A DNA stretch of 64,000 bases from Planctomycetota bacterium. GTDB lineage: Bacteria; Planctomycetota; UBA1135; GCA-002686595. The translations under genes and the position numbers were made by a program. This document shows, piece by piece, positions 1 through 64,000 of the stretch. The DNA lies in contig JAIOPM010000057.1 in assembly GCA_021413885.1 (NCBI GenBank), positions 186,001 to 250,000 of the forward strand, given 5' to 3'. The notes beneath the pieces are model-generated. The model saw nothing but the letters and a program-made list of their open reading frames with translations, did not search any database and was not told the origin of the DNA. Positions within the stretch are counted from its first letter, which is position 1. Each line of letters begins with the position of its first letter.

Positions 1-923
1 TTCTCGCGCTCCGCGACGATTTCCCGGTTCCCGCCGACCGCCGTCACGACCAACGGCAATCCCGCGCCGAGCGCCTCGAGGTTCGCGTTCGAGAACGGCT
101 CGCGCCGCGCCGACGAGACGAAGACCCACGCCGAGCGCAAGAACGCCGCCTTCGCGTCGCCGCTCAACATCCCAGGCAGCTCGACCGACGCGCCGAGACC
201 GAGCTCGTCGACCAGGCGCGCGAGCGCCGCTCGCTCTTCGCCATCGCCGGCGAGCACCAACCTCGCTCCGCTCACACGTTCGCGCACGCGAGCGAAGGCC
301 CGCAACAACACGTCGAAGCCCTTCTTCGGATGGAAGATGCCCATCGCGGCGATCGTCGGAACGCTCGCGAGCTCGCGCGCCGCCGGCGGTGCGTCGCACG
401 CATCGACCGCGTTCGGGATGCGCACGATGCGCTCGTCGGGCACGCCGAGTTCGCGCACGAGCTCGACGAGCTCGACGCTCTGCGCGACGACGCGCGTCGC
501 CGCCTGCAACGTGCGCGCGATCCGCGCCTCGAGCACCGGATTCTTGCGGAACGTTTCGTCGGGCAGGATGTCGAAGCCGATCGGCCGCACGACCCACGGA
601 CGCTTCGCGATGCGCGCGTACGCCGCGACCGCATAGCCCGGCGGATAGGTTCCGTGCGCGTGGACGCAATCGGGCGGTTCGGCGAGGTGCGCACGCAGCA
701 AGTGCATCGAGCCGTAGCTCGGCCACGCGCGCCGGTAGAACGGCTTGGTGTAGCGCAACACGCGATACGGAACGTCGAGCTCGTTCTCGAGCCCGCGTTT
801 GCGCGCCGCGATCACGGTCACGCCGTGTCCGCGCTCCGTCAGCCGTCGCGCGAGCCCGTCGAGGAACACCTCGGCGCCGCCGACGACGGGCAGGAACGAT
901 TGAGCGAAGAAGAGGAGCCGCAT
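1..923 (-). CDS. Glycosyltransferase family 4 (partial, C-terminus off window)
   Basis: A GT-B fold glycosyltransferase that would transfer a sugar from a nucleotide donor onto a surface glycan. About 307 residues are visible; the C-terminus lies beyond base 1. Seen: an N-terminal beta strand MRLLFFAQSF followed by the glycine-rich VVGGAE acceptor-side motif (about residues 12-17), a central GIFHPKKGFDVLLRAF block typical of the GT4 second domain, and the donor-binding EX7E motif EPFSNANLE (about residue 274-282). The ATG at 923 is the first in frame and has a TAGCCT box 12 bases upstream. It diverges from the methyltransferase at 1030, so both may belong to one glycan locus. The acceptor and sugar cannot be told from sequence. 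Confidence 0.86.
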   Translation of the reverse strand, partial: MRLLFFAQSFLPVVGGAEVFLDGLARRLTERGHGVTVIAARKRGLENELDVPYRVLRYTKPFYRRAWPSYGSMHLLRAHLAEPPDCVHAHGTYPPGYAVAAYARIAKRPWVVRPIGFDILPDETFRKNPVLEARIARTLQAATRVVAQSVELVELVRELGVPDERIVRIPNAVDACDAPPAARELASVPTIAAMGIFHPKKGFDVLLRAFARVRERVSGARLVLAGDGEERAALARLVDELGLGASVELPGMLSGDAKAAFLRSAWVFVSSARREPFSNANLEALGAGLPLVVTAVGGNREIVAERE

Positions 924-935
924 GGGCGCGGCGCG

Positions 936-941
936 AGGCTA
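936..941 (-). promoter_or_regulatory. Candidate -10 box TAGCCT
   Basis: On the minus strand TAGCCT ends 12 bases before the ATG at 923, so transcription would start only a few bases before the codon. No Shine-Dalgarno sequence is visible. Part of a pattern seen before many first genes in this window. Confidence 0.35.
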
Positions 942-1015
942 GTCGAGCTTTCGGCGAGCGGCAAGCGCGCGGCCGGACGGCATCTCGCCGCATCGACTTC
1001 GTCGACGGGCTCCTC

Positions 1016-1021
1016 TAGTCT
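1016..1021 (+). promoter_or_regulatory. Candidate -10 box TAGTCT
   Basis: TAGTCT lies 8 bases before the GTG at 1030, which would give a leaderless or nearly leaderless mRNA. There is no Shine-Dalgarno sequence here. TCGACT at 992-997 is a poor -35 match. Confidence 0.4.
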
Positions 1022-1029
1022 CTCGCCCA

Positions 1030-1872
1030 GTGCAGACACGCAAGCTGAAGGCGCCGCTGCCCGAGGGTCGCACGCTCGCGAGCGTGACGCGGCACTTCGA
1101 GATCGAGAGCGCGTTGGCGACGCGCCTCACGGCCGCGACGCGGGACGAACGCAAGCAGCTCTACCGCACGATGTACGCCGAACTCTTCGCGGCCGTGCCC
1201 GATCATCCGCGTCTGACGCGGCGCGCGAGCGAGAGCGACACGGCGCGCGACAACTGCACGAAACACGCGCTGGTCGAACGCTTTGTCGGTCCGTCGACGC
1301 GCCTCGCGGAGATCGGCGCGGGTGACGGACGTTTCGCGGTCGAGCTCGCGCGGCGCGTCGCGCACGTCACGGCCCTCGACATCTGCGATCAACTCGGGAG
1401 CGCCGCGCGGCCCGCGAATTTCGAGCTCGTGATCTACGACGGCTTCGAGGTTCCGCTCGCACCCGCGTCGCTCGACGTCGCGTTCAGCGATCAACTGCTC
1501 GAGCACTTGCACCCCGACGACGTCGCGTTGCATTTTGCGAGCGTGCGCCGCGCGCTCCGCCCCGGCGGAACGTACGTCCTGCGCACCCCCCACCGTCACG
1601 GCGGACCGCACGACGTGTCGCGTTACTTCCAGGACGAGCCAGCCGGTTTCCACCTGAAAGAGTGGACGTTCGCCGAGCTCGCGTGCCAGGCCGCGAGCGC
1701 CGACTTCGCGCGCATCGAGACGTTCCTGTTGCGCGACGATCATTTGCGGCCGATCGAGCGCGCCGAGATCGAACTCATCGAGCGTTGCGCCGCCGTCCTG
1801 CCGCGCGGGTTGCGTCGCAAGGTCGCGCGTCGCTGGTACCGTCACATCGTGCTCGCTTGCCGCGTCGCGTGA
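1030..1872 (+). CDS. Class I SAM-dependent methyltransferase
   Basis: A 280-residue cytosolic methyltransferase of the UbiE/Coq5-like Rossmann type. Seen: motif I EIGAGDGRF at about residues 94-102, an acidic motif II region LDICD, the post-motif FSDQLLEHLHPDD (the DxxEHL form common in glycan and lipid methyltransferases) and LRPGGTYVLRTPH. The N-terminal 80 residues are unassigned. Start is GTG, with a TAGTCT box 8 bases upstream. The stop codon overlaps the next gene (ATGA), so it is co-transcribed with a glycosyltransferase. The context suggests it methylates a sugar or glycan, but the substrate is inferred. Confidence 0.85.
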   Translation: MQTRKLKAPLPEGRTLASVTRHFEIESALATRLTAATRDERKQLYRTMYAELFAAVPDHPRLTRRASESDTARDNCTKHALVERFVGPSTRLAEIGAGDGRFAVELARRVAHVTALDICDQLGSAARPANFELVIYDGFEVPLAPASLDVAFSDQLLEHLHPDDVALHFASVRRALRPGGTYVLRTPHRHGGPHDVSRYFQDEPAGFHLKEWTFAELACQAASADFARIETFLLRDDHLRPIERAEIELIERCAAVLPRGLRRKVARRWYRHIVLACRVA

Positions 1873-3014
1873 TGAGCTCGGGTCTCCATACGGTCTTCTT
1901 CGTTTCGCTCGCGACGTTCGAGCTCGGACCGCAAGGACGCATCCTGCGGCTCGCGAAGGGTTGGCAAGCGCGCGGCTACTCGACCGCGATCGCGGCGTTG
2001 CAAGGCGACGGCGTGATCGGCGAACGCGAGCGAGCGCTCGGCGTCCCGATCCACGTCTTGACGAAGCACGACAAGCGCATCCTGCGCGCCGGACGGCTCG
2101 ATGCGATGCACGCGGTGCGCGGCTTCGTCGCGCGCGAGAAGCCGCAACTCGTCTTCGCGCTCGAGACGTTGGTCGATTGGCACGTCAAGCTCGGACTGCT
2201 CGGCCGCGACGAGCCGATCGTCACGCTGCTCGGCATCGATCGTTGGAAGTGGGAGCGCAAGTTCTATCGACGCGCGCTGTTCCGAGCGCTCGCGCCGCGG
2301 ACGAGCGCCTTGATCGGCAACTCGACGCGTTGTCTCGACGGCTATCGCCGCGCTCTCGGCGCGCGCGCCGTCGATCCGATCCCGAAGGCGGTCGTGCCGA
2401 ATCCCGTGGACGCGGAAGAGTTCGCTCCGGTCTTCGAGCGACGCCACGACGAGCTCGTGATCGGCGCGATCGGCCGCCTCGCCGAGCAGAAGGGCTTCGA
2501 TCTCTTGCTGCGCGCCGCGGCGACGTTGCCTGCGACCCTCGGCGGACGGAAGTTGCGCGTGCGCATCCAAGGCAGCGGCCCCGACGAAAGCGCGCTGCGC
2601 GAACTCGCGCGCGAAGTCGAACGCAACGGCATCGCGGTCGAGTTCCTCAGCCACGGGAGCGACGTGCGAAGCTTCTATCACTCGCTCGATGGTCTCGTCG
2701 TCCCGTCGCGCTGGTCGGGTTTCGAGAACACGGCGCTCGAAGGGATCTTGTGCGGCACGCCGACGATCGTCTCGCGCGCGACCGGCTTCGAGGACCTCGC
2801 GGACCGCGATGCGTTCCTCTTCTGCGAACTCGAACCCGCGTCGATCCGCGCGACGCTGCTCGAACTGCTCTCGCGCACGGGCGTCGAGCGCGCGGCAGTC
2901 GCTCGCCGCCAACGCGCGGCTCTGATCGCGGAACTCTCGCTCGACACGATCGCGGGACGGCTCGAGCGCGCGCTGGCCGACCTCGGCGTGCTCGCGCCGA
3001 ACGCCATGCGCTGA
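1872..3014 (+). CDS. Glycosyltransferase family 4
   Basis: A 380-residue GT-B glycosyltransferase, translationally coupled to the methyltransferase upstream (ATGA overlap at 1872). Seen: the N-terminal strand HTVFFVSLATFELGPQGRI, the second-domain start IGAIGRLAEQKGFDLLLRAA (about residues 198-217), and the late donor-binding block SRWSGFENTALEGILCGTP. In the usual EX7E motif two glutamates are eight residues apart. Here the first is replaced by serine (SGFENTALE), while the second is kept. Catalysis may therefore differ from textbook GT4 enzymes, though retained activity is possible. It presumably acts on the same glycan as its neighbours. Confidence 0.86.
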   Translation: MSSGLHTVFFVSLATFELGPQGRILRLAKGWQARGYSTAIAALQGDGVIGERERALGVPIHVLTKHDKRILRAGRLDAMHAVRGFVAREKPQLVFALETLVDWHVKLGLLGRDEPIVTLLGIDRWKWERKFYRRALFRALAPRTSALIGNSTRCLDGYRRALGARAVDPIPKAVVPNPVDAEEFAPVFERRHDELVIGAIGRLAEQKGFDLLLRAAATLPATLGGRKLRVRIQGSGPDESALRELAREVERNGIAVEFLSHGSDVRSFYHSLDGLVVPSRWSGFENTALEGILCGTPTIVSRATGFEDLADRDAFLFCELEPASIRATLLELLSRTGVERAAVARRQRAALIAELSLDTIAGRLERALADLGVLAPNAMR

Positions 3015-3031
3015 TTTCCTCCAGCCGAGGA

Positions 3032-3053
3032 GTGTCCTAGCTCGATAGGACAC
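3032..3053. promoter_or_regulatory. Palindrome, candidate GntR operator overlapping promoter
   Basis: A perfect 8-base inverted repeat GTGTCCTA / TAGGACAC separated by 6 bases ends 2 bases before the GTG start of the GntR-type regulator. Two-fold GT...AC palindromes are typical GntR-family operators. It contains possible -10 hexamers (TAGCTC at 3038-3043, TAGGAC at 3046-3051), so binding would block initiation. Autoregulation of the three-gene operon is inferred. Confidence 0.55.
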
Positions 3054-3055
3054 GC

Positions 3056-3454
3056 GTGCACTTCGAGATCGATCCGCACGCCGCGCACAGCCCGAGCGAG
3101 CAGCTCGCCGATCAGGTCCGCTCCGCGGTCGCGTCGGGGCGGCTCGCGGTCGGAGAACGTTTGCCCGCGGTGCGCGCGCTCGCAGAGAACGTGCGCGTCA
3201 ATCCGAACACGGTCGGCCGAGCGTGGCGCGAGCTCGAGCTCGAAGGCGTCTTGGAATCGAGGCGCGGCGACGGCGTGTTCGTCGCGGTCGGAGCGCTCGC
3301 GCGTTGTCGACGACACCGCGACGACGTGGTCGCGGAAAGACTCGCGCGCGCGACGAGCGAGGCGCGTGGAGCGGGACTCGACGCGAACGAGGTGCTGCGC
3401 ATCGTCCGCGCGGCGCTGGTCGAAGCAGATGGACGACGGGAGAAAGCGTCATGA
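3056..3454 (+). CDS. GntR-family transcriptional regulator, YtrA type
   Basis: A 132-residue DNA-binding repressor. The N-terminal winged helix (about residues 14-77) is a classic GntR domain: EQLADQVRSAVASGRL, then GERLPAVRALAENVRVNPNT and ELELEGVLESRRGDGVFV. Only about 55 residues follow, as in the small YtrA subfamily, so there is no large ligand-binding domain. YtrA regulators usually sit first in operons with ABC transporter genes and repress them, which is exactly the layout here: the stop overlaps the ATPase start (ATGA). The GTG start lies directly after a 22-base palindrome, probably its own operator. The inducer is unknown; cell-wall antibiotic stress is known for some relatives. 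Confidence 0.9.
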   Translation: MHFEIDPHAAHSPSEQLADQVRSAVASGRLAVGERLPAVRALAENVRVNPNTVGRAWRELELEGVLESRRGDGVFVAVGALARCRRHRDDVVAERLARATSEARGAGLDANEVLRIVRAALVEADGRREKAS

Positions 3455-4344
3455 CGAACACGATCGAAGTGCACGGGCTCGAGGTCGCGTTCGGGCGCAA
3501 GAGCGTGCTCCGCGGGCTCGACCTCGAACTCGCCGAAGGCAGCTTGACCGCATTGGTCGGTCGCAACGGCGCGGGGAAGACGACGTTGTTCCGGACGCTC
3601 GCGGGCGAACTCGTCGCTCGCGCCGGAAGCGTGCGCGTGCTCGGCCTCGATCCGCGGCGCGAACGGCGAAAACTCGCGCGAGCGATCGGTTGGGTCGACG
3701 AACGCGCCGAGTGGCCGCGTTGGATGCGCGTCGAAGAGCATTGGCGTTTCCTCGCGCCGTTCCATCCGACGTGGGACGTCGCGGAACCCGTGCGCCTCGC
3801 TCGAGTCTTCGATGTCGATCCAAGGGCGAAGCTGGTCGAGCTCTCGCGCGGTGAACGCGCGGTCGCGTTAATCGTCGCCGCGCTCGCCCATCGTCCCCGG
3901 CTGCTCCTGCTCGACGAACCGTTCGGCGGCCTCGACGTACTCGCGCGGCGGCGTGTGTTCGCCGCGCTCGTCGAGCATCTCGAAACGGCCGGCGCGAGCG
4001 CGTTGTTCGCCACGCACTCGATCGCCGACGTCGAACGCGCCGCCGACCGCGTCGCGTTGCTCGTCGACGGACGCATCAAGCTCGCGACGGATCTCGAAGC
4101 TCTGCGCGCGAACGCACGGCGCTTCGCCGTCGAGATCGCGGGCTCCGTCGACGCTTGGCGACCGCCGCTCGCGGCGACGATCGAGCGGCGCGACGCGCGC
4201 GAAGTCGTCGTGTGCGCCCTCGAGAACGGCGACGAAGTCGAGCGCTCGCTCGCAAACGATGCGCGCGTCATGCGCGTCGAACCGCTCGGCCGCGACTTGG
4301 AGGACTTGCTCGCCGCGAGTTTCGCGGAGGAAGGCTCGCGATGA
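3451..4344 (+). CDS. ABC transporter ATP-binding protein
   Basis: A 297-residue nucleotide-binding subunit. Seen: Walker A GRNGAGKTT (about residues 38-46), an unusual signature loop LSRGERAVAL in place of LSGGQ, Walker B LLLLDEPFGGLD, and the H-loop FATHS. After the ATPase core, about 80 residues form a C-terminal extension of the kind found in exporter-type ATPases. It overlaps both the GntR gene (ATGA at 3451) and the permease gene (ATGA at 4341), so the three are one operon and should act together as an exporter or membrane-remodelling ABC-2 system. The substrate is not evident. Confidence 0.93.
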   Translation: MTNTIEVHGLEVAFGRKSVLRGLDLELAEGSLTALVGRNGAGKTTLFRTLAGELVARAGSVRVLGLDPRRERRKLARAIGWVDERAEWPRWMRVEEHWRFLAPFHPTWDVAEPVRLARVFDVDPRAKLVELSRGERAVALIVAALAHRPRLLLLDEPFGGLDVLARRRVFAALVEHLETAGASALFATHSIADVERAADRVALLVDGRIKLATDLEALRANARRFAVEIAGSVDAWRPPLAATIERRDAREVVVCALENGDEVERSLANDARVMRVEPLGRDLEDLLAASFAEEGSR

Positions 4345-6044
4345 ACGTCTGGCTCTCCCTCTGGCGCAAGGAAGCGCGCGATCAGCGCATGTTGCTCCTC
4401 GTCTCCGCCGCGCTGTTCGTGACGTTGCTCCTCGGCGCACGACTCGTCGTCGGCGCGTCCTTCGACGGGCCGTTGCGCACGGGCTACGTCCATCCGATCG
4501 CGTGGTTCGTCGTCGCGGCGGCCCTCGCGGCCGAGGCGTTGACGCGCGACGCGGAGTCCGGCGTCGAGCGTTCGCTCACGCGGCTTGCCATGGCGCGTTC
4601 GACGTTGTGGGCCACGAAGGCGAGCTTCGTGCTCGGCGCGCTGCTTGCGTTCGGCGGCTTCCAGATGCTCTGCGAACGCACCCTCGTCGCATGGGATCCG
4701 GCGAACGGCGCCCGCCCCGCCGTCGCGCTTTCGACCTGGTGCGCGCTCGGGGCCCTCGTCGTCGCGTCGGTGCTCGCCGCGGCGACTCTGGTGCGCCGGG
4801 CGCTCGCGGCTGCGTTGCTCGGAGTCGGCGCGCCGGTCGCGCTCGCGTGGTTGGTGCACGCCGCACCGGACGGCGTCGTGCGCGACTGGATCCTGCGCGG
4901 TGTCGCGGTCGCGTCGCCGGGCGGCACCGCGTTCGCCCTGGCGTTCGCTCTCGCCGTCGGGTCGCTCGCCGGCTACGCGGTGGCGTGCGTCGAGCCGTTC
5001 GGGTTGCGGCGCGCCGCCGCGCTCTCGCTCGGATTCGCGATCGCTCTCGCCGGACCGTTCACGTGGACCGTCGCTCGCGCGGCGAACGCAATCGACCCAC
5101 GGCCCTCGGTGCACAACCTCACGAGTTGGCGCGCCTTGCCGAGCCCCGACGGTCGTTTCGTCGCCCTCGACGTGCAATGCACGCGCGACTTCCTCCTCGA
5201 ATGGGGCACGTGGCTCGCGGGGGACGAAAACGGCGATCCGCAGGTCGTTCGCAACGAAGTCTGGATCCTCGACCGAGCGACAGGAGCGATCGACGAACTC
5301 GACGAGCGTTGGCGCCTCGCCTGGGCGCCGTACGACGCCGGCGGCAACGCGGTCGCGTGGACTGCGGACGGACGGCTCGCGACCGTCGCGAGCGAACGCT
5401 TCTTCGGCGACGGAGAGCGACGCGGCGAACTGCTCGATCCCGCGACGGGCGCCGTGGTCGGACGTTTCGACGTCGACGAGGACGAGCCCGTCTCCGAAGT
5501 CGGCACGCCACCGTGGCAGCGCGTGACGCTCCGCGACGGCGCGTGCGAGCTCGGATTCGCCGACGGCTCGTGCACGACGACGCTCGACGCCGACGCTCGG
5601 CTCGTGGTCTCACCGGAACGCGGCGTCTACTTCGTCGAGCGCAACGGGGCGATCTTGCGCGCCGAACTCGGCGCCGCAGAGACCACGCGCCTCGGCGAGC
5701 GACGCGGCGAGCGCTCGATGCGCACGCGTGTCTCGCCGGACGGACGCTGGCTCGCGTGGCGCGACGAGGCCGGGCTCTCGATCGTCGACGCGCGCACGGG
5801 TGCGAAGCTCTTCGGCCCCGCACCGGAGCACTTCGTCGAATGGTCGACGCACGGACGCGTCGCGACGCTGTCGGGCTCGAACGGCGGCTTCGTGATCGAG
5901 CTCGACGGCTCGCGCCGCGCACTCGAAGGCTCGTGGCCGCGCGAGTGCGGACCCGACGGTTGGTTGACGCGGATGCCGGACCGACTGACCTGGCGCTCGG
6001 ACGACGGCACGCGAGTCGAGGAACTCCCGATGCCGAGTCGCTGA
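4341..6044 (+). CDS. ABC-2-type permease fused to a C-terminal propeller-like domain
   Basis: A 567-residue membrane protein and the last gene of the GntR-ABC operon. The N-terminal 245 residues start with the ABC-2-like VWLSLWRKEARDQRMLLL and contain about six hydrophobic segments (roughly residues 17-40, 52-66, 95-110, 130-150, 155-175, 195-245). From about residue 260 to the end it is soluble and carries propeller-type repeats, such as LPSPDGRFVALDVQ and VSPDGRWLAWRDEAGLSIVD, resembling WD40/TolB blades. Such a domain on an ABC permease is unusual. It probably lies outside the membrane, where it might sense or bind substrate. The fusion is seen directly; the function is inferred. Confidence 0.75.
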   Translation: MNVWLSLWRKEARDQRMLLLVSAALFVTLLLGARLVVGASFDGPLRTGYVHPIAWFVVAAALAAEALTRDAESGVERSLTRLAMARSTLWATKASFVLGALLAFGGFQMLCERTLVAWDPANGARPAVALSTWCALGALVVASVLAAATLVRRALAAALLGVGAPVALAWLVHAAPDGVVRDWILRGVAVASPGGTAFALAFALAVGSLAGYAVACVEPFGLRRAAALSLGFAIALAGPFTWTVARAANAIDPRPSVHNLTSWRALPSPDGRFVALDVQCTRDFLLEWGTWLAGDENGDPQVVRNEVWILDRATGAIDELDERWRLAWAPYDAGGNAVAWTADGRLATVASERFFGDGERRGELLDPATGAVVGRFDVDEDEPVSEVGTPPWQRVTLRDGACELGFADGSCTTTLDADARLVVSPERGVYFVERNGAILRAELGAAETTRLGERRGERSMRTRVSPDGRWLAWRDEAGLSIVDARTGAKLFGPAPEHFVEWSTHGRVATLSGSNGGFVIELDGSRRALEGSWPRECGPDGWLTRMPDRLTWRSDDGTRVEELPMPSR

Positions 6045-6064
6045 CGACGACGCGCGGACTGGGC

Positions 6065-6763
6065 TCACTTCTCGCAGATCGCGATCAGGCGGCCCTTTTC
6101 CTTCTTCGGCGAAGGGAGGAAGGTGATCTTCGCGAACAGCGGCTCGTGTTCGGTCAACACGCGCTCGAGCGCGGCCTTCGAGAAGAGGAACGTCTGGTCG
6201 TTCTCGGCCAGCGAACTCACGCCGATGATCGGCAAGCGCGTCAGCGCCGCGGCGACGCCCGGAAGCAGGCCGCGCGCGAACTTCGGATCGGCCGGCGTCG
6301 GGAACTCGACGATCAAACGCTTGCGCGCGGCGCGCGCTAGCGTGCGCAACGCGGCGACCGGCTCCTTGAGATGGTGCAGGACGTTGAGCAACAGCACGTC
6401 GTCGAACGCCTCGCGCTCGCACACGGTTTGGAAGTCGTCGTCGCCGAGTTCGAGCGTCGCGCCGTACACGTCCCGCAAGAGCCGCGCATGGCGCAGACGC
6501 TCGGGATTCTTCTCGAGACCGACCAAGCGCGTCGCGCCGCGCTTCTGCGCCTCGTAGAGGAAGAAGCCGTAGCAACAGCCGACGTCGAGCACGGCTCGGC
6601 CGTCCATGCGCTCAGGGAGAATCGCGCGCGCGGTCGCCGAACGATCTTCGCCGCGCGTCGCGAGACCGTGCGGCAAGTCCATGCGTTGGTAGACGAACTT
6701 CTCGTGCGCGAGCAGCGCCTCGAGTTCCGCCTTCGACATGCGCGAATGGACGGCGGCGGTCAC
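6065..6763 (-). CDS. CmoB-like SAM methyltransferase, paired with kinase gene
   Basis: A 232-residue methyltransferase. Seen: motif I LDVGCCYGFFLYEA, GLEKNPERLRHAR, and the post-motif LLNVLHHLKEPVAALRTL, resembling CmoB/DUF1698-type enzymes. It matches the N-terminal half of the fusion protein at 30256-31566: both have YQR followed by a DLP/ELP stretch, GLAT.GEDR, and the same LHHLK/VHHLK region. I chose the GTG at 6763 because the added residues HSR align with TSR in the fusion and because it overlaps the kinase stop (GTGA). An internal ATG at 6739 is the alternative. The substrate is unknown; pairing with a kinase suggests stepwise modification of one molecule. Confidence 0.82.
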   Translation of the reverse strand: MTAAVHSRMSKAELEALLAHEKFVYQRMDLPHGLATRGEDRSATARAILPERMDGRAVLDVGCCYGFFLYEAQKRGATRLVGLEKNPERLRHARLLRDVYGATLELGDDDFQTVCEREAFDDVLLLNVLHHLKEPVAALRTLARAARKRLIVEFPTPADPKFARGLLPGVAAALTRLPIIGVSSLAENDQTFLFSKAALERVLTEHEPLFAKITFLPSPKKEKGRLIAICEK

Positions 6764-7359
6764 GGGCGCACCGCCAAGCAGACTTCGAGTTCGCCGAGCG
6801 ACACGAGGCGACGATACGACGGCTCGCCCGCGTCGATCAACTGGTACGTCACGCCATGCGTGCGCAGGAACTCGAGCCAATCGCGGTAGAGCGCGAGCAA
6901 GTCGACCTCGGAGAGCAGCTCCAACCACTTCTCCTTCGGGTACGCGAGGCCGTCCTCGACCAACGTCTCCCGCGCGTCGCGCGCGAGCATCCGTCGAGCG
7001 AGTTCGGCACGCGGGGTCACGAGCACCGTCGCGCAGAGTTCCGCGCCGGCCGCTCGCAAGGGGCTCAACGCGCGCAACGCGCGATCGGTCGAGAACGGAT
7101 TCTGCACGCGCATGCGCACGCCGAGTCCGAGCGCGCGGGCGCGCTTCTCGAGCGACGCGGACTCGTGGAGTCCGGTCAGACGCTCGACCGGCCGCAGCAA
7201 GTTGTAGTGCAACGCGTAGCGCCGACCCGGCGTCAACGTCGTCTTCTCCAACGCGCTCGGGAAGAGCACCTCGTCGTACGTCCCCGCGAGCGAGCGGATG
7301 TACTGGGACTTGCCGCAGCTCGACGGTCCGCTGACGATGTGCAAGCGCGCACGTTGCAT
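6760..7359 (-). CDS. P-loop kinase-like protein, paired with methyltransferase
   Basis: A 199-residue P-loop NTPase with Walker A GPSSCGKSQ at about residues 11-19, near the extreme N-terminus, as in small-molecule or nucleotide kinases. It shares a HYNLLRP block and the C-terminal LYRDWLEFLRTHGVTYQLID region with the C-terminal half of the fusion protein at 30256-31566 (there HYDLLRG and LLDEWLAFAKAKGWDLQFVD). It is therefore the free-standing version of that kinase domain. The gene lies first in a two-gene unit and overlaps the methyltransferase by 4 bases. The ATG at 7359 has no Shine-Dalgarno sequence but has a TACTAC box 9 bases upstream. The phosphate acceptor is unknown. Confidence 0.78.
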   Translation of the reverse strand: MQRARLHIVSGPSSCGKSQYIRSLAGTYDEVLFPSALEKTTLTPGRRYALHYNLLRPVERLTGLHESASLEKRARALGLGVRMRVQNPFSTDRALRALSPLRAAGAELCATVLVTPRAELARRMLARDARETLVEDGLAYPKEKWLELLSEVDLLALYRDWLEFLRTHGVTYQLIDAGEPSYRRLVSLGELEVCLAVRP

Positions 7360-7368
7360 GCGTGCATG

Positions 7369-7376
7369 GTAGTAAA
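7369..7376 (-). promoter_or_regulatory. Candidate -10 region TTTACTAC
   Basis: On the minus strand an A+T-rich TTTACTAC lies 9 bases before the ATG at 7359, in otherwise very G+C-rich sequence. It is a variant of the TAnnnT pattern (the last base is C if TACTAC is taken). It would give a near-leaderless kinase-methyltransferase mRNA. Confidence 0.35.
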
Positions 7377-7468
7377 GCTTCGGGCCCGGTTGCGCGCCCG
7401 CGCGGCGGCCGGAAGGAGCCCGACGTCGGCGCGCGAATTGTCCTTGTGGCCGCGGCCGCGAACGACGC

Positions 7469-7474
7469 TATCCT
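7469..7474 (+). promoter_or_regulatory. Candidate -10 box TATCCT
   Basis: TATCCT lies 52 bases before the ATG at 7527 and would give a leader of about 45 bases. That leader holds a 7-bp hairpin (GCAGCGG at 7489-7495 with CCGCTGC at 7506-7512). TTGTGG at 7444-7449 is a possible -35 with a 19-base spacer. Confidence 0.3.
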
Positions 7475-7526
7475 CGCCCCTCGAAGGCGCAGCGGTTCGT
7501 CCCCACCGCTGCGTGAGGATCTCTCC

Positions 7527-9020
7527 ATGTTTGCTCGCGCACCCGTTCCTGCCGGCGGGGATTCCGTTCGTACGTTCCGCGTCGCGGTTCGCGCCGGACT
7601 CCGCGTTCTATTCGTGTCGATCGTGACGGCGCTCTGCGCGTTCGCGATGCCGACTGCCCAGGAGCCGACCGATTGGCAGAGCGAGCGTCTCGCGCTGCTC
7701 GCGAAGTCGGTCTCGAACCTCGAGTCGCTCGCCGATTGGTGCAACGGCAACGAGGTGTTCGTCGAACGCGACCGGCTCTTCAACGTGATCCTGCGCATCG
7801 ACCCCGACAACTACCGCGCGCACAAAGGTCTGAAGCACGTGCAGATGCGCGACGGCAAATGGGTGCCGCCGGAGAAAGTCGTCGTCTCGAAGAATTTCAA
7901 TCCCGGCATGGCCGCCAAGTTTCCGGAGCGCATGCGCACGACGCTGCAGCCGACGTGCGACGGCCTGCTCGAACTGGTCGACCGGTTCAAGCTCGAAGGG
8001 CTCGATCGCGACGTCGTGTACACCGACGTCCTCGGCTTCGATCCCGACCACGCGCGCGTCCACGCGGAACGCGGCGAGACAAAGGTCGGCGAGGCGTGGG
8101 TGCTCCGCGAGACCGCCGCCGCGAAGGAGCGTCGGCCCGAATTGAAGTCTCTCGTGCGCGCGGTGATCGCCGACGCGCCGAAGGTCGAGGACTTCGAGCC
8201 CGGCGAAGCGGATCGCGCGCTCGGCGTCGCGTGGACGGTCGCGGTGCGCACGCCGATCGTGCGCGTGGTCTCGACCGGCGGACGCGACGACGCGGTCAAG
8301 CTCGCGACGTACGCGTCGGCGACGGCGGGCCTCTTCCGCGAGCTCTTCGACGCCAAGGTCGTCGAGAAACTCCAGATGACGATCTACGTCGTCAGCAGCC
8401 CCGAGGAACGCAAGCGCTTCCTCGAGAACCATCCGTCGATCAAGCCCGAGGAGCGCGCGGGGCTCGAAAAGATGATCAGCATCGGTCTGAACATCGCCGG
8501 CGACTTCCTGCTCTTCACGTCGAACGCGGAGCAACGCCTCGACACCGTGGTGCGGCAGACGCTCTCGCACCTCTTGGTCTGCGGCCTCGGCGTCGCGCCC
8601 GATCGCGGCTGGGCGTTCGAGGGCTTCGGCATGTACTTGACGCGCGAGCTGACCGGCACGCGCATGACGTGGTACACGCTGCCGAGCAAGGCGGATCCGG
8701 CGCAACGCGAACTGCGCAACCGCTTGGTCGCCTCGAAGGCGAATTGGATGAACGACGCGCACGAGATGCTCGAAGGGCCGCGCAAGCCGGACCTCCGCGA
8801 GATGTTGACGAAGGACGTCGACGCGCTGTCGATCGAGGATCTGCTCTACTCGTACGTCCTCGCGGCGTACGTGCTCGAGGCACGCGCGCCCGACGCGGCG
8901 AAGATCCTGCGCGGCCTCGGGTCGGACGAGGCGCCGGAAACCGTGCTCGCGACGACGTTGGGATTCGATCTCGCGACGACCGATCGGCGCGTGCGACGCT
9001 GGCTGTCGGAAAGGAAATGA
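7527..9020 (+). CDS. Exported peptidase-like protein, zinc site degenerate
   Basis: A 497-residue protein with an N-terminal export signal (hydrophobic LRVLFVSIVTALCAFAMP, about residues 25-42, then TAQE). The C-terminal half is built like peptidase-MA/gluzincin proteins but lacks the HExxH zinc site: the equivalent stretch reads RQTLSHLL (about residue 342-349), followed by RGWAFEGFG where active relatives have GG.EEG.A. It shares a C-terminal helical pattern with the proteins at 9025, 51965 and 54915, so these are paralogues. The N-terminal part contains RIDPDNYRAHKGL and GKWVPPEKV. The next gene starts 5 bases downstream, so the two form an operon. A structural or binding role is more likely than proteolysis. 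Confidence 0.65.
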   Translation: MFARAPVPAGGDSVRTFRVAVRAGLRVLFVSIVTALCAFAMPTAQEPTDWQSERLALLAKSVSNLESLADWCNGNEVFVERDRLFNVILRIDPDNYRAHKGLKHVQMRDGKWVPPEKVVVSKNFNPGMAAKFPERMRTTLQPTCDGLLELVDRFKLEGLDRDVVYTDVLGFDPDHARVHAERGETKVGEAWVLRETAAAKERRPELKSLVRAVIADAPKVEDFEPGEADRALGVAWTVAVRTPIVRVVSTGGRDDAVKLATYASATAGLFRELFDAKVVEKLQMTIYVVSSPEERKRFLENHPSIKPEERAGLEKMISIGLNIAGDFLLFTSNAEQRLDTVVRQTLSHLLVCGLGVAPDRGWAFEGFGMYLTRELTGTRMTWYTLPSKADPAQRELRNRLVASKANWMNDAHEMLEGPRKPDLREMLTKDVDALSIEDLLYSYVLAAYVLEARAPDAAKILRGLGSDEAPETVLATTLGFDLATTDRRVRRWLSERK

Positions 9021-9024
9021 CGGG

Positions 9025-10209
9025 ATGACGCTCGCGGGAAGGATGCTGGTCGTGTTCGCGTCGTTCATCGTCGTTGTGCCGGCGCGAGCGCTCGGCGACG
9101 GCGAAGTGCATTGGCGCGGCAAGACGTATTCGCTCGACGCGCCGCCGAAGACGCTCGGGAACGGCGCGCGCGACGCGATCGTCAAGTGGCGCGTGTTCGC
9201 CAAGGCGTTGGAGCTGCGCTGCGACGTCGACGAGAAGGAGCGGCTCGTCGTGTTCTCGCCGGCGAGCACCAACTACATCGAGCAGGTGCAGCCGTTGCTC
9301 ACCAAGACGCTCGATCTCTGCGATCGCGCGCTGCCGATCCCCGAGCGTAGCGCGCCGTCGACGTGGCGTCCCGCCCCGCCGACGCCGAACAAGCCCGAGC
9401 CGTTGCCGGAAGATCCCGAGGAGCCGCCCGCCGGCGCGCCCAGCGAAGTCGGGACTTCTTCGGGGCCGAGCGAAGAGGAACTCGCGCGCGCGTCGCGCGG
9501 CACCGCGGTGATGCTCTTCTTGAAGGGCCGCGCGGAGTACGCGCAGTCGCTCGACTTCCTGGTGATCAAGGAGCCGTACCTGAAGTCGTGGGTCAATCGC
9601 GCGGCGACGCAGTTCGGGTACGTGCTCGAACGACCGTTGTGCGGCGCGATGGTGATCAACCAGGATCAGGAGGAGTGGAACCCCGACAACGAGGTCGTCA
9701 ATCGCTGCATGCAAGTGGCGGTGTTGGGGCGCTTCGGGCGTCAACCGTATTGGGCGATGCAAGGGCTCGGTTGGTACGCGGAGTTCGACGTGTTGCGTTG
9801 CGTCTACTGCTTCCCCTATCGCGACGATTTCGTCAGCGTCGCGGAGCACACCGACTGGGACAAGATGCTCGCCGCGCGCTTCAAGGGCCGCGACGTGAAG
9901 CTCGACCTCGCCGACTTCGCGGATTGGAAGCGCGGGACGTGGAACACCGCGACCGCGCATGCCGCGTGGGGCGCGATCGATCACCTCGCGCGCAAGGAGA
10001 AGGGTGAACTGTCGCGCTTCTTCGACGACGTGCGGCGCGAGACGGACGCGAAGAGCCGCCGCGACAAGGCCGACGGCACGTGGGACACCGACGCGGAGTT
10101 CGAGCTCTCGCTCGCCGACCAAGAGCGTCTCCTCGTTGCACACTTCGGAGCGAAGATCCTCGAGGAGATGCGCGACGCGTGGCGCAAGGCCGGCGACTCG
10201 GACCGCTGA
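9025..10209 (+). CDS. Exported peptidase-like paralogue, zinc site lost
   Basis: A 394-residue secreted protein with a signal peptide (LVVFASFIVVVPARALG, residues 8-24). Residues about 105-155 form a proline- and glutamate-rich linker. The C-terminal domain resembles the neighbour at 7527 and the paralogues at 51965 and 54915 in overall order, but the catalytic features are gone: no HExxH is present, and the usual EG.(A/G)HW motif reads MQGLGWYAEF at about residue 243, with glutamate replaced by glutamine. It follows the previous gene by 5 bases. Its function is unknown. The position and shared fold suggest that the two proteins act together in the periplasm or at the cell surface. Confidence 0.6.
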   Translation: MTLAGRMLVVFASFIVVVPARALGDGEVHWRGKTYSLDAPPKTLGNGARDAIVKWRVFAKALELRCDVDEKERLVVFSPASTNYIEQVQPLLTKTLDLCDRALPIPERSAPSTWRPAPPTPNKPEPLPEDPEEPPAGAPSEVGTSSGPSEEELARASRGTAVMLFLKGRAEYAQSLDFLVIKEPYLKSWVNRAATQFGYVLERPLCGAMVINQDQEEWNPDNEVVNRCMQVAVLGRFGRQPYWAMQGLGWYAEFDVLRCVYCFPYRDDFVSVAEHTDWDKMLAARFKGRDVKLDLADFADWKRGTWNTATAHAAWGAIDHLARKEKGELSRFFDDVRRETDAKSRRDKADGTWDTDAEFELSLADQERLLVAHFGAKILEEMRDAWRKAGDSDR

Positions 10210-10260
10210 ACGCGCGCGGGTTCGCGCGGCTTCTTCGCCCGACTTCCGGCCGACTCGCGG

Positions 10261-10266
10261 CACAAT
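10261..10266 (+). promoter_or_regulatory. Candidate -10 box CACAAT
   Basis: CACAAT lies 7 bases before the ATG at 10274 and has no Shine-Dalgarno sequence after it. It deviates from TAnnnT at the first base only. It would give a leaderless mRNA. Confidence 0.3.
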
Positions 10267-10273
10267 CGCAGCC

Positions 10274-11752
10274 ATGGACCTCCTCTTCCACGGCGCCACC
10301 GGCGACACGACGGGCTCTTGCCACCTCCTGCGCGCGAACGGCTGCGAGGTGTTGTTCGATTGCGGCCTCTACCAAGGTCGACGTTCGGAGACGTACGCGC
10401 GCAACGCGCACTTCGGCTTCGCGGCGGCGCGCATCGACGCGGTCGTGCAGTCGCACGCGCACGTCGATCACTGCGGCAAGTTGCCGATGCTCGTGCGCGG
10501 TGGTTTCGGCGGCCGCATCCACGCGACGCACGGCACGCGCGATCTCGCCGAGATCCTGCTGCACGATTCGGCGAACATCCAAGTCAAGGACGCCGAGCAC
10601 CTGAACCGCGAACGCTGGCGCGCGCGTTCGTACGCCGAACGCCGCCGCGACGCCGCGCGGAACTGTCCGCCGACGTATCCGGCCGCGCTCGCGCGCTCGA
10701 CGATCCCCGAGGCCGAGGTCACGCCGCTCTACGTCGACGAGGACGTCGACGCGACGTTGCCGCTCTTCGATTCGCACGTCTACCGCGAGTGGTTCGACGT
10801 CGCCCGCGGCGTGCGCGCGCGCTTCCACGACGCGGGACACATCCTGGGCTCGGCGTGGATCGAAGCGGAGATCACCGAGGGCGCGAAGGTGACGCGGCTC
10901 GTGTTCACCGGCGACTACGGACGTCCCGGTCAACCGATCCTGCGCGATCCCGAGCCGCTCGCGGAAGCGGACATCTTCATCTCCGAGAGCACGTACGGCG
11001 CGCGCTCGCATCCGCCGTTCGTCGACATGGAGCGCCAACTCGGCGACGCGGTCGAGCGGCTCGCGCGGCGCGGGCGCGGACGACTGCTCGTGCCGGTCTT
11101 CGCCGTCGGGCGCGCGCAGAACATCCTGTACACGCTCTCGCACATCTTCGAGCAACGCGCGATCGGCGACGTGCACGTCGCGGTCGACAGTCCGCTCGCG
11201 TCGCGCGCGACCGAGATCGTGCTGAAGTATCCCGAGTACTTCGACGAGGAGGCGCTGTCGGAGTTCCACCGCTTGCAACTGCGTTCGCGTTTGAAGGAGC
11301 GCCTGACTTTCACGGAATCCGTCGACGACTCCAAGGCGCTGAACCGCGATCCGCGGCCGATGGTCGTGCTGTCGGCGTCGGGGATGATGGAGTCGGGGCG
11401 CATCGTCCATCACCTCGCCTGGCACATCTCGAGCGAGGACACCGAGATCCTGGTCGTCGGCTACCAAGCCGCGAACACGCTCGGCCGGCGGCTCGTCGAG
11501 AAGGCGCGCGAGGTCAACATCCTCGGCCACGCGTTCCAAGTGCGCGCGAAGGTGACGACGATGAACGGGTTCTCGGCTCACGCCGATCGCGAAGGGCTGC
11601 TCGCGGCGTTGACGCCGCACGCGAAACGGGCGAAGGCGCTGTTCCTCGTCCACGGCGAGAACGACCAACGCATGCCGCTCGCGCGGAACCTCGTCGAGCG
11701 CGGTTTCGCTCGCGTCGAAACACCGGAGGACGCGCGACGCTTCGAGTTCTGA
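10274..11752 (+). CDS. Metallo-beta-lactamase/beta-CASP hydrolase (RNase-like)
   Basis: A 492-residue cytosolic metallo-hydrolase of the beta-CASP group (CPSF73/YSH1-like), whose members cleave RNA. Seen: the zinc motif HAHVDHCGK (about residues 61-69), a later histidine in HDAGHILGSAW, the aspartate in FTGDYG, the beta-CASP insert starting VPVFAVGRAQNILYTL, LSASGMMESGRIVHHL, and the C-terminal FSAHADREGLL and VHGE. Length fits the bacterial family. The ATG at 10274 matches the conserved start MDLLFHGATGDTTGSCHLL. Its box lies 7 bases upstream, suggesting leaderless expression. An RNA-processing or decay role is inferred from the family. Confidence 0.9.
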   Translation: MDLLFHGATGDTTGSCHLLRANGCEVLFDCGLYQGRRSETYARNAHFGFAAARIDAVVQSHAHVDHCGKLPMLVRGGFGGRIHATHGTRDLAEILLHDSANIQVKDAEHLNRERWRARSYAERRRDAARNCPPTYPAALARSTIPEAEVTPLYVDEDVDATLPLFDSHVYREWFDVARGVRARFHDAGHILGSAWIEAEITEGAKVTRLVFTGDYGRPGQPILRDPEPLAEADIFISESTYGARSHPPFVDMERQLGDAVERLARRGRGRLLVPVFAVGRAQNILYTLSHIFEQRAIGDVHVAVDSPLASRATEIVLKYPEYFDEEALSEFHRLQLRSRLKERLTFTESVDDSKALNRDPRPMVVLSASGMMESGRIVHHLAWHISSEDTEILVVGYQAANTLGRRLVEKAREVNILGHAFQVRAKVTTMNGFSAHADREGLLAALTPHAKRAKALFLVHGENDQRMPLARNLVERGFARVETPEDARRFEF

Positions 11753-11766
11753 GGAGAGCGAGCCTC

Positions 11767-11772
11767 TACAAT
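11767..11772 (+). promoter_or_regulatory. Candidate -10 box TACAAT
   Basis: TACAAT lies 9 bases before the ATG at 11782 and is a near-consensus sigma-70 -10 element in G+C-rich surroundings. No Shine-Dalgarno sequence follows, so transcription would begin within a few bases of the start codon. Confidence 0.5.
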
Positions 11773-11781
11773 CGTCGCGAC

Positions 11782-12792
11782 ATGAAACTCGTGCTCTCTC
11801 TCGTGCTCTCCGCCTTCGTCGCTTCGTCGTGGGCGGCGTTCGACGGCTTCGAAGGGCTGAAAGCTCCCGCGCCGACGCCCGACGGTCGCGCCGCGCGCCT
11901 CGCCGAGGTCGAGAAGATCGAGTGCGCCGCGTGTCACAAGGACGTCGCCGAGGAATGGGCGACGACGCTGCACGCGCTGGCGTGGGTCGACGAGCTCTAC
12001 AAGGAAGAGCTCGCCGAGAAGAAGAAGCCCGAGGGCTGTTGGGGTTGCCACGCGCCGGTTCCGCTGCACGGCGTCGACCTCGCGCAGAAGCCGCCGCCGC
12101 GCGACGGCGCGCGTGAACTCGGCGTGACGTGCGAGAGCTGTCACCTCGCGCCCGACGGCTCGATCCTCGGCCCGTTCGGCGCGGCGACCGACGCGCACCG
12201 TTCGACGAAGCACGCCGACTTCGGCGGCGCGTCGCGCGATGCGCTGTGCGCCGCGTGCCACCGCACGAACATCGGGCCGGTGCTCGGCGTCGCGAAGGAC
12301 TTCGAAGCGTCGGGCCAGGCGGCGAAAGGGCGTTCGTGCGTCGGCTGCCACATGGCGGCGATCGAACGGCCGATCGCGAACACCAAGCCCGGCGAACCCG
12401 CGCGCGAGTTCGAGAAGCGCGCCGGCCGCAGCCACGCGTTGCAGACGCCGCGCGATCCGAGCTTCCTCGCTCGAGCCTTCGCGTGCACCGCGAAACGCGA
12501 CGGCGCGCGCACGCAGGTCGAGATCCGCAACGTCGCGGGCCACCGCGTGCCCGGCGTGATCGGGCGCAGTCTGGTGATCACGGCCGAGGTGCTCGGCGCC
12601 GACGGCAGAGTCCTCGCGAAGAAGAAGGTGGAGATCGACTACCGCTCGTTCCTGCCGGTCGAGGAGGCGTTGACGCTCGACCTCGACGCGATCGGGCCGA
12701 AGGTGCGGCTGACCGGCCTCCACGAGGATCCGCGGCTCGAGAAGCCGGTCGAGTTCCTCGCGCTCGAGCTCGACATCGCCGGCGCGCACTGA
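11782..12792 (+). CDS. Periplasmic pentahaem cytochrome c (cytochrome c554-like)
   Basis: A 336-residue exported protein with a signal peptide (LVLSLVLSAFVASSWA) and five CxxCH haem-attachment motifs: CAACH (48-52), CWGCH (86-90), CESCH (117-121), CAACH (156-160) and CVGCH (186-190). The haem domain resembles the cytochrome c554/c' group. The last 130 residues carry no haem motif and look like a beta-rich domain (VEIRNVAGHRVPGVIGRSL). Such proteins move electrons in the periplasm, sometimes with reductase activity. No partner oxidoreductase or quinol dehydrogenase is adjacent, so the electron donor and acceptor are unknown. The ATG has a TACAAT box 9 bases upstream. Confidence 0.88.
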   Translation: MKLVLSLVLSAFVASSWAAFDGFEGLKAPAPTPDGRAARLAEVEKIECAACHKDVAEEWATTLHALAWVDELYKEELAEKKKPEGCWGCHAPVPLHGVDLAQKPPPRDGARELGVTCESCHLAPDGSILGPFGAATDAHRSTKHADFGGASRDALCAACHRTNIGPVLGVAKDFEASGQAAKGRSCVGCHMAAIERPIANTKPGEPAREFEKRAGRSHALQTPRDPSFLARAFACTAKRDGARTQVEIRNVAGHRVPGVIGRSLVITAEVLGADGRVLAKKKVEIDYRSFLPVEEALTLDLDAIGPKVRLTGLHEDPRLEKPVEFLALELDIAGAH

Positions 12793-12906
12793 GCCGGTTC
12801 GGCGGCGCGGGCTACCGCGAGGGCACGAGCCGTGCTACTCGTTGCTGCGCGCGGCCCTGCGGCTCATCGGGTAGGACGCCCCCGGTCGCCCTCGCGCGCC
12901 GGCCCC

Positions 12907-14457
12907 ATGTCGCCCATGTCGATCGTTTTCGTGCTGGCGTTCGCGGTGTTCGGCATCGCTCAAACGCGTAGCGCGGATCCGATCGCTCGGGGCGAGCAGT
13001 GGATCGCGCACTACGGCACGGAAAGCGGCGAAAGAACGCTGGCCCCGTCGGCCGAGGGCGAGGCGCTGGTCGCGGAGCTCGCGGCGCTCGACGTGCGCGC
13101 GCCGGAGAAGCGGTTCGAGGTCGCGCTCGCGTTGCTCGACTTCGCGTCGCTCCGGCCGAAGAGCGCGGGCGAGATGAAACCCGACGACTCGTTCGCGCTC
13201 GACGCGCGGACGAAAGTCGTGCGCGTCGCGGCGACGCGCGCGCTCGAAGCGCTGCTCGCCACCGACGCGCGCGGCGAACTCGCGCGCGAGCTCGCGCTGC
13301 GCGTGCTGGTCGACGCGAAAGGCCAACCGCTCGCGCGCCGCGTGGCGGCGATCGAGCTGTTCAACGGCAAGTTCCGGCGCGAAACGGAGCTCGCGTTGCT
13401 CTTCGACGCCGACGCGGATGTGCCGGTCGTGCGGCGCGCGGCGCTGCGCGCGTTGTGCGGTTGGCCCGACGACGCGGTGCATCGGCGGATGGCGCGCGAG
13501 CTCGAGGAGTCGCTCGTCGCGCCGAGTTCGCGCCAGATCGCGTTCGCGCTGCAGCACTTCGAGACGACGGTGCTGCCGACGACCAGCGCCGCGTGCGAAA
13601 TCGTCGAGCGCTACCTCGCGCGCGGCGCCGTTTCGACCGATTGGCGCGTCGCGACGCGCTCTTTGCGGGTCGCGCCGGCGTTGTGCAACGAGAACGCGGT
13701 GCCGGTGTTGATCGCGGCGTTGACCGAGTGGGTCGCGCGGCGCGCGAAAGGCGAAGGCTCGTCGCGGATCGAGTCCGAGATCGCGAAGGAGCTCGAACGA
13801 CGCTCGAAGCGGCATCTCGGTTCGTACCCGGAGCGCTGGCGTGCGTGGTGGCGCACGCACCTGGAGCATCGAGCCTCCGGCGCCGACGCCGATCCGGAGC
13901 CCGAGACCGTGTCCGCATTCTTCGGCCTGCGGCCGGCGACCGACCGCGTGGTCTTCGTGCTCGATCGTTCCGGATCGATGGACGATCCGCTCGGCACCAG
14001 CGGACGGACGCGCTGGGAGTCGGCGGTCGCGCAGCTGCTCGAGTTCGTGGAGAAGCTCGGGGCCACGGGCCGCTTCCGCGTCGTGCTCTTCAGCGACGAC
14101 ACGTGGAGTTCGAGCCGTGAATTGCGCCAGGCAACGCCCACCAACATCGCGACGCTCAGGAACTGGCTTTCGGGACACAAGCCGGGCGGCGGCACGTTGC
14201 TCCAGCCCGCGATCCGCCAAGCGATGGGCGTCGACGAGCACGGGAAGTTGGCCGGCGAAGTCGAGGCCGATGCGGTGGTCGTCTTGTGCGACGGACAGAC
14301 CGCGGAGGGGCCGGTGTGGGTCCGATCGTTCCTCGAGTCGGTCAACGCGGAGCGTTGCCTCGTCTTCTATTGCGTGCAGATCGGCGGCGCGGGGGACGGG
14401 ACGCTGTCGGAGCTCGCGCGAGCGACCGGTGGGCAGTACGTGCAGAGCATGGACTGA
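12907..14457 (+). CDS. Exported vWA-domain protein with HEAT-like N-terminal region
   Basis: A 516-residue protein with a signal peptide (MSPMSIVFVLAFAVFGIAQT). Residues about 60-300 are alanine- and leucine-rich helices resembling HEAT/PBS repeats. Residues about 345-516 form a von Willebrand A domain: the strand VVFVLDRSGSMDDP carries an intact DxSxS metal site (MIDAS), followed by RFRVVLFSDDTW and a late VVVLCDGQT. vWA domains bind protein ligands through a metal ion, here probably outside the cytoplasm. No MoxR-type ATPase gene accompanies it, unlike many bacterial vWA loci. The ATG at 12907 was chosen over upstream codons because it begins the signal peptide. A TAGGAC box lies 29 bases upstream. 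Confidence 0.82.
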   Translation: MSPMSIVFVLAFAVFGIAQTRSADPIARGEQWIAHYGTESGERTLAPSAEGEALVAELAALDVRAPEKRFEVALALLDFASLRPKSAGEMKPDDSFALDARTKVVRVAATRALEALLATDARGELARELALRVLVDAKGQPLARRVAAIELFNGKFRRETELALLFDADADVPVVRRAALRALCGWPDDAVHRRMARELEESLVAPSSRQIAFALQHFETTVLPTTSAACEIVERYLARGAVSTDWRVATRSLRVAPALCNENAVPVLIAALTEWVARRAKGEGSSRIESEIAKELERRSKRHLGSYPERWRAWWRTHLEHRASGADADPEPETVSAFFGLRPATDRVVFVLDRSGSMDDPLGTSGRTRWESAVAQLLEFVEKLGATGRFRVVLFSDDTWSSSRELRQATPTNIATLRNWLSGHKPGGGTLLQPAIRQAMGVDEHGKLAGEVEADAVVVLCDGQTAEGPVWVRSFLESVNAERCLVFYCVQIGGAGDGTLSELARATGGQYVQSMD

Positions 14458-14507
14458 GCGTTCTAAGTCGTTTTACCGCAATGCCTTGAGAGGCTCTATC
14501 CGGCGAA

Positions 14508-14529
14508 GCCCCCACCCTCGCTCGGGGGC
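14508..14529 (+). terminator. G+C hairpin after the vWA gene
   Basis: GCCCCC at 14508-14513 pairs with GGGGGC at 14524-14529 around a 10-base loop, 50 bases past the vWA stop. No T-run follows, so it is a weak candidate terminator or a structural element in the 291-base gap before nuoA. Confidence 0.25.
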
Positions 14530-14644
14530 GGTCGAGTCGCGCTCCACCGACACCCCACGCGCGCGAAGCACGCGACGACGCGCTCGACGACCACGAAGCC
14601 GGTCGCGACACGCCTTCGAGCTTCATCTCGCCGCGCCGCATGGC

Positions 14645-14650
14645 TAGACT
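14645..14650 (+). promoter_or_regulatory. Candidate nuo operon -10 box TAGACT
   Basis: TAGACT lies about 100 bases before the nuoA ATG in the 291-base gap 14458-14748 and is the best box I see there. It implies a leader of about 90 bases. CTTCAT at 14621-14626 is the only, weak, -35 match. No other feature is evident in this gap. Confidence 0.3.
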
Positions 14651-14748
14651 CCCGGTCTTTCCTCGGGGGCACCGACGCGCGCGAAGTCGCGCAGGTGAAC
14701 GTCGGTCCCTGGCCACCCCAATCGACGGCCCGCGCGGCCGTCCGTCCC

Positions 14749-15123
14749 ATGCTCAGAGACTACGCTCCGCTGCTGATCCTGCTGCTGGTCGTCGCAGGGT
14801 TCGCCGTGGTCAACATCCTCGCGAGCGACATCCTCGGCGGGAAGCGACGGACGATCGGCAAGGGCAACGCCTACGAGTGCGGCATGGGCCCCGAGGGCGA
14901 CGCTCGCATCCGCCTGTCGATCCACTTCTATCTGGTGGCGGTACTGTTCATCCTCTTCGACGTCGAGTCGATCTTCCTGATCCCGTGGGCCGTCGCGGCC
15001 AAGGCGTTCACCGCCGCCGGCGTCGGAACGATCGTGTTCGCCGAAGTGATTCTGTTCGTCGTCGTGCTCGGCGCCGGACTCGCCTACGTGTGGCGCAAGG
15101 GAGGCCTCGATTGGGATCGCTGA
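14749..15123 (+). CDS. nuoA: NADH-quinone oxidoreductase subunit A
   Basis: A 124-residue membrane subunit of respiratory complex I and the first gene of a complete nuoA-N operon. Seen: three transmembrane segments (about 8-28, 60-82, 90-112) and the conserved subunit-A signature [20 protein letters not shown], followed by [17 protein letters not shown] with the conserved acidic residues. Length is usual for NuoA. I chose the ATG at 14749 as the start of the hydrophobic N-terminus ([18 protein letters not shown]); an upstream ATG at 14695 would add 18 hydrophilic residues not expected in the family. The 3' end overlaps nuoB by 13 bases. Confidence 0.96.
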
Positions 15124-15731
15124 AACCCGCCGATAGCGAAGGCCTCGGCTTCCTCGCGACGCGCGTCGACGAGCTGATCAACTGGGGCCGCAAGAACTCC
15201 CTGTGGCCGATGCCGCTCGGGCTGTCGTGCTGCGGCATCGAGCTGATGGCGATGATCGGCCCGAAGTTCGACCTCGCGCGTTTCGGCGCGGAGGCCGCGC
15301 GCTTCTCGCCGCGTCAGTGCGACTTGCTCGTCGTCGCGGGCACGCTGACTTGGAAGATGGCCGAGGCCGTGCGCGTGATCTACGACCAGATGCCGGACCC
15401 GAAGTGGGTCATCGCGATGGGCGTGTGCTCGAGCTCCGGCGGCATGTACGACTCGTACGCGGTCGTGCAGGGCGTCGATTCGATCCTGCCGGTCGACGTG
15501 TACGTCCCCGGCTGTCCGCCGCGGCCCGATGCGGTGATCGACGCGATCATCAAGCTCCAGAAGAAGATCGAGCGCGAGAGTCCGGTGCGCCGTCTGCTGA
15601 AGGGACCGGGTGTGATCGACGAAACCGGCACGGGTCGGAACTTCAAGCAGCCGAACTTCGCGTTCGACCACTCGTCGCTCGACCTGCACCCGCACGATCC
15701 GAAGGCGAAGATCGAGGAGCTGCAGAAGTGA
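15111..15731 (+). CDS. nuoB: NADH-quinone oxidoreductase subunit B
   Basis: A 206-residue peripheral-arm subunit carrying cluster N2, the last iron-sulfur centre before quinone. Seen: tandem cysteines in [11 protein letters not shown], the third in [19 protein letters not shown], and the fourth in [11 protein letters not shown]. No ATG fits the start; TTG at 15111 does, with GGGAGG at 15099-15104 spaced 6 bases away, and it overlaps nuoA by 13 bases. This gives the N-terminus [15 protein letters not shown]. It is followed without a gap by nuoC, which starts inside the nuoB stop (GTGA). Confidence 0.95.
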
Positions 15732-16246
15732 CCGCGACGAACACGCGCGAGCGCGTCGCAGCCGCACTCGAGGGCCTGACCTTCGAGCTCGTCGACACAC
15801 GCGACGGAATGCTCACCCTGCGCGTCCCGAGCGCGACGGTGCGCACGGTGCTCGAACGGCTGCACGGCCGTGCGGGCTTCGAACAGAACACGTTGGTGAC
15901 CGCGGTCGATCGCTTCCCCGAGGAACCGCGCTTCGACGTGATCTGGCAGTTCCTCTCCTACGACCACAACGATCGCGTCCGCGTCGAGACGCGCATCTCC
16001 GGAGCGAACCCGAGCGTGCCGACGTGCACCGATCTCTGGTCGGGCGCGAGCTTCAGCGAGCGCGAGTGCTTCGACATGTTCGGCATCCGCTTCGACGGAC
16101 ATCCCGATCTGCGGCGCCTCTTGATGCCGCAGGGCTACACGCACTTCCCGTTGCGCAAGGACTTCCCCCACGGCGGCATCGAGCCCGATCGGCTCTACCG
16201 CGAGTGGGACGCGAAGCGTCGCGCCGAGTGGGGAGCGAACGCATGA
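15728..16246 (+). CDS. nuoC: NADH-quinone oxidoreductase subunit C
   Basis: A 172-residue peripheral-arm subunit that packs against NuoD and helps form the quinone site region. Seen: the family signature [20 protein letters not shown] followed by [18 protein letters not shown], plus the upstream [14 protein letters not shown]. NuoC is a separate gene here rather than a NuoCD fusion as in E. coli. The GTG start overlaps the nuoB stop (GTGA) and its stop overlaps the nuoD start (ATGA), so translation is coupled on both sides. Confidence 0.95.
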
Positions 16247-17487
16247 CCAGCCACGTCTTCGAGTACACGCGCGGCGGCAACAACGAGCCGGTTCCCGACA
16301 GCGACGATCCGGTGCACGGCAAACCGATGCTCGTCAACATGGGGCCGCAACACCCGGCGACCCACGGCGTGCTGCGTCTGGTCGTCGAGCTCGACGGCGA
16401 GACGATGCACTCGATCGATCCGGACGTCGGCTATTTGCACCGCGGCAAGGAGAAGACGTGCGAGAGCCTCGGCTGGCACAAGTTCTTCCCGCACACCGAT
16501 CGCCTCGACTACGTGCAGCCGTTGATGAACAACTGCGGCTACGCGCTCGCGTGCGAGAAGCTCGCCGGCATCACGGTGCCGCAGCGCGGTCAAGACGTGC
16601 GCGTGCTCCTGATGGAGCTCTCGCGCGTGATGGCGCACCTGATCTACATCGGGACGACGTCGATCGACCTCGGCGCGGTGACGATCTTCTTCTACGCGTT
16701 CCGCATGCGCGAGGAGATCTACACGATCCTCGACGCGTACAGCGGCCACCGCATGAACAACACGTACGTGCGCATCGGCGGCGTGTACGCGGACGTCGAC
16801 GACACGGTCGAAGCGTTGATCGAGAAGTTCCTCGCCGAGACGCCGGCGCGCATCGACGAGATCGAGAAGCTCCTGAGCGCCAACCGCATCTGGTACGACC
16901 GCAACCGCGGCGTCGGCGTGTTGTCGGTCGCGGACTGCAAGCGTTGGTCGCTCTCCGGCCCGAACATGCGCGGCTCCGGCCTCGCTTTCGACTTGCGCAA
17001 GGCGCAGCCGTACTCGGGCTACGAGACGTACGACTTCGACATCCCGGTCGGCACCGTCGGCGACGCGTACGATCGCTACCTCGTGCGCATGGAAGAGATG
17101 CGCCAGTCGATCCGCATCTGCCGCCAAGCGATCGAACGCCTGAAGAAGACCAAGGGCGAAGACGTGTTGGTCGAGGACCGGCGCTACGTGCTGCCGCCGA
17201 AGGGCGCGGTGATGAGCTCGATGGAAGAGCTGATCGCGCAGTTCAAGATCGTCTCCGACCTGCGCTTGCCGAAGGGCGAGGCGTACCACGCGGTCGAATC
17301 GTCGAAGGGCGAGCTCGGCTTCTATCTGGTCAGCGACGGAACGTCGCGCCCGGTGCGCTGCCACATCCGCGCGCCCGGCTTGATGAACGTGCAGGCGATT
17401 CCGGTGCTCGCGAAGGGCCGCTTGCTGTCGGACATGGTCGCGATCATCGGCGGCCTGGACTTCGTCATGGGTGAGGTGGATCGCTGA
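16243..17487 (+). CDS. nuoD: NADH-quinone oxidoreductase subunit D
   Basis: A 414-residue subunit that forms the quinone-binding pocket with NuoB. Seen: NMGPQHPATHGVLRLVVELD near residue 30, GYLHRGKEKTCESLGWHKFF, DRLDYVQPLMNN, and RGSGLAFDLRKAQPYSGYE. The C-terminus retains the family end RPVRCHIRAPGLMNVQAIP and AIIGGLDFVMGEVDR with the terminal DR. The N-terminal 30 residues ([20 protein letters not shown]) are variable. The start overlaps the nuoC stop and the stop overlaps the nuoE start (TGATG). Confidence 0.97.
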   Translation: MTSHVFEYTRGGNNEPVPDSDDPVHGKPMLVNMGPQHPATHGVLRLVVELDGETMHSIDPDVGYLHRGKEKTCESLGWHKFFPHTDRLDYVQPLMNNCGYALACEKLAGITVPQRGQDVRVLLMELSRVMAHLIYIGTTSIDLGAVTIFFYAFRMREEIYTILDAYSGHRMNNTYVRIGGVYADVDDTVEALIEKFLAETPARIDEIEKLLSANRIWYDRNRGVGVLSVADCKRWSLSGPNMRGSGLAFDLRKAQPYSGYETYDFDIPVGTVGDAYDRYLVRMEEMRQSIRICRQAIERLKKTKGEDVLVEDRRYVLPPKGAVMSSMEELIAQFKIVSDLRLPKGEAYHAVESSKGELGFYLVSDGTSRPVRCHIRAPGLMNVQAIPVLAKGRLLSDMVAIIGGLDFVMGEVDR

Positions 17488-17957
17488 TGGCTCTGCCCGC
17501 GAAACTGAAGGCCGAGTTCGACGAACTCGCGACGCACTACCCCGAGAAACGCGCGGCGCTGATTCCGGCGCTGCACCGAGTCCAAGAAGAACTCGGCGGC
17601 TGGATCTCGCCCGACACGCTCGAAGACCTCGCGACCTACTTCGGTCTCGAACCGGTCGAGGTGTACGGCGTCGCGAGCTTCTACCCGATGTTCCGCCTGA
17701 CTCCGCCGGGCAAGCACGTCGTCAGCGTCTGCCACAACATCTCTTGCGAGCTGCGCGGCGCGACGGAAATCCTTGAACACGTCTGCAAGGTCACCGGCGC
17801 GAAGCCGTACGGCACGTCGGCCGACGGCAAGTTCACGGTGTGGCCCGTCGAGTGCCAAGGCGCGTGCGCGAACGCGCCGATGATCGACCTCGACGGCGTC
17901 TACCACGAAGACCTCACGCGCGAGAAGGTCACGCAGATTCTCGGAGGCGTGAAGTGA
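17487..17957 (+). CDS. nuoE: NADH-quinone oxidoreductase subunit E
   Basis: A 156-residue subunit of the NADH-oxidising module, holding the [2Fe-2S] cluster N1a. The four ligands are seen as CHNISC (C-x4-C) and CQGAC (C-x3-C) at about residues 81-86 and 122-126. Upstream lies the helical thioredoxin-like region EELGGWISPDTLEDLATYFG. The length matches bacterial NuoE. The start overlaps the nuoD stop by one base and the stop overlaps the GTG of nuoF. Confidence 0.96.
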   Translation: MALPAKLKAEFDELATHYPEKRAALIPALHRVQEELGGWISPDTLEDLATYFGLEPVEVYGVASFYPMFRLTPPGKHVVSVCHNISCELRGATEILEHVCKVTGAKPYGTSADGKFTVWPVECQGACANAPMIDLDGVYHEDLTREKVTQILGGVK

Positions 17958-19267
17958 AGACGTTCGAGCGCTACCTGCTGAACCGCACGACCCTCGCCAA
18001 CTCGCACACGCTCGCCGTCTACAAGGCGAACGGCGGCTACGCGGGACTCGAGAAGGTCCTGAAGAAGCCGATGACGCCGGCGGAAGTCATCGCCGAGATG
18101 AAGGCCTCGAACCTGCGCGGCCGCGGCGGCGCGGGCTTCCCGTGCGGGATGAAGTGGAGCTTCATGCCGGATCCGACGAAGGATCCGCGCCCGCGCTACC
18201 TCGCGGTCAACGCCGACGAATCGGAACCGGGCACGTGCAAGGATCGCGTGCTGATGGAGAAGGATCCGCACGGCCTGATCGAGGGTTGCTTGATCGCGGC
18301 GTACGCGATCCGCGCGCAAGCCGTCTACATCTACGTGCGCGGCGAGTACCGCGAGTCGTACGACCGTCTGCTCGCCGCGATCGACGAAGCTCGTAAAGCC
18401 GGTTTGATCGGCAAGCGCGTGATGGACACCGACTTCGCGTGCGAGATCTGGATGCACAAGGGCGCCGGCGCCTACATCTGCGGTGAAGAGACCGGCTTGA
18501 TGGAGTCGCTCGAGGGCAAGCGCGGTCACCCGCGGCCCAAGCCTCCGTTCCCCGCCGGTTTCGGACTCTGGGGTCAGCCGACGACGGTCAACAACGTCGA
18601 GACGATCTTCAACGTGCCGTTCATCGTGCAAAAGGGCGGCGCTTGGTTCGCGTCGATCGGCACGGCGAACTCGAAGGGCAACTTCCTGGTCGGCATCTCC
18701 GGTCACGTGAACAAGCCCGGCGTGTACGAGCTCCCGTTCGGAGTCACCGCGCGCGAGATCGTCGACGAAGTCGCCGGCGGCATCTGGAAAGGCCGCAAGT
18801 GCAAGGCGTGGTTCCCTGGCGGCTCGTCGTGCGCGCTGCTGCTCGGCGCGGACCTCGACGTCGTGCTCGATCACGATTCGTTGAAGGCGAAGGGCAGTTC
18901 GCTCGGCACCGCGGCGATGGTGATGATGGACGACGCCACGTCGATGGCGCGCGTGATGGAGATCATCGCGCGCTTCTACGATCACGAGAGCTGCGGTCAA
19001 TGCTCGCAGTGCCGCGAGGGCACGCAGTGGCTCGCGCAGATCTTCCATCGCATCGCGACCGGCCACGGAGTTCCGGAGGACGTCGCGACGCTCGAGTCGC
19101 TCGCGAAGGGCATGGCGCCCGGCAAGACGATCTGCGCGCTCTCGGACGCGGCGGCGATCCCGACGTTGTCCGCCGTGCGGCTCTTCCGCGCCGAGCTCGA
19201 AGAATGCATCACGAAGCACAAGGACCCGCTCGCGCCGTCGCGCGTCGAGTACGCGGGAGCGCACTAG
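17954..19267 (+). CDS. nuoF: NADH-quinone oxidoreductase subunit F
   Basis: A 437-residue subunit that binds NADH and FMN and carries cluster N3. Seen: the FMN/NADH glycine-rich loop GRGGAGFPCGMKWSFM (about residues 54-69), NADESEPGTCKDR, GAGAYICGEETGLMESLEG, and the N3 ligands CGQCSQCREGT followed by a fourth cysteine in GKTICALSDAAA. The GTG start has GGAGG 6 bases upstream and overlaps the nuoE stop. It lies next to nuoE and nuoG, the usual NADH-module order. Confidence 0.97.
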   Translation: MKTFERYLLNRTTLANSHTLAVYKANGGYAGLEKVLKKPMTPAEVIAEMKASNLRGRGGAGFPCGMKWSFMPDPTKDPRPRYLAVNADESEPGTCKDRVLMEKDPHGLIEGCLIAAYAIRAQAVYIYVRGEYRESYDRLLAAIDEARKAGLIGKRVMDTDFACEIWMHKGAGAYICGEETGLMESLEGKRGHPRPKPPFPAGFGLWGQPTTVNNVETIFNVPFIVQKGGAWFASIGTANSKGNFLVGISGHVNKPGVYELPFGVTAREIVDEVAGGIWKGRKCKAWFPGGSSCALLLGADLDVVLDHDSLKAKGSSLGTAAMVMMDDATSMARVMEIIARFYDHESCGQCSQCREGTQWLAQIFHRIATGHGVPEDVATLESLAKGMAPGKTICALSDAAAIPTLSAVRLFRAELEECITKHKDPLAPSRVEYAGAH

Positions 19268-19280
19268 GAGCGACATCAAG

Positions 19281-20726
19281 GTGACCAAGATCACAGTCAA
19301 CGGTCGCGCGATCGACGCGGACCCGAAGAAGCCGCTGATCGCCGCGTGCCACGAGCACGACGTCGACGTGCCGATGTACTGCTACCACCCGGGCCTGACG
19401 CCGGTCGGCAGCTGCCGCATCTGCCAAGTCGAGGTCAAGCAAGGCGACGGTCCCGCGCGCGTCGTCGTCGCGTGCCGCACGCCGGTCGCCGAAGGCATGG
19501 TGGTGAACACCGACGCGCCGAAGGCTCACGATGCGCGCCGCGAGTGCCTCGAGTTCCTGCTGAAGAACCACCCGCTCGACTGCCCGATCTGCGACAAGGC
19601 CGGCGAGTGCGATCTCCAGGACTACTCGTTCGACGAAGGTCAGACCAAGGGCCGCACGCACGAGCCGCGCCGCAAACTCGAGAAGCGCAAGTCGCTCGGC
19701 GACGTGATCGTGCTCGACGAAGAGCGTTGCATCCTCTGCTCGCGCTGCGTGCGCTTCTTCGAGGACGTCACCAAGAAGCCGCAGCTGACGGTCGCCGACC
19801 TCGGCTCGCGCTCGACGATCGCGACGTTCCAGGATCGGCCGCTCGCGGGCAACTACCAGGGCAACATCGCCGACATCTGTCCGGTCGGCGCGCTGACCTT
19901 GAAGGCCTTCCGCTTCAAGGCGCGCGTGTGGAACCTGTCGAAGCACTTGTCGACGTGCGGCGAGTGCTCGCGCGGTTGCTCGATCACCGCGGAAGTGTTG
20001 CGCGGCGGCGAGCTCAAGCGCTTCCGCCCGCGCTTCAATCCCAAGGTCAACCAGTGGTGGATGTGCGACACGGGACGCTTCTCGTTCGCGCACGCCAACG
20101 CGACCGGTCGGCTCGTCGGCGCCGTGCGCACGAGCGAAGGCCTGCGCGCATGCGATCGCGAGACTGCGCTCGGCGCCGCGGCGAACGCGCTGCGCGGCAA
20201 GGCGTCGGTCACCGTCGTCGTGTCGCCGTTCGCGACCAACGAAGAAGCCGCGGCCGCGAAGACGCTCGCCGCGCGGCTCGGCGCGAAGACATGCTTCGTC
20301 TCGCCCGCGCCGAACAGTTTGAAGGACGACTTCCTGCACACCGGCGATCCGTGCCCGAACCGGCGCGGACTCGTCGAGCTCGGGCTCCAAGGCCTCGCGG
20401 CCGCGGACGTCGCGAGCGCGCTCGCTTCGGCCGGCGCGGCGGTGTTGATCGGAGAGCGCGTCGCCGAATTGATCGGCGCGGAGCGCTTGGCCGCGCTCAC
20501 CGGTCCGCGCGTCGTGCTCTTCGACACGCGAGCGATCGAAGCTCCGACGCTCGACTCCGCGATCGGCGTCCCGCTCTCGATCGAGAAGGACGGGCACTGG
20601 ACCAACGTCGACGGTCACGTCGGACGTCTGACGATCGCGCGCGCGGCGCCGAACGGCGTGCGTGCGTTGGTCGAGACCCTCGCGCGTCTCGCCGAGCTCG
20701 TCTCGCCCGCCGGAGCCAAGGCATGA
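19281..20726 (+). CDS. nuoG: NADH-quinone oxidoreductase subunit G, short form
   Basis: A 481-residue electron-transfer subunit. Seen in order: a ferredoxin-like [2Fe-2S] domain (CHEHDVDVPMYC, then GSCRICQVEVK and a later VACRTP), the His-Cys3 cluster motif (NHPLDCPICDKAGECDLQ), the first-type [4Fe-4S] ligands CILCSRC with DICPVGALT, and CGECSRGC plus WWMCDTGRF, which fits the extra cluster N7 pattern (CxxCxxxC and a fourth cysteine 28 residues on). Only about 230 residues follow, so most of the molybdopterin-like domain of larger NuoG proteins (700-900 residues) is missing. The start is GTG with GGAG 10 bases upstream. Confidence 0.95.
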   Translation: MTKITVNGRAIDADPKKPLIAACHEHDVDVPMYCYHPGLTPVGSCRICQVEVKQGDGPARVVVACRTPVAEGMVVNTDAPKAHDARRECLEFLLKNHPLDCPICDKAGECDLQDYSFDEGQTKGRTHEPRRKLEKRKSLGDVIVLDEERCILCSRCVRFFEDVTKKPQLTVADLGSRSTIATFQDRPLAGNYQGNIADICPVGALTLKAFRFKARVWNLSKHLSTCGECSRGCSITAEVLRGGELKRFRPRFNPKVNQWWMCDTGRFSFAHANATGRLVGAVRTSEGLRACDRETALGAAANALRGKASVTVVVSPFATNEEAAAAKTLAARLGAKTCFVSPAPNSLKDDFLHTGDPCPNRRGLVELGLQGLAAADVASALASAGAAVLIGERVAELIGAERLAALTGPRVVLFDTRAIEAPTLDSAIGVPLSIEKDGHWTNVDGHVGRLTIARAAPNGVRALVETLARLAELVSPAGAKA

Positions 20727-21790
20727 GCCCGCAGGTCCTCGAGATCGTCGTGTGGGTCATCAAGGTCCACGTGATCTTCGTCGCCATGACGGCCGTCGCG
20801 GCGTTGACGACGCTCGCCGAGCGCAAGGTCTCCGCGTGGATGCAATACCGCCACGGACCGAACCGCGTCGGACCGCAAGGGATCCTGCAGCCGCTCGCCG
20901 ACGGCGTGAAGTTCATCTTCAAGGAGTCGTTGGTCCCCGACGGCGCGAACAAGTGGATGTTCCGCATCGCGCCGGCGCTCGCCGCGATGCCGGCGATGTT
21001 GACGGTCGCGGTCATCCCGTTCGGACCGGACGTGACGCTCTTCGGCGTGACGACGCCGTTCTCGATCACCGACCTCGACGTCGGCGTGATGTACATCCTC
21101 GCGATCGGCGGCCTGTCGGTGTACGGCGTGATCGTCGGCGGTTGGGCGTCGAACTCGAAGTACTCGCTGCTCGGCAGCCTGCGCGCGTCGGCGCAGATGG
21201 TCTCGTACGAGCTCTCGCTGATCCTCGCAATCCTCGCGGTCGTCGCGGTGTCGGGCACGCTCGACCTGCGCGAAGTCGTGATGCAGCAGAAGACGCTCGG
21301 CCAATGGAACATCTTCTATCAGCCGGTCGCGTTCGTTCTGTTCCTCATCGCAGCGTTCGCCGAGACCAACCGGCACCCGTTCGACTTCGCGGAGTGCGAG
21401 CCCGAGCTCGTCAGCGGTTTCCACACCGAGTACAGCGCGATGCGTTTCGCCCTGTTCGCCCTCGGTGAGTACTGCGCGATGATCGTGATGAGCTCGCTCG
21501 CCGTGACGCTCTGGTTCGGCGGCTTCTCGGTGCCGTTCATGCCGGAAGCGCACTGGGCGATCGGCATCGCCGCGTTCTGCGCGAAGGTCACGTTCTTCCT
21601 GTTCCTGTTCCTGTGGGTGCGCTGGACGTTGCCGCGCTTCCGCTTCGACCAACTGATGAACCTCGGTTGGAAGGTGATGTTGCCGATCGCGCTGGTGAAC
21701 CTGTTCCTCACCGGCGCCGTGATCTCGTACGCGCCGCAGCTGAAGGCGCTCTGGCCGCAGGTTGCTGCGGTCTGGAACGGAGGCCGCTGA
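20723..21790 (+). CDS. nuoH: NADH-quinone oxidoreductase subunit H
   Basis: A 355-residue membrane subunit at the junction with the peripheral arm, forming part of the quinone channel. Seen: AERKVSAWMQYRHGPNRVGP near residue 30, the quinone-site loop AETNRHPFDFAECEPELVSG, and FHTEYSAMRFALFALGEY. Eight or so transmembrane helices are predicted by eye. The length is typical. The ATG overlaps the nuoG stop (ATGA), and nuoI begins 2 bases after its stop. Confidence 0.97.
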   Translation: MSPQVLEIVVWVIKVHVIFVAMTAVAALTTLAERKVSAWMQYRHGPNRVGPQGILQPLADGVKFIFKESLVPDGANKWMFRIAPALAAMPAMLTVAVIPFGPDVTLFGVTTPFSITDLDVGVMYILAIGGLSVYGVIVGGWASNSKYSLLGSLRASAQMVSYELSLILAILAVVAVSGTLDLREVVMQQKTLGQWNIFYQPVAFVLFLIAAFAETNRHPFDFAECEPELVSGFHTEYSAMRFALFALGEYCAMIVMSSLAVTLWFGGFSVPFMPEAHWAIGIAAFCAKVTFFLFLFLWVRWTLPRFRFDQLMNLGWKVMLPIALVNLFLTGAVISYAPQLKALWPQVAAVWNGGR

Positions 21791-21792
21791 AC

Positions 21793-22314
21793 ATGGTCAT
21801 CGTCCGTCGCAAGGAACTGTCGCTGCTCGAGCGGATGTATCTCCCGGAGATCGTCCGCGGGCTCTCGATCACGTTCCGCAAGATCTTCGAGAAGAAGATC
21901 ACGCGCCAATATCCGGAAGAGCCGCTGCCGAAGAACGAGGTCACGCGCGGACAACCGCGGCTCGTCGTCAAGGACGACGGCAACATCGCTTGCGTTTCGT
22001 GCGGTCTCTGCGAGATCGCTTGTCCGGCCTACGCGATCACGATCGACGGCGGCTCGACCGACCGCGCGATCGAGCGCGAGCCCAAGCGCTTCGACATCGA
22101 CATGCTGCGCTGCATCCTCTGCGGCTTCTGCGAAGAGGCCTGCCCGAAGGATGCGATCTTCATGAGCGACGAGCTGGAGCTCGCCGACTACACGCGCGCT
22201 CAGCTCGTCTACGACATGGACAAGCTCAAGCGTCCCAAGTCCGCGCTGCAGAAGCGCATCGACTACGTCTACAGGCTGAACAACCGGTGGCGGAAATCCT
22301 CTTCTACGTCCTGA
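21793..22314 (+). CDS. nuoI: NADH-quinone oxidoreductase subunit I
   Basis: A 173-residue ferredoxin-type subunit with two [4Fe-4S] clusters (N6a and N6b). Both full ligand sets are visible: CVSCGLCEIACP and CILCGFCEEACP at about residues 72-83 and 111-122. The N-terminal segment ERMYLPEIVRGLSITFRKIF is the amphipathic helix that holds it to the membrane arm. GGAGG lies 9-10 bases before the ATG. Its last 28 bases overlap the start of nuoJ. Confidence 0.97.
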   Translation: MVIVRRKELSLLERMYLPEIVRGLSITFRKIFEKKITRQYPEEPLPKNEVTRGQPRLVVKDDGNIACVSCGLCEIACPAYAITIDGGSTDRAIEREPKRFDIDMLRCILCGFCEEACPKDAIFMSDELELADYTRAQLVYDMDKLKRPKSALQKRIDYVYRLNNRWRKSSSTS

Positions 22315-22826
22315 GCGCGATCGCGCTCGCATCGGCGGCGGGGGTCGTCCTCGCCAAGAGTCCGATGATGAGCGTGCTCTCGCTCTTGGGCAGCTTCTTC
22401 TGTCTCGCCGTCATCTATTTGTTGGCGGGATTCCAATTCCTCGCCGCCGCGCAGATCCTCGTCTACGCCGGCGCGATCCTCGTGCTGTTCCTGTTCGTGA
22501 TCATGTTGCTCAACCTGGGCGACATGGGCGCGGTCGCGGAGCGCTCGAACGCGCTCCTCGAAGGCACGGCGGCGAAGCTCGGCGCGGTGCTCGCGCTGGG
22601 CATCGGCATCGTCGGCTTGGTCGCGGCGAGCCGCGCTGCCTTCCGGCCGGTCGAAGTCGAACCGGGCAAGGGCCTCGACGACTTGAACGCGCTCGCGCTG
22701 CAGCTCTTCGGCCGCTACTCGCTGCCGTTCGAAGCCGCGTCGATCCTGCTGCTCTCGACGATGGTCGCGGTGATCGCGCTCGCCAAGCGCCAACGCAAGA
22801 CGGACCGCGGCGGAGGCAAGGCATGA
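22287..22826 (+). CDS. nuoJ: NADH-quinone oxidoreductase subunit J
   Basis: A 179-residue membrane subunit. Five transmembrane helices are visible, including the family signature helix LAAAQILVYAGAILVLFLFV that follows FCLAVIYLLAGFQF. The end FGRYSLPFEAASILLLSTMV matches the conserved last helix. No ATG fits; GTG at 22287 gives MAEILFYVLSAIALASAAG and overlaps nuoI by 28 bases. The stop overlaps the nuoK start (ATGA). Confidence 0.94.
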   Translation: MAEILFYVLSAIALASAAGVVLAKSPMMSVLSLLGSFFCLAVIYLLAGFQFLAAAQILVYAGAILVLFLFVIMLLNLGDMGAVAERSNALLEGTAAKLGAVLALGIGIVGLVAASRAAFRPVEVEPGKGLDDLNALALQLFGRYSLPFEAASILLLSTMVAVIALAKRQRKTDRGGGKA

Positions 22827-23143
22827 ACGTCCCGAGCGAACACCTGCTCGTCCTCGCCGCCGGACTCTTCGCGATCGGCGTGCTCGGCTTCTTGATCCGC
22901 CGCAACGTGATCATCGTGCTGATGTGCATCGAGCTGATGCTCAACGCCGCGAACCTGACGTTCCTCGCCGCCAGCCGTCAGCACTCGACGGCCCAGGTCG
23001 TCAACCTCGACGGCGCGGTGTTTTCGATCTTCGTGATCCTGGTCGCGGCCTGCGAGGCGGCGGTCGGACTCGCGTTGATCATCGCGCTCTTCCGTCTCAA
23101 GCAGACGGTGGAGTCCGACGCGCTCTCCGAGATGAAGGGCTGA
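22823..23143 (+). CDS. nuoK: NADH-quinone oxidoreductase subunit K
   Basis: A 106-residue membrane subunit with three transmembrane helices. Two buried glutamates used in proton transfer are seen in IVLMCIELMLNAANLTF and FVILVAACEAAVGLALI. The length is typical of NuoK. GGAGG lies 6 bases before the ATG, and the start overlaps the nuoJ stop. nuoL follows after 4 bases. Confidence 0.97.
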   Translation: MNVPSEHLLVLAAGLFAIGVLGFLIRRNVIIVLMCIELMLNAANLTFLAASRQHSTAQVVNLDGAVFSIFVILVAACEAAVGLALIIALFRLKQTVESDALSEMKG

Positions 23144-23147
23144 CCCG

Positions 23148-25127
23148 ATGAGCGGCACCTGGCTCCTCTGGTTCATCCCGTTGCTCCCGCTCTTCGGCGC
23201 GGCGGCGTGCGGACTGATTCACTTCGCGACGCTCGCGGCGCGCAAGAAGGATCCGAGCGCGAGCGGCCCGTCCGCTCTCGCGCCGCTCGTCGCGTGCGGA
23301 GCGATGCTCGGCGCGCTCGGTCTTTCGATCGCGGCGTTCAAGCAACTCGCCGGTCTCGAGGTCGAGCACCGCGTCATCGAGAGCGCGGTCTGGCCGTGGA
23401 TCCACGTCGGTTCGCTGCACCTCGACATCTCGATGGTGGTCGATCCGCTGTCGGCGGTGATGTTGCTCGTCGTCACCGGCATCGGATTCCTGATCCACGT
23501 CTACTCGGCCGGCTACATGAAGGGCGATCCGGGCTACGCGAAGTTCTTCGCGTACCTGAACCTGTTCGTCTTCTCGATGCTGATGCTCGTGCTCAGCTCC
23601 TCGCTGATCGGGCTCTTCGTCGGTTGGGAAGGCGTCGGCCTCTGCTCGTACCTGTTGATCGGCTTCTGGTACGAGAAGGGCTGGCCGGCCGAAGCGGGAC
23701 AGAAGGCGTTCATCTTCAACCGCGTCGGCGACGCGAGCTTCCTGATCGGGTCCTTCATCCTGATCAAGCTCTTCGGCACGCTCGACCTCTCCGACGTCAA
23801 CGCGGCGGTCGCGGGAGTCGCCGCCGATCCGAGCAAGGCTTGGTGGCTGACGGTCGCGGCCTTGTGCCTGTTCGGCGGCTGCACCGGCAAGTCGGCGCAG
23901 ATCCCGCTCTTCACTTGGTTGCCCGACGCGATGGCGGGTCCGACGCCGGTGTCGGCGCTGATCCACGCGGCGACGATGGTGACCGCGGGCGTGTACCTCG
24001 TCGTGCGCTTGAACCCGGTGTTCGCGTTCGATCCGATGGTATTGACCGTCATCGGCACGATCGGCGCGTTCACCGCGTTGATCGGCGGCACGAGCGCGAT
24101 CTTCCAGCGCGACATCAAGAAGGTGCTCGCGTACTCGACGGTCTCGCAGCTCGGCTACATGTTCCTCGGCCTCGGCTCGGGCGCGTTCGCGGCGGCGATC
24201 TTCCACCTCGTCACGCACGCCTTCTTCAAAGGCCTTCTGTTCCTCGGCGCGGGCTCCGTGATCCACGGCATGCACGACGAACAGGACATGCACAAGATGG
24301 GCGGCCTGCGGCGCCACATGCCGAAGACGTTCGTCACGTTCCTCGCGGGCGCGGCGGCGTTGTCGGGATTGCCGCTGCTCTCGGGCTACTTCTCGAAGGA
24401 CGAGATCCTCGCGCACACGTTCGCGCACGGCGGCTTCTACTACGTGCTCTGGGGCATCGGCCTCTTCACCGCCGCGGTGACCGCGTTCTACACGTGGCGC
24501 ATGGTCGCGCTGACCTTCTTCGGGAAGGAGCGCTTCGATCACCACCACGTGCACCCGCACGAATCGCCGGTCGTGATGTGGGCGCCGCTCGCGGTGCTCG
24601 CGGTGTTGTCGGTGTTCGGCGGATTGCTCGGGCTCCCGCCCGTCTTCCACGTCGTGCACCAACTCGAGCACTGGCTCGCACCCGTCACCGAGCCCGGTCG
24701 CGCGCTGCTCGAAGCGCATGGCGGCGTGCACGAGCTCTCGCACGCGGTCGAATGGGCTCTGCTCGGCCTCGGCGCGGTGATCGCGCTCGTGTTCGCGCAC
24801 CTCGGCTTCCGCCGGTACGTCAAGGGCACCGAGAGCGACGACAACGTGCAGCGCACGCAACCCGCGCTCGCCGACTTCCTCGTCGGCGCGTGGAAGATCG
24901 ACGCGCAGTACTACGCGAAGATCGTCTATCCCTCGAAGCTCGTCGCGTTCGTCACCGCCGTCATCGTCGATCAATTCGCGATCGACGGCTTGGTCAACGG
25001 CGCCGGCGGACTCGCGACGGCGACCGGCGATCGGCTGAAGCTGATGGTCGACGGCAGCCTGAAGACCTACGCCCTGTGGATCGGCGCGGGCGCGGTCCTG
25101 CTCGCCCTGCTTTGGATGTTCGTCTAG
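23148..25127 (+). CDS. nuoL: NADH-quinone oxidoreductase subunit L
   Basis: A 659-residue antiporter-like proton-pumping subunit. Seen: VDPLSAVMLLVVTGIGF, LFVGWEGVGLCSYLLIGFWY with the conserved glutamate, QIPLFTWLPDAMAGPTPVSA with the broken-helix region, VLAYSTVSQLGYMFLGLG, and HAFFKGLLFLGAGSVIHGMH. After about residue 470 a histidine-rich loop (DHHHVHPHESPV) and the long lateral helix region follow, ending in the final membrane helix. The length is usual for NuoL. It lies 4 bases after nuoK and 4 before nuoM. Confidence 0.97.
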   Translation: MSGTWLLWFIPLLPLFGAAACGLIHFATLAARKKDPSASGPSALAPLVACGAMLGALGLSIAAFKQLAGLEVEHRVIESAVWPWIHVGSLHLDISMVVDPLSAVMLLVVTGIGFLIHVYSAGYMKGDPGYAKFFAYLNLFVFSMLMLVLSSSLIGLFVGWEGVGLCSYLLIGFWYEKGWPAEAGQKAFIFNRVGDASFLIGSFILIKLFGTLDLSDVNAAVAGVAADPSKAWWLTVAALCLFGGCTGKSAQIPLFTWLPDAMAGPTPVSALIHAATMVTAGVYLVVRLNPVFAFDPMVLTVIGTIGAFTALIGGTSAIFQRDIKKVLAYSTVSQLGYMFLGLGSGAFAAAIFHLVTHAFFKGLLFLGAGSVIHGMHDEQDMHKMGGLRRHMPKTFVTFLAGAAALSGLPLLSGYFSKDEILAHTFAHGGFYYVLWGIGLFTAAVTAFYTWRMVALTFFGKERFDHHHVHPHESPVVMWAPLAVLAVLSVFGGLLGLPPVFHVVHQLEHWLAPVTEPGRALLEAHGGVHELSHAVEWALLGLGAVIALVFAHLGFRRYVKGTESDDNVQRTQPALADFLVGAWKIDAQYYAKIVYPSKLVAFVTAVIVDQFAIDGLVNGAGGLATATGDRLKLMVDGSLKTYALWIGAGAVLLALLWMFV

Positions 25128-25131
25128 TCCC

Positions 25132-26670
25132 ATGGATCAACTGACCCTGATCACGTTCCTGCCGCTGGTCGGAGCACTGCTCGTGCTCCTGACGCCGGCG
25201 AGCCAGGAGAAGGCTCTGCGCGTCATCGCGCTCGTGACGACTTTGGTCGTCGCGGTGCTCGGCGTGCGCCTGTATCTCGCCTTCGACGGCGCGAGCGAGA
25301 GCATGCAGTTCGCGGTCGACAAGGACTGGTTCGTCCTGCCGTCGAGCGCGATCGCGGTGCACTACAAGCTCGGCGTCGACGGCCTCTCGATCCTGATGGT
25401 CGCGCTGACCGCGGTGCTGATGCCGACGGTGATCCTCTCGACGTGGGGACACATCGACAAGCGCGTGAAGGAGTTCATGGTTTGGATGCTCGTCATGCAG
25501 ACGGGCATGCTCGGCGTGTTCCTCGCCACGGACCTCGTCCTCTTCTACTTCTTCTGGGAAGTGTCGCTGATCCCGCTCTACTTCATGGTGGGCATCTGGG
25601 GCGGCGAGCGACGGCTCTACGCGACGATCAAGTTCTTCCTCTACACGATGGCGGGCTCGCTGGTGATGCTCGTCGCGGTCATCGCGTTGATCTACGCGTT
25701 CCGCACGTCGGACGTGACGGCGCTGCTCGAGCGCGCGAGCACGCTCGACGCGCACAAGCAGGCGTGGCTCTTCGCCGGTTTCGCGATCGCGTTCGCGATC
25801 AAGGTGCCGCTGATCCCGTTCCACACGTGGCTCGCGGACGCGCACACCGAGGCTCCGACGTCGGGCTCGGTGGTGCTCGCCGGCGTGCTGCTGAAGATGG
25901 GCACGTACGGGCTCCTGCGCTTCGGCATCGACATGTTCCCCGGCGCCGCGATCGAGCACGCGCCGCTCTTCATGGCGCTCGGCGCGATCGGCATCGTGTA
26001 CGGCGCGTTCCTCGCGATGGCGCAGACCGACGTCAAGCGCCTGGTCGCGTGTTCGTCGGTCAGCCACCTCGGCTACGTCGTGCTAGGGCTTTTCGCGTTG
26101 ACGCGCAGCGGGCTCTCGGGCTCGATCCTGCAGATGGTCAACCACGGCATCTCGACCGGGTTGCTCTTCCTCTTGATCGGCATGATCTACGAGCGACGCC
26201 ACACGCGCGCCCTCGATCAGTTCGGCGGTCTCGCGTCGACGATGCCGCTCTTCGCGTTCTTCTTCGTCTTCACCGTGCTGTCGAGCGCGGCGTTGCCCGG
26301 CCTCAACGGTTTCGTCGGCGAGTACCTGATCCTGCTCGGCGCGTTCCAGACCTCGCCGCTGTGGGCGATCCTCGGCGTGCTCGGCGTGATCTTCGGCGCG
26401 GTGTACTTGCTGATGGCGACGCGACGGATGCTCTTCGGGCCGGTGACGCACGAAGAGAACAAGCACCTCTCCGACCTCAACGTGCGCGAAGTCGCGCTGA
26501 TGTTGCCGTTGGTGTTGCTCGCGGTGTGGATCGGCGTGCGGCCGACGCCGTTCCTCGATCAGAGCCGCGGCTCGCTCGACCGGCTCGTCCGGAAGATCGA
26601 GACCGCCCGCGGCGCGCACAGCGCCGCCCTCGACCCCGCGCCCGCCTCGAACACGGAGGTCATTCGATGA
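25132..26670 (+). CDS. nuoM: NADH-quinone oxidoreductase subunit M
   Basis: A 512-residue antiporter-like proton-pumping subunit with about 14 transmembrane helices. Seen: KLGVDGLSILMVALTAVLMP, LFYFFWEVSLIPLYFMVGIW with the key glutamate, IKVPLIPFHTWLADAHTEAP, VKRLVACSSVSHLGYVVLGL, and LNGFVGEYLILLGAFQ. The C-terminal 30 residues after the last helix are alanine- and proline-rich. The stop overlaps the nuoN start (ATGA). Confidence 0.97.
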   Translation: MDQLTLITFLPLVGALLVLLTPASQEKALRVIALVTTLVVAVLGVRLYLAFDGASESMQFAVDKDWFVLPSSAIAVHYKLGVDGLSILMVALTAVLMPTVILSTWGHIDKRVKEFMVWMLVMQTGMLGVFLATDLVLFYFFWEVSLIPLYFMVGIWGGERRLYATIKFFLYTMAGSLVMLVAVIALIYAFRTSDVTALLERASTLDAHKQAWLFAGFAIAFAIKVPLIPFHTWLADAHTEAPTSGSVVLAGVLLKMGTYGLLRFGIDMFPGAAIEHAPLFMALGAIGIVYGAFLAMAQTDVKRLVACSSVSHLGYVVLGLFALTRSGLSGSILQMVNHGISTGLLFLLIGMIYERRHTRALDQFGGLASTMPLFAFFFVFTVLSSAALPGLNGFVGEYLILLGAFQTSPLWAILGVLGVIFGAVYLLMATRRMLFGPVTHEENKHLSDLNVREVALMLPLVLLAVWIGVRPTPFLDQSRGSLDRLVRKIETARGAHSAALDPAPASNTEVIR

Positions 26671-28118
26671 ATCCCCAAGACCTCCTGCATCTCTTCGACG
26701 CACGAGCTCTCGCGGCGGTCGCGCCGTTGCTCGCGCTCTCCGCGGGCTTGATCGTGTTGCTGGTCGCGGGCGTCTTCCGTTCGCTCGAGTCGCTGCGCGG
26801 TCCGATCATGGTGGCGAGCCTGCTGGTCGCCGGCTGGTTCACCGCGACGAACTTCGGCGCGCCTCCGGGTTCGGTTATCGACGGCACCTACCTCGCCGAC
26901 CGCGCGTCGTCGGCGTGGGGCCTGCTCTTCGTCGTCGCGACGTTGCTCGCGTGGCTCTTCAGCCAGCACTACTACTCCGAGGCCGAGCGACCGTTCCAAC
27001 TCGAACACGACGTGTTGATGCTCTCGACGCCGATCGGCATGACGCTGATGGCGGGCGCGCAGAACCTGATCGTGTTCTTCATCGGGCTCGAGATCCTTTC
27101 GATCCCGCTCTACGCGCTCGCAAGCTTCCGCCGCAGCCGCTCCCGTTCCGTCGAAGCCGGCCTCAAGTACTTCCTGCTCGGCGCGTTCGCCGCCGCGTTC
27201 TTCCTGTACGGCGCGTCGCTGCTCTACGCGGCGACCGGCACGTTGCAGCTCCAGGAGATCGCGAAGATCGGCATCCACGGACCCCTCGCGCTCGCCGGCG
27301 TCGCGCTGGTGATGGCGAGCCTCTTCTTCAAGGTCAGCGTCTTCCCGTTCCACCTCTGGGTGCCCGACGTCTACCAAGGCAGCCCGACTCCGGTGACCGC
27401 GTTGATGGCGACCGGCACGAAGGCCGCGGCGTTCGCGTTCCTCTTGAACTCGATGTTCATGCTGCCGAAGTCGGCGGCGCTGTTGGTCGCCGCCATCGCG
27501 CTCGTGACGATGGCGCTCGGCAACCTCGGCGCTCTCGCGCAGACCGACGTCAAACGCATGCTCGCCTACTCCGGCGTCGCGCACGCGGGCACGGTGCTGC
27601 TCGTCGTCGCGGGCACGCTCGCCGGCGATCCCGAGGCCAACGGCGCGTTGCACGCGGCGCTCTTCTACATGGGCGCGTACGTGTTCACCGCCGCGGGAGC
27701 CTTCGGCCTGCTCGCGCTGCTCGAACGCGACGGCGAGCGCTTCACCTCGCTCGACGCGCTCAAAGGCCTCGCCCAACGTCGTCCGGTGATCGCGGCGGCG
27801 CTGACGCTCTTCATGCTCTCGCTCGGCGGCATCCCCGCGACCGGCGGCTTCCTCGGCAAGTGGATGGTCTTCAGCTCGCTCGTCCGCGCCGGCTTGATCT
27901 GGCCGGCGGCGATCGGCGCGCTGCTCTCGGTGGTCGCGCTCGGCTACTACCTGCGCGTCGTCGTCGCGATGTACATGCAGCCGATCGCCGAACGCGATGC
28001 GGCTCTCGCGCGCGGGCCCGACTCCTCCGCCGCCGCAGCCATCGCGGCCGCGGTGTGCGCGGTGTTCGTGCTCGCGATGGGCGTGCTGCCGAACCTGTTC
28101 CTCGACCGCCTGATCTGA
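26667..28118 (+). CDS. nuoN: NADH-quinone oxidoreductase subunit N
   Basis: A 483-residue antiporter-like subunit and the last gene of the operon. Seen: NLIVFFIGLEILSIPLYALA with the conserved glutamate, SVEAGLKYFLLGAFAAAFFL, FPFHLWVPDVYQGSPTPVTA, DVKRMLAYSGVAHAGTVLL, and GIPATGGFLGKWMVFSSLV. Start overlaps the nuoM stop. With nuoA to nuoM it makes a full 14-subunit, NADH-dependent complex I. A G+C hairpin follows the stop. Confidence 0.97.
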   Translation: MNPQDLLHLFDARALAAVAPLLALSAGLIVLLVAGVFRSLESLRGPIMVASLLVAGWFTATNFGAPPGSVIDGTYLADRASSAWGLLFVVATLLAWLFSQHYYSEAERPFQLEHDVLMLSTPIGMTLMAGAQNLIVFFIGLEILSIPLYALASFRRSRSRSVEAGLKYFLLGAFAAAFFLYGASLLYAATGTLQLQEIAKIGIHGPLALAGVALVMASLFFKVSVFPFHLWVPDVYQGSPTPVTALMATGTKAAAFAFLLNSMFMLPKSAALLVAAIALVTMALGNLGALAQTDVKRMLAYSGVAHAGTVLLVVAGTLAGDPEANGALHAALFYMGAYVFTAAGAFGLLALLERDGERFTSLDALKGLAQRRPVIAAALTLFMLSLGGIPATGGFLGKWMVFSSLVRAGLIWPAAIGALLSVVALGYYLRVVVAMYMQPIAERDAALARGPDSSAAAAIAAAVCAVFVLAMGVLPNLFLDRLI

Positions 28119-28123
28119 CCGCG

Positions 28124-28159
28124 CCGCCGCGGTTCGCCGGCGGTCGGAAGCTTCTTCCG
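28124..28159 (+). terminator. Tandem hairpins after nuoN, weak terminator candidate
   Basis: CCGCCG at 28124-28129 pairs with CGGCGG at 28138-28143, and CGGAAG at 28145-28150 pairs with CTTCCG at 28154-28159. They start 5 bases after the nuoN stop. The following bases are TCCGTTCCCC, only mildly T-rich, so intrinsic termination is uncertain. Confidence 0.35.
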
Positions 28160-28268
28160 TCCGTTCCCCGAGCGGGACGCTTGGACGCGCGATCCGACGT
28201 TCGCAGGGCCGGGACGCTCAGGCCGAAGACGTTCCGGATCGATATCCCGGGAGACTCCCAACCTCCCC

Positions 28269-30278
28269 ATGCACGGACGAAGCCCCCGGTCCGCGCTCGC
28301 TCGCGCGTTGCGATGCGGCGCACTGTTGCTCTCGATCGGTCTCGCCGCCCCGGCCTTCGGTCAGGGCGAGGGACCGAGCCAGGATCTGCGCGACTACACG
28401 CTCGAGCAGATCCTCGACATGGAGGTTTCGATCGCGTCGCCGTCCGATCAGAAGCAGGGCGACGCTCCGGCCGCGGTCTACGTGTTGACCGGCGACGAGA
28501 TCCGTCGCGCGGGTTTCACGACGATCCAGGAAGCGCTGCGGATGGTGCCGGGCTTCTTCGTCGCGCGCTACACGTCGACGCTCTGGCAGGTGACGGCGCG
28601 CGGCTTCAGCGGCTCGTTCGCGAGCGACCTGCTCGTGATGATCGACGGCGTCTCCGTCTACACGCCGCTGTTCGCGGGCGTGTGGTGGGAGCTGCAAGCG
28701 ATCGACATGGACGACGTCGAGCGCATCGAGATCGTGCGCGGCCCCGGCGCTTCGTTGTGGGGCGCGAACGCGGTCAACGGCGTGATCAACGTGATCACGA
28801 AGCACTCGAAGGACACGCACGGCGTGCGCGTGACGGCGCTCGCGGGGAACGAGAGTCGCGAGCTCGCGGCGCGCTGGGGCGGCAAGCTCGACGAGGACGT
28901 CGACTACCGCGCTTGGTTCAAGGGTTCCGAGAACAGCCCGCTGGTCGATTCGCTCGGCGATCCGGCGAACGAGCACTGGACGATCGGCAAGGTCGGCTTC
29001 CGCACCGACTGGACGCGCGCGAACGGCGACCGCGTCAAGTTCCTCGGCAACGGCTACGTCGCGGGTGTCCAAGAGTCCTACGCGGTCGCGTTCCCGACCG
29101 CGCCGTTCTCGCGCATCGCCAACGACACGACGCCGAAGAACGGCGGTTTCCTGCTCGGTTCGTGGGAGCGCGACGACACTCCGGACTCGAACATGAAGCT
29201 CTCCGCCTGGTGGTCGAAGGACTTCCAGAAGCAGGTCGACTTCCGCATGAACATCGACGTGTTCGACGTCGAGTTCCGGCGCTCGAGGAACCTCGCGGCG
29301 GACAACACGTTGACGTGGGGCGTCGGCTACCACGTCGTCAACAGCCACCTGCCGTCGGACTTCACGTACACGTTCGATCCGATCTCGCGCGTGCAGCAGA
29401 CGCCGCGCGTGTTCCTCCACGACGAGATCCGTTTCCCCGAGCAGAACGCGTCGGTCACGCTCGCCGCGCAGGTCGAGCACACGAGCTTCACCGGCTTCGA
29501 GGTTCAGCCGTCGATCCGCGCGCTGTGGCATCCGCGCGAGAACCACACGGTCTGGGCCGCGCTCTCACGCGCCGTGCGCACGCCGTCGATCGAGGAGAAC
29601 GACATCGCGTTCCGTCTCCCGTACGACAACTTCTCGGGCGACTTCTTCCTCGAGCAGGGCTCGAGCCGCTACGAGTCCGAGAAGGTCGTCGCCGCGGAAA
29701 CAGGCTGGCGCTGGTCGCCGTCGCCGACGCTCTCGCTCGACGTCTCGGCCTTCTACAACCACTACGACGACAAACGCACGCTCGAGTTCGGCACGCCGTT
29801 CAACTCGGGCGGTTTGCAGTTCTTCCCGTTCACCTTCGACAACAAGGCGCAAGCGCGCAGCTACGGCGTCGAAGTCGCGTGCGATTGGGACGTCAGCGAT
29901 CGCTGGCGCATCCGCTCGGGGTATTCGCTGTTCAAGCTGCACACGACGCTCGATGCGGACTCCAACGACTTCTTCTTGCCGACGACCGACCACTCGACGC
30001 CGAAGAACCAGATCAACGTCCGCTCGTACTACGACCTCGGCGAGCACTGGGAGTTCGATGTCGGCGCGTACTACGTCGACGACGTGTTGAGCTACGACAA
30101 CCCGGCGTACACGCGCGTCGACGCGCGCCTCGGTTGGAACCCGAATCCGAACGTGCGCTTCTCGCTCGGGGTGCAGAACGCGTTCATGGACCAGCACCCG
30201 GAAACCGGCGAGGACCTGATCGGCATCGGCACCGAGGTCGAGCGCAACGTGTACTTCAGCGTGAGCTGGAGTCACTGA
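28269..30278 (+). CDS. TonB-dependent outer-membrane receptor
   Basis: A 669-residue outer-membrane receptor with a signal peptide (CGALLLSIGLAAPAFGQ, ending about residue 32). The plug domain (about residues 60-180) shows AAVYVLTGDEIRRAGFTTIQ, EALRMVPGFFV, VTARGFSGSF, LVMIDGVSVYTPLFAG, and IEIVRGPGASLWGANAVNGV. The rest is an amphipathic 22-strand-type barrel ending in aromatic NVYFSVSWSH. Before the plug lies DYTLEQILDMEVSIASPS, a TonB-box-like stretch found in a colicin-I-receptor-like group. No transporter, siderophore gene or TonB lies beside it, so the cargo is unknown. Its last 23 bases overlap the convergent gene. Confidence 0.93.
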   Translation: MHGRSPRSALARALRCGALLLSIGLAAPAFGQGEGPSQDLRDYTLEQILDMEVSIASPSDQKQGDAPAAVYVLTGDEIRRAGFTTIQEALRMVPGFFVARYTSTLWQVTARGFSGSFASDLLVMIDGVSVYTPLFAGVWWELQAIDMDDVERIEIVRGPGASLWGANAVNGVINVITKHSKDTHGVRVTALAGNESRELAARWGGKLDEDVDYRAWFKGSENSPLVDSLGDPANEHWTIGKVGFRTDWTRANGDRVKFLGNGYVAGVQESYAVAFPTAPFSRIANDTTPKNGGFLLGSWERDDTPDSNMKLSAWWSKDFQKQVDFRMNIDVFDVEFRRSRNLAADNTLTWGVGYHVVNSHLPSDFTYTFDPISRVQQTPRVFLHDEIRFPEQNASVTLAAQVEHTSFTGFEVQPSIRALWHPRENHTVWAALSRAVRTPSIEENDIAFRLPYDNFSGDFFLEQGSSRYESEKVVAAETGWRWSPSPTLSLDVSAFYNHYDDKRTLEFGTPFNSGGLQFFPFTFDNKAQARSYGVEVACDWDVSDRWRIRSGYSLFKLHTTLDADSNDFFLPTTDHSTPKNQINVRSYYDLGEHWEFDVGAYYVDDVLSYDNPAYTRVDARLGWNPNPNVRFSLGVQNAFMDQHPETGEDLIGIGTEVERNVYFSVSWSH

Positions 30279-31566
30279 GCGCGAGACCGGCCCGCCGCGC
30301 GCGCGCGAAGAACTCGGCTCGCGACAGACGCTCGAGCCGACCCGAGTTGTCGACGAACTGCAGGTCCCAGCCCTTCGCCTTCGCGAACGCGAGCCATTCG
30401 TCGAGCAAACCCGACAAGCGCTCGGGATTCGCGAGGAAGTCGAGACGATCCTCGCGCTCGCGCCGCGCCTTCGCGCTCGGGTTGTCGCCGTGCGCTTCGC
30501 GCCAACGCTTCTCGAGGCGCTCGCGCAGCAGCTTGGGATCGGCCCACACCAACACCGCGCGGACGCGCGTCGCGCAATCGACGACCTCGAGGGCCGCGTC
30601 GCGCTCGAAGCCGCAGTTGGCGAGCGCGCTGCCGCGCAGCAAGTCGTAGTGGAAAAGGAGCTTCGGTATGTACGGCTCGGCGAGTTCGTCGAGCAAAACC
30701 GGCCCCGTGAAGACCCAGTCGGCGGGCCGCTCGATCGCGACGTCGCGCGCGAACTCCGGCGCGGCGCCCGACTGCAGCCGATCGCACACCGTCGACTTGC
30801 CCGAACCGGGCAGGCCGCAGACGAGCACGAGCTCGTCGAAGCGCCGCTTCCACGCCTCGACCACGAACCGACCGCGGAACGGCGACGCACGCGTCTCGAC
30901 CTTCGCGACCGTGTTGCGGTGGCCGAGCAGGACGTGCTGCAGCGCTTTCGGCGTGAAGAAGAAGAGCTCGTCGTACCGCGCCTTGCGTCCCGCGCCGATC
31001 ACGGCGACCGGACGGCGATCGAGGCTCGGCCGCGGCAACTTCGACAACAGGCCGCGCCCGAAGACGAGCTTGCGCGCGGTGTGGTTCTCGAGGCCGGCGA
31101 TCTCGAGCACCAGGCGCTCGCGCGTCGCGCGCACCAAGTTGTCGAGGCCGCGGATCGGATCCTTCAAGTGGTGCACGACGTTGAGGCAGAGCACCCAGTC
31201 GAACGGACCCTTCGGCGTGCCGCGCTCGATGTCGCCGCGCACGAAGTCGATGTCGAGGCCGAGGATCTCCGCGATCGTGCGCGCTTGGCGCAGTCGATCG
31301 GGATTGAGCTCCATCGCCGTCACGCTCTTCGCGCCGCGGCGCAGACACTCGTGGCTGAAGTGACCGAGAAAGCAGCCGACGTCGAGCACGCTCTTGCCGT
31401 CGAGGCGCGCGGGCAACAACGAATCGGAGCTCGTGCGGCGATCCTCGCCCTCGGTCGCGAGGCCGTACGGCAACTCGATGCGTTGGTAGCGCGGCTTCTC
31501 GCGCACGAGGAAGGCTTCGATCTCGGCGCGCGTCCAGCGGGACGTCGGTGTGTTCGTCGTGCTCAT
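30256..31566 (-). CDS. Methyltransferase-kinase fusion protein
   Basis: A 436-residue two-domain protein. Residues 1-240 form a CmoB-like SAM methyltransferase: ELPYGLATEGEDRRTSSDSL, motif I VLDVGCFLGHFSHE (60-73), and LCLNVVHHLKDPIRGLDNL. Residues 245-436 form a P-loop kinase with Walker A GLPGSGKST (251-259), a HYDLLRG block (about 307-313) and LLDEWLAFAKAKGWDLQFVD near the end. Both halves match the separate genes at 6065-6763 and 6760-7359. Fusion plus operon pairing is strong evidence that methylation and phosphorylation are linked. WbdD of E. coli O9a also joins a methyltransferase to a kinase, to cap glycan chains, but with a different kinase fold, so this is only an analogy. Confidence 0.8.
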   Translation of the reverse strand: MSTTNTPTSRWTRAEIEAFLVREKPRYQRIELPYGLATEGEDRRTSSDSLLPARLDGKSVLDVGCFLGHFSHECLRRGAKSVTAMELNPDRLRQARTIAEILGLDIDFVRGDIERGTPKGPFDWVLCLNVVHHLKDPIRGLDNLVRATRERLVLEIAGLENHTARKLVFGRGLLSKLPRPSLDRRPVAVIGAGRKARYDELFFFTPKALQHVLLGHRNTVAKVETRASPFRGRFVVEAWKRRFDELVLVCGLPGSGKSTVCDRLQSGAAPEFARDVAIERPADWVFTGPVLLDELAEPYIPKLLFHYDLLRGSALANCGFERDAALEVVDCATRVRAVLVWADPKLLRERLEKRWREAHGDNPSAKARREREDRLDFLANPERLSGLLDEWLAFAKAKGWDLQFVDNSGRLERLSRAEFFARARRAGLALSDSSSR

Positions 31567-31569
31567 CGG

Positions 31570-31595
31570 CGGCGCGCGTCGACCGCTGCGCGCCG
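31570..31595 (-). promoter_or_regulatory. Leader hairpin before the fusion gene
   Basis: CGGCGCGC at 31570-31577 pairs with GCGCGCCG at 31588-31595 around a 10-base loop. It ends 3 bases from the ATG at 31566 and lies just after a TATACT box, so it would fill nearly the whole mRNA leader. It could hinder ribosome access or serve as the terminator of the PilZ gene. Confidence 0.4.
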
Positions 31596-31597
31596 CG

Positions 31598-31603
31598 AGT
31601 ATA
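31598..31603 (-). promoter_or_regulatory. Candidate -10 box TATACT
   Basis: TATACT on the minus strand is one substitution from TATAAT and is the closest -10 match I noticed in the window. It lies 31 bases before the fusion-gene ATG at 31566 and 15 bases past the PilZ stop, giving the fusion gene its own promoter. No convincing -35 is visible. Confidence 0.45.
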
Positions 31604-31618
31604 GGCAGCGCCCTCGAC

Positions 31619-31903
31619 TCAGGCGCGGTCGAACTCGATCGCGAAGCCGCTCGAATCGTCGGAGATCGACTCGACGCGCACGAGGCGGCCCGAGCGCACC
31701 GTCGTCTTGCCGCCGTCCTCGATCTCGACCCGCACGCGGACGTTGTCGGCGCTGAAGAAGAACACGCCGGCCGCGGACAGGTTCTCGGCGCGTCCGGCGA
31801 GGCTGCCGGTCTCCAAGCTCACCTTGATCGCCGCTTCGGATTCGCGCCGCGGAGCGCGCCGGCGGTTGTCGGTCGCCGTCGGTTGGTCGTCCTGGTCTTC
31901 CAT
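31619..31903 (-). CDS. PilZ-domain protein (c-di-GMP binding)
   Basis: A 94-residue cytosolic protein made of a single PilZ domain. Seen: the RxxxR switch in RRRAPRRES (about residues 14-22) and the second motif NLSAAGVFF, matching D/NxSxxG, followed by beta strands to the end (RLVRVESISDDSSGFAIEF). Such single-domain proteins bind cyclic di-GMP and act as adaptors controlling motility, exopolysaccharide or transcription. The ATG at 31903 starts directly before the domain. No diguanylate cyclase lies in the window. The gene runs in the same direction as the fusion gene, which follows after 52 bases. Confidence 0.85.
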   Translation of the reverse strand: MEDQDDQPTATDNRRRAPRRESEAAIKVSLETGSLAGRAENLSAAGVFFFSADNVRVRVEIEDGGKTTVRSGRLVRVESISDDSSGFAIEFDRA

Positions 31904-32063
31904 TGACTTGGGGGCTTTCGAGCGGGCGCGAGACGGCGAGCTCCCGGGGCTCCGGGCGCGGAACGGTGTTCGAAACTCCTTCCCTTTCGGCGCAGGTCCG
32001 CCCGCTCCTTGACGCGAGAGTTCGCGAGGACCACCGCCCCTCGGACCGGCTCTCGGATTCGGG

Positions 32064-32069
32064 TAGGAT
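32064..32069 (+). promoter_or_regulatory. Candidate -10 box TAGGAT
   Basis: TAGGAT lies 65 bases before the ATG at 32135. It could drive the thioredoxin-like/aminotransferase/spermidine-synthase-like operon from the 231-base divergent gap with the PilZ gene. No clear -35 is visible. Confidence 0.3.
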
Positions 32070-32134
32070 CCGCCGCTCGCCCGCGTTCGGAAAGCGCTTC
32101 CGATCGACCTCCGGCGACCCCGGAACACCGCCCG

Positions 32135-32527
32135 ATGACCTCTCCGCGCCCCCATCCGCACTTCGACGACCGCGGCACCTTGGATTGGCACCGAAACTGG
32201 GCCGAAGCGGCGGAGACCGCGCGCCGCGAGAAGAAGTTGGTCTTCATCGACATGGGCCGCGAGCTCTGCAGCCAGTGCCGCACCCTGGTCCAGAGTGTGA
32301 TCCCCCACCCCGAGGTCGCGCCGATCCTGAAGGAGCGCTTCGTCGCGCTCGCGTCGGACGCGGACGAGACCGAGGACGAGGTCCTCGCTCTCGCCGAGCA
32401 CCTGGAGGACGCCTACATGCTCCCGTTCGTCGTCTTCGCCGACGCGGACGGCAAGTTCGTCGGCGGCACGTCGGGCGCGACCAATCCGTTGTCATTCCGG
32501 CGCATGCTCGACTCGCTCGTCGTCTGA
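32135..32527 (+). CDS. Thioredoxin-fold protein with CSQC motif
   Basis: A 130-residue protein of the thioredoxin-like superfamily. Seen: the strand KLVFIDMGRELCSQCRTLVQ with a CxxC redox pair (about residues 46-49), and the cis-proline region AYMLPFVVFADADGKFVGG. It resembles the DUF255/thioredoxin_7 type, where the first strand is preceded by WAEAAETARREKK. No signal peptide is seen, so it acts in the cytoplasm unless anchored otherwise. It is the first gene of a three-gene operon; the aminotransferase starts 4 bases after its stop. The redox partner is unknown. Confidence 0.8.
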   Translation: MTSPRPHPHFDDRGTLDWHRNWAEAAETARREKKLVFIDMGRELCSQCRTLVQSVIPHPEVAPILKERFVALASDADETEDEVLALAEHLEDAYMLPFVVFADADGKFVGGTSGATNPLSFRRMLDSLVV

Positions 32528-32531
32528 CGCC

Positions 32532-33695
32532 ATGAACCGCGTCGATCCGCCGCAACGCGTCCTGCTCGGCCCCGGTCCGTCCGACGTCGCGCCGTCGGTG
32601 TTGCGCGCGCTCGGAGCGCCGACGCTCGGGCACCTCGATCCGAAGACGCTCGAGATCATGGGCGAGCTCGCGACGGCGTTGCGCGCGATCTTCGAGACGC
32701 AGAATCCGTGGACGCTCGCAATCTCGGGCACCGGCACGTCGGGCATGGAGGCGACGCTCGTCAACTTGATCGAGCCCGGCGACCGCGTGTTGGTCGCGGT
32801 GCACGGCTACTTCGGCGCGCGCCTCGCCGACATCGCGAAGCGCGTCGGCGGCGACGTCACCGTCGTCGAACAGGAATGGGGTCGGCCGTCGGATCCCGCG
32901 CAGCTACGCGCGGCCGCGGCGGGACGCAAGTTCAAGGTGCTCGCGGCGGTGCACGCGGAGACGTCGACCGGCGTGCGGCAGGAGCTCGCGCCCCTCGCCG
33001 CGCTCGCCGACGAACTCGGTGCGTTGTTCGTCGCGGACGCGGTGACGTCGCTCGGCTGCCTGCCGGTCGGTGTCGATCGCGCGCGCGTCGACGCGGTGTA
33101 CTCGTGCAGCCAAAAAGGCCTGTCGTGCACCAGCGGTCTCTCGCCGGTCACGTTCTCGCCGCGCGCGGTCGACGCGATCAAGCGTCGCAAGCAACCGGTG
33201 TCGAGCTTCTACCTCGACGTCCCGTTGCTCGAACGCTACTGGCACGGCGATCACCTCTATCACCACACCGCGTGCTCGAACCTGTTCGCCGCGTTGCACG
33301 AAGCGACGCGCCTGGTGCTCGAGGAAGGCCTCGAAGCGCGCTTCGCTCGTCACGCGCGCTTGTCGAAGGCGTTGGTCGCGGGACTCGAGGCGCTCGGGCT
33401 GGAACTCCTCGTTCCGGCGAGCGATCGTCTGCCCCAACTGCTCGCGGTGAAGATCCCCGACGGCGTCGACGACGTGAAGGTCCGCAAGGCGCTGCTCGAG
33501 CAGTACTCGATCGAGATCGGCGGCGGCCTCGGACCGTTCAAGGGCAAGCTGTGGCGCATCGGCCTGATGGGTTCCGGCGCGACGCCGCGCAACGTGTTGC
33601 TCGCGCTGTCGGCGCTCGCCGCGGTGCTCGCGACGAGCGGATTCCGCGCGCGCGGCGAACCGATCGCCGCGGCGGGCGCGGCGCTTGCGAGTTAG
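32532..33695 (+). CDS. PLP-dependent alanine-glyoxylate/serine-pyruvate aminotransferase-like
   Basis: A 387-residue class V aminotransferase. Seen: the family N-terminus RVLLGPGPSDVAPSVLRAL, GTGTSGMEATLVNLIEPGDR, the PLP-binding aspartate in LFVADAVTSLGCLPV, and the Schiff-base lysine in YSCSQKGLSCTSGLSPVTFS. The C-terminus has YSIEIGGGLGPFKGKLWRIG and the typical arginine. The reaction is amino-group transfer between serine or alanine and glyoxylate or pyruvate, in glyoxylate or serine metabolism. Relatives also include other 2-aminoacid transaminases, so the exact substrate is uncertain. It lies 4 bases after the thioredoxin-like gene and 6 before the next. Confidence 0.9.
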   Translation: MNRVDPPQRVLLGPGPSDVAPSVLRALGAPTLGHLDPKTLEIMGELATALRAIFETQNPWTLAISGTGTSGMEATLVNLIEPGDRVLVAVHGYFGARLADIAKRVGGDVTVVEQEWGRPSDPAQLRAAAAGRKFKVLAAVHAETSTGVRQELAPLAALADELGALFVADAVTSLGCLPVGVDRARVDAVYSCSQKGLSCTSGLSPVTFSPRAVDAIKRRKQPVSSFYLDVPLLERYWHGDHLYHHTACSNLFAALHEATRLVLEEGLEARFARHARLSKALVAGLEALGLELLVPASDRLPQLLAVKIPDGVDDVKVRKALLEQYSIEIGGGLGPFKGKLWRIGLMGSGATPRNVLLALSALAAVLATSGFRARGEPIAAAGAALAS

Positions 33696-33701
33696 CGCGC
33701 G

Positions 33702-36548
33702 ATGCTGGACTCGCGGCGCCAGAACCTGATCCTCTCCGGCGCGTTCTTCGTCGCGTCGGGCGCGACGGCGCTCGCCTACGAGATCATCTGGTTCAAGCGT
33801 TTCGCCCACGTCTTCGGCAGTTCCGCGCATGCGTGGGCGGCGTTGGTGGCGGCCTACCTGCTCGGCCTCGGGCTCGGCGCGCGCTTCCTCGGAGCGTGGG
33901 CGGCGCGCGTGAAGCGACCGCTCTTCGCCTACGGAGTGTGCGAGATCGTGATCTCGTTGTGTGCGCTCGCGATCCCTTTCGAGATCGGTTGGGTCGCACC
34001 GCACGGCGCGGCGTGGAGCATCGCGCTCGGCAGTTCGCCGTGGACGCAGACGTTGGTGCGTTTCGCGCTGACGTTCGTCGTGCTCGCGCCGCCGACGATC
34101 GCGATGGGCGCGACGTTGCCGTTGTTGGTGCGGCACTTCGTCAAGCAGGGCGAGAGCACCGGCTCCGCGACCGCGGTGCTCTACGCGCTGAACGCGCTCG
34201 GCGCAGGCGCCGGGGCGTGGCTCGCGGGCTTCGACTTGTTGCCGGCGCTCGGTCTCGTGCGCGCGAACGGACTGGTCGTCGCGACGAGCTTCGTGATCGG
34301 CCTCGCGGCGTGCGGCCTCGGACGCGGAACTCAGAGCGAACCTGCCCCTGAGCTCGCGGCACCGCGGCGCGATCCGGCGCTCGCGTTCGCGGCGGCGGCG
34401 ACCGGCGCGGGAGCGCTGATGCTGCAGATGCTGTGGTCGCGCGATCTCGCGGTCCTGATCGGCAGCACGACGTACGTCTACAGCGCGCTGCTCGCGGTGT
34501 TCGTCGCCGGCCTCGGGCTCGGCAGCCTCGCACTACGAATGTTCGGCCGCCGCGCGGATCCGTTGCGCGCCGCGGCGTGGATGACGGTGATCCTGATCGG
34601 CGTGACGCTCGCGGTGAAGACGGCGCAACCGTGGCTCGCGCTCGCGGCGGGCAAGACGCTCGGCCTGCGCGCCGAGGTAGCGGGCGACACGCTGGTGTGC
34701 ACGGCGTTCGCGGTCGCGCTGGTGCTCGTCCCGACGTTCGCGATGGGCGCGATCTTCCCGAGCTTGGTGGCGCTCGCGAGCCGCGACGACTCCGACGCCG
34801 GTGCGGTCGGTTTCGTCTACGGTTGGAACACGTTCGGCTCGATCCCGGCGGCGGCGTTGACGCAAATCGCGTTGTTCCCGACGCTCGGCGTCCACCACGT
34901 CTTCCGCGTCGCGCTCGGGCTCTACGTCGCGGCGCTCGCCGTGCTCTGGATCTCGCGACGTCCAGGCGGCGCACTGCCGCCGCTCGCGATCGGTTTCGGC
35001 GTGCTCGCGCTGAGCGTGTTGCCGCACGCCGCGAATCCGCTCGACACGCACCGCGGCAACTACTTGTACGGCAACATCGCGCGCGAGACGCCGGATGCGG
35101 TGTTGCGCTCGCTCTACTTCGCGAACGGAGCGAGCGCGGACGTCCTGGTCGTCGGCCAGAACCAGGACGCGCTGCCGAGCGAGCCGCGCTACAAGAATCG
35201 TCACCGCGCGCTCTTCGTCAACGGCAAGGTCGACGCGACGACCGTCGGCGACATGCGCACGCAGGTCTCGCTCGCGTACTTGCCGCGTTGCGTCCGACCG
35301 CACGCGAAGGAAGTCCTGGTGATCGGCATGGGCTCCGGCACGACGGCGGGCGCGAGCTTGCTGCATCCGGACGCCCACGTGACGTGCGCCGAGATCGAGT
35401 CCGCGGTGGTCGAGGCCGCGCAGCAGTTCGCGGAGGTCAACCATCGTCCGTGGGACTCGCCGCGCTTCGAACTCGTGCGAGAGGACGGCCGTGCGTTCGT
35501 GCAGGGCACCGACCGACGCTTCGACCTGATCGTGTCCGAGCCGTCGAATCCGTGGATGGTCGGCGTCTCGAATCTCTTCACCGAGGAGTTCTACCGCGCG
35601 GTCGCCGAGCGCCTAACCCGCGGCGGCGTCCTCGCGCAGTGGATGCAGACGTACGCGCTGACCACCGCCGACTACGCGTTGGTCGTGCGCACGCTGCGCA
35701 GCGTCTTCCCCCACGTCGTGCTCGCGCGCATCAACAAGGCGGACACGATCCTGTTCGCGTCACGCGAGCGCATCCTGCCGGACGCGGCAGGCCTCGACGC
35801 GGCGCAAGCGTGGATCGACGGCCAAGCCGAGGTGCGCGCCGATCTCGATCATTGGTGCGGGACGACCGACGCGCGCACGTATTTGCTCGGGGCGTTGATG
35901 CTCGACGAGCGCGGGGTCGAGCGCTTGCTCGCGAGCGCCGGCGGAACGGGCCTGCACACCGACCTCACGCTGCAGATCGAGTATTCGGCGCCGCGCGCGC
36001 TGTTCTCCACGCGCGAAGCCGTCTCGCCGACGCAAGCGATCCCGCGCGCGTTCGACCTCGCGTTCCTGCGCGACACGTACTTCGCGTGGAACTGCGGCGC
36101 GAGCCAGGTCGAGGCGTTGGTCGCACTCAAGGACGTGATGCTCGAGTGCGGACGCACGGAGACGGCGGCGCAGCTCGTCGAGCTCGCGCTCGCGTACGTG
36201 CCCGACCGCACGTCGCTCTTGGTCGATCAGCTCGTGCTCTCGAGCGACGTCGACCCGCAGGAAGTCGCCGACCGCATCGCGCACCTCGTCGAGCGCTCGC
36301 CCGAGCTCGCGTTCGAGGCCGGCACGATCCTGGCGCAGAACGGCGCTCCGTCGCGCGCGTTGCCGATCTTCGAGGCGTTGCGTCCGCTGCATCCGAACTC
36401 GCCGCGCGTGCTCGCGGCCCTCGCGACATGCTACGCGTCGGCGGGACGCCACGACGACGCGAAGGCGGCGATCGAGCTCGCGCGCAAGATCGATCCGTTC
36501 GACACGCTCGGCGCGAACCTCGAACGCGTGCTCCAGGCGGAGCGCTGA
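33702..36548 (+). CDS. Membrane spermidine-synthase-like protein with C-terminal repeats
   Basis: A 948-residue fused protein. Residues about 10-445 hold 12 or more transmembrane helices in two similar halves (each containing a YEIIWFKR/LQMLWSRD and AMGA.(L/F)P pattern), as in fused MFS/spermidine-synthase proteins. Residues about 450-690 form a spermidine-synthase-like Rossmann domain: LFVNGKVDATTVGDMRTQ, motif I GMGSGTTAGASLL (about 543), VREDGRAFVQGTDRRFDLIV and SEPSNPWMVGVSNLFT. The last 230 residues are helical with TPR-like repeats near the end (PSRALPIFEALRPLHPNSP). Many such proteins probably do not make polyamines, and the real substrate is unknown. It is the last gene of the operon. 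Confidence 0.85.
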   Translation: MLDSRRQNLILSGAFFVASGATALAYEIIWFKRFAHVFGSSAHAWAALVAAYLLGLGLGARFLGAWAARVKRPLFAYGVCEIVISLCALAIPFEIGWVAPHGAAWSIALGSSPWTQTLVRFALTFVVLAPPTIAMGATLPLLVRHFVKQGESTGSATAVLYALNALGAGAGAWLAGFDLLPALGLVRANGLVVATSFVIGLAACGLGRGTQSEPAPELAAPRRDPALAFAAAATGAGALMLQMLWSRDLAVLIGSTTYVYSALLAVFVAGLGLGSLALRMFGRRADPLRAAAWMTVILIGVTLAVKTAQPWLALAAGKTLGLRAEVAGDTLVCTAFAVALVLVPTFAMGAIFPSLVALASRDDSDAGAVGFVYGWNTFGSIPAAALTQIALFPTLGVHHVFRVALGLYVAALAVLWISRRPGGALPPLAIGFGVLALSVLPHAANPLDTHRGNYLYGNIARETPDAVLRSLYFANGASADVLVVGQNQDALPSEPRYKNRHRALFVNGKVDATTVGDMRTQVSLAYLPRCVRPHAKEVLVIGMGSGTTAGASLLHPDAHVTCAEIESAVVEAAQQFAEVNHRPWDSPRFELVREDGRAFVQGTDRRFDLIVSEPSNPWMVGVSNLFTEEFYRAVAERLTRGGVLAQWMQTYALTTADYALVVRTLRSVFPHVVLARINKADTILFASRERILPDAAGLDAAQAWIDGQAEVRADLDHWCGTTDARTYLLGALMLDERGVERLLASAGGTGLHTDLTLQIEYSAPRALFSTREAVSPTQAIPRAFDLAFLRDTYFAWNCGASQVEALVALKDVMLECGRTETAAQLVELALAYVPDRTSLLVDQLVLSSDVDPQEVADRIAHLVERSPELAFEAGTILAQNGAPSRALPIFEALRPLHPNSPRVLAALATCYASAGRHDDAKAAIELARKIDPFDTLGANLERVLQAER

Positions 36549-36550
36549 GT

Positions 36551-39500
36551 TCAGCGCGCCGGGAGCTCGCGGATCTTCGCGTGCGTCACGCGCACTTCCA
36601 TCGCGGGCCCCTCGTGCACCTGGAACGCGAGCACGCCGCGGTCGCTCGCGCCGTCGTGGATGTCGACGGTCGTCAGGCCGTTCAGCTCGACCGTGTAACG
36701 CTCGCCGACACAGCGCACGAAGACGTGGTTCCAACCGGTCGGATCGACGACCTCGCGCCAGCGCTCGTCCGCCGCCGCGAGCGCACCGCGCCCGTCGGTC
36801 GCGTACAGCGAACCCCAATACCGTTGTCCGAGATCCGCTTGCAGCCCGATCGGATCGACGGCGTCGGGCTCGACGCGCGAACGCAGTTGGAGGCCGCTGT
36901 TCGCGCCCTCCGACAACCGCACGTCGAACGCGACTTCGAAGTCGCGCCACGTCGTGTGCGACGCGAGGTACGAACTGCGCGCTAGCCTCGAGCCGGTGCC
37001 GACCAGGAGATCGCCGTCGAGCAACCAGACCGCGCGATCGCCGCCCCATTGGCTGCGCGCCTTGCCCGCGAAGAGCGATTGGAACGGCGCGTCGTCGGCG
37101 CCCGGCTCGACGCGCCCCGCCGCAAGGAAAGCGAACAAGTCCTTCGCGTCTTCGAAATCGAACGGCGCGAGCAAACCCTCGGGCATCAACGAAACGGTCG
37201 ACGGCCGCGTCTCGGAGACGTCGGCGCGCGCGACGTCGCGCCGCGAGCCGTCGGCGAAGACGAGCTCGAGCCCGCGCGCGTCGTCGCGCACGACGCGGCC
37301 TTCGAGCCGCTCCTCGTCGACGGTGACGACGATCGTGGTGCGGTAGAGCTCGGCGATCGCGCGCGACGGCAGCAGCACCGCTTCGACGAGCGCGCGTCTG
37401 TCGAAGCGCCTGCCGACGGTCGCGAGCTCGGGCCCGGTGCCGAGGCTCTGGCCGGAGAACGTCGTGCCTTCGACGACGTGGCACGTCGCGCAGGACGCGC
37501 GCTCGAACAGCGCCTTGCCGCGCGCGGTGGAGCCCGGTCGCGCCGCGCTGCGGTCGAGGAACGCGACCAACGCATCGACCTCGAGGCGCGGCCCGAGTTC
37601 GCCCGACCCGCCTTCGAGCGGAACGTCGGGGAAGCGCGCGCGAAAACTGCGCTCGGCGCCGGCGAGCGCGCCGTTCCAATCGGTCTCCGCGTTCGCGACC
37701 AGGCGCTCGCCGGTCCAGCGTTCGAAGAGCGCGAGCGACTTCGGGCCGCGGCCCGAACCGAGTCGCCGCGCGGCGGAGAGCAGTCGCACGAACGCGCGCG
37801 AATCGCTCGGCTTCCGCTCGAAGCTCGTCAGCGCCGCGACGCAGGCTTCGACGGTGTCCGCGGACTCGCTCGCGAGCGCGTCGACGAGCACCGGCCAATC
37901 CTCCTCGGCGCGTTGCTCGGCGAGTGCGCGCCGGACTTCGTCGCGCGGGGCGAGCGGCTCGTCGACCAACTTGCGCAACCAACTCGCGAGCTCCTTCGAG
38001 CGCGTCGAACGCAGCGCGCGCAGGATCGCGGCGCGCTCACGCTTCGTCGCTTCTTCGTCGCGTCCCTCCGCGACCTGCACCCACGCGTACTTCAACGCCG
38101 GCACGAGCGCTTCGACGGACTCGGGCGCGACCTCGCGCGCGAAGTGCGCGAGCGTACGGCCGCCGAGCGGTGCTTCACGCGCGAGCGCGAGCCTCTCCGC
38201 GTCGTCGAAGCGGCTCGCGAAGCGCGAGCGCATGGCCTCGAGGTAGCCGCCGAAGCTCGCGCCGCCGCTCCAACCGTCGGCGACGTCGAACCACGCGAAG
38301 AGTCGCCGCGCGTCGTCGTGGGTCCAACCGCGCACGCACTCGACGAGGCAACGCGCGTAGTGGATCTGCTGTTCGCGGCGCGGCTCCGTGCCGAGCTCCG
38401 CGAGCAACGCCTCGCGCGCGCCCTCGACGTCGCGCGCCGCGAGCACCGAAGCGAGCAGCGTCGAAACCCGTGAATCGGCGTGCGGGAAGGCCGCCAACAG
38501 GCTCGCGTCCCAATCGACGCCGGTGCCTTGGAGCTTCGCGTGCGCGCCGAGTTCCTCGAGCGCGATCTCGATCGAACGCAGCACGCCGATCCACGCCTCC
38601 GGAGTCTTCGGGAGTTCGTACGGCAACAAGTACGAGGCATCACGGGCTTCCGCGTCGGTCTTCGCGCGCTCGCCGCCGATCGCGGTGCGCCGGTCGGCGA
38701 GCCAACGCCGCGCCCACAGGATCGGATCGCTCGTAGGCGCGCCCGACACGTTCGGCGCGACCGCGCGTTCCCACGCGAAACGCGCGGCGAAGCGCACATG
38801 ACGATCGGCGTCGGTCAACGCACGATCGATCGCTGCGCGCGCCTTGTCGTCCGCGGCACGAGCGAGACCGACCGCGCGCAACGCTTCCGCGCGCACCGCG
38901 GCCTCGCGATCGGCGAGCAAGGGCCCGAGGTGCTCGAGGAACTTCGAGCCGGATTCGAGCGCCGCGCGACGTCCGCTCCAGAACGCGGCACGCGCGCGCA
39001 GCTCGGCGTCCTCCGCGTGCGCGGCGTGGTCGATGGCCTTCCACGCGACGTCGTCGTCGAGCGCGGAGGCGCGATCGAGTTCACGCACGGCGGTCGCGGT
39101 CGCGGCACGCGCGGTCGTCGCAGGTGTCGACTTGGAAGGACCGCGGTACGTCAAACGCTCGATCCGCCCGAGCACGCCGCGTCCGCCGCCGACGAAGTAG
39201 AGCGCACCGTCGGGTCCGATCGCGAGATCGGTGACGTTGAGGCCCGCCTTCGCCTGCACCAACGTCTCGACCTCGCCGGTGAAGCTCCCGCCCGCACGCG
39301 TCGGATGCAACGCAAGGATGCGACCCTGGGACCAGTCGCCGGCGAGCACCGCGCCGCGGTAGCGCGCAGGGAAGAGCTCGCTCTCGTAGACGACGACGCC
39401 GGTCGGCGAGCCGCGCCCGTTCTCGGCGATCGGAGGCAACGAATCCTCGTACCAACTCGGCCACGGATACGAACCGGTGCGCGAGCCGAAGTCCGCGCCG

Positions 39501-40264
39501 TCGACGACGTGGAGGAAGCGCACGGGCCGATACCACGGCAGCCCGACGTCCCACTCCATGTCGCTGTCGAAGGTGAAGAGCTCGCCGTTCGCGTCGAACG
39601 CGAGGTCGTACGCGTTGCGCAGGCCGACGCACACGTAGCGCCAACTCCCGTCGCGCGGATCGACGCGCGCGACATAGCCGCACGGATAGCGCACGTGCAG
39701 CGCGTGACCGAGCGGGTCGTAGTACGGCGGGAGCAACGTGCCTTCGTAGCCCGCGAGCAACGGCGACGTCGCGCTCGGACTCGTCGCGAATTTCGCGTGG
39801 TTGCCGACCGAGACGTAGAGCGCACCGTCGGGCCCGACGACGACGCCGTGGACGCCGTGCTCGCCCGGCGCCTCGTCGCCGTTCGCGCCGGCGATCGGCA
39901 CGACCAAACTCACCTCGCGCGCCGCGGTGTGGTCCGCATTCGCGGCGAGGCGGAAGAGCCCGGTCGCGCCGTCGCGCTCGCCGACCACCCACAGGTCGTC
40001 GCCGAGCCACGCAAGACCCTGCGCGCTCTCGACCGAGGCCTCGAACGTGCCGGTCGCCGCGAATTTGCCGTCGTGGGCAGTGTCGGCGAGCCACGCGATC
40101 GGTCCGCGTTCGACCGAGACGAACAGACGACCCTGCGAGTCGAACGTCGCCGCGAGGTAGGAGCGCACGCTCTCGCCGACCGTCTCGACCGCGAAACCTT
40201 CGGGCACCGTGTAGTCGTCCGAACCGGACGCGGCGCCGAGCGAGAGCAGGAGCGTGAGCAGCAT
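36551..40264 (-). CDS. PVC-type haem-binding membrane-bound dehydrogenase-like protein with DUF1080
   Basis: A 1237-residue exported protein with a signal peptide (MLLTLLLSLGAASG). Order: a soluble-glucose-dehydrogenase-like propeller (about 20-400) with VSVERGPIAW, VGNHAKFATS and LRNAYDLAFDANGELFTFD; a HEAT-repeat region (about 420-830); one class I cytochrome c site CATCH (about 925) inside GKALFERASCATCHVVEGTT with MPEGLLAPFDFEDAKDLFAF; and a C-terminal DUF1080/LamG-like domain (about 1050-1237) with WRDFEVAFDVRLSEGANSGL. This architecture is characteristic of Planctomycetota and Verrucomicrobiota and is linked to sugar or polysaccharide use. The ATG at 40264 was chosen because the signal peptide starts there. 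The stop lies 2 bases from the convergent gene. Confidence 0.9.
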   Translation of the reverse strand: MLLTLLLSLGAASGSDDYTVPEGFAVETVGESVRSYLAATFDSQGRLFVSVERGPIAWLADTAHDGKFAATGTFEASVESAQGLAWLGDDLWVVGERDGATGLFRLAANADHTAAREVSLVVPIAGANGDEAPGEHGVHGVVVGPDGALYVSVGNHAKFATSPSATSPLLAGYEGTLLPPYYDPLGHALHVRYPCGYVARVDPRDGSWRYVCVGLRNAYDLAFDANGELFTFDSDMEWDVGLPWYRPVRFLHVVDGADFGSRTGSYPWPSWYEDSLPPIAENGRGSPTGVVVYESELFPARYRGAVLAGDWSQGRILALHPTRAGGSFTGEVETLVQAKAGLNVTDLAIGPDGALYFVGGGRGVLGRIERLTYRGPSKSTPATTARAATATAVRELDRASALDDDVAWKAIDHAAHAEDAELRARAAFWSGRRAALESGSKFLEHLGPLLADREAAVRAEALRAVGLARAADDKARAAIDRALTDADRHVRFAARFAWERAVAPNVSGAPTSDPILWARRWLADRRTAIGGERAKTDAEARDASYLLPYELPKTPEAWIGVLRSIEIALEELGAHAKLQGTGVDWDASLLAAFPHADSRVSTLLASVLAARDVEGAREALLAELGTEPRREQQIHYARCLVECVRGWTHDDARRLFAWFDVADGWSGGASFGGYLEAMRSRFASRFDDAERLALAREAPLGGRTLAHFAREVAPESVEALVPALKYAWVQVAEGRDEEATKRERAAILRALRSTRSKELASWLRKLVDEPLAPRDEVRRALAEQRAEEDWPVLVDALASESADTVEACVAALTSFERKPSDSRAFVRLLSAARRLGSGRGPKSLALFERWTGERLVANAETDWNGALAGAERSFRARFPDVPLEGGSGELGPRLEVDALVAFLDRSAARPGSTARGKALFERASCATCHVVEGTTFSGQSLGTGPELATVGRRFDRRALVEAVLLPSRAIAELYRTTIVVTVDEERLEGRVVRDDARGLELVFADGSRRDVARADVSETRPSTVSLMPEGLLAPFDFEDAKDLFAFLAAGRVEPGADDAPFQSLFAGKARSQWGGDRAVWLLDGDLLVGTGSRLARSSYLASHTTWRDFEVAFDVRLSEGANSGLQLRSRVEPDAVDPIGLQADLGQRYWGSLYATDGRGALAAADERWREVVDPTGWNHVFVRCVGERYTVELNGLTTVDIHDGASDRGVLAFQVHEGPAMEVRVTHAKIRELPAR

Positions 40265-40463
40265 CGCGAGAGTGCAAGAGCATCGCAGACGTTCGCCGCC
40301 GATGCGAATGGACCCGCGCGAGGACAACTGACCTCGCCGGAAGGCCGATTCGCCGTCGCGATCGACGTGCGTCGAAGGAAGCGCGTCGGGCGTAACTCGT
40401 GCTGCACCCGCTCGTTCGGCGGCGCGTCGTGCTCGCGGCATGACCTTGGCTGAGAGAGTCCCA

Positions 40464-40486
40464 GGTCGCGACGTTCTCCCGCGACC
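40464..40486 (+). promoter_or_regulatory. Leader hairpin before the small secreted-protein gene
   Basis: GGTCGCG at 40464-40470 pairs with CGCGACC at 40480-40486, 2 bases before the ribosome-binding site GAGAGG (40489-40494). The ATG is at 40504. It may affect mRNA stability or initiation. Confidence 0.35.
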
Positions 40487-40503
40487 CCGAGAGGAAACGA
40501 ACC

Positions 40504-40896
40504 ATGAAGCTCTTCAACGTCCTGCTCCCCGCCTTCGCCGCCCTCGCGCTCGTCGGTCGCGCCGACGCCCAAGTGGTCTCGATCGGACTCAACCACCGCG
40601 TCGGGCACGGCTCGATCTCGTTGGGCTTCCGCTTCGGCGACCGACGCGACGCCTGCCGCCCCGCCTACCGCGTCTGGTCGCCCGGCCACTACGAGTGCCG
40701 CGACCAGAGCGTGTGGGTCCCGGGCGAATGCCGACGCGTGTGGGTCGAGCCGTTGATCGAGTGGCGCACCGACTACCGCGGTTGCAGCCGTCAGGTGCTC
40801 GTGCGCGCCGGTTACTGGGAGTCGGTGCGGACGCCGGGTCGCTACGAAACACGCAGGGTTCAGGTCTGGGTCGAGGGTTGTTGGACGTCTCCGTAG
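40504..40896 (+). CDS. Small secreted cysteine/tryptophan-rich protein
   Basis: A 130-residue protein with a clear signal peptide (LLPAFAALALVGRADA, cleaved about residue 23). The mature part is rich in tyrosine, tryptophan, arginine and six cysteines, with repeated aromatic-proline-glycine units: YRVWSPGHYEC, SVWVPGECRRVWVEP, VRAGYWESVRTPGRYE and VQVWVEGCW. These resemble the YxWxxGxW-type repeats found in small surface or spore-coat-like proteins. I do not recognise the family. The strong Shine-Dalgarno sequence, leader hairpin and UUCG terminator suggest a well-expressed, single-gene transcript. It probably sits in the envelope. Confidence 0.75.
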   Translation: MKLFNVLLPAFAALALVGRADAQVVSIGLNHRVGHGSISLGFRFGDRRDACRPAYRVWSPGHYECRDQSVWVPGECRRVWVEPLIEWRTDYRGCSRQVLVRAGYWESVRTPGRYETRRVQVWVEGCWTSP

Positions 40897-40958
40897 ACCT
40901 TCGGGGATGGGTGCCTCGGGCGTCGCAGCAACGCACCGGACACCGGACCTTGCGAAGA

Positions 40959-40990
40959 GGGCCCTGCGGTTCTTCGGAACCGCGGGGCCC
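40959..40990. terminator. Bidirectional terminator with UUCG tetraloop
   Basis: A 14-bp stem (40959-40972 with 40977-40990; one G-T wobble at 40965/40984) closes a C(TTCG)G tetraloop, which is exceptionally stable in RNA. On the + strand it is followed by TTGCTCTTTC. It lies between the convergent genes ending at 40896 and 41018, so it may stop transcription from both sides. Confidence 0.75.
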
Positions 40991-41017
40991 TTGCTCTTTC
41001 GCGCCGCGACTTCGAGG

Positions 41018-42376
41018 TCAACTCGGGACGACGATGCTCGCAGGCGGAGGCAGACGATCCTTCGCGTGCTTGCGGAAGTACCACCACGCGTAGATCAGGT
41101 GGAGCGCGCTGCACGCCATGTTGATCGTCAAGCCCCACGCGACGCCCGTGGTCGGATTCCAACGCGCGAGCGCGAACAGCATCGCGACGCTGATGAACAT
41201 GCCGACGACCGAGATGATCACCGCGACGCGCAGCGTGTTGGTCACGAGGTAGAAAGTGTCGTTCGCGATCGAGAACGACATGATGATGAAGCCCGGGACG
41301 AGGATCAGGCAGACGCTGTAGACCGGATCGAGGTACGCGGCGGGGAACGCGAGCCGCAAGATCCACGGCAGGAACGGCAGCACGACGATGATGCCGCACG
41401 TGATCACGAGCCCGGAGACCACGCTCGCCTTGACGAACGCGCGTCGCAGACCGGCCATGTCCTTGAGTCCGGCCTTCTCGCTGAACATCGGCAACGCGGT
41501 GCGGCTGATGCCTTGCATGAACATCAGCGGCACGCGCATCAGGCGCTGGGCGATGCGCATGTACGCGACCCATTCGCTCGAGCCGAAGCGCTCGATCAAC
41601 AGCGACGGCACGATCTCCATGCACAGCGCGTTGAGGTTGCGGACGATGCCGAGCTTCACGCCGAGTCGCGTGCCGTGCATGATCGGCGCGCTCGCCATGT
41701 AGCGGCGGATCAGCGCGAGACTCGGCAGCGGCGAGCCCGTCAACTTGCGATCGCGGCGATAGAGCTCGGTCGCGACGATCGAACCGAGCAGCGACGCCGC
41801 GAGCGTGCCGACGACCGGCCCGACCGCGGAGTTGGTCACCAACGCTCCGACGATCACGAGGAAGACGCGAATCGCTTCCATCGCGTTCTCGGCCTGCGCG
41901 AACGGCAACATCCGCCGCGTGCCCTGCATCGCGGCGCACGCGACGATGCGCGGCGTGTCGAGCAACGGCGAGAGCGCCATCCACGCCGCCCACCAACCGA
42001 TCTTGCGGTCGGAATCGAGCCACCACTCGGCGACGGTCGGCAGCGTGAGGAAACCGAGCACCGCCAACGCGCACCCGAAGATCAAGCTCGCCTTGAGCAA
42101 CCACGCGAGCCAGTACGCGACCTTCTCGTGCTGGCCGCGCGAGTTCGCCGCAGCGACTTGACTGACGGTCGCTTGGAGCAAGCCCTGGTTCACGAACACC
42201 CAGAGCAACGAGTACAGCGACACCGCGACGTAGAACTGCCCTTGCACTTCGGCGCCGAGCAGGTGCGCGAGCAACGCGGCGGAAATGAAGTTGCCGAACG
42301 CGTTGAACAGAGCTCCGACCTGCAACGTCACTGCGTCGCGGACGAACTTGTGGCGGATGCGCTCGAGAAGCTTCAC
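41018..42376 (-). CDS. Polysaccharide flippase (MATE/Wzx-like membrane protein)
   Basis: A 452-residue membrane protein with 12-14 transmembrane helices, resembling Wzx/MurJ-type lipid-linked oligosaccharide flippases of the MATE/MOP superfamily. Seen: FVRDAVTLQVGALFNAFGNF at the first helix, ALLAHLLGAEVQGQFYVAVS (the usual LG...G.. motif), and LPMFSEKAGLKDMAGLRRAF, typical of the central cytoplasmic loop. The GTG at 42376 was chosen because it gives the short basic N-terminus MKLLERIRHKFVRD. It follows the FkbM gene by 20 bases on the same strand, so the two probably serve one glycan pathway. The cargo is unknown. Confidence 0.85.
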   Translation of the reverse strand: MKLLERIRHKFVRDAVTLQVGALFNAFGNFISAALLAHLLGAEVQGQFYVAVSLYSLLWVFVNQGLLQATVSQVAAANSRGQHEKVAYWLAWLLKASLIFGCALAVLGFLTLPTVAEWWLDSDRKIGWWAAWMALSPLLDTPRIVACAAMQGTRRMLPFAQAENAMEAIRVFLVIVGALVTNSAVGPVVGTLAASLLGSIVATELYRRDRKLTGSPLPSLALIRRYMASAPIMHGTRLGVKLGIVRNLNALCMEIVPSLLIERFGSSEWVAYMRIAQRLMRVPLMFMQGISRTALPMFSEKAGLKDMAGLRRAFVKASVVSGLVITCGIIVVLPFLPWILRLAFPAAYLDPVYSVCLILVPGFIIMSFSIANDTFYLVTNTLRVAVIISVVGMFISVAMLFALARWNPTTGVAWGLTINMACSALHLIYAWWYFRKHAKDRLPPPASIVVPS

Positions 42377-42396
42377 GGACTCGCCGAGGCGCGGCC

Positions 42397-43200
42397 TCAG
42401 CCGGCCCGTTCTCGCCCGCCGGGCACGAAGAGGATGTCCTCGATCTCGCGCATGTGCTCGAGATCCACCTTCTGGTAGCCGAACTCGTACAGCCGCTGCA
42501 CCACCGCCGATTGCTCTGACCACGCGTGGTGGAGGCTCTTCGAGAGCAACTCGGAGAGGATCACCGGCCGATTGCCCGTTCGTTCGAGGAACGGCAGCAC
42601 GCCTTGGAGCACCGCGTAGTCGTGCCCTTCGGTGTCGGTCTTGATCAGGTCGACGCGTTCGATCCGGGCTTCACGCGCCCAGTCGTCGAACACGCGCACT
42701 TCGACGTCCTCGCGCTCCCAGGTGACGCGCTGCTTCGACTCGAGGCGCATCGAGGTATAGCGCTTGACCTGCACCTTCACCAACGAGTTGCCGCCCGGGT
42801 TGTGGTCGGGCTTGTAGATCGTCGCGCGTTCGTTCTTGTTGCCGAGCGCGAGGTTCAGGACGCGCACGTTCGGGTTCGAGGCGAAGCGCGCGCGGCAGCG
42901 CTCGCAGAAGCTCGCCACCGGCTCGAAGCAGATGGCCCGCGCGCGGGGCCGGCGCTCGAGCAACACCGCGGTGAAGAGCCCGATGTTTGCCCCGACGTCG
43001 ACGATCAGGCCGTCGTCCGGGAAGTACGGCAGCACGCGGTCGACCTCGCTCGCGACGATGCGGCGGATGCGGGTCTCCCAGGCCGGCCAATCGATCTCCT
43101 GACGGTGTCCGACGCCGCCGAACAGGGCGCGGACCCTGGTCATCCAATGGGGAAGGGGCGGCATGCAGCGTGGGGAGAGGCGAGAGCGAAAGATCGGCAT
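42397..43200 (-). CDS. FkbM-family methyltransferase
   Basis: A 267-residue SAM-dependent methyltransferase of the FkbM type, which O-methylates sugars or polyketides. Seen: motif I LIVDVGANIGLFTAVLLERR, the acidic ICFEPVASFCERCRARF, VRVLNLALGNKNERATIYKP, and the family signature IERVDLIKTDTEGHDYAVLQ. The start is uncertain. I prefer the ATG at 43200 because a TAGAGC box lies 8 bases upstream; ATGs at 43164 and 43143 are alternatives. It lies directly upstream of the flippase gene and downstream of a sialate O-acetylesterase gene, fitting glycan decoration. Confidence 0.88.
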   Translation of the reverse strand: MPIFRSRLSPRCMPPLPHWMTRVRALFGGVGHRQEIDWPAWETRIRRIVASEVDRVLPYFPDDGLIVDVGANIGLFTAVLLERRPRARAICFEPVASFCERCRARFASNPNVRVLNLALGNKNERATIYKPDHNPGGNSLVKVQVKRYTSMRLESKQRVTWEREDVEVRVFDDWAREARIERVDLIKTDTEGHDYAVLQGVLPFLERTGNRPVILSELLSKSLHHAWSEQSAVVQRLYEFGYQKVDLEHMREIEDILFVPGGRERAG

Positions 43201-43208
43201 TAGAGCCC

Positions 43209-43214
43209 GCTCTA
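43209..43214 (-). promoter_or_regulatory. Candidate -10 box TAGAGC
   Basis: TAGAGC lies 8 bases before the ATG at 43200 on the minus strand. The last base differs from TAnnnT. The distance agrees with other boxes in the window and supports the 43200 start. Confidence 0.3.
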
Positions 43215-43333
43215 CAGGACTCGTCAACGCGACGATCGCGTCGACGGAAAGTCCTTCGCCGTCGTCATGAAAGCTCGTCGCTTCGCTGCAACTCGTGTCG
43301 TCCGCGCGGGCGCGCGAACTCCAGTCGAGCACG

Positions 43334-44761
43334 CTACCGGCCGCCGCTCGTCCTCGGCGCCGGAGCTTCGGTCAACGGCCAGTCGTCGGAACGGAACGGC
43401 TCCGCCGGGAGTCCGGACGCGTCGACCAGATCGAGGTCCGGATGATCGGCCCAGCCGTAGCGCACGGCGATCGGCTTCGAGACTTCGTCGCAGGTCACGA
43501 CGACCGTGACGCCGTCGAGGCGCGCAGTCGCGCAGTGCCACGCGCGATCCGCGCCGGCGAGTTGGAAGCCGCGGATCGGGCGAGCGGTCGGCTTGGTGAG
43601 ACCCTCGGCGCGCTCGAACGTCACGCGCGCGCGCGGACCGTCGAACGCGACGGCCGCCATGCGCGGTCCGAACGCGTCGACCTTCTGGCCGTAGACCGCA
43701 GCGCGCGCGAGCAACGCGATGCGATGCGCGACCGGCTGCTTGTTGTGCGGGTGGACGTCGCTGGTCGCGGGCAGATCGAGCGTGACCGCGAAGTCGACGT
43801 TCGGGAGCTCGCGCGTCGACGCCTGCGCGTCGCGCAGCTCGGCCCAGGTGCTCTCGCCGCAGTCGTGCGACGGGTCGCCGATGCTCGGCAACTGCACGAT
43901 CAGGAACGGAAAGTCGCCTTGACCGAACGCCGCGCGCCAACCGCCGATCAGCGTCGGCAACAGACGTCGATAGAGCCCCGCTTGTCCGACGTTCGATTCG
44001 CCCTGGTACCAGACGACGCCGCGGATCGCGAAGGGCGTCAGCGGCAGGATCATGCCGTTGAAGAGCGCGCCGGGTTCCGACTTCTTCTTGCGCGCAAAGC
44101 GGCGCAGCGCGGGACCGAGCTCGGGATCCTTCTCCATCAACGCGCGCGGCGTGAACGGTTCGGCGGGCGCGCCGGATTGCGTCACCTGGATCAAGCCGAT
44201 CGGCACGTCGAGTTCCGCTTCGAGCTCGCGCCCGAAGTAGTAGGCGACCGCCGACGCGCCTTCGACCACCTTCGGCGTGCAACGCCGCCACGCGCCGACG
44301 AAATGCGTCTGCGGTTCGTCGGACGACGCGTGCTCGACGCGCAGGTAGCGCATGCGCTCGGACTTCGCCGACGACACCGCCTCGGGGCCGCCGTCGGTGT
44401 CCATCACCGGCCACTCCATGTTCGATTGGCCGCTGCAGAGCCACACCTCGCCGATCAACACATCGTGCAGCTTCACTTCGTTCGTGCCGCGAGCGACGAG
44501 CTCGTGCGGACCGCCCGCCGCGAGCGGTTCCAACTCGACGCGCCAACGACCTTGCGTATCGGCGGTCGTGTTCGCTTTGCGGTCCGCGAGCGAGACCTCG
44601 ATCGCTTCGCCCGGCGCGGCTTCGCCCCACACGGCGATCTTGCGATCGCGTTGCAACACCATCTCGTTGCCGAAGACGTCGGCGAGCTTCACCTCGGCGG
44701 CGGCGGGCGACGAGAGCAGAGCGAGCGCGACGAACCACGGAGCGACGAGAGGCGCATGCAT
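43334..44761 (-). CDS. Sialate O-acetylesterase-like exported esterase
   Basis: A 475-residue exported SGNH-type esterase that removes O-acetyl groups from sialic acids or other glycans. Seen: a signal peptide (LVAPWFVALALLSSPAAA, residues 5-22), a beta-domain start FGNEMVLQRDRKIAVWGEA, the catalytic serine block GEVWLCSGQSNMEWPV, a second block VVWYQGESNVGQ, and the catalytic Asp-His region DVHPHNKQPVAHR. All expected catalytic residues are present. The length is on the short side for planctomycete members. The ATG at 44761 starts the signal peptide. No sialidase gene accompanies it, so the target glycan is unknown. Confidence 0.92.
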   Translation of the reverse strand: MHAPLVAPWFVALALLSSPAAAEVKLADVFGNEMVLQRDRKIAVWGEAAPGEAIEVSLADRKANTTADTQGRWRVELEPLAAGGPHELVARGTNEVKLHDVLIGEVWLCSGQSNMEWPVMDTDGGPEAVSSAKSERMRYLRVEHASSDEPQTHFVGAWRRCTPKVVEGASAVAYYFGRELEAELDVPIGLIQVTQSGAPAEPFTPRALMEKDPELGPALRRFARKKKSEPGALFNGMILPLTPFAIRGVVWYQGESNVGQAGLYRRLLPTLIGGWRAAFGQGDFPFLIVQLPSIGDPSHDCGESTWAELRDAQASTRELPNVDFAVTLDLPATSDVHPHNKQPVAHRIALLARAAVYGQKVDAFGPRMAAVAFDGPRARVTFERAEGLTKPTARPIRGFQLAGADRAWHCATARLDGVTVVVTCDEVSKPIAVRYGWADHPDLDLVDASGLPAEPFRSDDWPLTEAPAPRTSGGR

Positions 44762-45062
44762 GCGGCGAGCGTCACCGAAGGCCTCCGACTCGTCAAACTC
44801 CGCGACCGAGGAATCGCCGCCGGACCGCGGGCACATCGTTTGAATTCGTGAACGGAATGGCAGCAGCCGATCAGGCCGGACCTCGCGTTCGCGGTCGAAG
44901 CGCGCGCGGTCGGCGCTCGGTGAGCGCTTCGTCACGCCCGCGCGCGATTCCGCTCTCCCGGCGGCTCCGTCGGCCCGCGGACGATGTTCAGCGGAATCGA
45001 CAGCGACTTCGCGTGCTCGCCGGTCGAGATTCACGACGGCGGTCGGAAGTGAGGAGGACGAC
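44762..45062. other. 301-base divergent gap without a gene
   Basis: Lies between the esterase start (minus) and the lipoprotein start (plus). The only clear signal is a strong Shine-Dalgarno sequence GAGGAGG about 6 bases before the ATG at 45063. A 72-codon open frame at 44848-45066 is arginine-rich, with no family resemblance, and is not called. I see no convincing promoter or repeat. Confidence 0.6.
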
Positions 45063-46688
45063 ATGAAGAGTTGGAGATTCACGGCGTCGTGCGCGTTGAT
45101 CGCGGCGGCGTCCTGCGGCGGAACTTCGAGTTCGAATTCGAGCAGCGGCGGCGGCAGCGGCGGCGGATCGAACGCAGCCCACAACGTCGCGTGTACCTAC
45201 TTCGGCGGCAAGAACGGCGGGATCGGCAACGATCGCGCGCAGGGGCTCTGCGTGATCCCGGGCAGCGAGAAGGTCGTGATCTGCGGCAACACGACCGCGA
45301 CCGACTTCGCGTCGATCTATCCCGGAGTCCCGGGTTGGCACAAGTCGTTGGTCGGCGGCAGCGACGCGTTCGTCGCGATCTTGTCGAAGGACCTGCACTC
45401 GATCGTCGCGTGGACCTACATCGGCGGCAACGACGAAGACCGCGCGTACGGTGTGCAAGTCGATGCGAACGGCGATATCTGGGTCGTCGGCTTCACCGGC
45501 TCGGTGAACTTCCCCGCCGTCGGCGGACACGGCCACGCCGGCGCCGCGGGAACGTGGGACGCATTCGTCGCGCGCTTCTCGTCGAACCTCGGCACGTGCC
45601 AATTCTCGCGTTGCCTCGGCGGCACCGGCGACGAATCGCCGCGCGCGGCGTTCGCGATCGCTTCGACCGGCGAGCTCTACCTGAGCGGCATGACGACGTC
45701 GACCAACTTCCCCGCGCAAGCGTCGGGCGCCAACACGCTCTTCGACGCGACGCCGAACGGCGGTTGGGACGGTTGGGTCGCGAAGCTCGACGTGATCGGC
45801 GAGATCGAATGGTCGACGTACTTCGGCGGCGCGCAGGACGAAGCGGCTTGGTCGGGACTACGGCTCGCGGCCGACGAACAGAGCCTCTACTTCGCGGGCT
45901 TCACGCGCTCCAACGAAACCGTCGACGGCTTCCCGGCGCTCAACGCGTTCGACGTCACGTACAACGGCGACGAAGGCCCGGCCGCGCAGAGCCTCGGCGA
46001 CGGCTTCCTCGCGCAGTTCTCGAGCACCGGCGCGTTGCTCGCGTGCACGTACATCGGCGGCACGCAGGACGACAACGTCTCCCCCAACGAAGCGGTCTAC
46101 GTCGCGCCGAACGGCGACGTGATGGTCGTCGGCCAGACGCATTCGCCGGAGACCGGCGCGTCGCCTTTCCCGATCACCGCGAACGCGTACGACGGAACGC
46201 ACAACGGAGCGATCACCGGCCTCGAAGCCTCCGACGCGTACGTCGCGGTGTTCGATGCGTCGCTCGCGAACGTCCGCTACTGCACGTACTTCGGCGGCAC
46301 CGACAACGACGACGGCGGCGCGGTGTTGCTCGACGCGCACGGACGGATCGTGTTCACGGGCAACACGAGCTCGTCCGACTTGCCGGTCAGCGCCGACGCG
46401 TTCCGCAAGACGTACAAGGGCGCGATCGACGCGTTCGTGTGCTCGATCGAATACGACAACGTCGGTTCGACGCTCCACTACGCGACGTACTTCGGCGGCT
46501 CGGCGGTCGTCGGCGGCGGCTTCGAAGGCGACCGCGGACGAGCGCTCGCCCTGCGCGCGAGCGACGGCCTCGCGCTCTTCTCCGGCGACACCGACGTCAC
46601 CGACTTCCCGACCACCGGCTTCGCGCTCGAACCCGACTACGTCGGCGGCGCGAGCGACGCGTTCGTCGCGCTGCACGACGTCGACTGA
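45063..46688 (+). CDS. SBBP-repeat beta-propeller lipoprotein
   Basis: A 541-residue protein with a lipoprotein-type signal: MKSWRFTASCALIAAASC, cysteine at residue 18, then a serine/glycine linker (GGTSSSNSSSGGGSGGGS). The rest consists of about seven repeats with a TYFGG-type core: CTYFGGKNGG, WTYIGGNDED, RCLGGTGDE, STYFGGAQDE, CTYIGGTQDD, CTYFGGTDND and ATYFGGSAVV. This is the SBBP (seven-bladed propeller) pattern. Several blades carry DxNGD or similar acidic loops that could bind calcium. It is probably a surface-anchored binding protein of unknown ligand. GAGGAGG precedes the ATG. The gene is alone, divergent from the esterase gene. Confidence 0.88.
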   Translation: MKSWRFTASCALIAAASCGGTSSSNSSSGGGSGGGSNAAHNVACTYFGGKNGGIGNDRAQGLCVIPGSEKVVICGNTTATDFASIYPGVPGWHKSLVGGSDAFVAILSKDLHSIVAWTYIGGNDEDRAYGVQVDANGDIWVVGFTGSVNFPAVGGHGHAGAAGTWDAFVARFSSNLGTCQFSRCLGGTGDESPRAAFAIASTGELYLSGMTTSTNFPAQASGANTLFDATPNGGWDGWVAKLDVIGEIEWSTYFGGAQDEAAWSGLRLAADEQSLYFAGFTRSNETVDGFPALNAFDVTYNGDEGPAAQSLGDGFLAQFSSTGALLACTYIGGTQDDNVSPNEAVYVAPNGDVMVVGQTHSPETGASPFPITANAYDGTHNGAITGLEASDAYVAVFDASLANVRYCTYFGGTDNDDGGAVLLDAHGRIVFTGNTSSSDLPVSADAFRKTYKGAIDAFVCSIEYDNVGSTLHYATYFGGSAVVGGGFEGDRGRALALRASDGLALFSGDTDVTDFPTTGFALEPDYVGGASDAFVALHDVD

Positions 46689-46695
46689 ACGGGAC

Positions 46696-47118
46696 TCAAC
46701 CGCGCAGGTGGTCGGAGATGTCCCACTCACCCCAGCGGCGCGCGATGCGGCCGGCGGCGAGCTCGATGATCTCGATGCCGGTGATGCGAGTCTCGCGCCC
46801 GGTTGGGCCGACGCCGAGGTAGCACCCGAGGTTCGTTCCGCGCGCCGTCCAGCGCACGGCGACGCGCGCTCGCTCGACGTCGACCACCATCTCGTCGACC
46901 TCCGTGCGCAGGTCGGGGAAGGCGCGCACGAGGAGCTCGAGCCCGCTCGCGAAACCGGACTTCGTCGGCGGACGCCCGCCGCTCGCGCAGTCCTCGAAAT
47001 CGTCGCGATGGAGACGCTCGAAGAGTTCCCAGTCGACGGGCGCCGACCACAACGAGGTCCACCGCCGCGCCGCTTCCTCCAACGCCGCGCGCGCGTCCAA
47101 CGGAGCGTCGGTCGTCAT
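46696..47118 (-). CDS. SnoaL-like/NTF2-fold protein
   Basis: A 140-residue protein of the SnoaL-like NTF2 superfamily, found in polyketide cyclases, isomerases and many proteins of unknown role. Seen: WELFERLHRDDFEDCASGG near residue 32, then FPDLRTEVDEMVVDVERARV and VAVRWTARGTNLG, and the closing IIELAAGRIARRWGEWD. The ATG at 47118 lies 7 bases after the stop of the GH38-like gene, so it is co-transcribed with it. No polyketide genes are nearby, so the name gives fold rather than function. Confidence 0.82.
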   Translation of the reverse strand: MTTDAPLDARAALEEAARRWTSLWSAPVDWELFERLHRDDFEDCASGGRPPTKSGFASGLELLVRAFPDLRTEVDEMVVDVERARVAVRWTARGTNLGCYLGVGPTGRETRITGIEIIELAAGRIARRWGEWDISDHLRG

Positions 47119-47125
47119 CGGGAGC

Positions 47126-49630
47126 TCAGGGCTTGGCGCCGCGCGGAGTCGTCGCCCAGTCGTGCTGCCGCGGATCGAGATCACGCGGGATCCGGCGGCC
47201 GAGCTCGAGGTCCAGCATCACCGTCGCGATCTCGTGCGGCCGCATCGTCAAGCGCACGCGACTCCACGGCACGCCCTCGGGTCCGTACGGCGCGTCGGCG
47301 AGTTCGGGCTCGAGCAACTCCTCGATCTCGCCGAGCGGCGTGGTGCGCGCGGCCTTCGCGATCGGACCGGGGAAGAGCACGCTGACCGTCGCCGGCCGGC
47401 CGTCGAACTCGACCAAGCGCAACACGTACGGATCGCGCACGTCGACGGCGAACGCGTGCGCGAGGTGTTCAGGCCCGCGCCGACTCTCGCGGTAGAACGC
47501 GGTCGGCAGCACGTGATCGCACTCGACCTGGATCGCGCCGAACGTCGGCGGCAATTCGCCTTCGCCGGTCGTGATCGCGGCGTCGGAGAAACGCGGTGAA
47601 CCGGCGGTGAGCTCGAGCGCGATGCGCATGCGCTCGGTGTTGGTCAACGCGCCGTGCGGCACGAGCCAGAGATCGGCGCTGAACGCGTCGTGGAAGTACT
47701 CCTCGTCCCACGCGTCGTACATCGAGAGCAACGCATCGACGCCGTGATCGGTGCGGAAGAAACCCTGGCCGCCGTCGTGGACGACGAGCAAACCCGCGCC
47801 GCGCGCCGACGCGTCGAGCACGTCGACGAACGACAACGCGGTGAACGGACGCTTGACGTCCTCGAACCACGGCTTCGACGTCGTGGGGTCGCCGGTCGGG
47901 TACTTGCGCAGATGGTTCTTGTCCGCGCGGATCTCGCTGACGCCGTACGGATGATCGTGGACGAGCGTGAAGTCGCCGAACTCCGGCGCGATCTGCGTGC
48001 GCAGGCCCGAATGCATGCCGGCGTCAGGGCGCGCGAGGCTCTCGCACTCGACGTGGATGCCGAGCGCGTCGTAGAGCGGCGCGACGTGATAACTGACGCG
48101 CATGCGGCTGCCGTAGCGACCTTCGCGCAGGAACGTGACCTCGGCGTAGTCCTCGTCGCTCTCCGACATGCTGGCCGTGCGAAAGCGTTCCGGCCGACCG
48201 TCGCGCACCATCTCGAGCTCGCCGAGCGGACGACGCGCGTGCAGCAAGCCTTGCGGGAACTCGCGCGTCCAGATCTGGCGCACGAAGCCGCTCTTCTTGT
48301 CGATCTCGACCTCGAAGTCGCCGCGCGCGAGCACGAGTGCGCCTTCGCGCTCCTCGATCTCGACCGCTTCCGGCGGATCCTCGCCGTCGCCCTCGGGATC
48401 GACGACCTTGTAGCCCCACGCCGGCACGGCGCGCGCGATCGAGCCGTCCTCGAGCGCGACGTCGCGCGTCCAACCGAGCGTGTTGAACACGAGCTGCGAA
48501 CCGGCTTCGGCGCGCACGCGATCGGCGAGGTGCTCGAGCGTGCGCGCGAAGACTTCGCTCGCGAGACCGAGCGAACGTTCGAAGCTGCGCAGTCCGACGA
48601 AGCCGCAGCGTCCTTCGGCGGTGTGGTTCGCGTGGTGCTGCGCCGCGAGCATCTCGCGCCACGCTTCGTCGAGCTCCCACGTCGGATATACGTCCCACGC
48701 CGCGTAAGGCCGACCGAAAAGGCCGGCGAGCGCCGCGACCGATTCGGCGGCGAGCAGTTGCTCTTCGCACGCGCGACTCCAACGCGGCATGTTGTCGCCG
48801 TTCTTGCCGAGCGACACGCCGTGGAAGACGTCGTCCAATGTGTAACGCCGCACCGGCGCGGGAGTCTTCGCGAGTTCGGCGATCAACTCGCCGGCGGTGA
48901 CCGGCTTCAGCTCGAAACGCGGATCCGCGCGCAGTTGCTTCAACTTCGGCAGCCACAGCGCGCTCTTGCACGTCCAATCGGGCTCTGGGATGAGCTCGAC
49001 CCAATGGACGAGCGCGGGCTTCTCGAGACTCTTCAGCAACTTCGACTCGAGGCGGCCGTCGAAATCCTCGGGCGCGGGAGAGAGCGTGAGCTCGTTCTTC
49101 GGCAACGTCGGCAACTTCGAGCCGTCGAGCCCTTCCCACATCACGAGCGACAACGCTTCCTCGGGCACCGTCGGCGTGTGCCACGTCCATTGGAAGCAGA
49201 GCGCCGCGCTCGAATAGCCCGCGCCGCGCAGGATCTGCGGGAGCTGCGGGAAGAACGCGAACTCCTCCTGCCAGAAAACGCGCGGCCGTACGCCGAACAG
49301 CCGTTGCACCGCGCGCACGCCAAAGACGAATTGGCGCACGTTCGATTCGCCGCCGTGGAAGAGGCCGTACGGCTGGCCGTAGCTCGCGCCGACGATCTCG
49401 AGCTTGCCCGCTTGCACCGCGACGCGCAGCTCGGCGAACGCCTCGGGCGCTTCGACCGCGAGCTTCTCGTAGCTGATCGCGTCGAAGTCGACGTTGCCCT
49501 TCGAGTCGAGTCCTTCCGCGAGCCGCAACATGTCGCGCGTCGACGACGGCAGCGCGTCGTAGCCCCACAACCACTGCACGTCGGTCCAGTGCATGTGGTT
49601 CGCGACGGTGTAGTAGAGCGTCTTCTCCAT
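47126..49630 (-). CDS. Glycoside hydrolase family 38-like protein with altered active site
   Basis: An 834-residue protein organised like alpha-mannosidases of family 38: an N-terminal catalytic barrel, a helical middle (from about 290) and C-terminal beta domains. Zinc-site regions are recognisable but changed. The first motif reads HMHWTDVQWLWG, giving HxxD instead of HxD. The nucleophile region before LPQILRGAGY reads FWQEEFAF, with glutamate where aspartate is usual. The later histidine is kept in AAQHHANHTAEG, but its partner aspartate is alanine. No signal peptide is seen. It may be a divergent mannosidase, a phosphorylase-like relative or a non-catalytic protein. A TACGAT box lies 9 bases before the ATG. 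Confidence 0.75.
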   Translation of the reverse strand: MEKTLYYTVANHMHWTDVQWLWGYDALPSSTRDMLRLAEGLDSKGNVDFDAISYEKLAVEAPEAFAELRVAVQAGKLEIVGASYGQPYGLFHGGESNVRQFVFGVRAVQRLFGVRPRVFWQEEFAFFPQLPQILRGAGYSSAALCFQWTWHTPTVPEEALSLVMWEGLDGSKLPTLPKNELTLSPAPEDFDGRLESKLLKSLEKPALVHWVELIPEPDWTCKSALWLPKLKQLRADPRFELKPVTAGELIAELAKTPAPVRRYTLDDVFHGVSLGKNGDNMPRWSRACEEQLLAAESVAALAGLFGRPYAAWDVYPTWELDEAWREMLAAQHHANHTAEGRCGFVGLRSFERSLGLASEVFARTLEHLADRVRAEAGSQLVFNTLGWTRDVALEDGSIARAVPAWGYKVVDPEGDGEDPPEAVEIEEREGALVLARGDFEVEIDKKSGFVRQIWTREFPQGLLHARRPLGELEMVRDGRPERFRTASMSESDEDYAEVTFLREGRYGSRMRVSYHVAPLYDALGIHVECESLARPDAGMHSGLRTQIAPEFGDFTLVHDHPYGVSEIRADKNHLRKYPTGDPTTSKPWFEDVKRPFTALSFVDVLDASARGAGLLVVHDGGQGFFRTDHGVDALLSMYDAWDEEYFHDAFSADLWLVPHGALTNTERMRIALELTAGSPRFSDAAITTGEGELPPTFGAIQVECDHVLPTAFYRESRRGPEHLAHAFAVDVRDPYVLRLVEFDGRPATVSVLFPGPIAKAARTTPLGEIEELLEPELADAPYGPEGVPWSRVRLTMRPHEIATVMLDLELGRRIPRDLDPRQHDWATTPRGAKP

Positions 49631-49639
49631 GCGCCGCGC

Positions 49640-49645
49640 ATCGTA
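49640..49645 (-). promoter_or_regulatory. Candidate -10 box TACGAT
   Basis: TACGAT lies 9 bases before the ATG at 49630 on the minus strand and starts about 10 bases after the long inverted repeat ends. No Shine-Dalgarno sequence is visible. Confidence 0.4.
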
Positions 49646-49655
49646 GCGGCGACGC

Positions 49656-49755
49656 GTACGGAGCCAGCCTCAACTCCGCCGTTCTCGCGCGCCCGCGACC
49701 ACCAATCTCCGTTGCACCCCGCGCGAGAACGGCGGAGTTGAGGCTGGCTCCGTAC
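49656..49755. repeat. Long perfect inverted repeat (36-bp arms)
   Basis: Arms 49656-49691 and 49720-49755 are exact reverse complements over 36 bases, separated by a 28-base loop. The outer ends begin GTACGGAGCCAGCC. It lies between the stop of the propeller gene (49765) and the promoter of the GH38-like gene. It may be a very strong terminator, a REP/REPIN-type or MITE-type element, or both. No T-run follows and no direct repeat is obvious at the ends. Confidence 0.9.
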
Positions 49756-49764
49756 CGCGCAGCT

Positions 49765-51867
49765 TCAGCGCGAGAAGAGCACGCGATCACCGCTCCCGAG
49801 CTCGACCGCCAACACGCCGATCAGGAGATCCGCGTGCGTGGTGAAGGCGACACCGAGTTCCGGAGCGATCGCGACGCCGGTGGTGTACTCGAAGAACGGT
49901 CCGGTGCCGACATTCGGCGGCGTGCCGCCGTCGACGGCTTGGAACACGCCGCCCTTGGTCACCACCGTGCGATCACCCGTCGTGAGATCGACCGCGAAGA
50001 GCGCGAGGTTCGAGTAGTCGGCGACGTACGCGATGCGTGCGCTCGCGTCGACGCACAACGCGGTCGGGTTGTAGAACGAGTAGCCCTGACCGACCGTCGC
50101 GTCCGACACGATGCGCCGCGCGCCGGTGTCCAGGTCGACCGCGAAGAGGCCGCTGCCCGGGAACGTGCTGACGACCAGGAGCTCGTCCGCCGCGCGATCG
50201 ACGCCGATCCCGAGCGTGTACGTCCACAGCGGGCCGGAGCCGGCACCCGGCCCAGTCAGCAACGCGCGCGTGCCGTGGTACGGATCCAGGACGCCGATCG
50301 ACTGGTCGAAGCCGACGAAGAACTCCCCCGCCGTGCCGCGCGCGACCTCCAACGGAAAACCCTGGGTCGTCGGGCACGACTGGTAGACGTGCAGCGCGAG
50401 CGAATCGACGTCGAGGCCGACCGTGGCCGCGGCGTTCGTGTCGTTCCCGCCGATCGTCGAGATCTCGCGCGAGCCTTCATCGAAGTCGAAGCGCAGCCAG
50501 TACGGGTACGGAGTCACGCCCGAGTCGAACAGCGAGTGACGATCGCCGGTCGAGAGGTCGACCTCGACGACGCGTGACGTGGGAGGCCCTGCGTTCGAGG
50601 CGTCTTGCACCAGGAGCCGCCGCCGGTCGCGGTCGAGCGCGACCGAGCCCGGGAAACCGAATGCCGAGCCTTGGCCGCGGCGGTCGCTGCTGACGCTCGT
50701 GCGCACGCCGGTCGCGAGATCGATCGTGAACAGTTCGTCGTAGTCGGCGACGCACACGCGCCCCGCGTTCTCGTCGAAGGCCGCTCCGACCCAGTTCACG
50801 ATGTCGGGCCCCTTGCCGTCGCCATCCTGCGAGACGATCGTCCGCGCGCCGGTCGCGAGGTCGACGACGAAGAGCGCCCGGAGTGTCAGGTCGCACACGT
50901 ACGCCGTGTCGCCGTTCGCGGAGAGCGCGAGCCAGCGCGGCGCTCCGAAAGCCGGCCCCGAACCGGTCGCAGCGTCGGAGAGGATCGTGCGATCGCCGTT
51001 CGACGGATCGACGGCGAAGAGCGCCTGCCGACCGGCGTCCGAAGCAACGACGCGGGCGTGCGCGGCGTCGAACACGATGAAGCTCGGCGCGCCGAATGCG
51101 GGGCCGGCGCCGACGCTCGCGCCGGAAAGCACCGCGCGATCGCCGGTCGTGAGGTCGATGGAGAGGAGCTCCTTGCTGAACAACCCGCTCGGCACGATCG
51201 CTCGATCGAAGATCGGGTCGTACACGACGGTGGTCGGCCAGAAGATCAGCGGACCTTGTCCGAGGCTGCCGCCGGAGACCAGCGTTCGATCGCCGGTCGC
51301 GCGATCGACGCGGAAGATCGAGTTGCCGAAACCGTCGCTGACCAAGAGCTCGTTGCCTCCCGGCAGGATCGCGATCCCCGTCGGACTCGACGGCGTCGGC
51401 CCCGTGCCCTGCGCGAGACTCGAGACCTGCGTGCGCAGCCCGGTCTCCGGATCGATCGACAGGATGCCGTCCCAGAGCGAGTCACCGATGAGCACGCAGC
51501 CGCTCGCGGCATCGAAGATCGAACCGACGAGCGCGAGCGCGAACGGCCCGTGATTCTCGACGGTGATGTGCGCCGCATCGAGCGCGACGTTGCCGAGCCC
51601 GTCGGTCGCACTCACGCGTAGCAACGTGTTCCCCAACGAGAGCGGCACGGAGACGTGCCAGTTCGCGAAGCCGTCGGCCGATGTCGCGGGGACGCCGTTG
51701 ACCGACAATGAAACGACACCGTGCTCGTCGCGCGCCGCGCCGGTGACGGTGATCGTCGCGCCGTCCGTGAGCGAGCCGTCGAACGGGAAGTGGATCGCGA
51801 CCTTCGGCGGTTGGCGATCGGCGTACGGAACCACGGAAGAGGCGGCGAGGCAGATGACGGCGAACAC
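49765..51867 (-). CDS. Exported multi-repeat beta-propeller protein
   Basis: A 700-residue secreted protein with about eleven repeats of a (L/I)F.VD..TGDRT.(V/L)S....G.GP...P pattern, for example LFAVDPSNGDRTILSD, LFVVDLATGARTIVSQ and LFAVDLTTGDRTVVTK. These are NHL/YncE-like propeller blades. Before them (about residues 20-110) is an immunoglobulin-like domain (FPFDGSLTDGATITVTG). Eleven blades exceed one propeller, so two may be present. The GTG at 51867 was chosen because GGAGG lies 7 bases upstream and it begins a signal peptide (MFAVICLAASSVVP); an upstream ATG at 51933 is less likely. The ligand is unknown. The long inverted repeat follows the stop. Confidence 0.82.
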   Translation of the reverse strand: MFAVICLAASSVVPYADRQPPKVAIHFPFDGSLTDGATITVTGAARDEHGVVSLSVNGVPATSADGFANWHVSVPLSLGNTLLRVSATDGLGNVALDAAHITVENHGPFALALVGSIFDAASGCVLIGDSLWDGILSIDPETGLRTQVSSLAQGTGPTPSSPTGIAILPGGNELLVSDGFGNSIFRVDRATGDRTLVSGGSLGQGPLIFWPTTVVYDPIFDRAIVPSGLFSKELLSIDLTTGDRAVLSGASVGAGPAFGAPSFIVFDAAHARVVASDAGRQALFAVDPSNGDRTILSDAATGSGPAFGAPRWLALSANGDTAYVCDLTLRALFVVDLATGARTIVSQDGDGKGPDIVNWVGAAFDENAGRVCVADYDELFTIDLATGVRTSVSSDRRGQGSAFGFPGSVALDRDRRRLLVQDASNAGPPTSRVVEVDLSTGDRHSLFDSGVTPYPYWLRFDFDEGSREISTIGGNDTNAAATVGLDVDSLALHVYQSCPTTQGFPLEVARGTAGEFFVGFDQSIGVLDPYHGTRALLTGPGAGSGPLWTYTLGIGVDRAADELLVVSTFPGSGLFAVDLDTGARRIVSDATVGQGYSFYNPTALCVDASARIAYVADYSNLALFAVDLTTGDRTVVTKGGVFQAVDGGTPPNVGTGPFFEYTTGVAIAPELGVAFTTHADLLIGVLAVELGSGDRVLFSR

Positions 51868-51964
51868 GGCGGGACCTCCGGTTGGTGAGTCGCGAGCGTC
51901 GAGCTCCCGGCTCGGCGCCGAACAGCCTGCCACGCCCTATCGAGAATTCGCAAGCTGCGCGCGC

Positions 51965-53116
51965 TCAACGCGCCTTCGGCGTCGCCGAGTACGTCGCGGC
52001 GATCCACGCGCGCCAATCGCGGTCGACATCGAGCGCGGAGCGGCCGAGGATCGCTTGGCACGCGTCGGCGAACGAGCGCTTCTCCTTCGCCGCGCGCGCG
52101 AATGCGCCGAAGCTCTTCTTCGGACCGCGCAACAGGTAATCGACCAACGCCCACGCGTACATCTTCTGCGGCGGCGTCATCTCGGTCGTATTCAGCGCCG
52201 TGAACGCGAACACCGACGGCAACTTGCCGTCGTCGAGCGCTTGCCGCACGCCCGCCTCCCACTTGCCGAACTTGAAGTCGACCTGCGTGTCCTGCTCGAC
52301 GTAGCAGTAGTGCCGCACGCCGTCGAAGAGCGAGTTCTCGTACCAGTGCGCGAGACCCTCGTCCGCCCAACCGCCCTTGATGTTGCCCGACCAGATGCCG
52401 TTGAAGACGTTCGACAAGAGGCAGTGCGACGCGTGGTGCACGATCGCTTGATGGAGCTCGTACTCCTCGTGCATGTGGCCCTTGTCGTAGAAGAGCGAGA
52501 ACACCGGCGCGCGGCCCATCAACTTCGACTCGGTGTTCGACGGCTGCAGCGTGTACTTCGGCGACGCCTTCTCCTGATCGGCTTCGCGCGACCACACCAG
52601 GCCGATGGTCTTCGAGATGAAATCCTTCTCGACGGCGCCGACGTCGTCGCAGAAGCGCGCGTAGAAATCCTCGAGGCGATCGAGATAGAGGTGCAGCGCG
52701 CCGTGCAGATCGGTGACGCCCTTGACGTCGACCTTCGGCACGTCCCACACGAGCACGAAGTGCGCGGACTCCGCGACCGCGACCTCGCGCCCCATGAACT
52801 CGGCGATCTCCGCGGGCCGCTTGGTCACCCACGCGGCGAGCGCGGCGCGCTTCGCGTCGAGCGAGACCTTCGGGCTTGCAGCGCACTTGCACGGCGCGAG
52901 CTGCGTGCCGCCGCACGCCTTGCAGCGCGACGCGATCGAACAGAAGAGCACCTCGTGCTTCGCCGTGCAGTGCGACTTGGCGCACGGCCGACACGGCGCG
53001 AGCCCGGTGCCCGCGCACGTCTTGCAGACGTTCTGCGGCGCCGCGCGCGCGACCGGCGCGAACGCCGCGAGCGCGAAGCTCACCCACAACCACAGCGCGA
53101 GTACGCGCGAGAGCAT
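51965..53116 (-). CDS. Exported zinc-finger/peptidase-like protein, HExxH lost
   Basis: A 383-residue exported protein (signal peptide LALWLWVSFALAAFAPVARA, residues 6-25). Residues about 30-80 hold a DnaJ-like cysteine-rich module: CKTCAGTG, CRPC, CKACGGT and CKC. The C-terminal domain resembles gluzincin peptidases, but the HExxH motif reads HHASH (about residue 227), replacing the catalytic glutamate by histidine. The downstream GGWADEGLAHWYE keeps the usual second-glutamate motif. It is a paralogue of the protein at 54915 and more distantly of those at 7527 and 9025. A TAGGAT box lies 7 bases before the ATG. It may bind metal or protein rather than cleave. Confidence 0.72.
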   Translation of the reverse strand: MLSRVLALWLWVSFALAAFAPVARAAPQNVCKTCAGTGLAPCRPCAKSHCTAKHEVLFCSIASRCKACGGTQLAPCKCAASPKVSLDAKRAALAAWVTKRPAEIAEFMGREVAVAESAHFVLVWDVPKVDVKGVTDLHGALHLYLDRLEDFYARFCDDVGAVEKDFISKTIGLVWSREADQEKASPKYTLQPSNTESKLMGRAPVFSLFYDKGHMHEEYELHQAIVHHASHCLLSNVFNGIWSGNIKGGWADEGLAHWYENSLFDGVRHYCYVEQDTQVDFKFGKWEAGVRQALDDGKLPSVFAFTALNTTEMTPPQKMYAWALVDYLLRGPKKSFGAFARAAKEKRSFADACQAILGRSALDVDRDWRAWIAATYSATPKAR

Positions 53117-53123
53117 GGCGCGA

Positions 53124-53129
53124 ATCCTA
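53124..53129 (-). promoter_or_regulatory. Candidate -10 box TAGGAT
   Basis: TAGGAT lies 7 bases before the ATG at 53116 on the minus strand and overlaps the 3' end of the upstream gene, suggesting a leaderless internal promoter. No Shine-Dalgarno sequence is seen. Confidence 0.4.
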
Positions 53130-54863
53130 GCGGTCGGCGCCGATCCATGGACCGGCTCCGACCTCTGCGACGCGGAAGACGACGACGCGCGGAGTCTCCG
53201 CCGGCCGATCGGGGAGGCGTAGGACCAAGGCAAGACCATGCGGCGGCGCGCTCGTCGTGGACGCGAGGGCGCGCGCGGCCTTCGTCGCATCGGAGTCGCC
53301 GCGCAGCGCGTCGGCCCGCCGAACCAGCGGCTCGCCGACGAGGATGTACGAGCAGCCTTCGATGCGCGTGGTGGTCGCGATGTCGGCGGGGTCGACTCTG
53401 AGTCCTAGGCGAGCCGCGCGCACCGACGCGCTTTCCTTTTCGCCGATCTGTGCGGCTGCGAGCGGCGCGCGGCGCGCGTGGTACGCGAGCGCGGCACCGA
53501 ACTCGGGCTCGCAGAGCACGCGCCAATCCGGCCGCGCCGTCGGGTGGTTCCACGGACCCGGCGAAGGCGTCGCGTCGCGGAGCGAACGCAGCGCCACGAT
53601 GAGCGCGACGCGATCGTCCGACGACGGCAGTTCGCGCGGCGACGCGAACGCTTGGAGCGCGACGAATGCGACGCCGAGCGCGTGGCTCGCGAACTTCGAC
53701 ACGCGCGACAACGAGACGGAACTCGAGAGCAGGTCGGCGAGCGCGAACACCGCGAGCGCGCCGCCGGCGACCCACGCGACTTCGCTCGCACAGCTCAGTG
53801 CGCCGGGCAAAGCGCACGCGGCGAGCGCGAGCGCGTACGTCGAGCTCGAACTCCCGAGTCGGGCCGCGAACACGACGACCGCGAGCACTCCGGCGCCACG
53901 CGCGCACGCGCGCACGTCGCCGAACGCGGCGTCGAGATCCCAACGCTCCGACGCCCACCACCACCACGCGACCGCGGGCAGCACCGCGATCAACGCGGGC
54001 ACCACGCGATTGCCGTAGAGCCAACTCGGTCGACCGCGCAATCCGAACTTGCGCAGGAAGACGAACAACACGCCGACGCCGAGCACGCCTTGCGCGAGGC
54101 GCACGCGCGGCAGCTCGCTCGCGTCGTCGAACGCGGCGAACTCGAGGAACCCAAGGACGCCGGCGATCGCGAATGCGGTCGACGCGACCAGGGCCGCGCG
54201 CTCACCGAGTTGCGCGTCCTTGCCGTTCGCGAGCACGAGCAACGCGCACGCGAGCGCCGCCAGGATCGCGGCCGCTTCCGGCGCGGTCACCAGCGCGCCG
54301 CCGAGCAGCAGGCCCGCGACGATCCCGAACATCCAACGGTCGAGCACGTCCGCGCACCGCATCGCGCCGAGCGCGACCGCGGAGCCGCCGAACGCGAGCG
54401 CTTCGGCGAACGGCCGCGGATCGACCGCGGTCGGACGCGCGGCGTCGACGAGCGTGAAGAGCGCGGCGACGCCGACGGCGCACAGCTCGCCGCGCGGGCC
54501 GCGCAACAGCAAGCGCGCGAGCAGCGCGAGCGCCAGCACGCTCAGCGCGCGGGCGCCGCTCGTCGCGGTGATCGCCAAATGCTCGAGCCGCTCTTCGTCG
54601 ACGCCGCGCAACGCGGGATCGCCGCTGGGCTCGACCAACAGCCGCTGCGCCGCGCCGGCGACGAGGCGCGGGAAGAACGTCGGCGGCGAACGCTCGCCGA
54701 GCCACTCGTCGCGTTCCGGCGTCGCGCCGCTCGCGAGCAACAACTCGATGCGCCGCATCTCGCGCGTGCTCGTCGGATCGACGAAGGCGATCGTCGAGCC
54801 GCGCAGCCCGTACGCGACGGCCGCGACGCAGGCCGCGAGCACCCAGAATCGCCAGCGCGTCAA
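53127..54863 (-). CDS. Polytopic membrane protein of unknown function
   Basis: A 578-residue protein with about 10-12 hydrophobic segments between residues 5 and 390 (for example MFGIVAGLLLGGALV, VLGVGVLFVFLRKFG, PALIAVLPAVAWWWW). A soluble C-terminal part of about 190 residues follows (LPSSDDRVALIVALRSLRD through VRRADALRGDSDATKAARAL). The layout recalls membrane glycosyltransferases of the PMT/GT-C type, with an acidic VDPTSTREMRR loop after the first helix, but I cannot assign it. The TTG start has GGAGAG 6 bases upstream. It lies 51 bases after one zinc-finger paralogue and 10 before the other, so the three are probably co-transcribed. Confidence 0.7.
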   Translation of the reverse strand: MTRWRFWVLAACVAAVAYGLRGSTIAFVDPTSTREMRRIELLLASGATPERDEWLGERSPPTFFPRLVAGAAQRLLVEPSGDPALRGVDEERLEHLAITATSGARALSVLALALLARLLLRGPRGELCAVGVAALFTLVDAARPTAVDPRPFAEALAFGGSAVALGAMRCADVLDRWMFGIVAGLLLGGALVTAPEAAAILAALACALLVLANGKDAQLGERAALVASTAFAIAGVLGFLEFAAFDDASELPRVRLAQGVLGVGVLFVFLRKFGLRGRPSWLYGNRVVPALIAVLPAVAWWWWASERWDLDAAFGDVRACARGAGVLAVVVFAARLGSSSSTYALALAACALPGALSCASEVAWVAGGALAVFALADLLSSSVSLSRVSKFASHALGVAFVALQAFASPRELPSSDDRVALIVALRSLRDATPSPGPWNHPTARPDWRVLCEPEFGAALAYHARRAPLAAAQIGEKESASVRAARLGLRVDPADIATTTRIEGCSYILVGEPLVRRADALRGDSDATKAARALASTTSAPPHGLALVLRLPDRPAETPRVVVFRVAEVGAGPWIGADR

Positions 54864-54914
54864 CGGACTCTCCGTCGCGCGCGGTCTCGAATCGCAAGCA
54901 CGTTCACTCGCCCG

Positions 54915-56045
54915 TCAGTCCTTCTGCGTCGGATAGGTCGCGAGCACCCATTCCTTCCAACGGCGCTCGAACTCGAGCGGGCCGAGGCCGAAGTGCTTCT
55001 GCAGCGCCTCGCGCGTCGGCACTTTGCGCCGCAGGTCGGCGCACAACTTTCCGAACTTGGCGCCGTCGAGCGATAACAGGTAGTCGACGTACGAGAACGC
55101 GACGACGTGTTCGTCGCGGAGCAGCGTGTCGGTGTTGCGCTCGAAGACGCTCGCGATCGCGGGCGCGTCGTCCGTCGCGACCAACTTGCGGCAGAGCAGC
55201 TTGTAGTCGCCGCCCTTGTAGTCGTTGTTGGTGTTCTGCTCCTGGAAGCAATAGTTGTCGCAGCGCTGGAAGCCGCGGTACTCGAACCAATGTCCGAGTC
55301 CTTCCTCGGCCCACCCGCCCTTCTGGTTGCCCATCCAGGCTTGGGGCTCCTCGTGCGAGAGGATCAGGTGCGAAACCATGTGCAGCAGATCGCGATGGAG
55401 TTGCTCGTCGGTGGTGAACCAACGCTTGTTCGCGCACGTCGAGAAGCGCGGGTGCGCGCCCATCAACTTGACGCCCGCCGGCGCGCCCTGTTCGCAGAAC
55501 GCGAGCGAGGCCTTCATCTGATCGGGATCGAGATACCACACGAAGACCTGGAAACGCTCGCGGAAGTCGGCGTGGCGAGCGTCGAGCAACGTGACGTAGT
55601 CGGCGTACAGCGCCTCCAGCCGTTGCAGGTAGAGATGCAACAGCTCGTGCGAATGGAGCAGACGCTTCTCGACCTTCAAGTCGTCGAGTTCGAACACCAA
55701 CGTGAAGTGATCGGTCGAACCCTTGCGCAGCGGCCGGCCCATCGTCTCGTCGTAACTCGCGAGTTTCTCCGCCTCGAGCGCCACGCGTTCGCGCTTCTTC
55801 GCGAGCGTCTTCAGCACCGCTTCGCCCGCGCACTTCTTGCACGCCACGAAGCCCGCGCCGCCGCAGTCCGCGCACTTCGCGACGAAACTGCAGAAGCGGA
55901 CGCTGTCCTCCAACGGACACTCGACCTTCGCGTGCTTCGCGCACGGCTCACGGCCCGAGCCGCCGCAGACCTTGCAGTTCGGAACTTGTGCGAACGCCGC
56001 GCTCGCGGTCACGAAGAGCAGCAAGACGATCCGCGCGAGCGACAT
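54915..56045 (-). CDS. Exported zinc-finger/peptidase-like paralogue, HExxH lost
   Basis: A 376-residue exported protein (signal peptide ARIVLLLFVTASAAFA, residues 4-19). Residues 24-73 hold a cysteine module CKVCGGSG, CAKHAKVEC, CADCGGAG and CKKC like the DnaJ zinc finger. The C-terminal domain has HMVSH (about residue 221) where gluzincin peptidases have HExxH, so the catalytic glutamate is methionine. GGWAEEGLGHWFE follows. It aligns along its whole length with the protein at 51965. A TAGAAC box lies 9 bases before the ATG. The flanking membrane-protein gene and the paralogue suggest a joint envelope function. Confidence 0.72.
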   Translation of the reverse strand: MSLARIVLLLFVTASAAFAQVPNCKVCGGSGREPCAKHAKVECPLEDSVRFCSFVAKCADCGGAGFVACKKCAGEAVLKTLAKKRERVALEAEKLASYDETMGRPLRKGSTDHFTLVFELDDLKVEKRLLHSHELLHLYLQRLEALYADYVTLLDARHADFRERFQVFVWYLDPDQMKASLAFCEQGAPAGVKLMGAHPRFSTCANKRWFTTDEQLHRDLLHMVSHLILSHEEPQAWMGNQKGGWAEEGLGHWFEYRGFQRCDNYCFQEQNTNNDYKGGDYKLLCRKLVATDDAPAIASVFERNTDTLLRDEHVVAFSYVDYLLSLDGAKFGKLCADLRRKVPTREALQKHFGLGPLEFERRWKEWVLATYPTQKD

Positions 56046-56054
56046 GCTGTACTC

Positions 56055-56060
56055 GTTCTA
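56055..56060 (-). promoter_or_regulatory. Candidate -10 box TAGAAC
   Basis: TAGAAC lies 9 bases before the ATG at 56045 on the minus strand, in the 26-base gap behind the formiminotransferase gene. The last base differs from TAnnnT. Confidence 0.3.
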
Positions 56061-56071
56061 CCGCGCCGACG

Positions 56072-56968
56072 TCAGAGCAGAGCCTCGATGATCTGCTTCT
56101 TCGGGTCGAAGTCGCGCAAGCGCACGTGTTGGGCGGTCGAGTCGCCGAGCGCGGCCTTCGGGGCGAGGCCGACGAGCTCGCTCTCGTGGATCTCGACGCC
56201 CTTCGTGCGCGCGAGCTTCTCGATCTCGTCGTACACGCGGTCGAGGCCGGTCGCGCGGAAGTCGCACACGTTCATGCTCACTTGCGCGAGCTTCAGATCG
56301 TCGAGGAAGAAGCCCATCGCCTTGATCCCGGGCAAGCCGCCGTCCTTCTCGCGGATCTTCTTCGCGATCTCCTTCGCGACGGCGACGTCGGTGCTCTTCA
56401 GGTTGACGTTGAACGCGATCAGGAACGGCCGCGCGCCGATCACCGTCGCGCCGGCGGTCGGATGGAGCGCGTTCTTCGGACCTTCGTCGGGCGTGCGCGC
56501 CGGATCGGTCTTCACCGCGTCGCGCAACTTCTCCCAACCGATGTTGCGGACGTCGGGCAGGTTCTTGCGCTCGGGGCGCAACGCAGCTTGCTCGTAGAAG
56601 AAGACCGGGATCGCGAGCTCGCGCCCGACGCGTTCACCGAGGCGATGCGCGAGCCGGATGCAGAGCCCCATCGTCGCGCCTTCGAGCGGCACGAACGGAA
56701 CGACGTCGGTCGCGCCGATGCGCGGGTGTTCGCCGGTGTGGTGATTCAGGTCGATCGAATCGCGCGCTTGCTTCATCGCGCGGAAGACGGCTTCGGCGAC
56801 GAGCTCGCCCTCGCCGACCAACGTCACCACCGCACGGTTGTGGCTCGCGTCCATCGAACGATCGATCGACTTGACGCCGCGGACGGATTCCGCCGCGGCG
56901 ACGATCCGATCGACGATTTCCGGGCGGCGGCCTTCACTGAAGTTCGGAACGCATTCGACGAGGGGCAT
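56072..56968 (-). CDS. ftcD: Glutamate formiminotransferase
   Basis: A 298-residue enzyme that moves the formimino group of N-formimino-glutamate to tetrahydrofolate in histidine degradation. Seen: the family N-terminus MPLVECVPNFSEGRRPEIVD, DRSMDASHNRAVVTLVGEG, DLNHHTGEHPRIGATDVVPF, and GATVIGARPFLIAFNVNL. The length matches a stand-alone formiminotransferase domain, without the cyclodeaminase half. It shares the locus with hutI at 58854, on the same strand but separated by a transporter gene on the other strand. A TAGAAT box at 57012-57017 lies 43 bases upstream. Confidence 0.93.
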   Translation of the reverse strand: MPLVECVPNFSEGRRPEIVDRIVAAAESVRGVKSIDRSMDASHNRAVVTLVGEGELVAEAVFRAMKQARDSIDLNHHTGEHPRIGATDVVPFVPLEGATMGLCIRLAHRLGERVGRELAIPVFFYEQAALRPERKNLPDVRNIGWEKLRDAVKTDPARTPDEGPKNALHPTAGATVIGARPFLIAFNVNLKSTDVAVAKEIAKKIREKDGGLPGIKAMGFFLDDLKLAQVSMNVCDFRATGLDRVYDEIEKLARTKGVEIHESELVGLAPKAALGDSTAQHVRLRDFDPKKQIIEALL

Positions 56969-57011
56969 TCGAGACCTTGTTCGAGGACGAGGGCGAGGAT
57001 CGAGCGCGCCG

Positions 57012-57017
57012 ATTCTA
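57012..57017 (-). promoter_or_regulatory. Candidate -10 box TAGAAT
   Basis: TAGAAT on the minus strand lies 43 bases before the formiminotransferase ATG at 56968, in the divergent gap with the OPT transporter gene. It implies a leader of about 35 bases. Confidence 0.35.
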
Positions 57018-57069
57018 GGGACGACGTCACGGTTGTTCGAGGCGGCGTGATTCCGTTCGCGCGGAACAC

Positions 57070-57075
57070 TACGCT
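57070..57075 (+). promoter_or_regulatory. Candidate -10 box TACGCT
   Basis: TACGCT lies 7 bases before the ATG at 57083 with no Shine-Dalgarno sequence, suggesting a leaderless mRNA for the OPT transporter. Confidence 0.4.
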
Positions 57076-57082
57076 CCGGGAC

Positions 57083-58852
57083 ATGAACACGACCGAGCCG
57101 GCGAGCGCGGGAACGGTACCGATCCAAGGACGCGAGCTCACGGTGCGCGCGGTCGTGGTCGCGCTGCTGGTCGCGGTGTTGATGGGCGGCTCGTATCCGT
57201 ACGTGGTGCTCAAGCTCGGCTTCGGACCGAACATCGCGGTCGTCAGCGCCTTCTTCGGCTGGCTCGCGCTGAGCGTCGTCTCGCGCGGCACGAGCGTGAA
57301 GCGCGAAGCGAACCTCGCGCAGTCGGCCGGCACGATCGCGGGGCAGACCGCGTTCCTCTGCACGATCCTCGCGGCGTTCGACATGTTGTCGCAGGACCCG
57401 AGCGTCGGCGTCGACCTGCGCTTGACCAAGCTGCAGACGTTCATGTGGCTGACGACGGCGGGCGTGCTCGGCGTGTTGATGGCGGTGCCGCTGCGCAAGC
57501 ACTTCATCGAGGACGAGAAGCTCCCCTACCCCGACGGCATCGCGGCGGGCGAGACGTTGATCGTGCTCGACGCGCGCGGGCCGGAAGCGAAGGTCGCGGT
57601 GCGTGCGCTGCTCGCAGGGCTCGTCGCGTCGGCGGTGCTCGCGCTCGCGATCATGCGCAACTGGTTCGCGTGGCTGAAGGAGACGCTCGCGGTCCACGTC
57701 AACCAGTTCTCCACGGTCACCGGCGTCGGTTTGTCGCTCAGCCTGCTCAGCCTCGGCTCGGGCATGATCATCGGCCTGCGCATCTGCGCGAACATGTTCG
57801 CGGGGCTGTTGCTGTCGTGGGTGCTCGCGCCGGTGTTCCTGCGCGACGCGGGGATCATCGGCGACGGCGCGTCGAAGCGCGACATCCTCCTGTGGGTGAT
57901 GTGGCCCGCGACGGGCCTGATGATCGCGGGCGGCTTGACCGCGTTGTTCCTGAAGTGGCGCACGTTGGTCGCGACGTTCCGGCAGTTCTCGAGCTCGAGC
58001 GTGAACTCCGAGGACTTCCCGTTGCGTTGGGTGATCGTCGGTTCGATCGTCTCGGCGCTCGCGTTGATCGCGGTGCAGCACTTCAGCCTCGGCCTCCCGA
58101 TGTGGGAGACCGCGCTCGCGATCTTGTTGACGTTGCCGCTGATGCTGGTCGGCCTGCGCGTCTTCGGCGAGACGAACTGGGGACCGATCAGCGCGCTGTC
58201 GAACGTGATGCAAGGCGTGTTCGGCGTGATCTCGCCGGGCAGCGTGCAATCGAACATGCTCGCGAGCGGCGTGACCGGCTCGATCGCGGCCGAGTCCGAA
58301 GGCGTGATGCAGTGCTACAAGACCGGCGAGATGGTCGGCTCGACGCCGCGCACGATCACGTGGGTGCAGTTGTTCGCGGTGCCGGTCGGAGCGCTCGCGC
58401 TCGCGTTCGCGTATCCCCTGTTGCGCGACACGTACGGCCTCGATCCGGAGAGTCCGACCGCGCTGTCGAGCCCGATCTCGCAGAAGTGGGTCGGCTTCGC
58501 GAAGTTGCTCTCGAAGGGCACGAGCGCGTTGCACCCGAGCGCGCTGTGGGCGCTTGGGATAGCGATGGCGCTCGGCGTGCTCTTCACGGTGCTCGAGCAG
58601 AAGCGCGAGTGGCGCAACTGGATCCCATCGCCGACCGGGATCGGCATCGGCATGTTGGTGCCCGCGAGCGCGATCGCGACGATGTTCCTCGGCGCGTGGA
58701 TCGATTTCATCGCGCGCAAGCTGCGGCCGAAGACCGCGGACGGTTGGGTCCTCCCGCTCGCTTCAGGTCTGATCGCGGGCGAAGCGCTCATCGCGATCCT
58801 GCTGCCGCTCTTGATCGCGCTGAAGCTGCTGTCGGTCTCGTCCGGCGCGTGA
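57083..58852 (+). CDS. OPT-family oligopeptide transporter
   Basis: A 589-residue membrane protein of the oligopeptide transporter family, proton-driven importers of peptides or metal chelates. Seen: ELTVRAVVVALLVAVLMGGS at the first helix, DEKLPYPDGIAAGETLIVLD (the conserved LPxPxG region), LSLGSGMIIGLRICANMFAG, GVISPGSVQSNMLASGVTGS, and SEGVMQCYKTGEMVGSTPRT. About 14-16 transmembrane helices are visible. It is flanked on both sides by minus-strand histidine-degradation genes. This suggests uptake of peptides later broken down to amino acids, but the link is inferred from position only. It ends 1 base before the hutI stop. Confidence 0.92.
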   Translation: MNTTEPASAGTVPIQGRELTVRAVVVALLVAVLMGGSYPYVVLKLGFGPNIAVVSAFFGWLALSVVSRGTSVKREANLAQSAGTIAGQTAFLCTILAAFDMLSQDPSVGVDLRLTKLQTFMWLTTAGVLGVLMAVPLRKHFIEDEKLPYPDGIAAGETLIVLDARGPEAKVAVRALLAGLVASAVLALAIMRNWFAWLKETLAVHVNQFSTVTGVGLSLSLLSLGSGMIIGLRICANMFAGLLLSWVLAPVFLRDAGIIGDGASKRDILLWVMWPATGLMIAGGLTALFLKWRTLVATFRQFSSSSVNSEDFPLRWVIVGSIVSALALIAVQHFSLGLPMWETALAILLTLPLMLVGLRVFGETNWGPISALSNVMQGVFGVISPGSVQSNMLASGVTGSIAAESEGVMQCYKTGEMVGSTPRTITWVQLFAVPVGALALAFAYPLLRDTYGLDPESPTALSSPISQKWVGFAKLLSKGTSALHPSALWALGIAMALGVLFTVLEQKREWRNWIPSPTGIGIGMLVPASAIATMFLGAWIDFIARKLRPKTADGWVLPLASGLIAGEALIAILLPLLIALKLLSVSSGA

Positions 58853-58853
58853 G

Positions 58854-60119
58854 CTACACGCGCGAGTACGCGACGCGACCGCGCACGACGACCGCGCGCA
58901 CCGGGCTGCGACCGAGCTCGTAGACGAGGTGCCGGTGATTCGGCGCGTCGAGCACGACGACGTCGGCGCGTTTGCCGACTTCGAGCGTTCCGATCTCCGC
59001 GCCTCGCCCGAGCGAACACGCGGCGTTCAGCGTCGCCGCCGTCAGACACTCCGCCGCGCTCATGCGATAACGCAACGCCGCCCAACTCATCACCTCGGGC
59101 AGGCTCTGCAAGTTGCACGAGCCCGGATTGAAGTCGGTCGAGATCGCGACCGCGAGGCCCGCGTCGATCAGACGACGGCCGGGCGCTTCCTTGTCTTGGC
59201 GCAGGAAGAGCGGCACGACCGGGCAGAGCACGGGAACCACTTTCGCCGCGCGCAACGCTTCGATGCCGCGTTCGCTGACGTGTTCGAGGTGATCGGCGCT
59301 CGCCGCGCCGAGTTCGGCCGCGAGCTCCGCACCGCCGAGCGGCGTCAATTGATCGACGTGCAAGCGCAAGCCGAGGCCGAGCGACCGCGCGCGTTCGAGA
59401 ATGCGCCGCGATTCGTCGAGCGAGAACGCGATCGTCTCGGTGAAGACGTCGCAGTACTCGGCGAGCTTCGCCTCGGCGACGCGCGGCAACATCCGCTCGC
59501 ACACGAGGTCGACGTACTCGCGCTTGCGCGTCCGGAACTCGAGCGGGAAGTCGTGCGCGCCGAGGAACGTCGGCACGAGCTCGATCGGCTGCGTGCGGCG
59601 CGCTTCGGCGAGCACCTCGAGGCACTTGACCTCGTCGTCGAGCGTCAACCCGTAACCGCTCTTGCACTCGACGGTCGTCGTACCGAGCGCGAGGAAGCGT
59701 TCGAGGTGCAGCCCGAGCCGCGCGAGCAGCGTCTCGCGCGAAGCCTCGCGCACGCCGCGCACGGTCGAGAGGATGCCGCCGCCGCGCTCCGCGATCTCGA
59801 CGTACGTCGCGCCGCGGGTGCGCAGCTCGAATTCGTCCTCGCGCGTCGTCGCGAACACCGGATGCGTGTGCGCGTCGACGAAGCCGGGCACCAGCGTGCC
59901 GCCGCGCGCGTCGAGCTCCGCCGTCGCGGCGTAGCGCGTCGCGAGTTCGCCTTCGGGCCCGACGTCGACGATACGCCCGTCGTGGATCGCGACCGCGCCG
60001 CCGTCGAGCGCGCGAAGTTCCCCCATCGCTCGCCCCGCGCGCGGCTCGTTGCCGAGCGGCGTCGCGAGCTCGCGCGCGCCGCGCACGAGGAGATCGATCG
60101 CTCGCCGGTCCGGGGACAC
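58854..60119 (-). CDS. hutI: Imidazolonepropionase
   Basis: A 421-residue metal-dependent amidohydrolase that opens 4-imidazolone-5-propionate to N-formimino-glutamate, the third step of histidine degradation. Seen: the metal motif FVDAHTHPVFATTREDEFEL, ERGGGILSTVRGVREAS, TTTVECKSGYGL, FLGAHDFPLEF, and AISTDFNPGSCNLQSLPEVM. The end APNHRHLVYELGRSPVRAVV also fits. Its product is the substrate of the ftcD enzyme about 2 kb away. hutH and hutU are not in the window. The GTG at 60119 has a TAGACT box 8 bases upstream, in the 30-base gap behind the sigma-factor gene. Confidence 0.96.
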   Translation of the reverse strand: MSPDRRAIDLLVRGARELATPLGNEPRAGRAMGELRALDGGAVAIHDGRIVDVGPEGELATRYAATAELDARGGTLVPGFVDAHTHPVFATTREDEFELRTRGATYVEIAERGGGILSTVRGVREASRETLLARLGLHLERFLALGTTTVECKSGYGLTLDDEVKCLEVLAEARRTQPIELVPTFLGAHDFPLEFRTRKREYVDLVCERMLPRVAEAKLAEYCDVFTETIAFSLDESRRILERARSLGLGLRLHVDQLTPLGGAELAAELGAASADHLEHVSERGIEALRAAKVVPVLCPVVPLFLRQDKEAPGRRLIDAGLAVAISTDFNPGSCNLQSLPEVMSWAALRYRMSAAECLTAATLNAACSLGRGAEIGTLEVGKRADVVVLDAPNHRHLVYELGRSPVRAVVVRGRVAYSRV

Positions 60120-60127
60120 GCCGGCGG

Positions 60128-60133
60128 AGTCTA
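60128..60133 (-). promoter_or_regulatory. Candidate -10 box TAGACT
   Basis: TAGACT lies 8 bases before the GTG at 60119 on the minus strand, inside the 30-base gap between the sigma-factor gene and hutI. It would give hutI its own leaderless promoter. Confidence 0.4.
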
Positions 60134-60149
60134 GCGCAAGCTCCGCGCC

Positions 60150-60899
60150 TCAGCCGACCAAGCGCACGTCCGCGGGCTCGATGCCCATCGAACGCTGCAT
60201 GCGCGCCTGGATCCGCGCCCGCGCCCGGAAGAGGATCATCTTCATGTTCGAGCGTCCGACGTTCAGGCGGCTCGCCGCGTCCGCGTAACTGAGGCCTTCG
60301 ACCTCGACGAGTTCGAGCGCCAGACGATCACGCTCGGACAGGTGCTCGAACGCGCGCGAGTAGTGACCGAGGAAGATCATCCACGACTGCACGAGCAGTC
60401 CGGCGTCCTCGCGATCGACGATCGGCTGAGTCGGCAACTCGCGGAGGTCGGCGGGCTCTTGGAGACCCTCGGGCAGACTCTGGAGCGAGCGCGTGCGGCG
60501 ACGGCTCGCCGCGCGATAAACGGTGTGCTGCGCGATCGTGCGGACCCACGCGCGAAAGCTGCCGGGGTGTTCGTCGCGAAAACCGCGCGCGTAGCGGTAC
60601 ACGTTGATGAAGGTGTCCTGGACCATCTCGAGCGGATCGAACGGGAGCCGTCGTTCGCCCGCGAGACGCCGCACCACGTCGAAGACCGCGCCGCGGGCGC
60701 GCAGGTAGAGCGCTTCGAAGACCTCCGGCGCGCGGCCGTCGCGGAAGAGCGCCATAAGGCTGGTGTCGATCCGATCGCCGAAGGCCGGGACCGTTTCCTC
60801 CGCGCGTGGTTCGAGCACGACGCCGTGGTCGGCGAGCAGCGCGAGAGCAGGTTGGTGGAGGGCGAACGGAGAACTCTCGAGCAGCAGCAGGTTTCCCAT
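60150..60899 (-). CDS. ECF-type RNA polymerase sigma factor
   Basis: A 249-residue alternative sigma factor. Region 2 (about residues 55-130) shows FEALYLRARGAVFDVVRRL, FDPLEMVQDTFINVYRYARG and FRAWVRTIAQHTVYRAASRR; region 4 (about 185-235) shows LSERDRLALELVEVEGLSYA and AASRLNVGRSNMKMILFRAR, a helix-turn-helix for the -35 element. About 50 N-terminal residues precede region 2, which is longer than usual. No zinc-binding anti-sigma gene follows; the next gene is hutI. It may control its neighbours or distant targets, and the signal is unknown. Confidence 0.9.
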   Translation of the reverse strand: MGNLLLLESSPFALHQPALALLADHGVVLEPRAEETVPAFGDRIDTSLMALFRDGRAPEVFEALYLRARGAVFDVVRRLAGERRLPFDPLEMVQDTFINVYRYARGFRDEHPGSFRAWVRTIAQHTVYRAASRRRTRSLQSLPEGLQEPADLRELPTQPIVDREDAGLLVQSWMIFLGHYSRAFEHLSERDRLALELVEVEGLSYADAASRLNVGRSNMKMILFRARARIQARMQRSMGIEPADVRLVG

Positions 60900-61110
60900 G
60901 GCGCGCGCCGCAAGGCACCGGGCGTGCCGTCGAGGGTGATCGAGCTCACAAGGAGGAGCCCTAACCCACTGCGCAGTCGTGTGTTGCAGCGGACGCTTCC
61001 GGCGCGCGGCGGCCGCGCGAGGCGCTCCGCTCGTTACTCATGCGTAACGGATTCCCGCTCCGTGCAACGACGCGGGCCGTCGGTGACTGCGGTCCGGAGT
61101 CGTCCACCGA

Positions 61111-61116
61111 TAGGAT
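61111..61116 (+). promoter_or_regulatory. Candidate -10 box TAGGAT
   Basis: TAGGAT lies 53 bases before the ATG at 61170, in the 270-base divergent gap with the sigma-factor gene. It implies a leader of about 47 bases. TGACTG at 61084-61089 is a possible but distant -35. Confidence 0.3.
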
Positions 61117-61169
61117 GTCGGGTTCGGACGGTCGCTCCCGGTTCCCCGGAAGCGCTTCGCCTGCAAGTC

Positions 61170-62504
61170 ATGGTGCCCGCCTTCCTGAGCTCGCTCGCCG
61201 ACCTCGCCCCGAAGTCCTTCGGTGCGTACGAACGCCTCGGCGAACTCCAGACTCCGGCCGCGTTCGCCGCCCTGCTCGCTTGGGTCGCCACGTGGTTCTT
61301 TGCATGCCTGCGCCAGAGCTTCGGCCAAGCGATCGCCGCCCGCGTGCTGGGACGTGTGCGCTCGGAAGCCCGGCGCCTCCGGTTGAAGCCGCTGCTCGAG
61401 CGCCTCGGCGCGTTGACCGAGAGCGCGAGCCTCTTCGAGAGCGCCTGCGGTCTGCTCTTCGCGTTGCTCGTGCTGCTGGTGATCGCCGAGAACCGCGACC
61501 TCGGGTTCGAAGCGATCGTGCTCGCGCTCGCGGTGTCGGTGCCGGCGATCTGGATCGCGACGCGCGGCCTTGCCCAGGCGGTGGCGCTGCGCTTCGGCGA
61601 CGCGTGGGTCGCCACGTGCCTGCCGACGTTCAACCTGGTCCAAGTGCCATTGTCGTGGCTGGTCTTCGTCTTCAGCGCCCTGCGTCGCGGCTTCCTGCGC
61701 GCGCTCGGTCTGCGCGACGACGCCGAGGAGAAGCGCGAGCTCGTCGCCGGCCTGCGCGAGGTGATCGCCGACGCCGACGTCACCGGCAAGCTCGACGAGA
61801 CGGAGCGCCAGATCATCGGCAGCGTCATGGAGTTCCGCGACGTCGACTCCGCGGAGGTGATGACGCCGCGCACCGAGATCGTCGCCGTCGAGGTCGGCGA
61901 ATCCCTGCGCGGCGCGGCGCGCGCGACGACCGAGGCCGGCCGCAGTCGGATCCCGGTGTACGAAGGCACGCTCGACACGGTGATCGGCACGGTGTCGGTC
62001 AAGGACCTGCTGCGCGTGCTCGCCGACGGGCGCGAGGAAACGCCGCTGCGCTCGCTCCTGCAGCCCGCGTACTTCGTGCCCGAGACCAAGCGCGTCTCCG
62101 AACTCCTCGCCGAGTTCCGCCGCGAGAAGATCGCGATGGCGATCGTGCTCGACGAGTACGGCGGCACTGCGGGGCTGGTGACGTTGCGCGACGTGCTCGC
62201 CGAGCTGGTCGGCGACATCGCCGGCGAGGACCGCGACGAGGAATTGCCGGTGCGCTTCCTGCCGGGCGGCATCGCCGAGGTCGATGCGTCGACGAACGTG
62301 TCGGACGTCAACAAGGCGCTCGATCTCGAGCTGCCGGAGACCGCCGACTACCAGACGCTCGCGGGTTTCGTCCTCGCGGAGTTCGGACGTTTTCCCGAGC
62401 GCGGCGAATCGTTCGTCCGGGGCGACCGCGAGTTCCAGGTGATCGACGCCAACGACCGCAGAGTCCACCGAGTCCGCGTGAAGCGCCACACCGTCGCGGG
62501 TTAG
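61170..62504 (+). CDS. CorC/HlyC-family membrane protein with CBS pair
   Basis: A 444-residue protein. Residues about 20-175 hold several hydrophobic segments in the place of the DUF21/CNNM domain, with weak similarity. Then follow a linker EKRELVAGLREVIADADVTG, a CBS pair (about 215-345) with VMEFRDVDSAEVMTPRTEIV, GRSRIPVYEGTLDTVIGTVS and IVLDEYGGTAGLVTLRDVLA, and a C-terminal CorC_HlyC transporter-associated domain (about 355-444) with LELPETADYQTLAGFVLAEF. Relatives are linked to magnesium or cobalt efflux and to membrane-damage resistance. recO follows after 16 bases. Location is the inner membrane. Confidence 0.92.
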   Translation: MVPAFLSSLADLAPKSFGAYERLGELQTPAAFAALLAWVATWFFACLRQSFGQAIAARVLGRVRSEARRLRLKPLLERLGALTESASLFESACGLLFALLVLLVIAENRDLGFEAIVLALAVSVPAIWIATRGLAQAVALRFGDAWVATCLPTFNLVQVPLSWLVFVFSALRRGFLRALGLRDDAEEKRELVAGLREVIADADVTGKLDETERQIIGSVMEFRDVDSAEVMTPRTEIVAVEVGESLRGAARATTEAGRSRIPVYEGTLDTVIGTVSVKDLLRVLADGREETPLRSLLQPAYFVPETKRVSELLAEFRREKIAMAIVLDEYGGTAGLVTLRDVLAELVGDIAGEDRDEELPVRFLPGGIAEVDASTNVSDVNKALDLELPETADYQTLAGFVLAEFGRFPERGESFVRGDREFQVIDANDRRVHRVRVKRHTVAG

Positions 62505-62507
62505 ATT
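62502..62507 (+). promoter_or_regulatory. Candidate -10 box TAGATT
   Basis: TAGATT overlaps the stop codon of the CorC gene and lies 13 bases before the recO ATG at 62521. It may allow separate transcription of recO and the lipoprotein gene. Confidence 0.35.
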
Positions 62508-62520
62508 CGTCGGCGACGCG

Positions 62521-63321
62521 ATGCTTCGCCGTGAACGAGCCCTGATCCTGCGCCGCTTCGCCTTCGGCGAGACGTCGCTCGTGTTGCACGTGCTGACGCC
62601 GAGCTTCGGCCGCGTGCACCTGCTCGCGAAAGGCGCGTACCGGACGACGTCGCGCTACTACGCGGTGCTCGACCTCTTCGACACGCTCGAACTCGAATGG
62701 TCCCACGGCACGGGACGCGAGCTCGACACCCTGCGCGCCGGCGACCTCGCCGTACGACGGCGTGCGATCGCGGCGGACCTCGGACGCTATCGCGCGGCGC
62801 TCGCGACGTTGGAGCTCGCGGGACTCGGCGCGCAGGAAGGCCAGCCGTCGCCCGGGCTCTTCGCGCGGGTCGAACGCACGCTCGATCGGCTCGCGGGCGA
62901 CGTCGTCGCGCCGGAGCTCGCGTTGCTCGCGTTCGAACTCGGCTTCCTCGACGAACTCGGCCTCGCGCCCGCGCTCGATCGCTGCGCCGCGTGCGGCCGA
63001 CGCGCGCCGGCGCCGGCTTCGCCGAAGGCGTCGAGCGTCTTCTCGCCCGGCGCGGGCGGACGATTGTGCCGCCGCTGCGCGGAAGAGGCGCGAGCGAGCG
63101 GTCGGCGGCTCCTCACCCTCGCGACGCGGACCCTCGAACTCGCCGCCGAGCTCGCCGCGCGCGGCCCCGAAGCGCTCCAAGGACGAATCTCGGTCGGCGA
63201 GCTGGAAAAGGTGCGCGCGTTTGTGGTTCGCTTCCTCGAATACCACCTCGAGAGCCGCCCCAGGAGTTACTCGCAGCGACCGGTCAAGGTCGCGGGCTTG
63301 CGCGGATCGGTCACGCCATGA
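62521..63321 (+). CDS. recO: DNA repair protein RecO
   Basis: A 266-residue protein of the RecFOR pathway that helps load RecA on gapped single-stranded DNA. Seen: the N-terminal OB-fold start RRERALILRRFAFGETSLVL followed by HVLTPSFGRVHLLAKGAYR, a helical middle, a zinc-binding set CAACGR and CRRC (about residues 158 and 182), and FSPGAGGRLC. The length is typical. The stop overlaps the next start (ATGA), so it is co-translated with the TPR lipoprotein. Confidence 0.95.
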   Translation: MLRRERALILRRFAFGETSLVLHVLTPSFGRVHLLAKGAYRTTSRYYAVLDLFDTLELEWSHGTGRELDTLRAGDLAVRRRAIAADLGRYRAALATLELAGLGAQEGQPSPGLFARVERTLDRLAGDVVAPELALLAFELGFLDELGLAPALDRCAACGRRAPAPASPKASSVFSPGAGGRLCRRCAEEARASGRRLLTLATRTLELAAELAARGPEALQGRISVGELEKVRAFVVRFLEYHLESRPRSYSQRPVKVAGLRGSVTP

Positions 63322-64000
63322 TCCTTCGTCTGTTCGTCGTCTTCGCGCTCTTCCTGTGCACCGGTTGCGCGGCGTTCAATCGCCCGTTCGGTTCGATGAT
63401 CGGCTTCAGCAAGCCGGACAACGAGGCCGAGGTGCGCGACGCGCTCGCGCTCGCCGCCGACGACTTCAAGGCGGAGCGCACGTCGCGCGCGCTCGACCGC
63501 GCGGTCGCGTGCCGCGAGGCGACGGGATTGCCTTCGGAGCTGAAGAACGAAGTCGAGTTGCGCGTCGAGGAATACGCGGACAAGCGCATCCAAGAACTCT
63601 CCCGCGCCGACGGCGACCCCGACGAGCTCGAGGACATGTTGGTGCTCAACCTGCCGCGCCAACTCGCGGTGCGAGCCGGCGTGCGCGGCGCGGAGCTGCT
63701 GCTCGCCGACGACGAACCGTTCGACGCGTTCTTGCTGCTGAAGAAGGTCGACACCAAGTTCCCGAACCACCACGAACGTCAACGCGCGGGCGAGATCCTC
63801 GCCGAGTGCGGCTTGAAGCTCGCGAACGACGGCTGGAACTTCCTCGGTTGGTTCAAGACCAGCGACGACGGCGCCGAGATCCTCGAGTACCTCGTCGTCA
63901 ACTACCCGAGCGAACCGCGTTGCGACGAAGCGTACGCGAAGCTCGCCGACCTCTACGCCGACGATCGCGAGTGGGAGCTCGCGCGCGAACGCTGCGAGGA
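63318..64000 (+). CDS. TPR lipoprotein, BamD-like (partial, C-terminus off window)
   Basis: About 227 residues are visible; the rest lies past base 64000. Seen: a lipoprotein signal (MILRLFVVFALFLCTGC, lipobox CTGC with the cysteine at residue 17), then helical repeats. KVDTKFPNHHERQRAGEILA and YLVVNYPSEPRCDEAYAKLA match the F/YP.S....A...LA signature of BamD/YfiO and YbgF-type TPR proteins. These sit in the outer membrane facing the periplasm and help barrel assembly. The ATG overlaps the recO stop. A true BamD role is not proven, because several lipoprotein families share this repeat. Confidence 0.82.
   Translation, partial: MILRLFVVFALFLCTGCAAFNRPFGSMIGFSKPDNEAEVRDALALAADDFKAERTSRALDRAVACREATGLPSELKNEVELRVEEYADKRIQELSRADGDPDELEDMLVLNLPRQLAVRAGVRGAELLLADDEPFDAFLLLKKVDTKFPNHHERQRAGEILAECGLKLANDGWNFLGWFKTSDDGAEILEYLVVNYPSEPRCDEAYAKLADLYADDREWELARERCE

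Follow-up and report, generated by a model that had tools for sequence, protein, structure and literature searches.

A perfect inverted repeat between two tandem genes

The DNA analyzed here, a stretch of 64 kb that we call the window, contains an inverted repeat whose two 36-bp arms, at 49656–49691 and 49720–49755, are 100% complementary and are separated by a spacer of 28 nt. The left arm has the sequence GTACGGAGCCAGCCTCAACTCCGCCGTTCTCGCGCG on the plus strand and is recognized on either strand by the covariance model R1 (described below) with 95–104 bits, the window copy being itself among the sequences used for that model. The right arm, read on the plus strand, is the exact reverse complement of the left, and comparison of the copies showed that the loop (49692–49719) differs from copy to copy. 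Both flanking genes are on the minus strand. One is an NHL-repeat/propeller gene with a Glucodextran_B-like domain (49765–51867, in an ORF open to 51933), whose TGA stop codon is 9 nt from the repeat, and the other is a GH38-like alpha-mannosidase gene (47126–49630), whose ATG start codon lies 25 nt beyond it. The initial annotation had described 36-bp perfect arms around a 28-base loop and had placed the repeat between the propeller and GH38-like genes; the coordinates and the full complementarity were reproduced, and the ORF ends at 9 and 25 nt agree with the placement.

No comparable second inverted repeat was found in the 64-kb window when arms up to 150 nt apart were searched, the next-longest being 23–33 nt in length at 73–83% complementarity. 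The predicted RNA fold of the repeat has an energy of −100.1 kcal/mol (z = −10.3 versus dinucleotide shuffles), which excludes a chance origin. A T-run or U-tract is absent 3′ of either arm, a scan for terminator and promoter consensus sequences made no call at the site, and Rfam at the gathering threshold gave 0 matches in the window. Elsewhere in the window, the minus strand encodes a pair of similar proteins, one of 383 aa (51965–53116) and one of 376 aa (54915–56045); each has a His-rich segment and, close to the N-terminus, paired CxxC-type motifs, and neither has a Pfam match. Three PSCyt1 (planctomycete cytochrome) domains, none of which occurs in any of 14 control genomes, are also encoded in the genome, as is a 3-keto-disaccharide hydrolase/cytochrome protein; these point to Planctomycetota or to a relative in the PVC group.

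A dispersed family of palindromes and its likely transposase gene

The copy census is based on a search of the genome containing the window (a draft of 4.74 Mb in 62 contigs, 87.6% complete) and of extracted regions (the L-numbered loci), together with a profile search. Model R1, which was built from 29 copies, gave 60 matches in this genome, corresponding to 30 elements detected on both strands, one of which (C15:13842-13979) is a longer member. Fragments were found besides the 30 full copies, some of them at contig ends, and the true copy number is therefore probably above 30. Each element end consists of a tag, GTAC, followed by GGAGCCAGCCTC..., and extends over about 36 nt; two such ends are inverted around a short variable loop. 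The outer 16 nt are nearly identical between copies, and the arm length is 30–51 nt in nearly all of them. A pattern scan of contigs from other genomes, from which records of the same species may have been left out, returned five matches in unrelated phyla, which we take as chance because none of the five fits the covariance model.

The two arms of a copy resemble each other more closely than they resemble the arms of other copies. Over the first 34 nt, each copy has 0–4 arm mismatches, with a mean of 0.62/34 within copies versus 3.6/34 between copies. In the alignment, 98.5% of the stem cells pair, 10 pairs are changed on both sides, and 59 cells are compensatory versus 17 in shuffles, with 0 of 500 shuffles as high; because these cells count sequences and not events, they partly reflect the descent of whole copies. 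Pairing fell to 32–41% when the stem was slid along the alignment as a control. An isolated arm forms little internal hairpin and folds no better than shuffles, and the tag is GTAC at the position examined for the REP tag GTAG or GTGG. The core of two copies at L034 (9707-9837 and 11307-11439) is surrounded by another REP-like layer that is degenerate, their arms being perfect and 50–51 nt long, which suggests nested insertion.

A single match to PF01797 (Y1_Tnp) identified the sole Y1/HUH transposase gene found in this genome, an ORF of 363 aa on the minus strand of L043 (775-1866) with HFH and YIDANP motifs. The ORF is bounded by single inverted arms (744-773 and 1953-1982), a 30-nt TIR with the same end sequence as the palindromes. 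The TAA of a convergent gene lies immediately beside the left arm, and there are 2 nt between the end of the right arm and the stop of the gene beyond it; thus, the transposase unit occupies the same type of site as the short elements. The only NCBIfam match of the protein was the REP-associated tyrosine transposase (E 9e-15; 54.8 bits, below the curated cut-off of 80), and a family profile made from an alignment of 13 relatives had one match in PDB, 4er8, the E. coli TnpArep (E 2.4e-4). The HuH motif is THFH, the Y motif YIDANP is of the Y---NP class, and the conserved-W region reads LFRGR. A C-terminal extension of about 200 aa is present, in which Pfam found none of the named C-terminal HTH domains at significance. 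By these features the transposase appears to be of the RAYT/TnpAREP kind, most resembling subclass 2.1/TIRYT, and its intact motifs suggest that it is active. The initial annotation had raised a REPIN/MITE-type element and had proposed a genome search with one arm, in which many dispersed copies would indicate a mobile or REP element; the search gave that result, and this reading is supported by the 30 full copies and by the REP-type tyrosine transposase, which has the same arm on either side.

Palindromes related to R1 were found in 14 of 61 genomes, all within the same family. In eight relatives, inverted repeats of 16–53 nt enclose the transposase genes, several of the repeats sharing a TACSGAG core. 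As an independent test, genomes were searched with TACGGAGTCGCACACCAC, the core of the arms at three related transposases, with two mismatches allowed. There were 59 matches to the arm of its own transposase in the single-contig genome G033, 25 in G012 and 20 in G015; most other genomes tested had 0–2, G017 had 11, and the reversed-pattern control had 0. The relatives show the pattern with an arm sequence of their own. G009 contains nested, element-in-element palindromes (L085, L086 and L090) with near-perfect arms of 113–150 nt and loops of 28–32 nt, which were left unscored by R1, and its element end forms a better single-end hairpin (z = −2.2). Many G009 contigs end inside nested palindromes.

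Related palindromes also occur in G002, G007 and G019, yet their assemblies have no PF01797 match, and G017 has arm-core matches likewise without one. G002, whose assembly lacks the Y1 transposase, has a variant of its own, represented by about a dozen palindromes. One possibility is that the repeats of these four genomes are orphan families left after transposase loss. Over all 61 genomes, having a Y1 transposase is only a moderate predictor of having the element (11/15 versus 18/46, p = 0.02; p = 0.09 within the family). Y1_Tnp matches number 13 in G031 and 52 in G037, two relatives in which IS200-like or RAYT genes appear to have expanded.

Placement behind stop codons and the origin of the palindromes

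Among the 29 copies, one is inside a called gene, and the other 28 lie between convergent (9), tandem (15) or divergent (4) genes. Nineteen of the 28 are no more than 15 nt behind a stop codon, compared with 8.8% of random bases drawn from the other intergenic space of the same loci (p = 3e-14), and the median distance among stop-codon-facing copies is 4 nt. A similar placement was seen in G033 (12/24 versus 5.5%) and in G002 (9/11 versus 14%, with a 2-nt offset of the distances on one side). Genes were called with a purpose-written, simple codon-usage caller, and single distances may therefore be off by a few bases. At some junctions the element end shares bases with the stop codon of the neighbor, the sequence GTAACGG providing the TAA (L022:8135-8150, L160:2920 and L162:2665), so that an insertion may provide a gene with its stop codon or shorten its end.

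The comparison of orthologous sites points to an element that is mobile in evolutionary time. The genes flanking the copy at L026:10028-10132 are adjacent in three congeners, with 45–93 nt between them and no palindrome. The convergent pair around L026:8363-8467 is kept in G003 with 107 nt between the genes and the palindrome absent; in G001 and G002 another gene follows instead, and the palindrome is likewise absent. These two copies are the only ones with clean empty sites, at which no target duplication is evident; further searches at L024 and L031 yielded no clean empty site. At the window site, both genes are present in G003 and the palindrome is absent. In G002, the GH38 orthologue is 84% identical at the DNA level, and the region upstream of it contains a degraded sequence related to the element (67.5% over 114 nt, E 1.6e-7; 24 bits and E 0.005 with the covariance model). 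Since a decayed relative precedes the same GH38 gene in a congener, the window copy is probably not recent. If the G002 copy represents the same insertion, the arms in the window have been kept perfect over time and do not indicate recent arrival; alternatively, the G002 element could be an independent insertion. The initial annotation had read the perfect pairing as either recent arrival or strong selection. Selection may still apply, the decayed relative speaks against recency, and a third route is available, because homogenization of the arms by template switching can keep palindromes perfect without selection. Template switching has been described as able to restore and maintain perfect stems (PMC8794818, PMC8604942).

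The interpretation that we regard as quite probable is that the repeat is a copy of a dispersed, non-autonomous palindrome, a REPIN-like dimer, that is moved by a RAYT/TIRYT transposase. TnpAREP cuts single-stranded REP DNA beside the tag, and it has been proposed that REPINs serve as its non-autonomous substrates (PMC3116915, PMC8266576). The transposase encoded at L043 would act on single-stranded DNA, such as lagging-strand DNA folded into a hairpin, cut at the element ends and spread the element in trans. Copying of the element as a unit, combined with arm homogenization through template switching or selection on pairing, might produce the matched arms that are observed in the copies, and either target preference or selection might lead to their observed position at stop codons. 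In the window, the propeller mRNA would carry the RNA hairpin at its 3′ end, immediately before the GH38 start, where the hairpin may act as a 3′-end stabilizer or a partial barrier and not as a full terminator, unless the element contains the GH38 promoter. In several tandem pairs, the next start codon is only 21–37 nt from the element, which argues against full termination there. 

Two explanations can be envisioned for the position at stop codons within this mobile-palindrome interpretation. According to one, transposition occurs anywhere and copies are retained where they stabilize or end transcripts, so that the placement reflects selection and not target choice, as proposed for E. coli REP/BIME. 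The excess of copies near stop codons over the intergenic expectation in three genomes is in keeping with such retention, to which we give somewhat less than an even chance; the 4-nt median and the stop-codon overlaps at L022, L160 and L162 fit target choice at least equally well. According to the other, which we put forward tentatively and hold to be rather doubtful, a transposase of the RAYT/TIRYT type itself directs the element, together with the palindromes derived from it, to stop codons or to sites no more than a few bases from them. If this is true, the genome gains perfect, self-maintaining hairpins at gene ends, which would amount to a mobile 3′-end module.

A different hypothesis is that the palindromes are bidirectional terminators kept by selection at gene ends, their likeness being due to a shared function at the protein or RNA level and not to mobility. 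The 19 of 28 copies tight behind stop codons, the 9 between convergent genes, the very stable hairpin and the compensatory changes would all be expected of such a set. We think that it is improbable nevertheless, given that the U-tract, which follows the GC-rich hairpin of an intrinsic terminator, is absent, that 4 of the 28 copies lie between divergent genes, and that the palindrome is missing from orthologous gene ends in congeners. Neither the near-identical outer 16 nt nor the same arms around a transposase gene are needed for termination. Among 76 further 3′ gene regions of the same loci, only about 5% carry a perfect stem of at least 7 pairs, and so the palindrome is not the usual terminator of this genome. 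The local terminator that the initial annotation had offered as the alternative to a mobile element fails on the copy number (30) and the missing U-tract.

We also considered insertion into pre-existing terminator hairpins. The flanks are palindromic beyond the core by at least 4 bases in 11 of 29 copies versus 6% of re-paired flanks, as such insertion would predict, whereas native 3′ hairpins are rare and L024 and L031 gave no clean empty site. Pairs of copies 1.5–2 kb apart had suggested a composite transposon or cassette array; this was rejected because what separates the copies is single genes of varied length, and the position of each copy follows the neighboring stop codon. Integron attC sites were dropped, as there is no cassette array and the arms are perfect and not bulged. 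Finally, an assembly or hairpin artefact of a metagenome-type draft in 62 contigs, several of which end inside elements, is exceedingly improbable, as the thirty copies differ in flanks, loops and arms and independent genomes, the single-contig G033 and other draft relatives, show the same architecture.

Comparison with known systems

The role of RAYTs, which are single-strand transposases that have become domesticated, is still debated; a survey found subclass 2.1/TIRYT without a recognizable REP partner or REP-like structures (PMC6006769). Here, such transposases are paired, across a family of genomes, with near-perfect palindromes that are specific to each species and concentrated behind stop codons. 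Congeners without a detectable transposase permit a direct comparative test of enzyme recognition and insertion sites, and the same comparison tests whether the transposase, replication or selection keeps the palindromes perfect. REPs were reported earlier from Planctomycetes (PMC3733652), so the phylum alone is not new.

The element is closest to the TIR dimers of TIRtrons and to REPINs. TIRtrons are RAYT-like genes that lie between TIRs and are accompanied by families of dispersed TIRs (Di Nocera et al. 2013, PMC3733652); TIRtrons/TIRYTs largely equal TnpAREP subclass 2.1, which is characterized by NH[VYF]H and YI(E/H)LNP motifs and a C-terminal HTH extension (PMC6006769). Both systems have a RAYT-like Y1 transposase with a long C-terminal extension, long TIRs instead of GTAG-tagged REPs, and a TIR that occurs as a moderately abundant dispersed family, often as dimers; dispersed TIRs were detected with R1 in the genome of the window and with the arm core in G033, G012 and G015. 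Unlike in TIRtrons, nearly all copies here are tight dimers with matched, near-perfect arms, the end motif is TACSGAG and not GGGGWSAS, the transposase has THFH, LFRGR at the conserved W and no named HTH at Pfam significance, and the lineage is probably Planctomycetota.

With Pseudomonas REPINs the element shares a non-autonomous unit of about 100 bp in which two inverted ends and a spacer form one hairpin, compensatory arm changes, an extragenic location, genome-specific variants and a cognate RAYT gene between single inverted ends (PMC3116915). It differs in that the tag is GTAC and not GTAG/GTGG, the single end is almost without a hairpin in this genome, the whole 36-nt arm pairs, the copies number tens and not hundreds, and they are concentrated within a few nucleotides of stop codons. 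The element is set apart from REPs as a variant because neither the GTAG tag nor the single-end hairpin was found. E. coli REP/BIME with TnpAREP have in common with it the enzyme superfamily (the profile match to 4er8), the preference for regions downstream of genes and possible effects on mRNA (PMC8266576), whereas the E. coli sequences are GTAG-tagged, imperfect hairpins in mosaics (PMC8266576) and those described here are near-perfect dimers in which the canonical tag is absent. IS200/IS605 and their miniature derivatives are similar in the HUH-Y1 transposase and in that no target duplication is evident at empty sites; they are unlike the present system in that here there is one transposase copy, of the Y---NP and not the Y---Q class, and the ends are long inverted repeats and not subterminal hairpins. 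Among these systems the element is thus ordinary in kind, and what is unusual is the perfection of its arms, its placement at stop codons and the class of its transposase.
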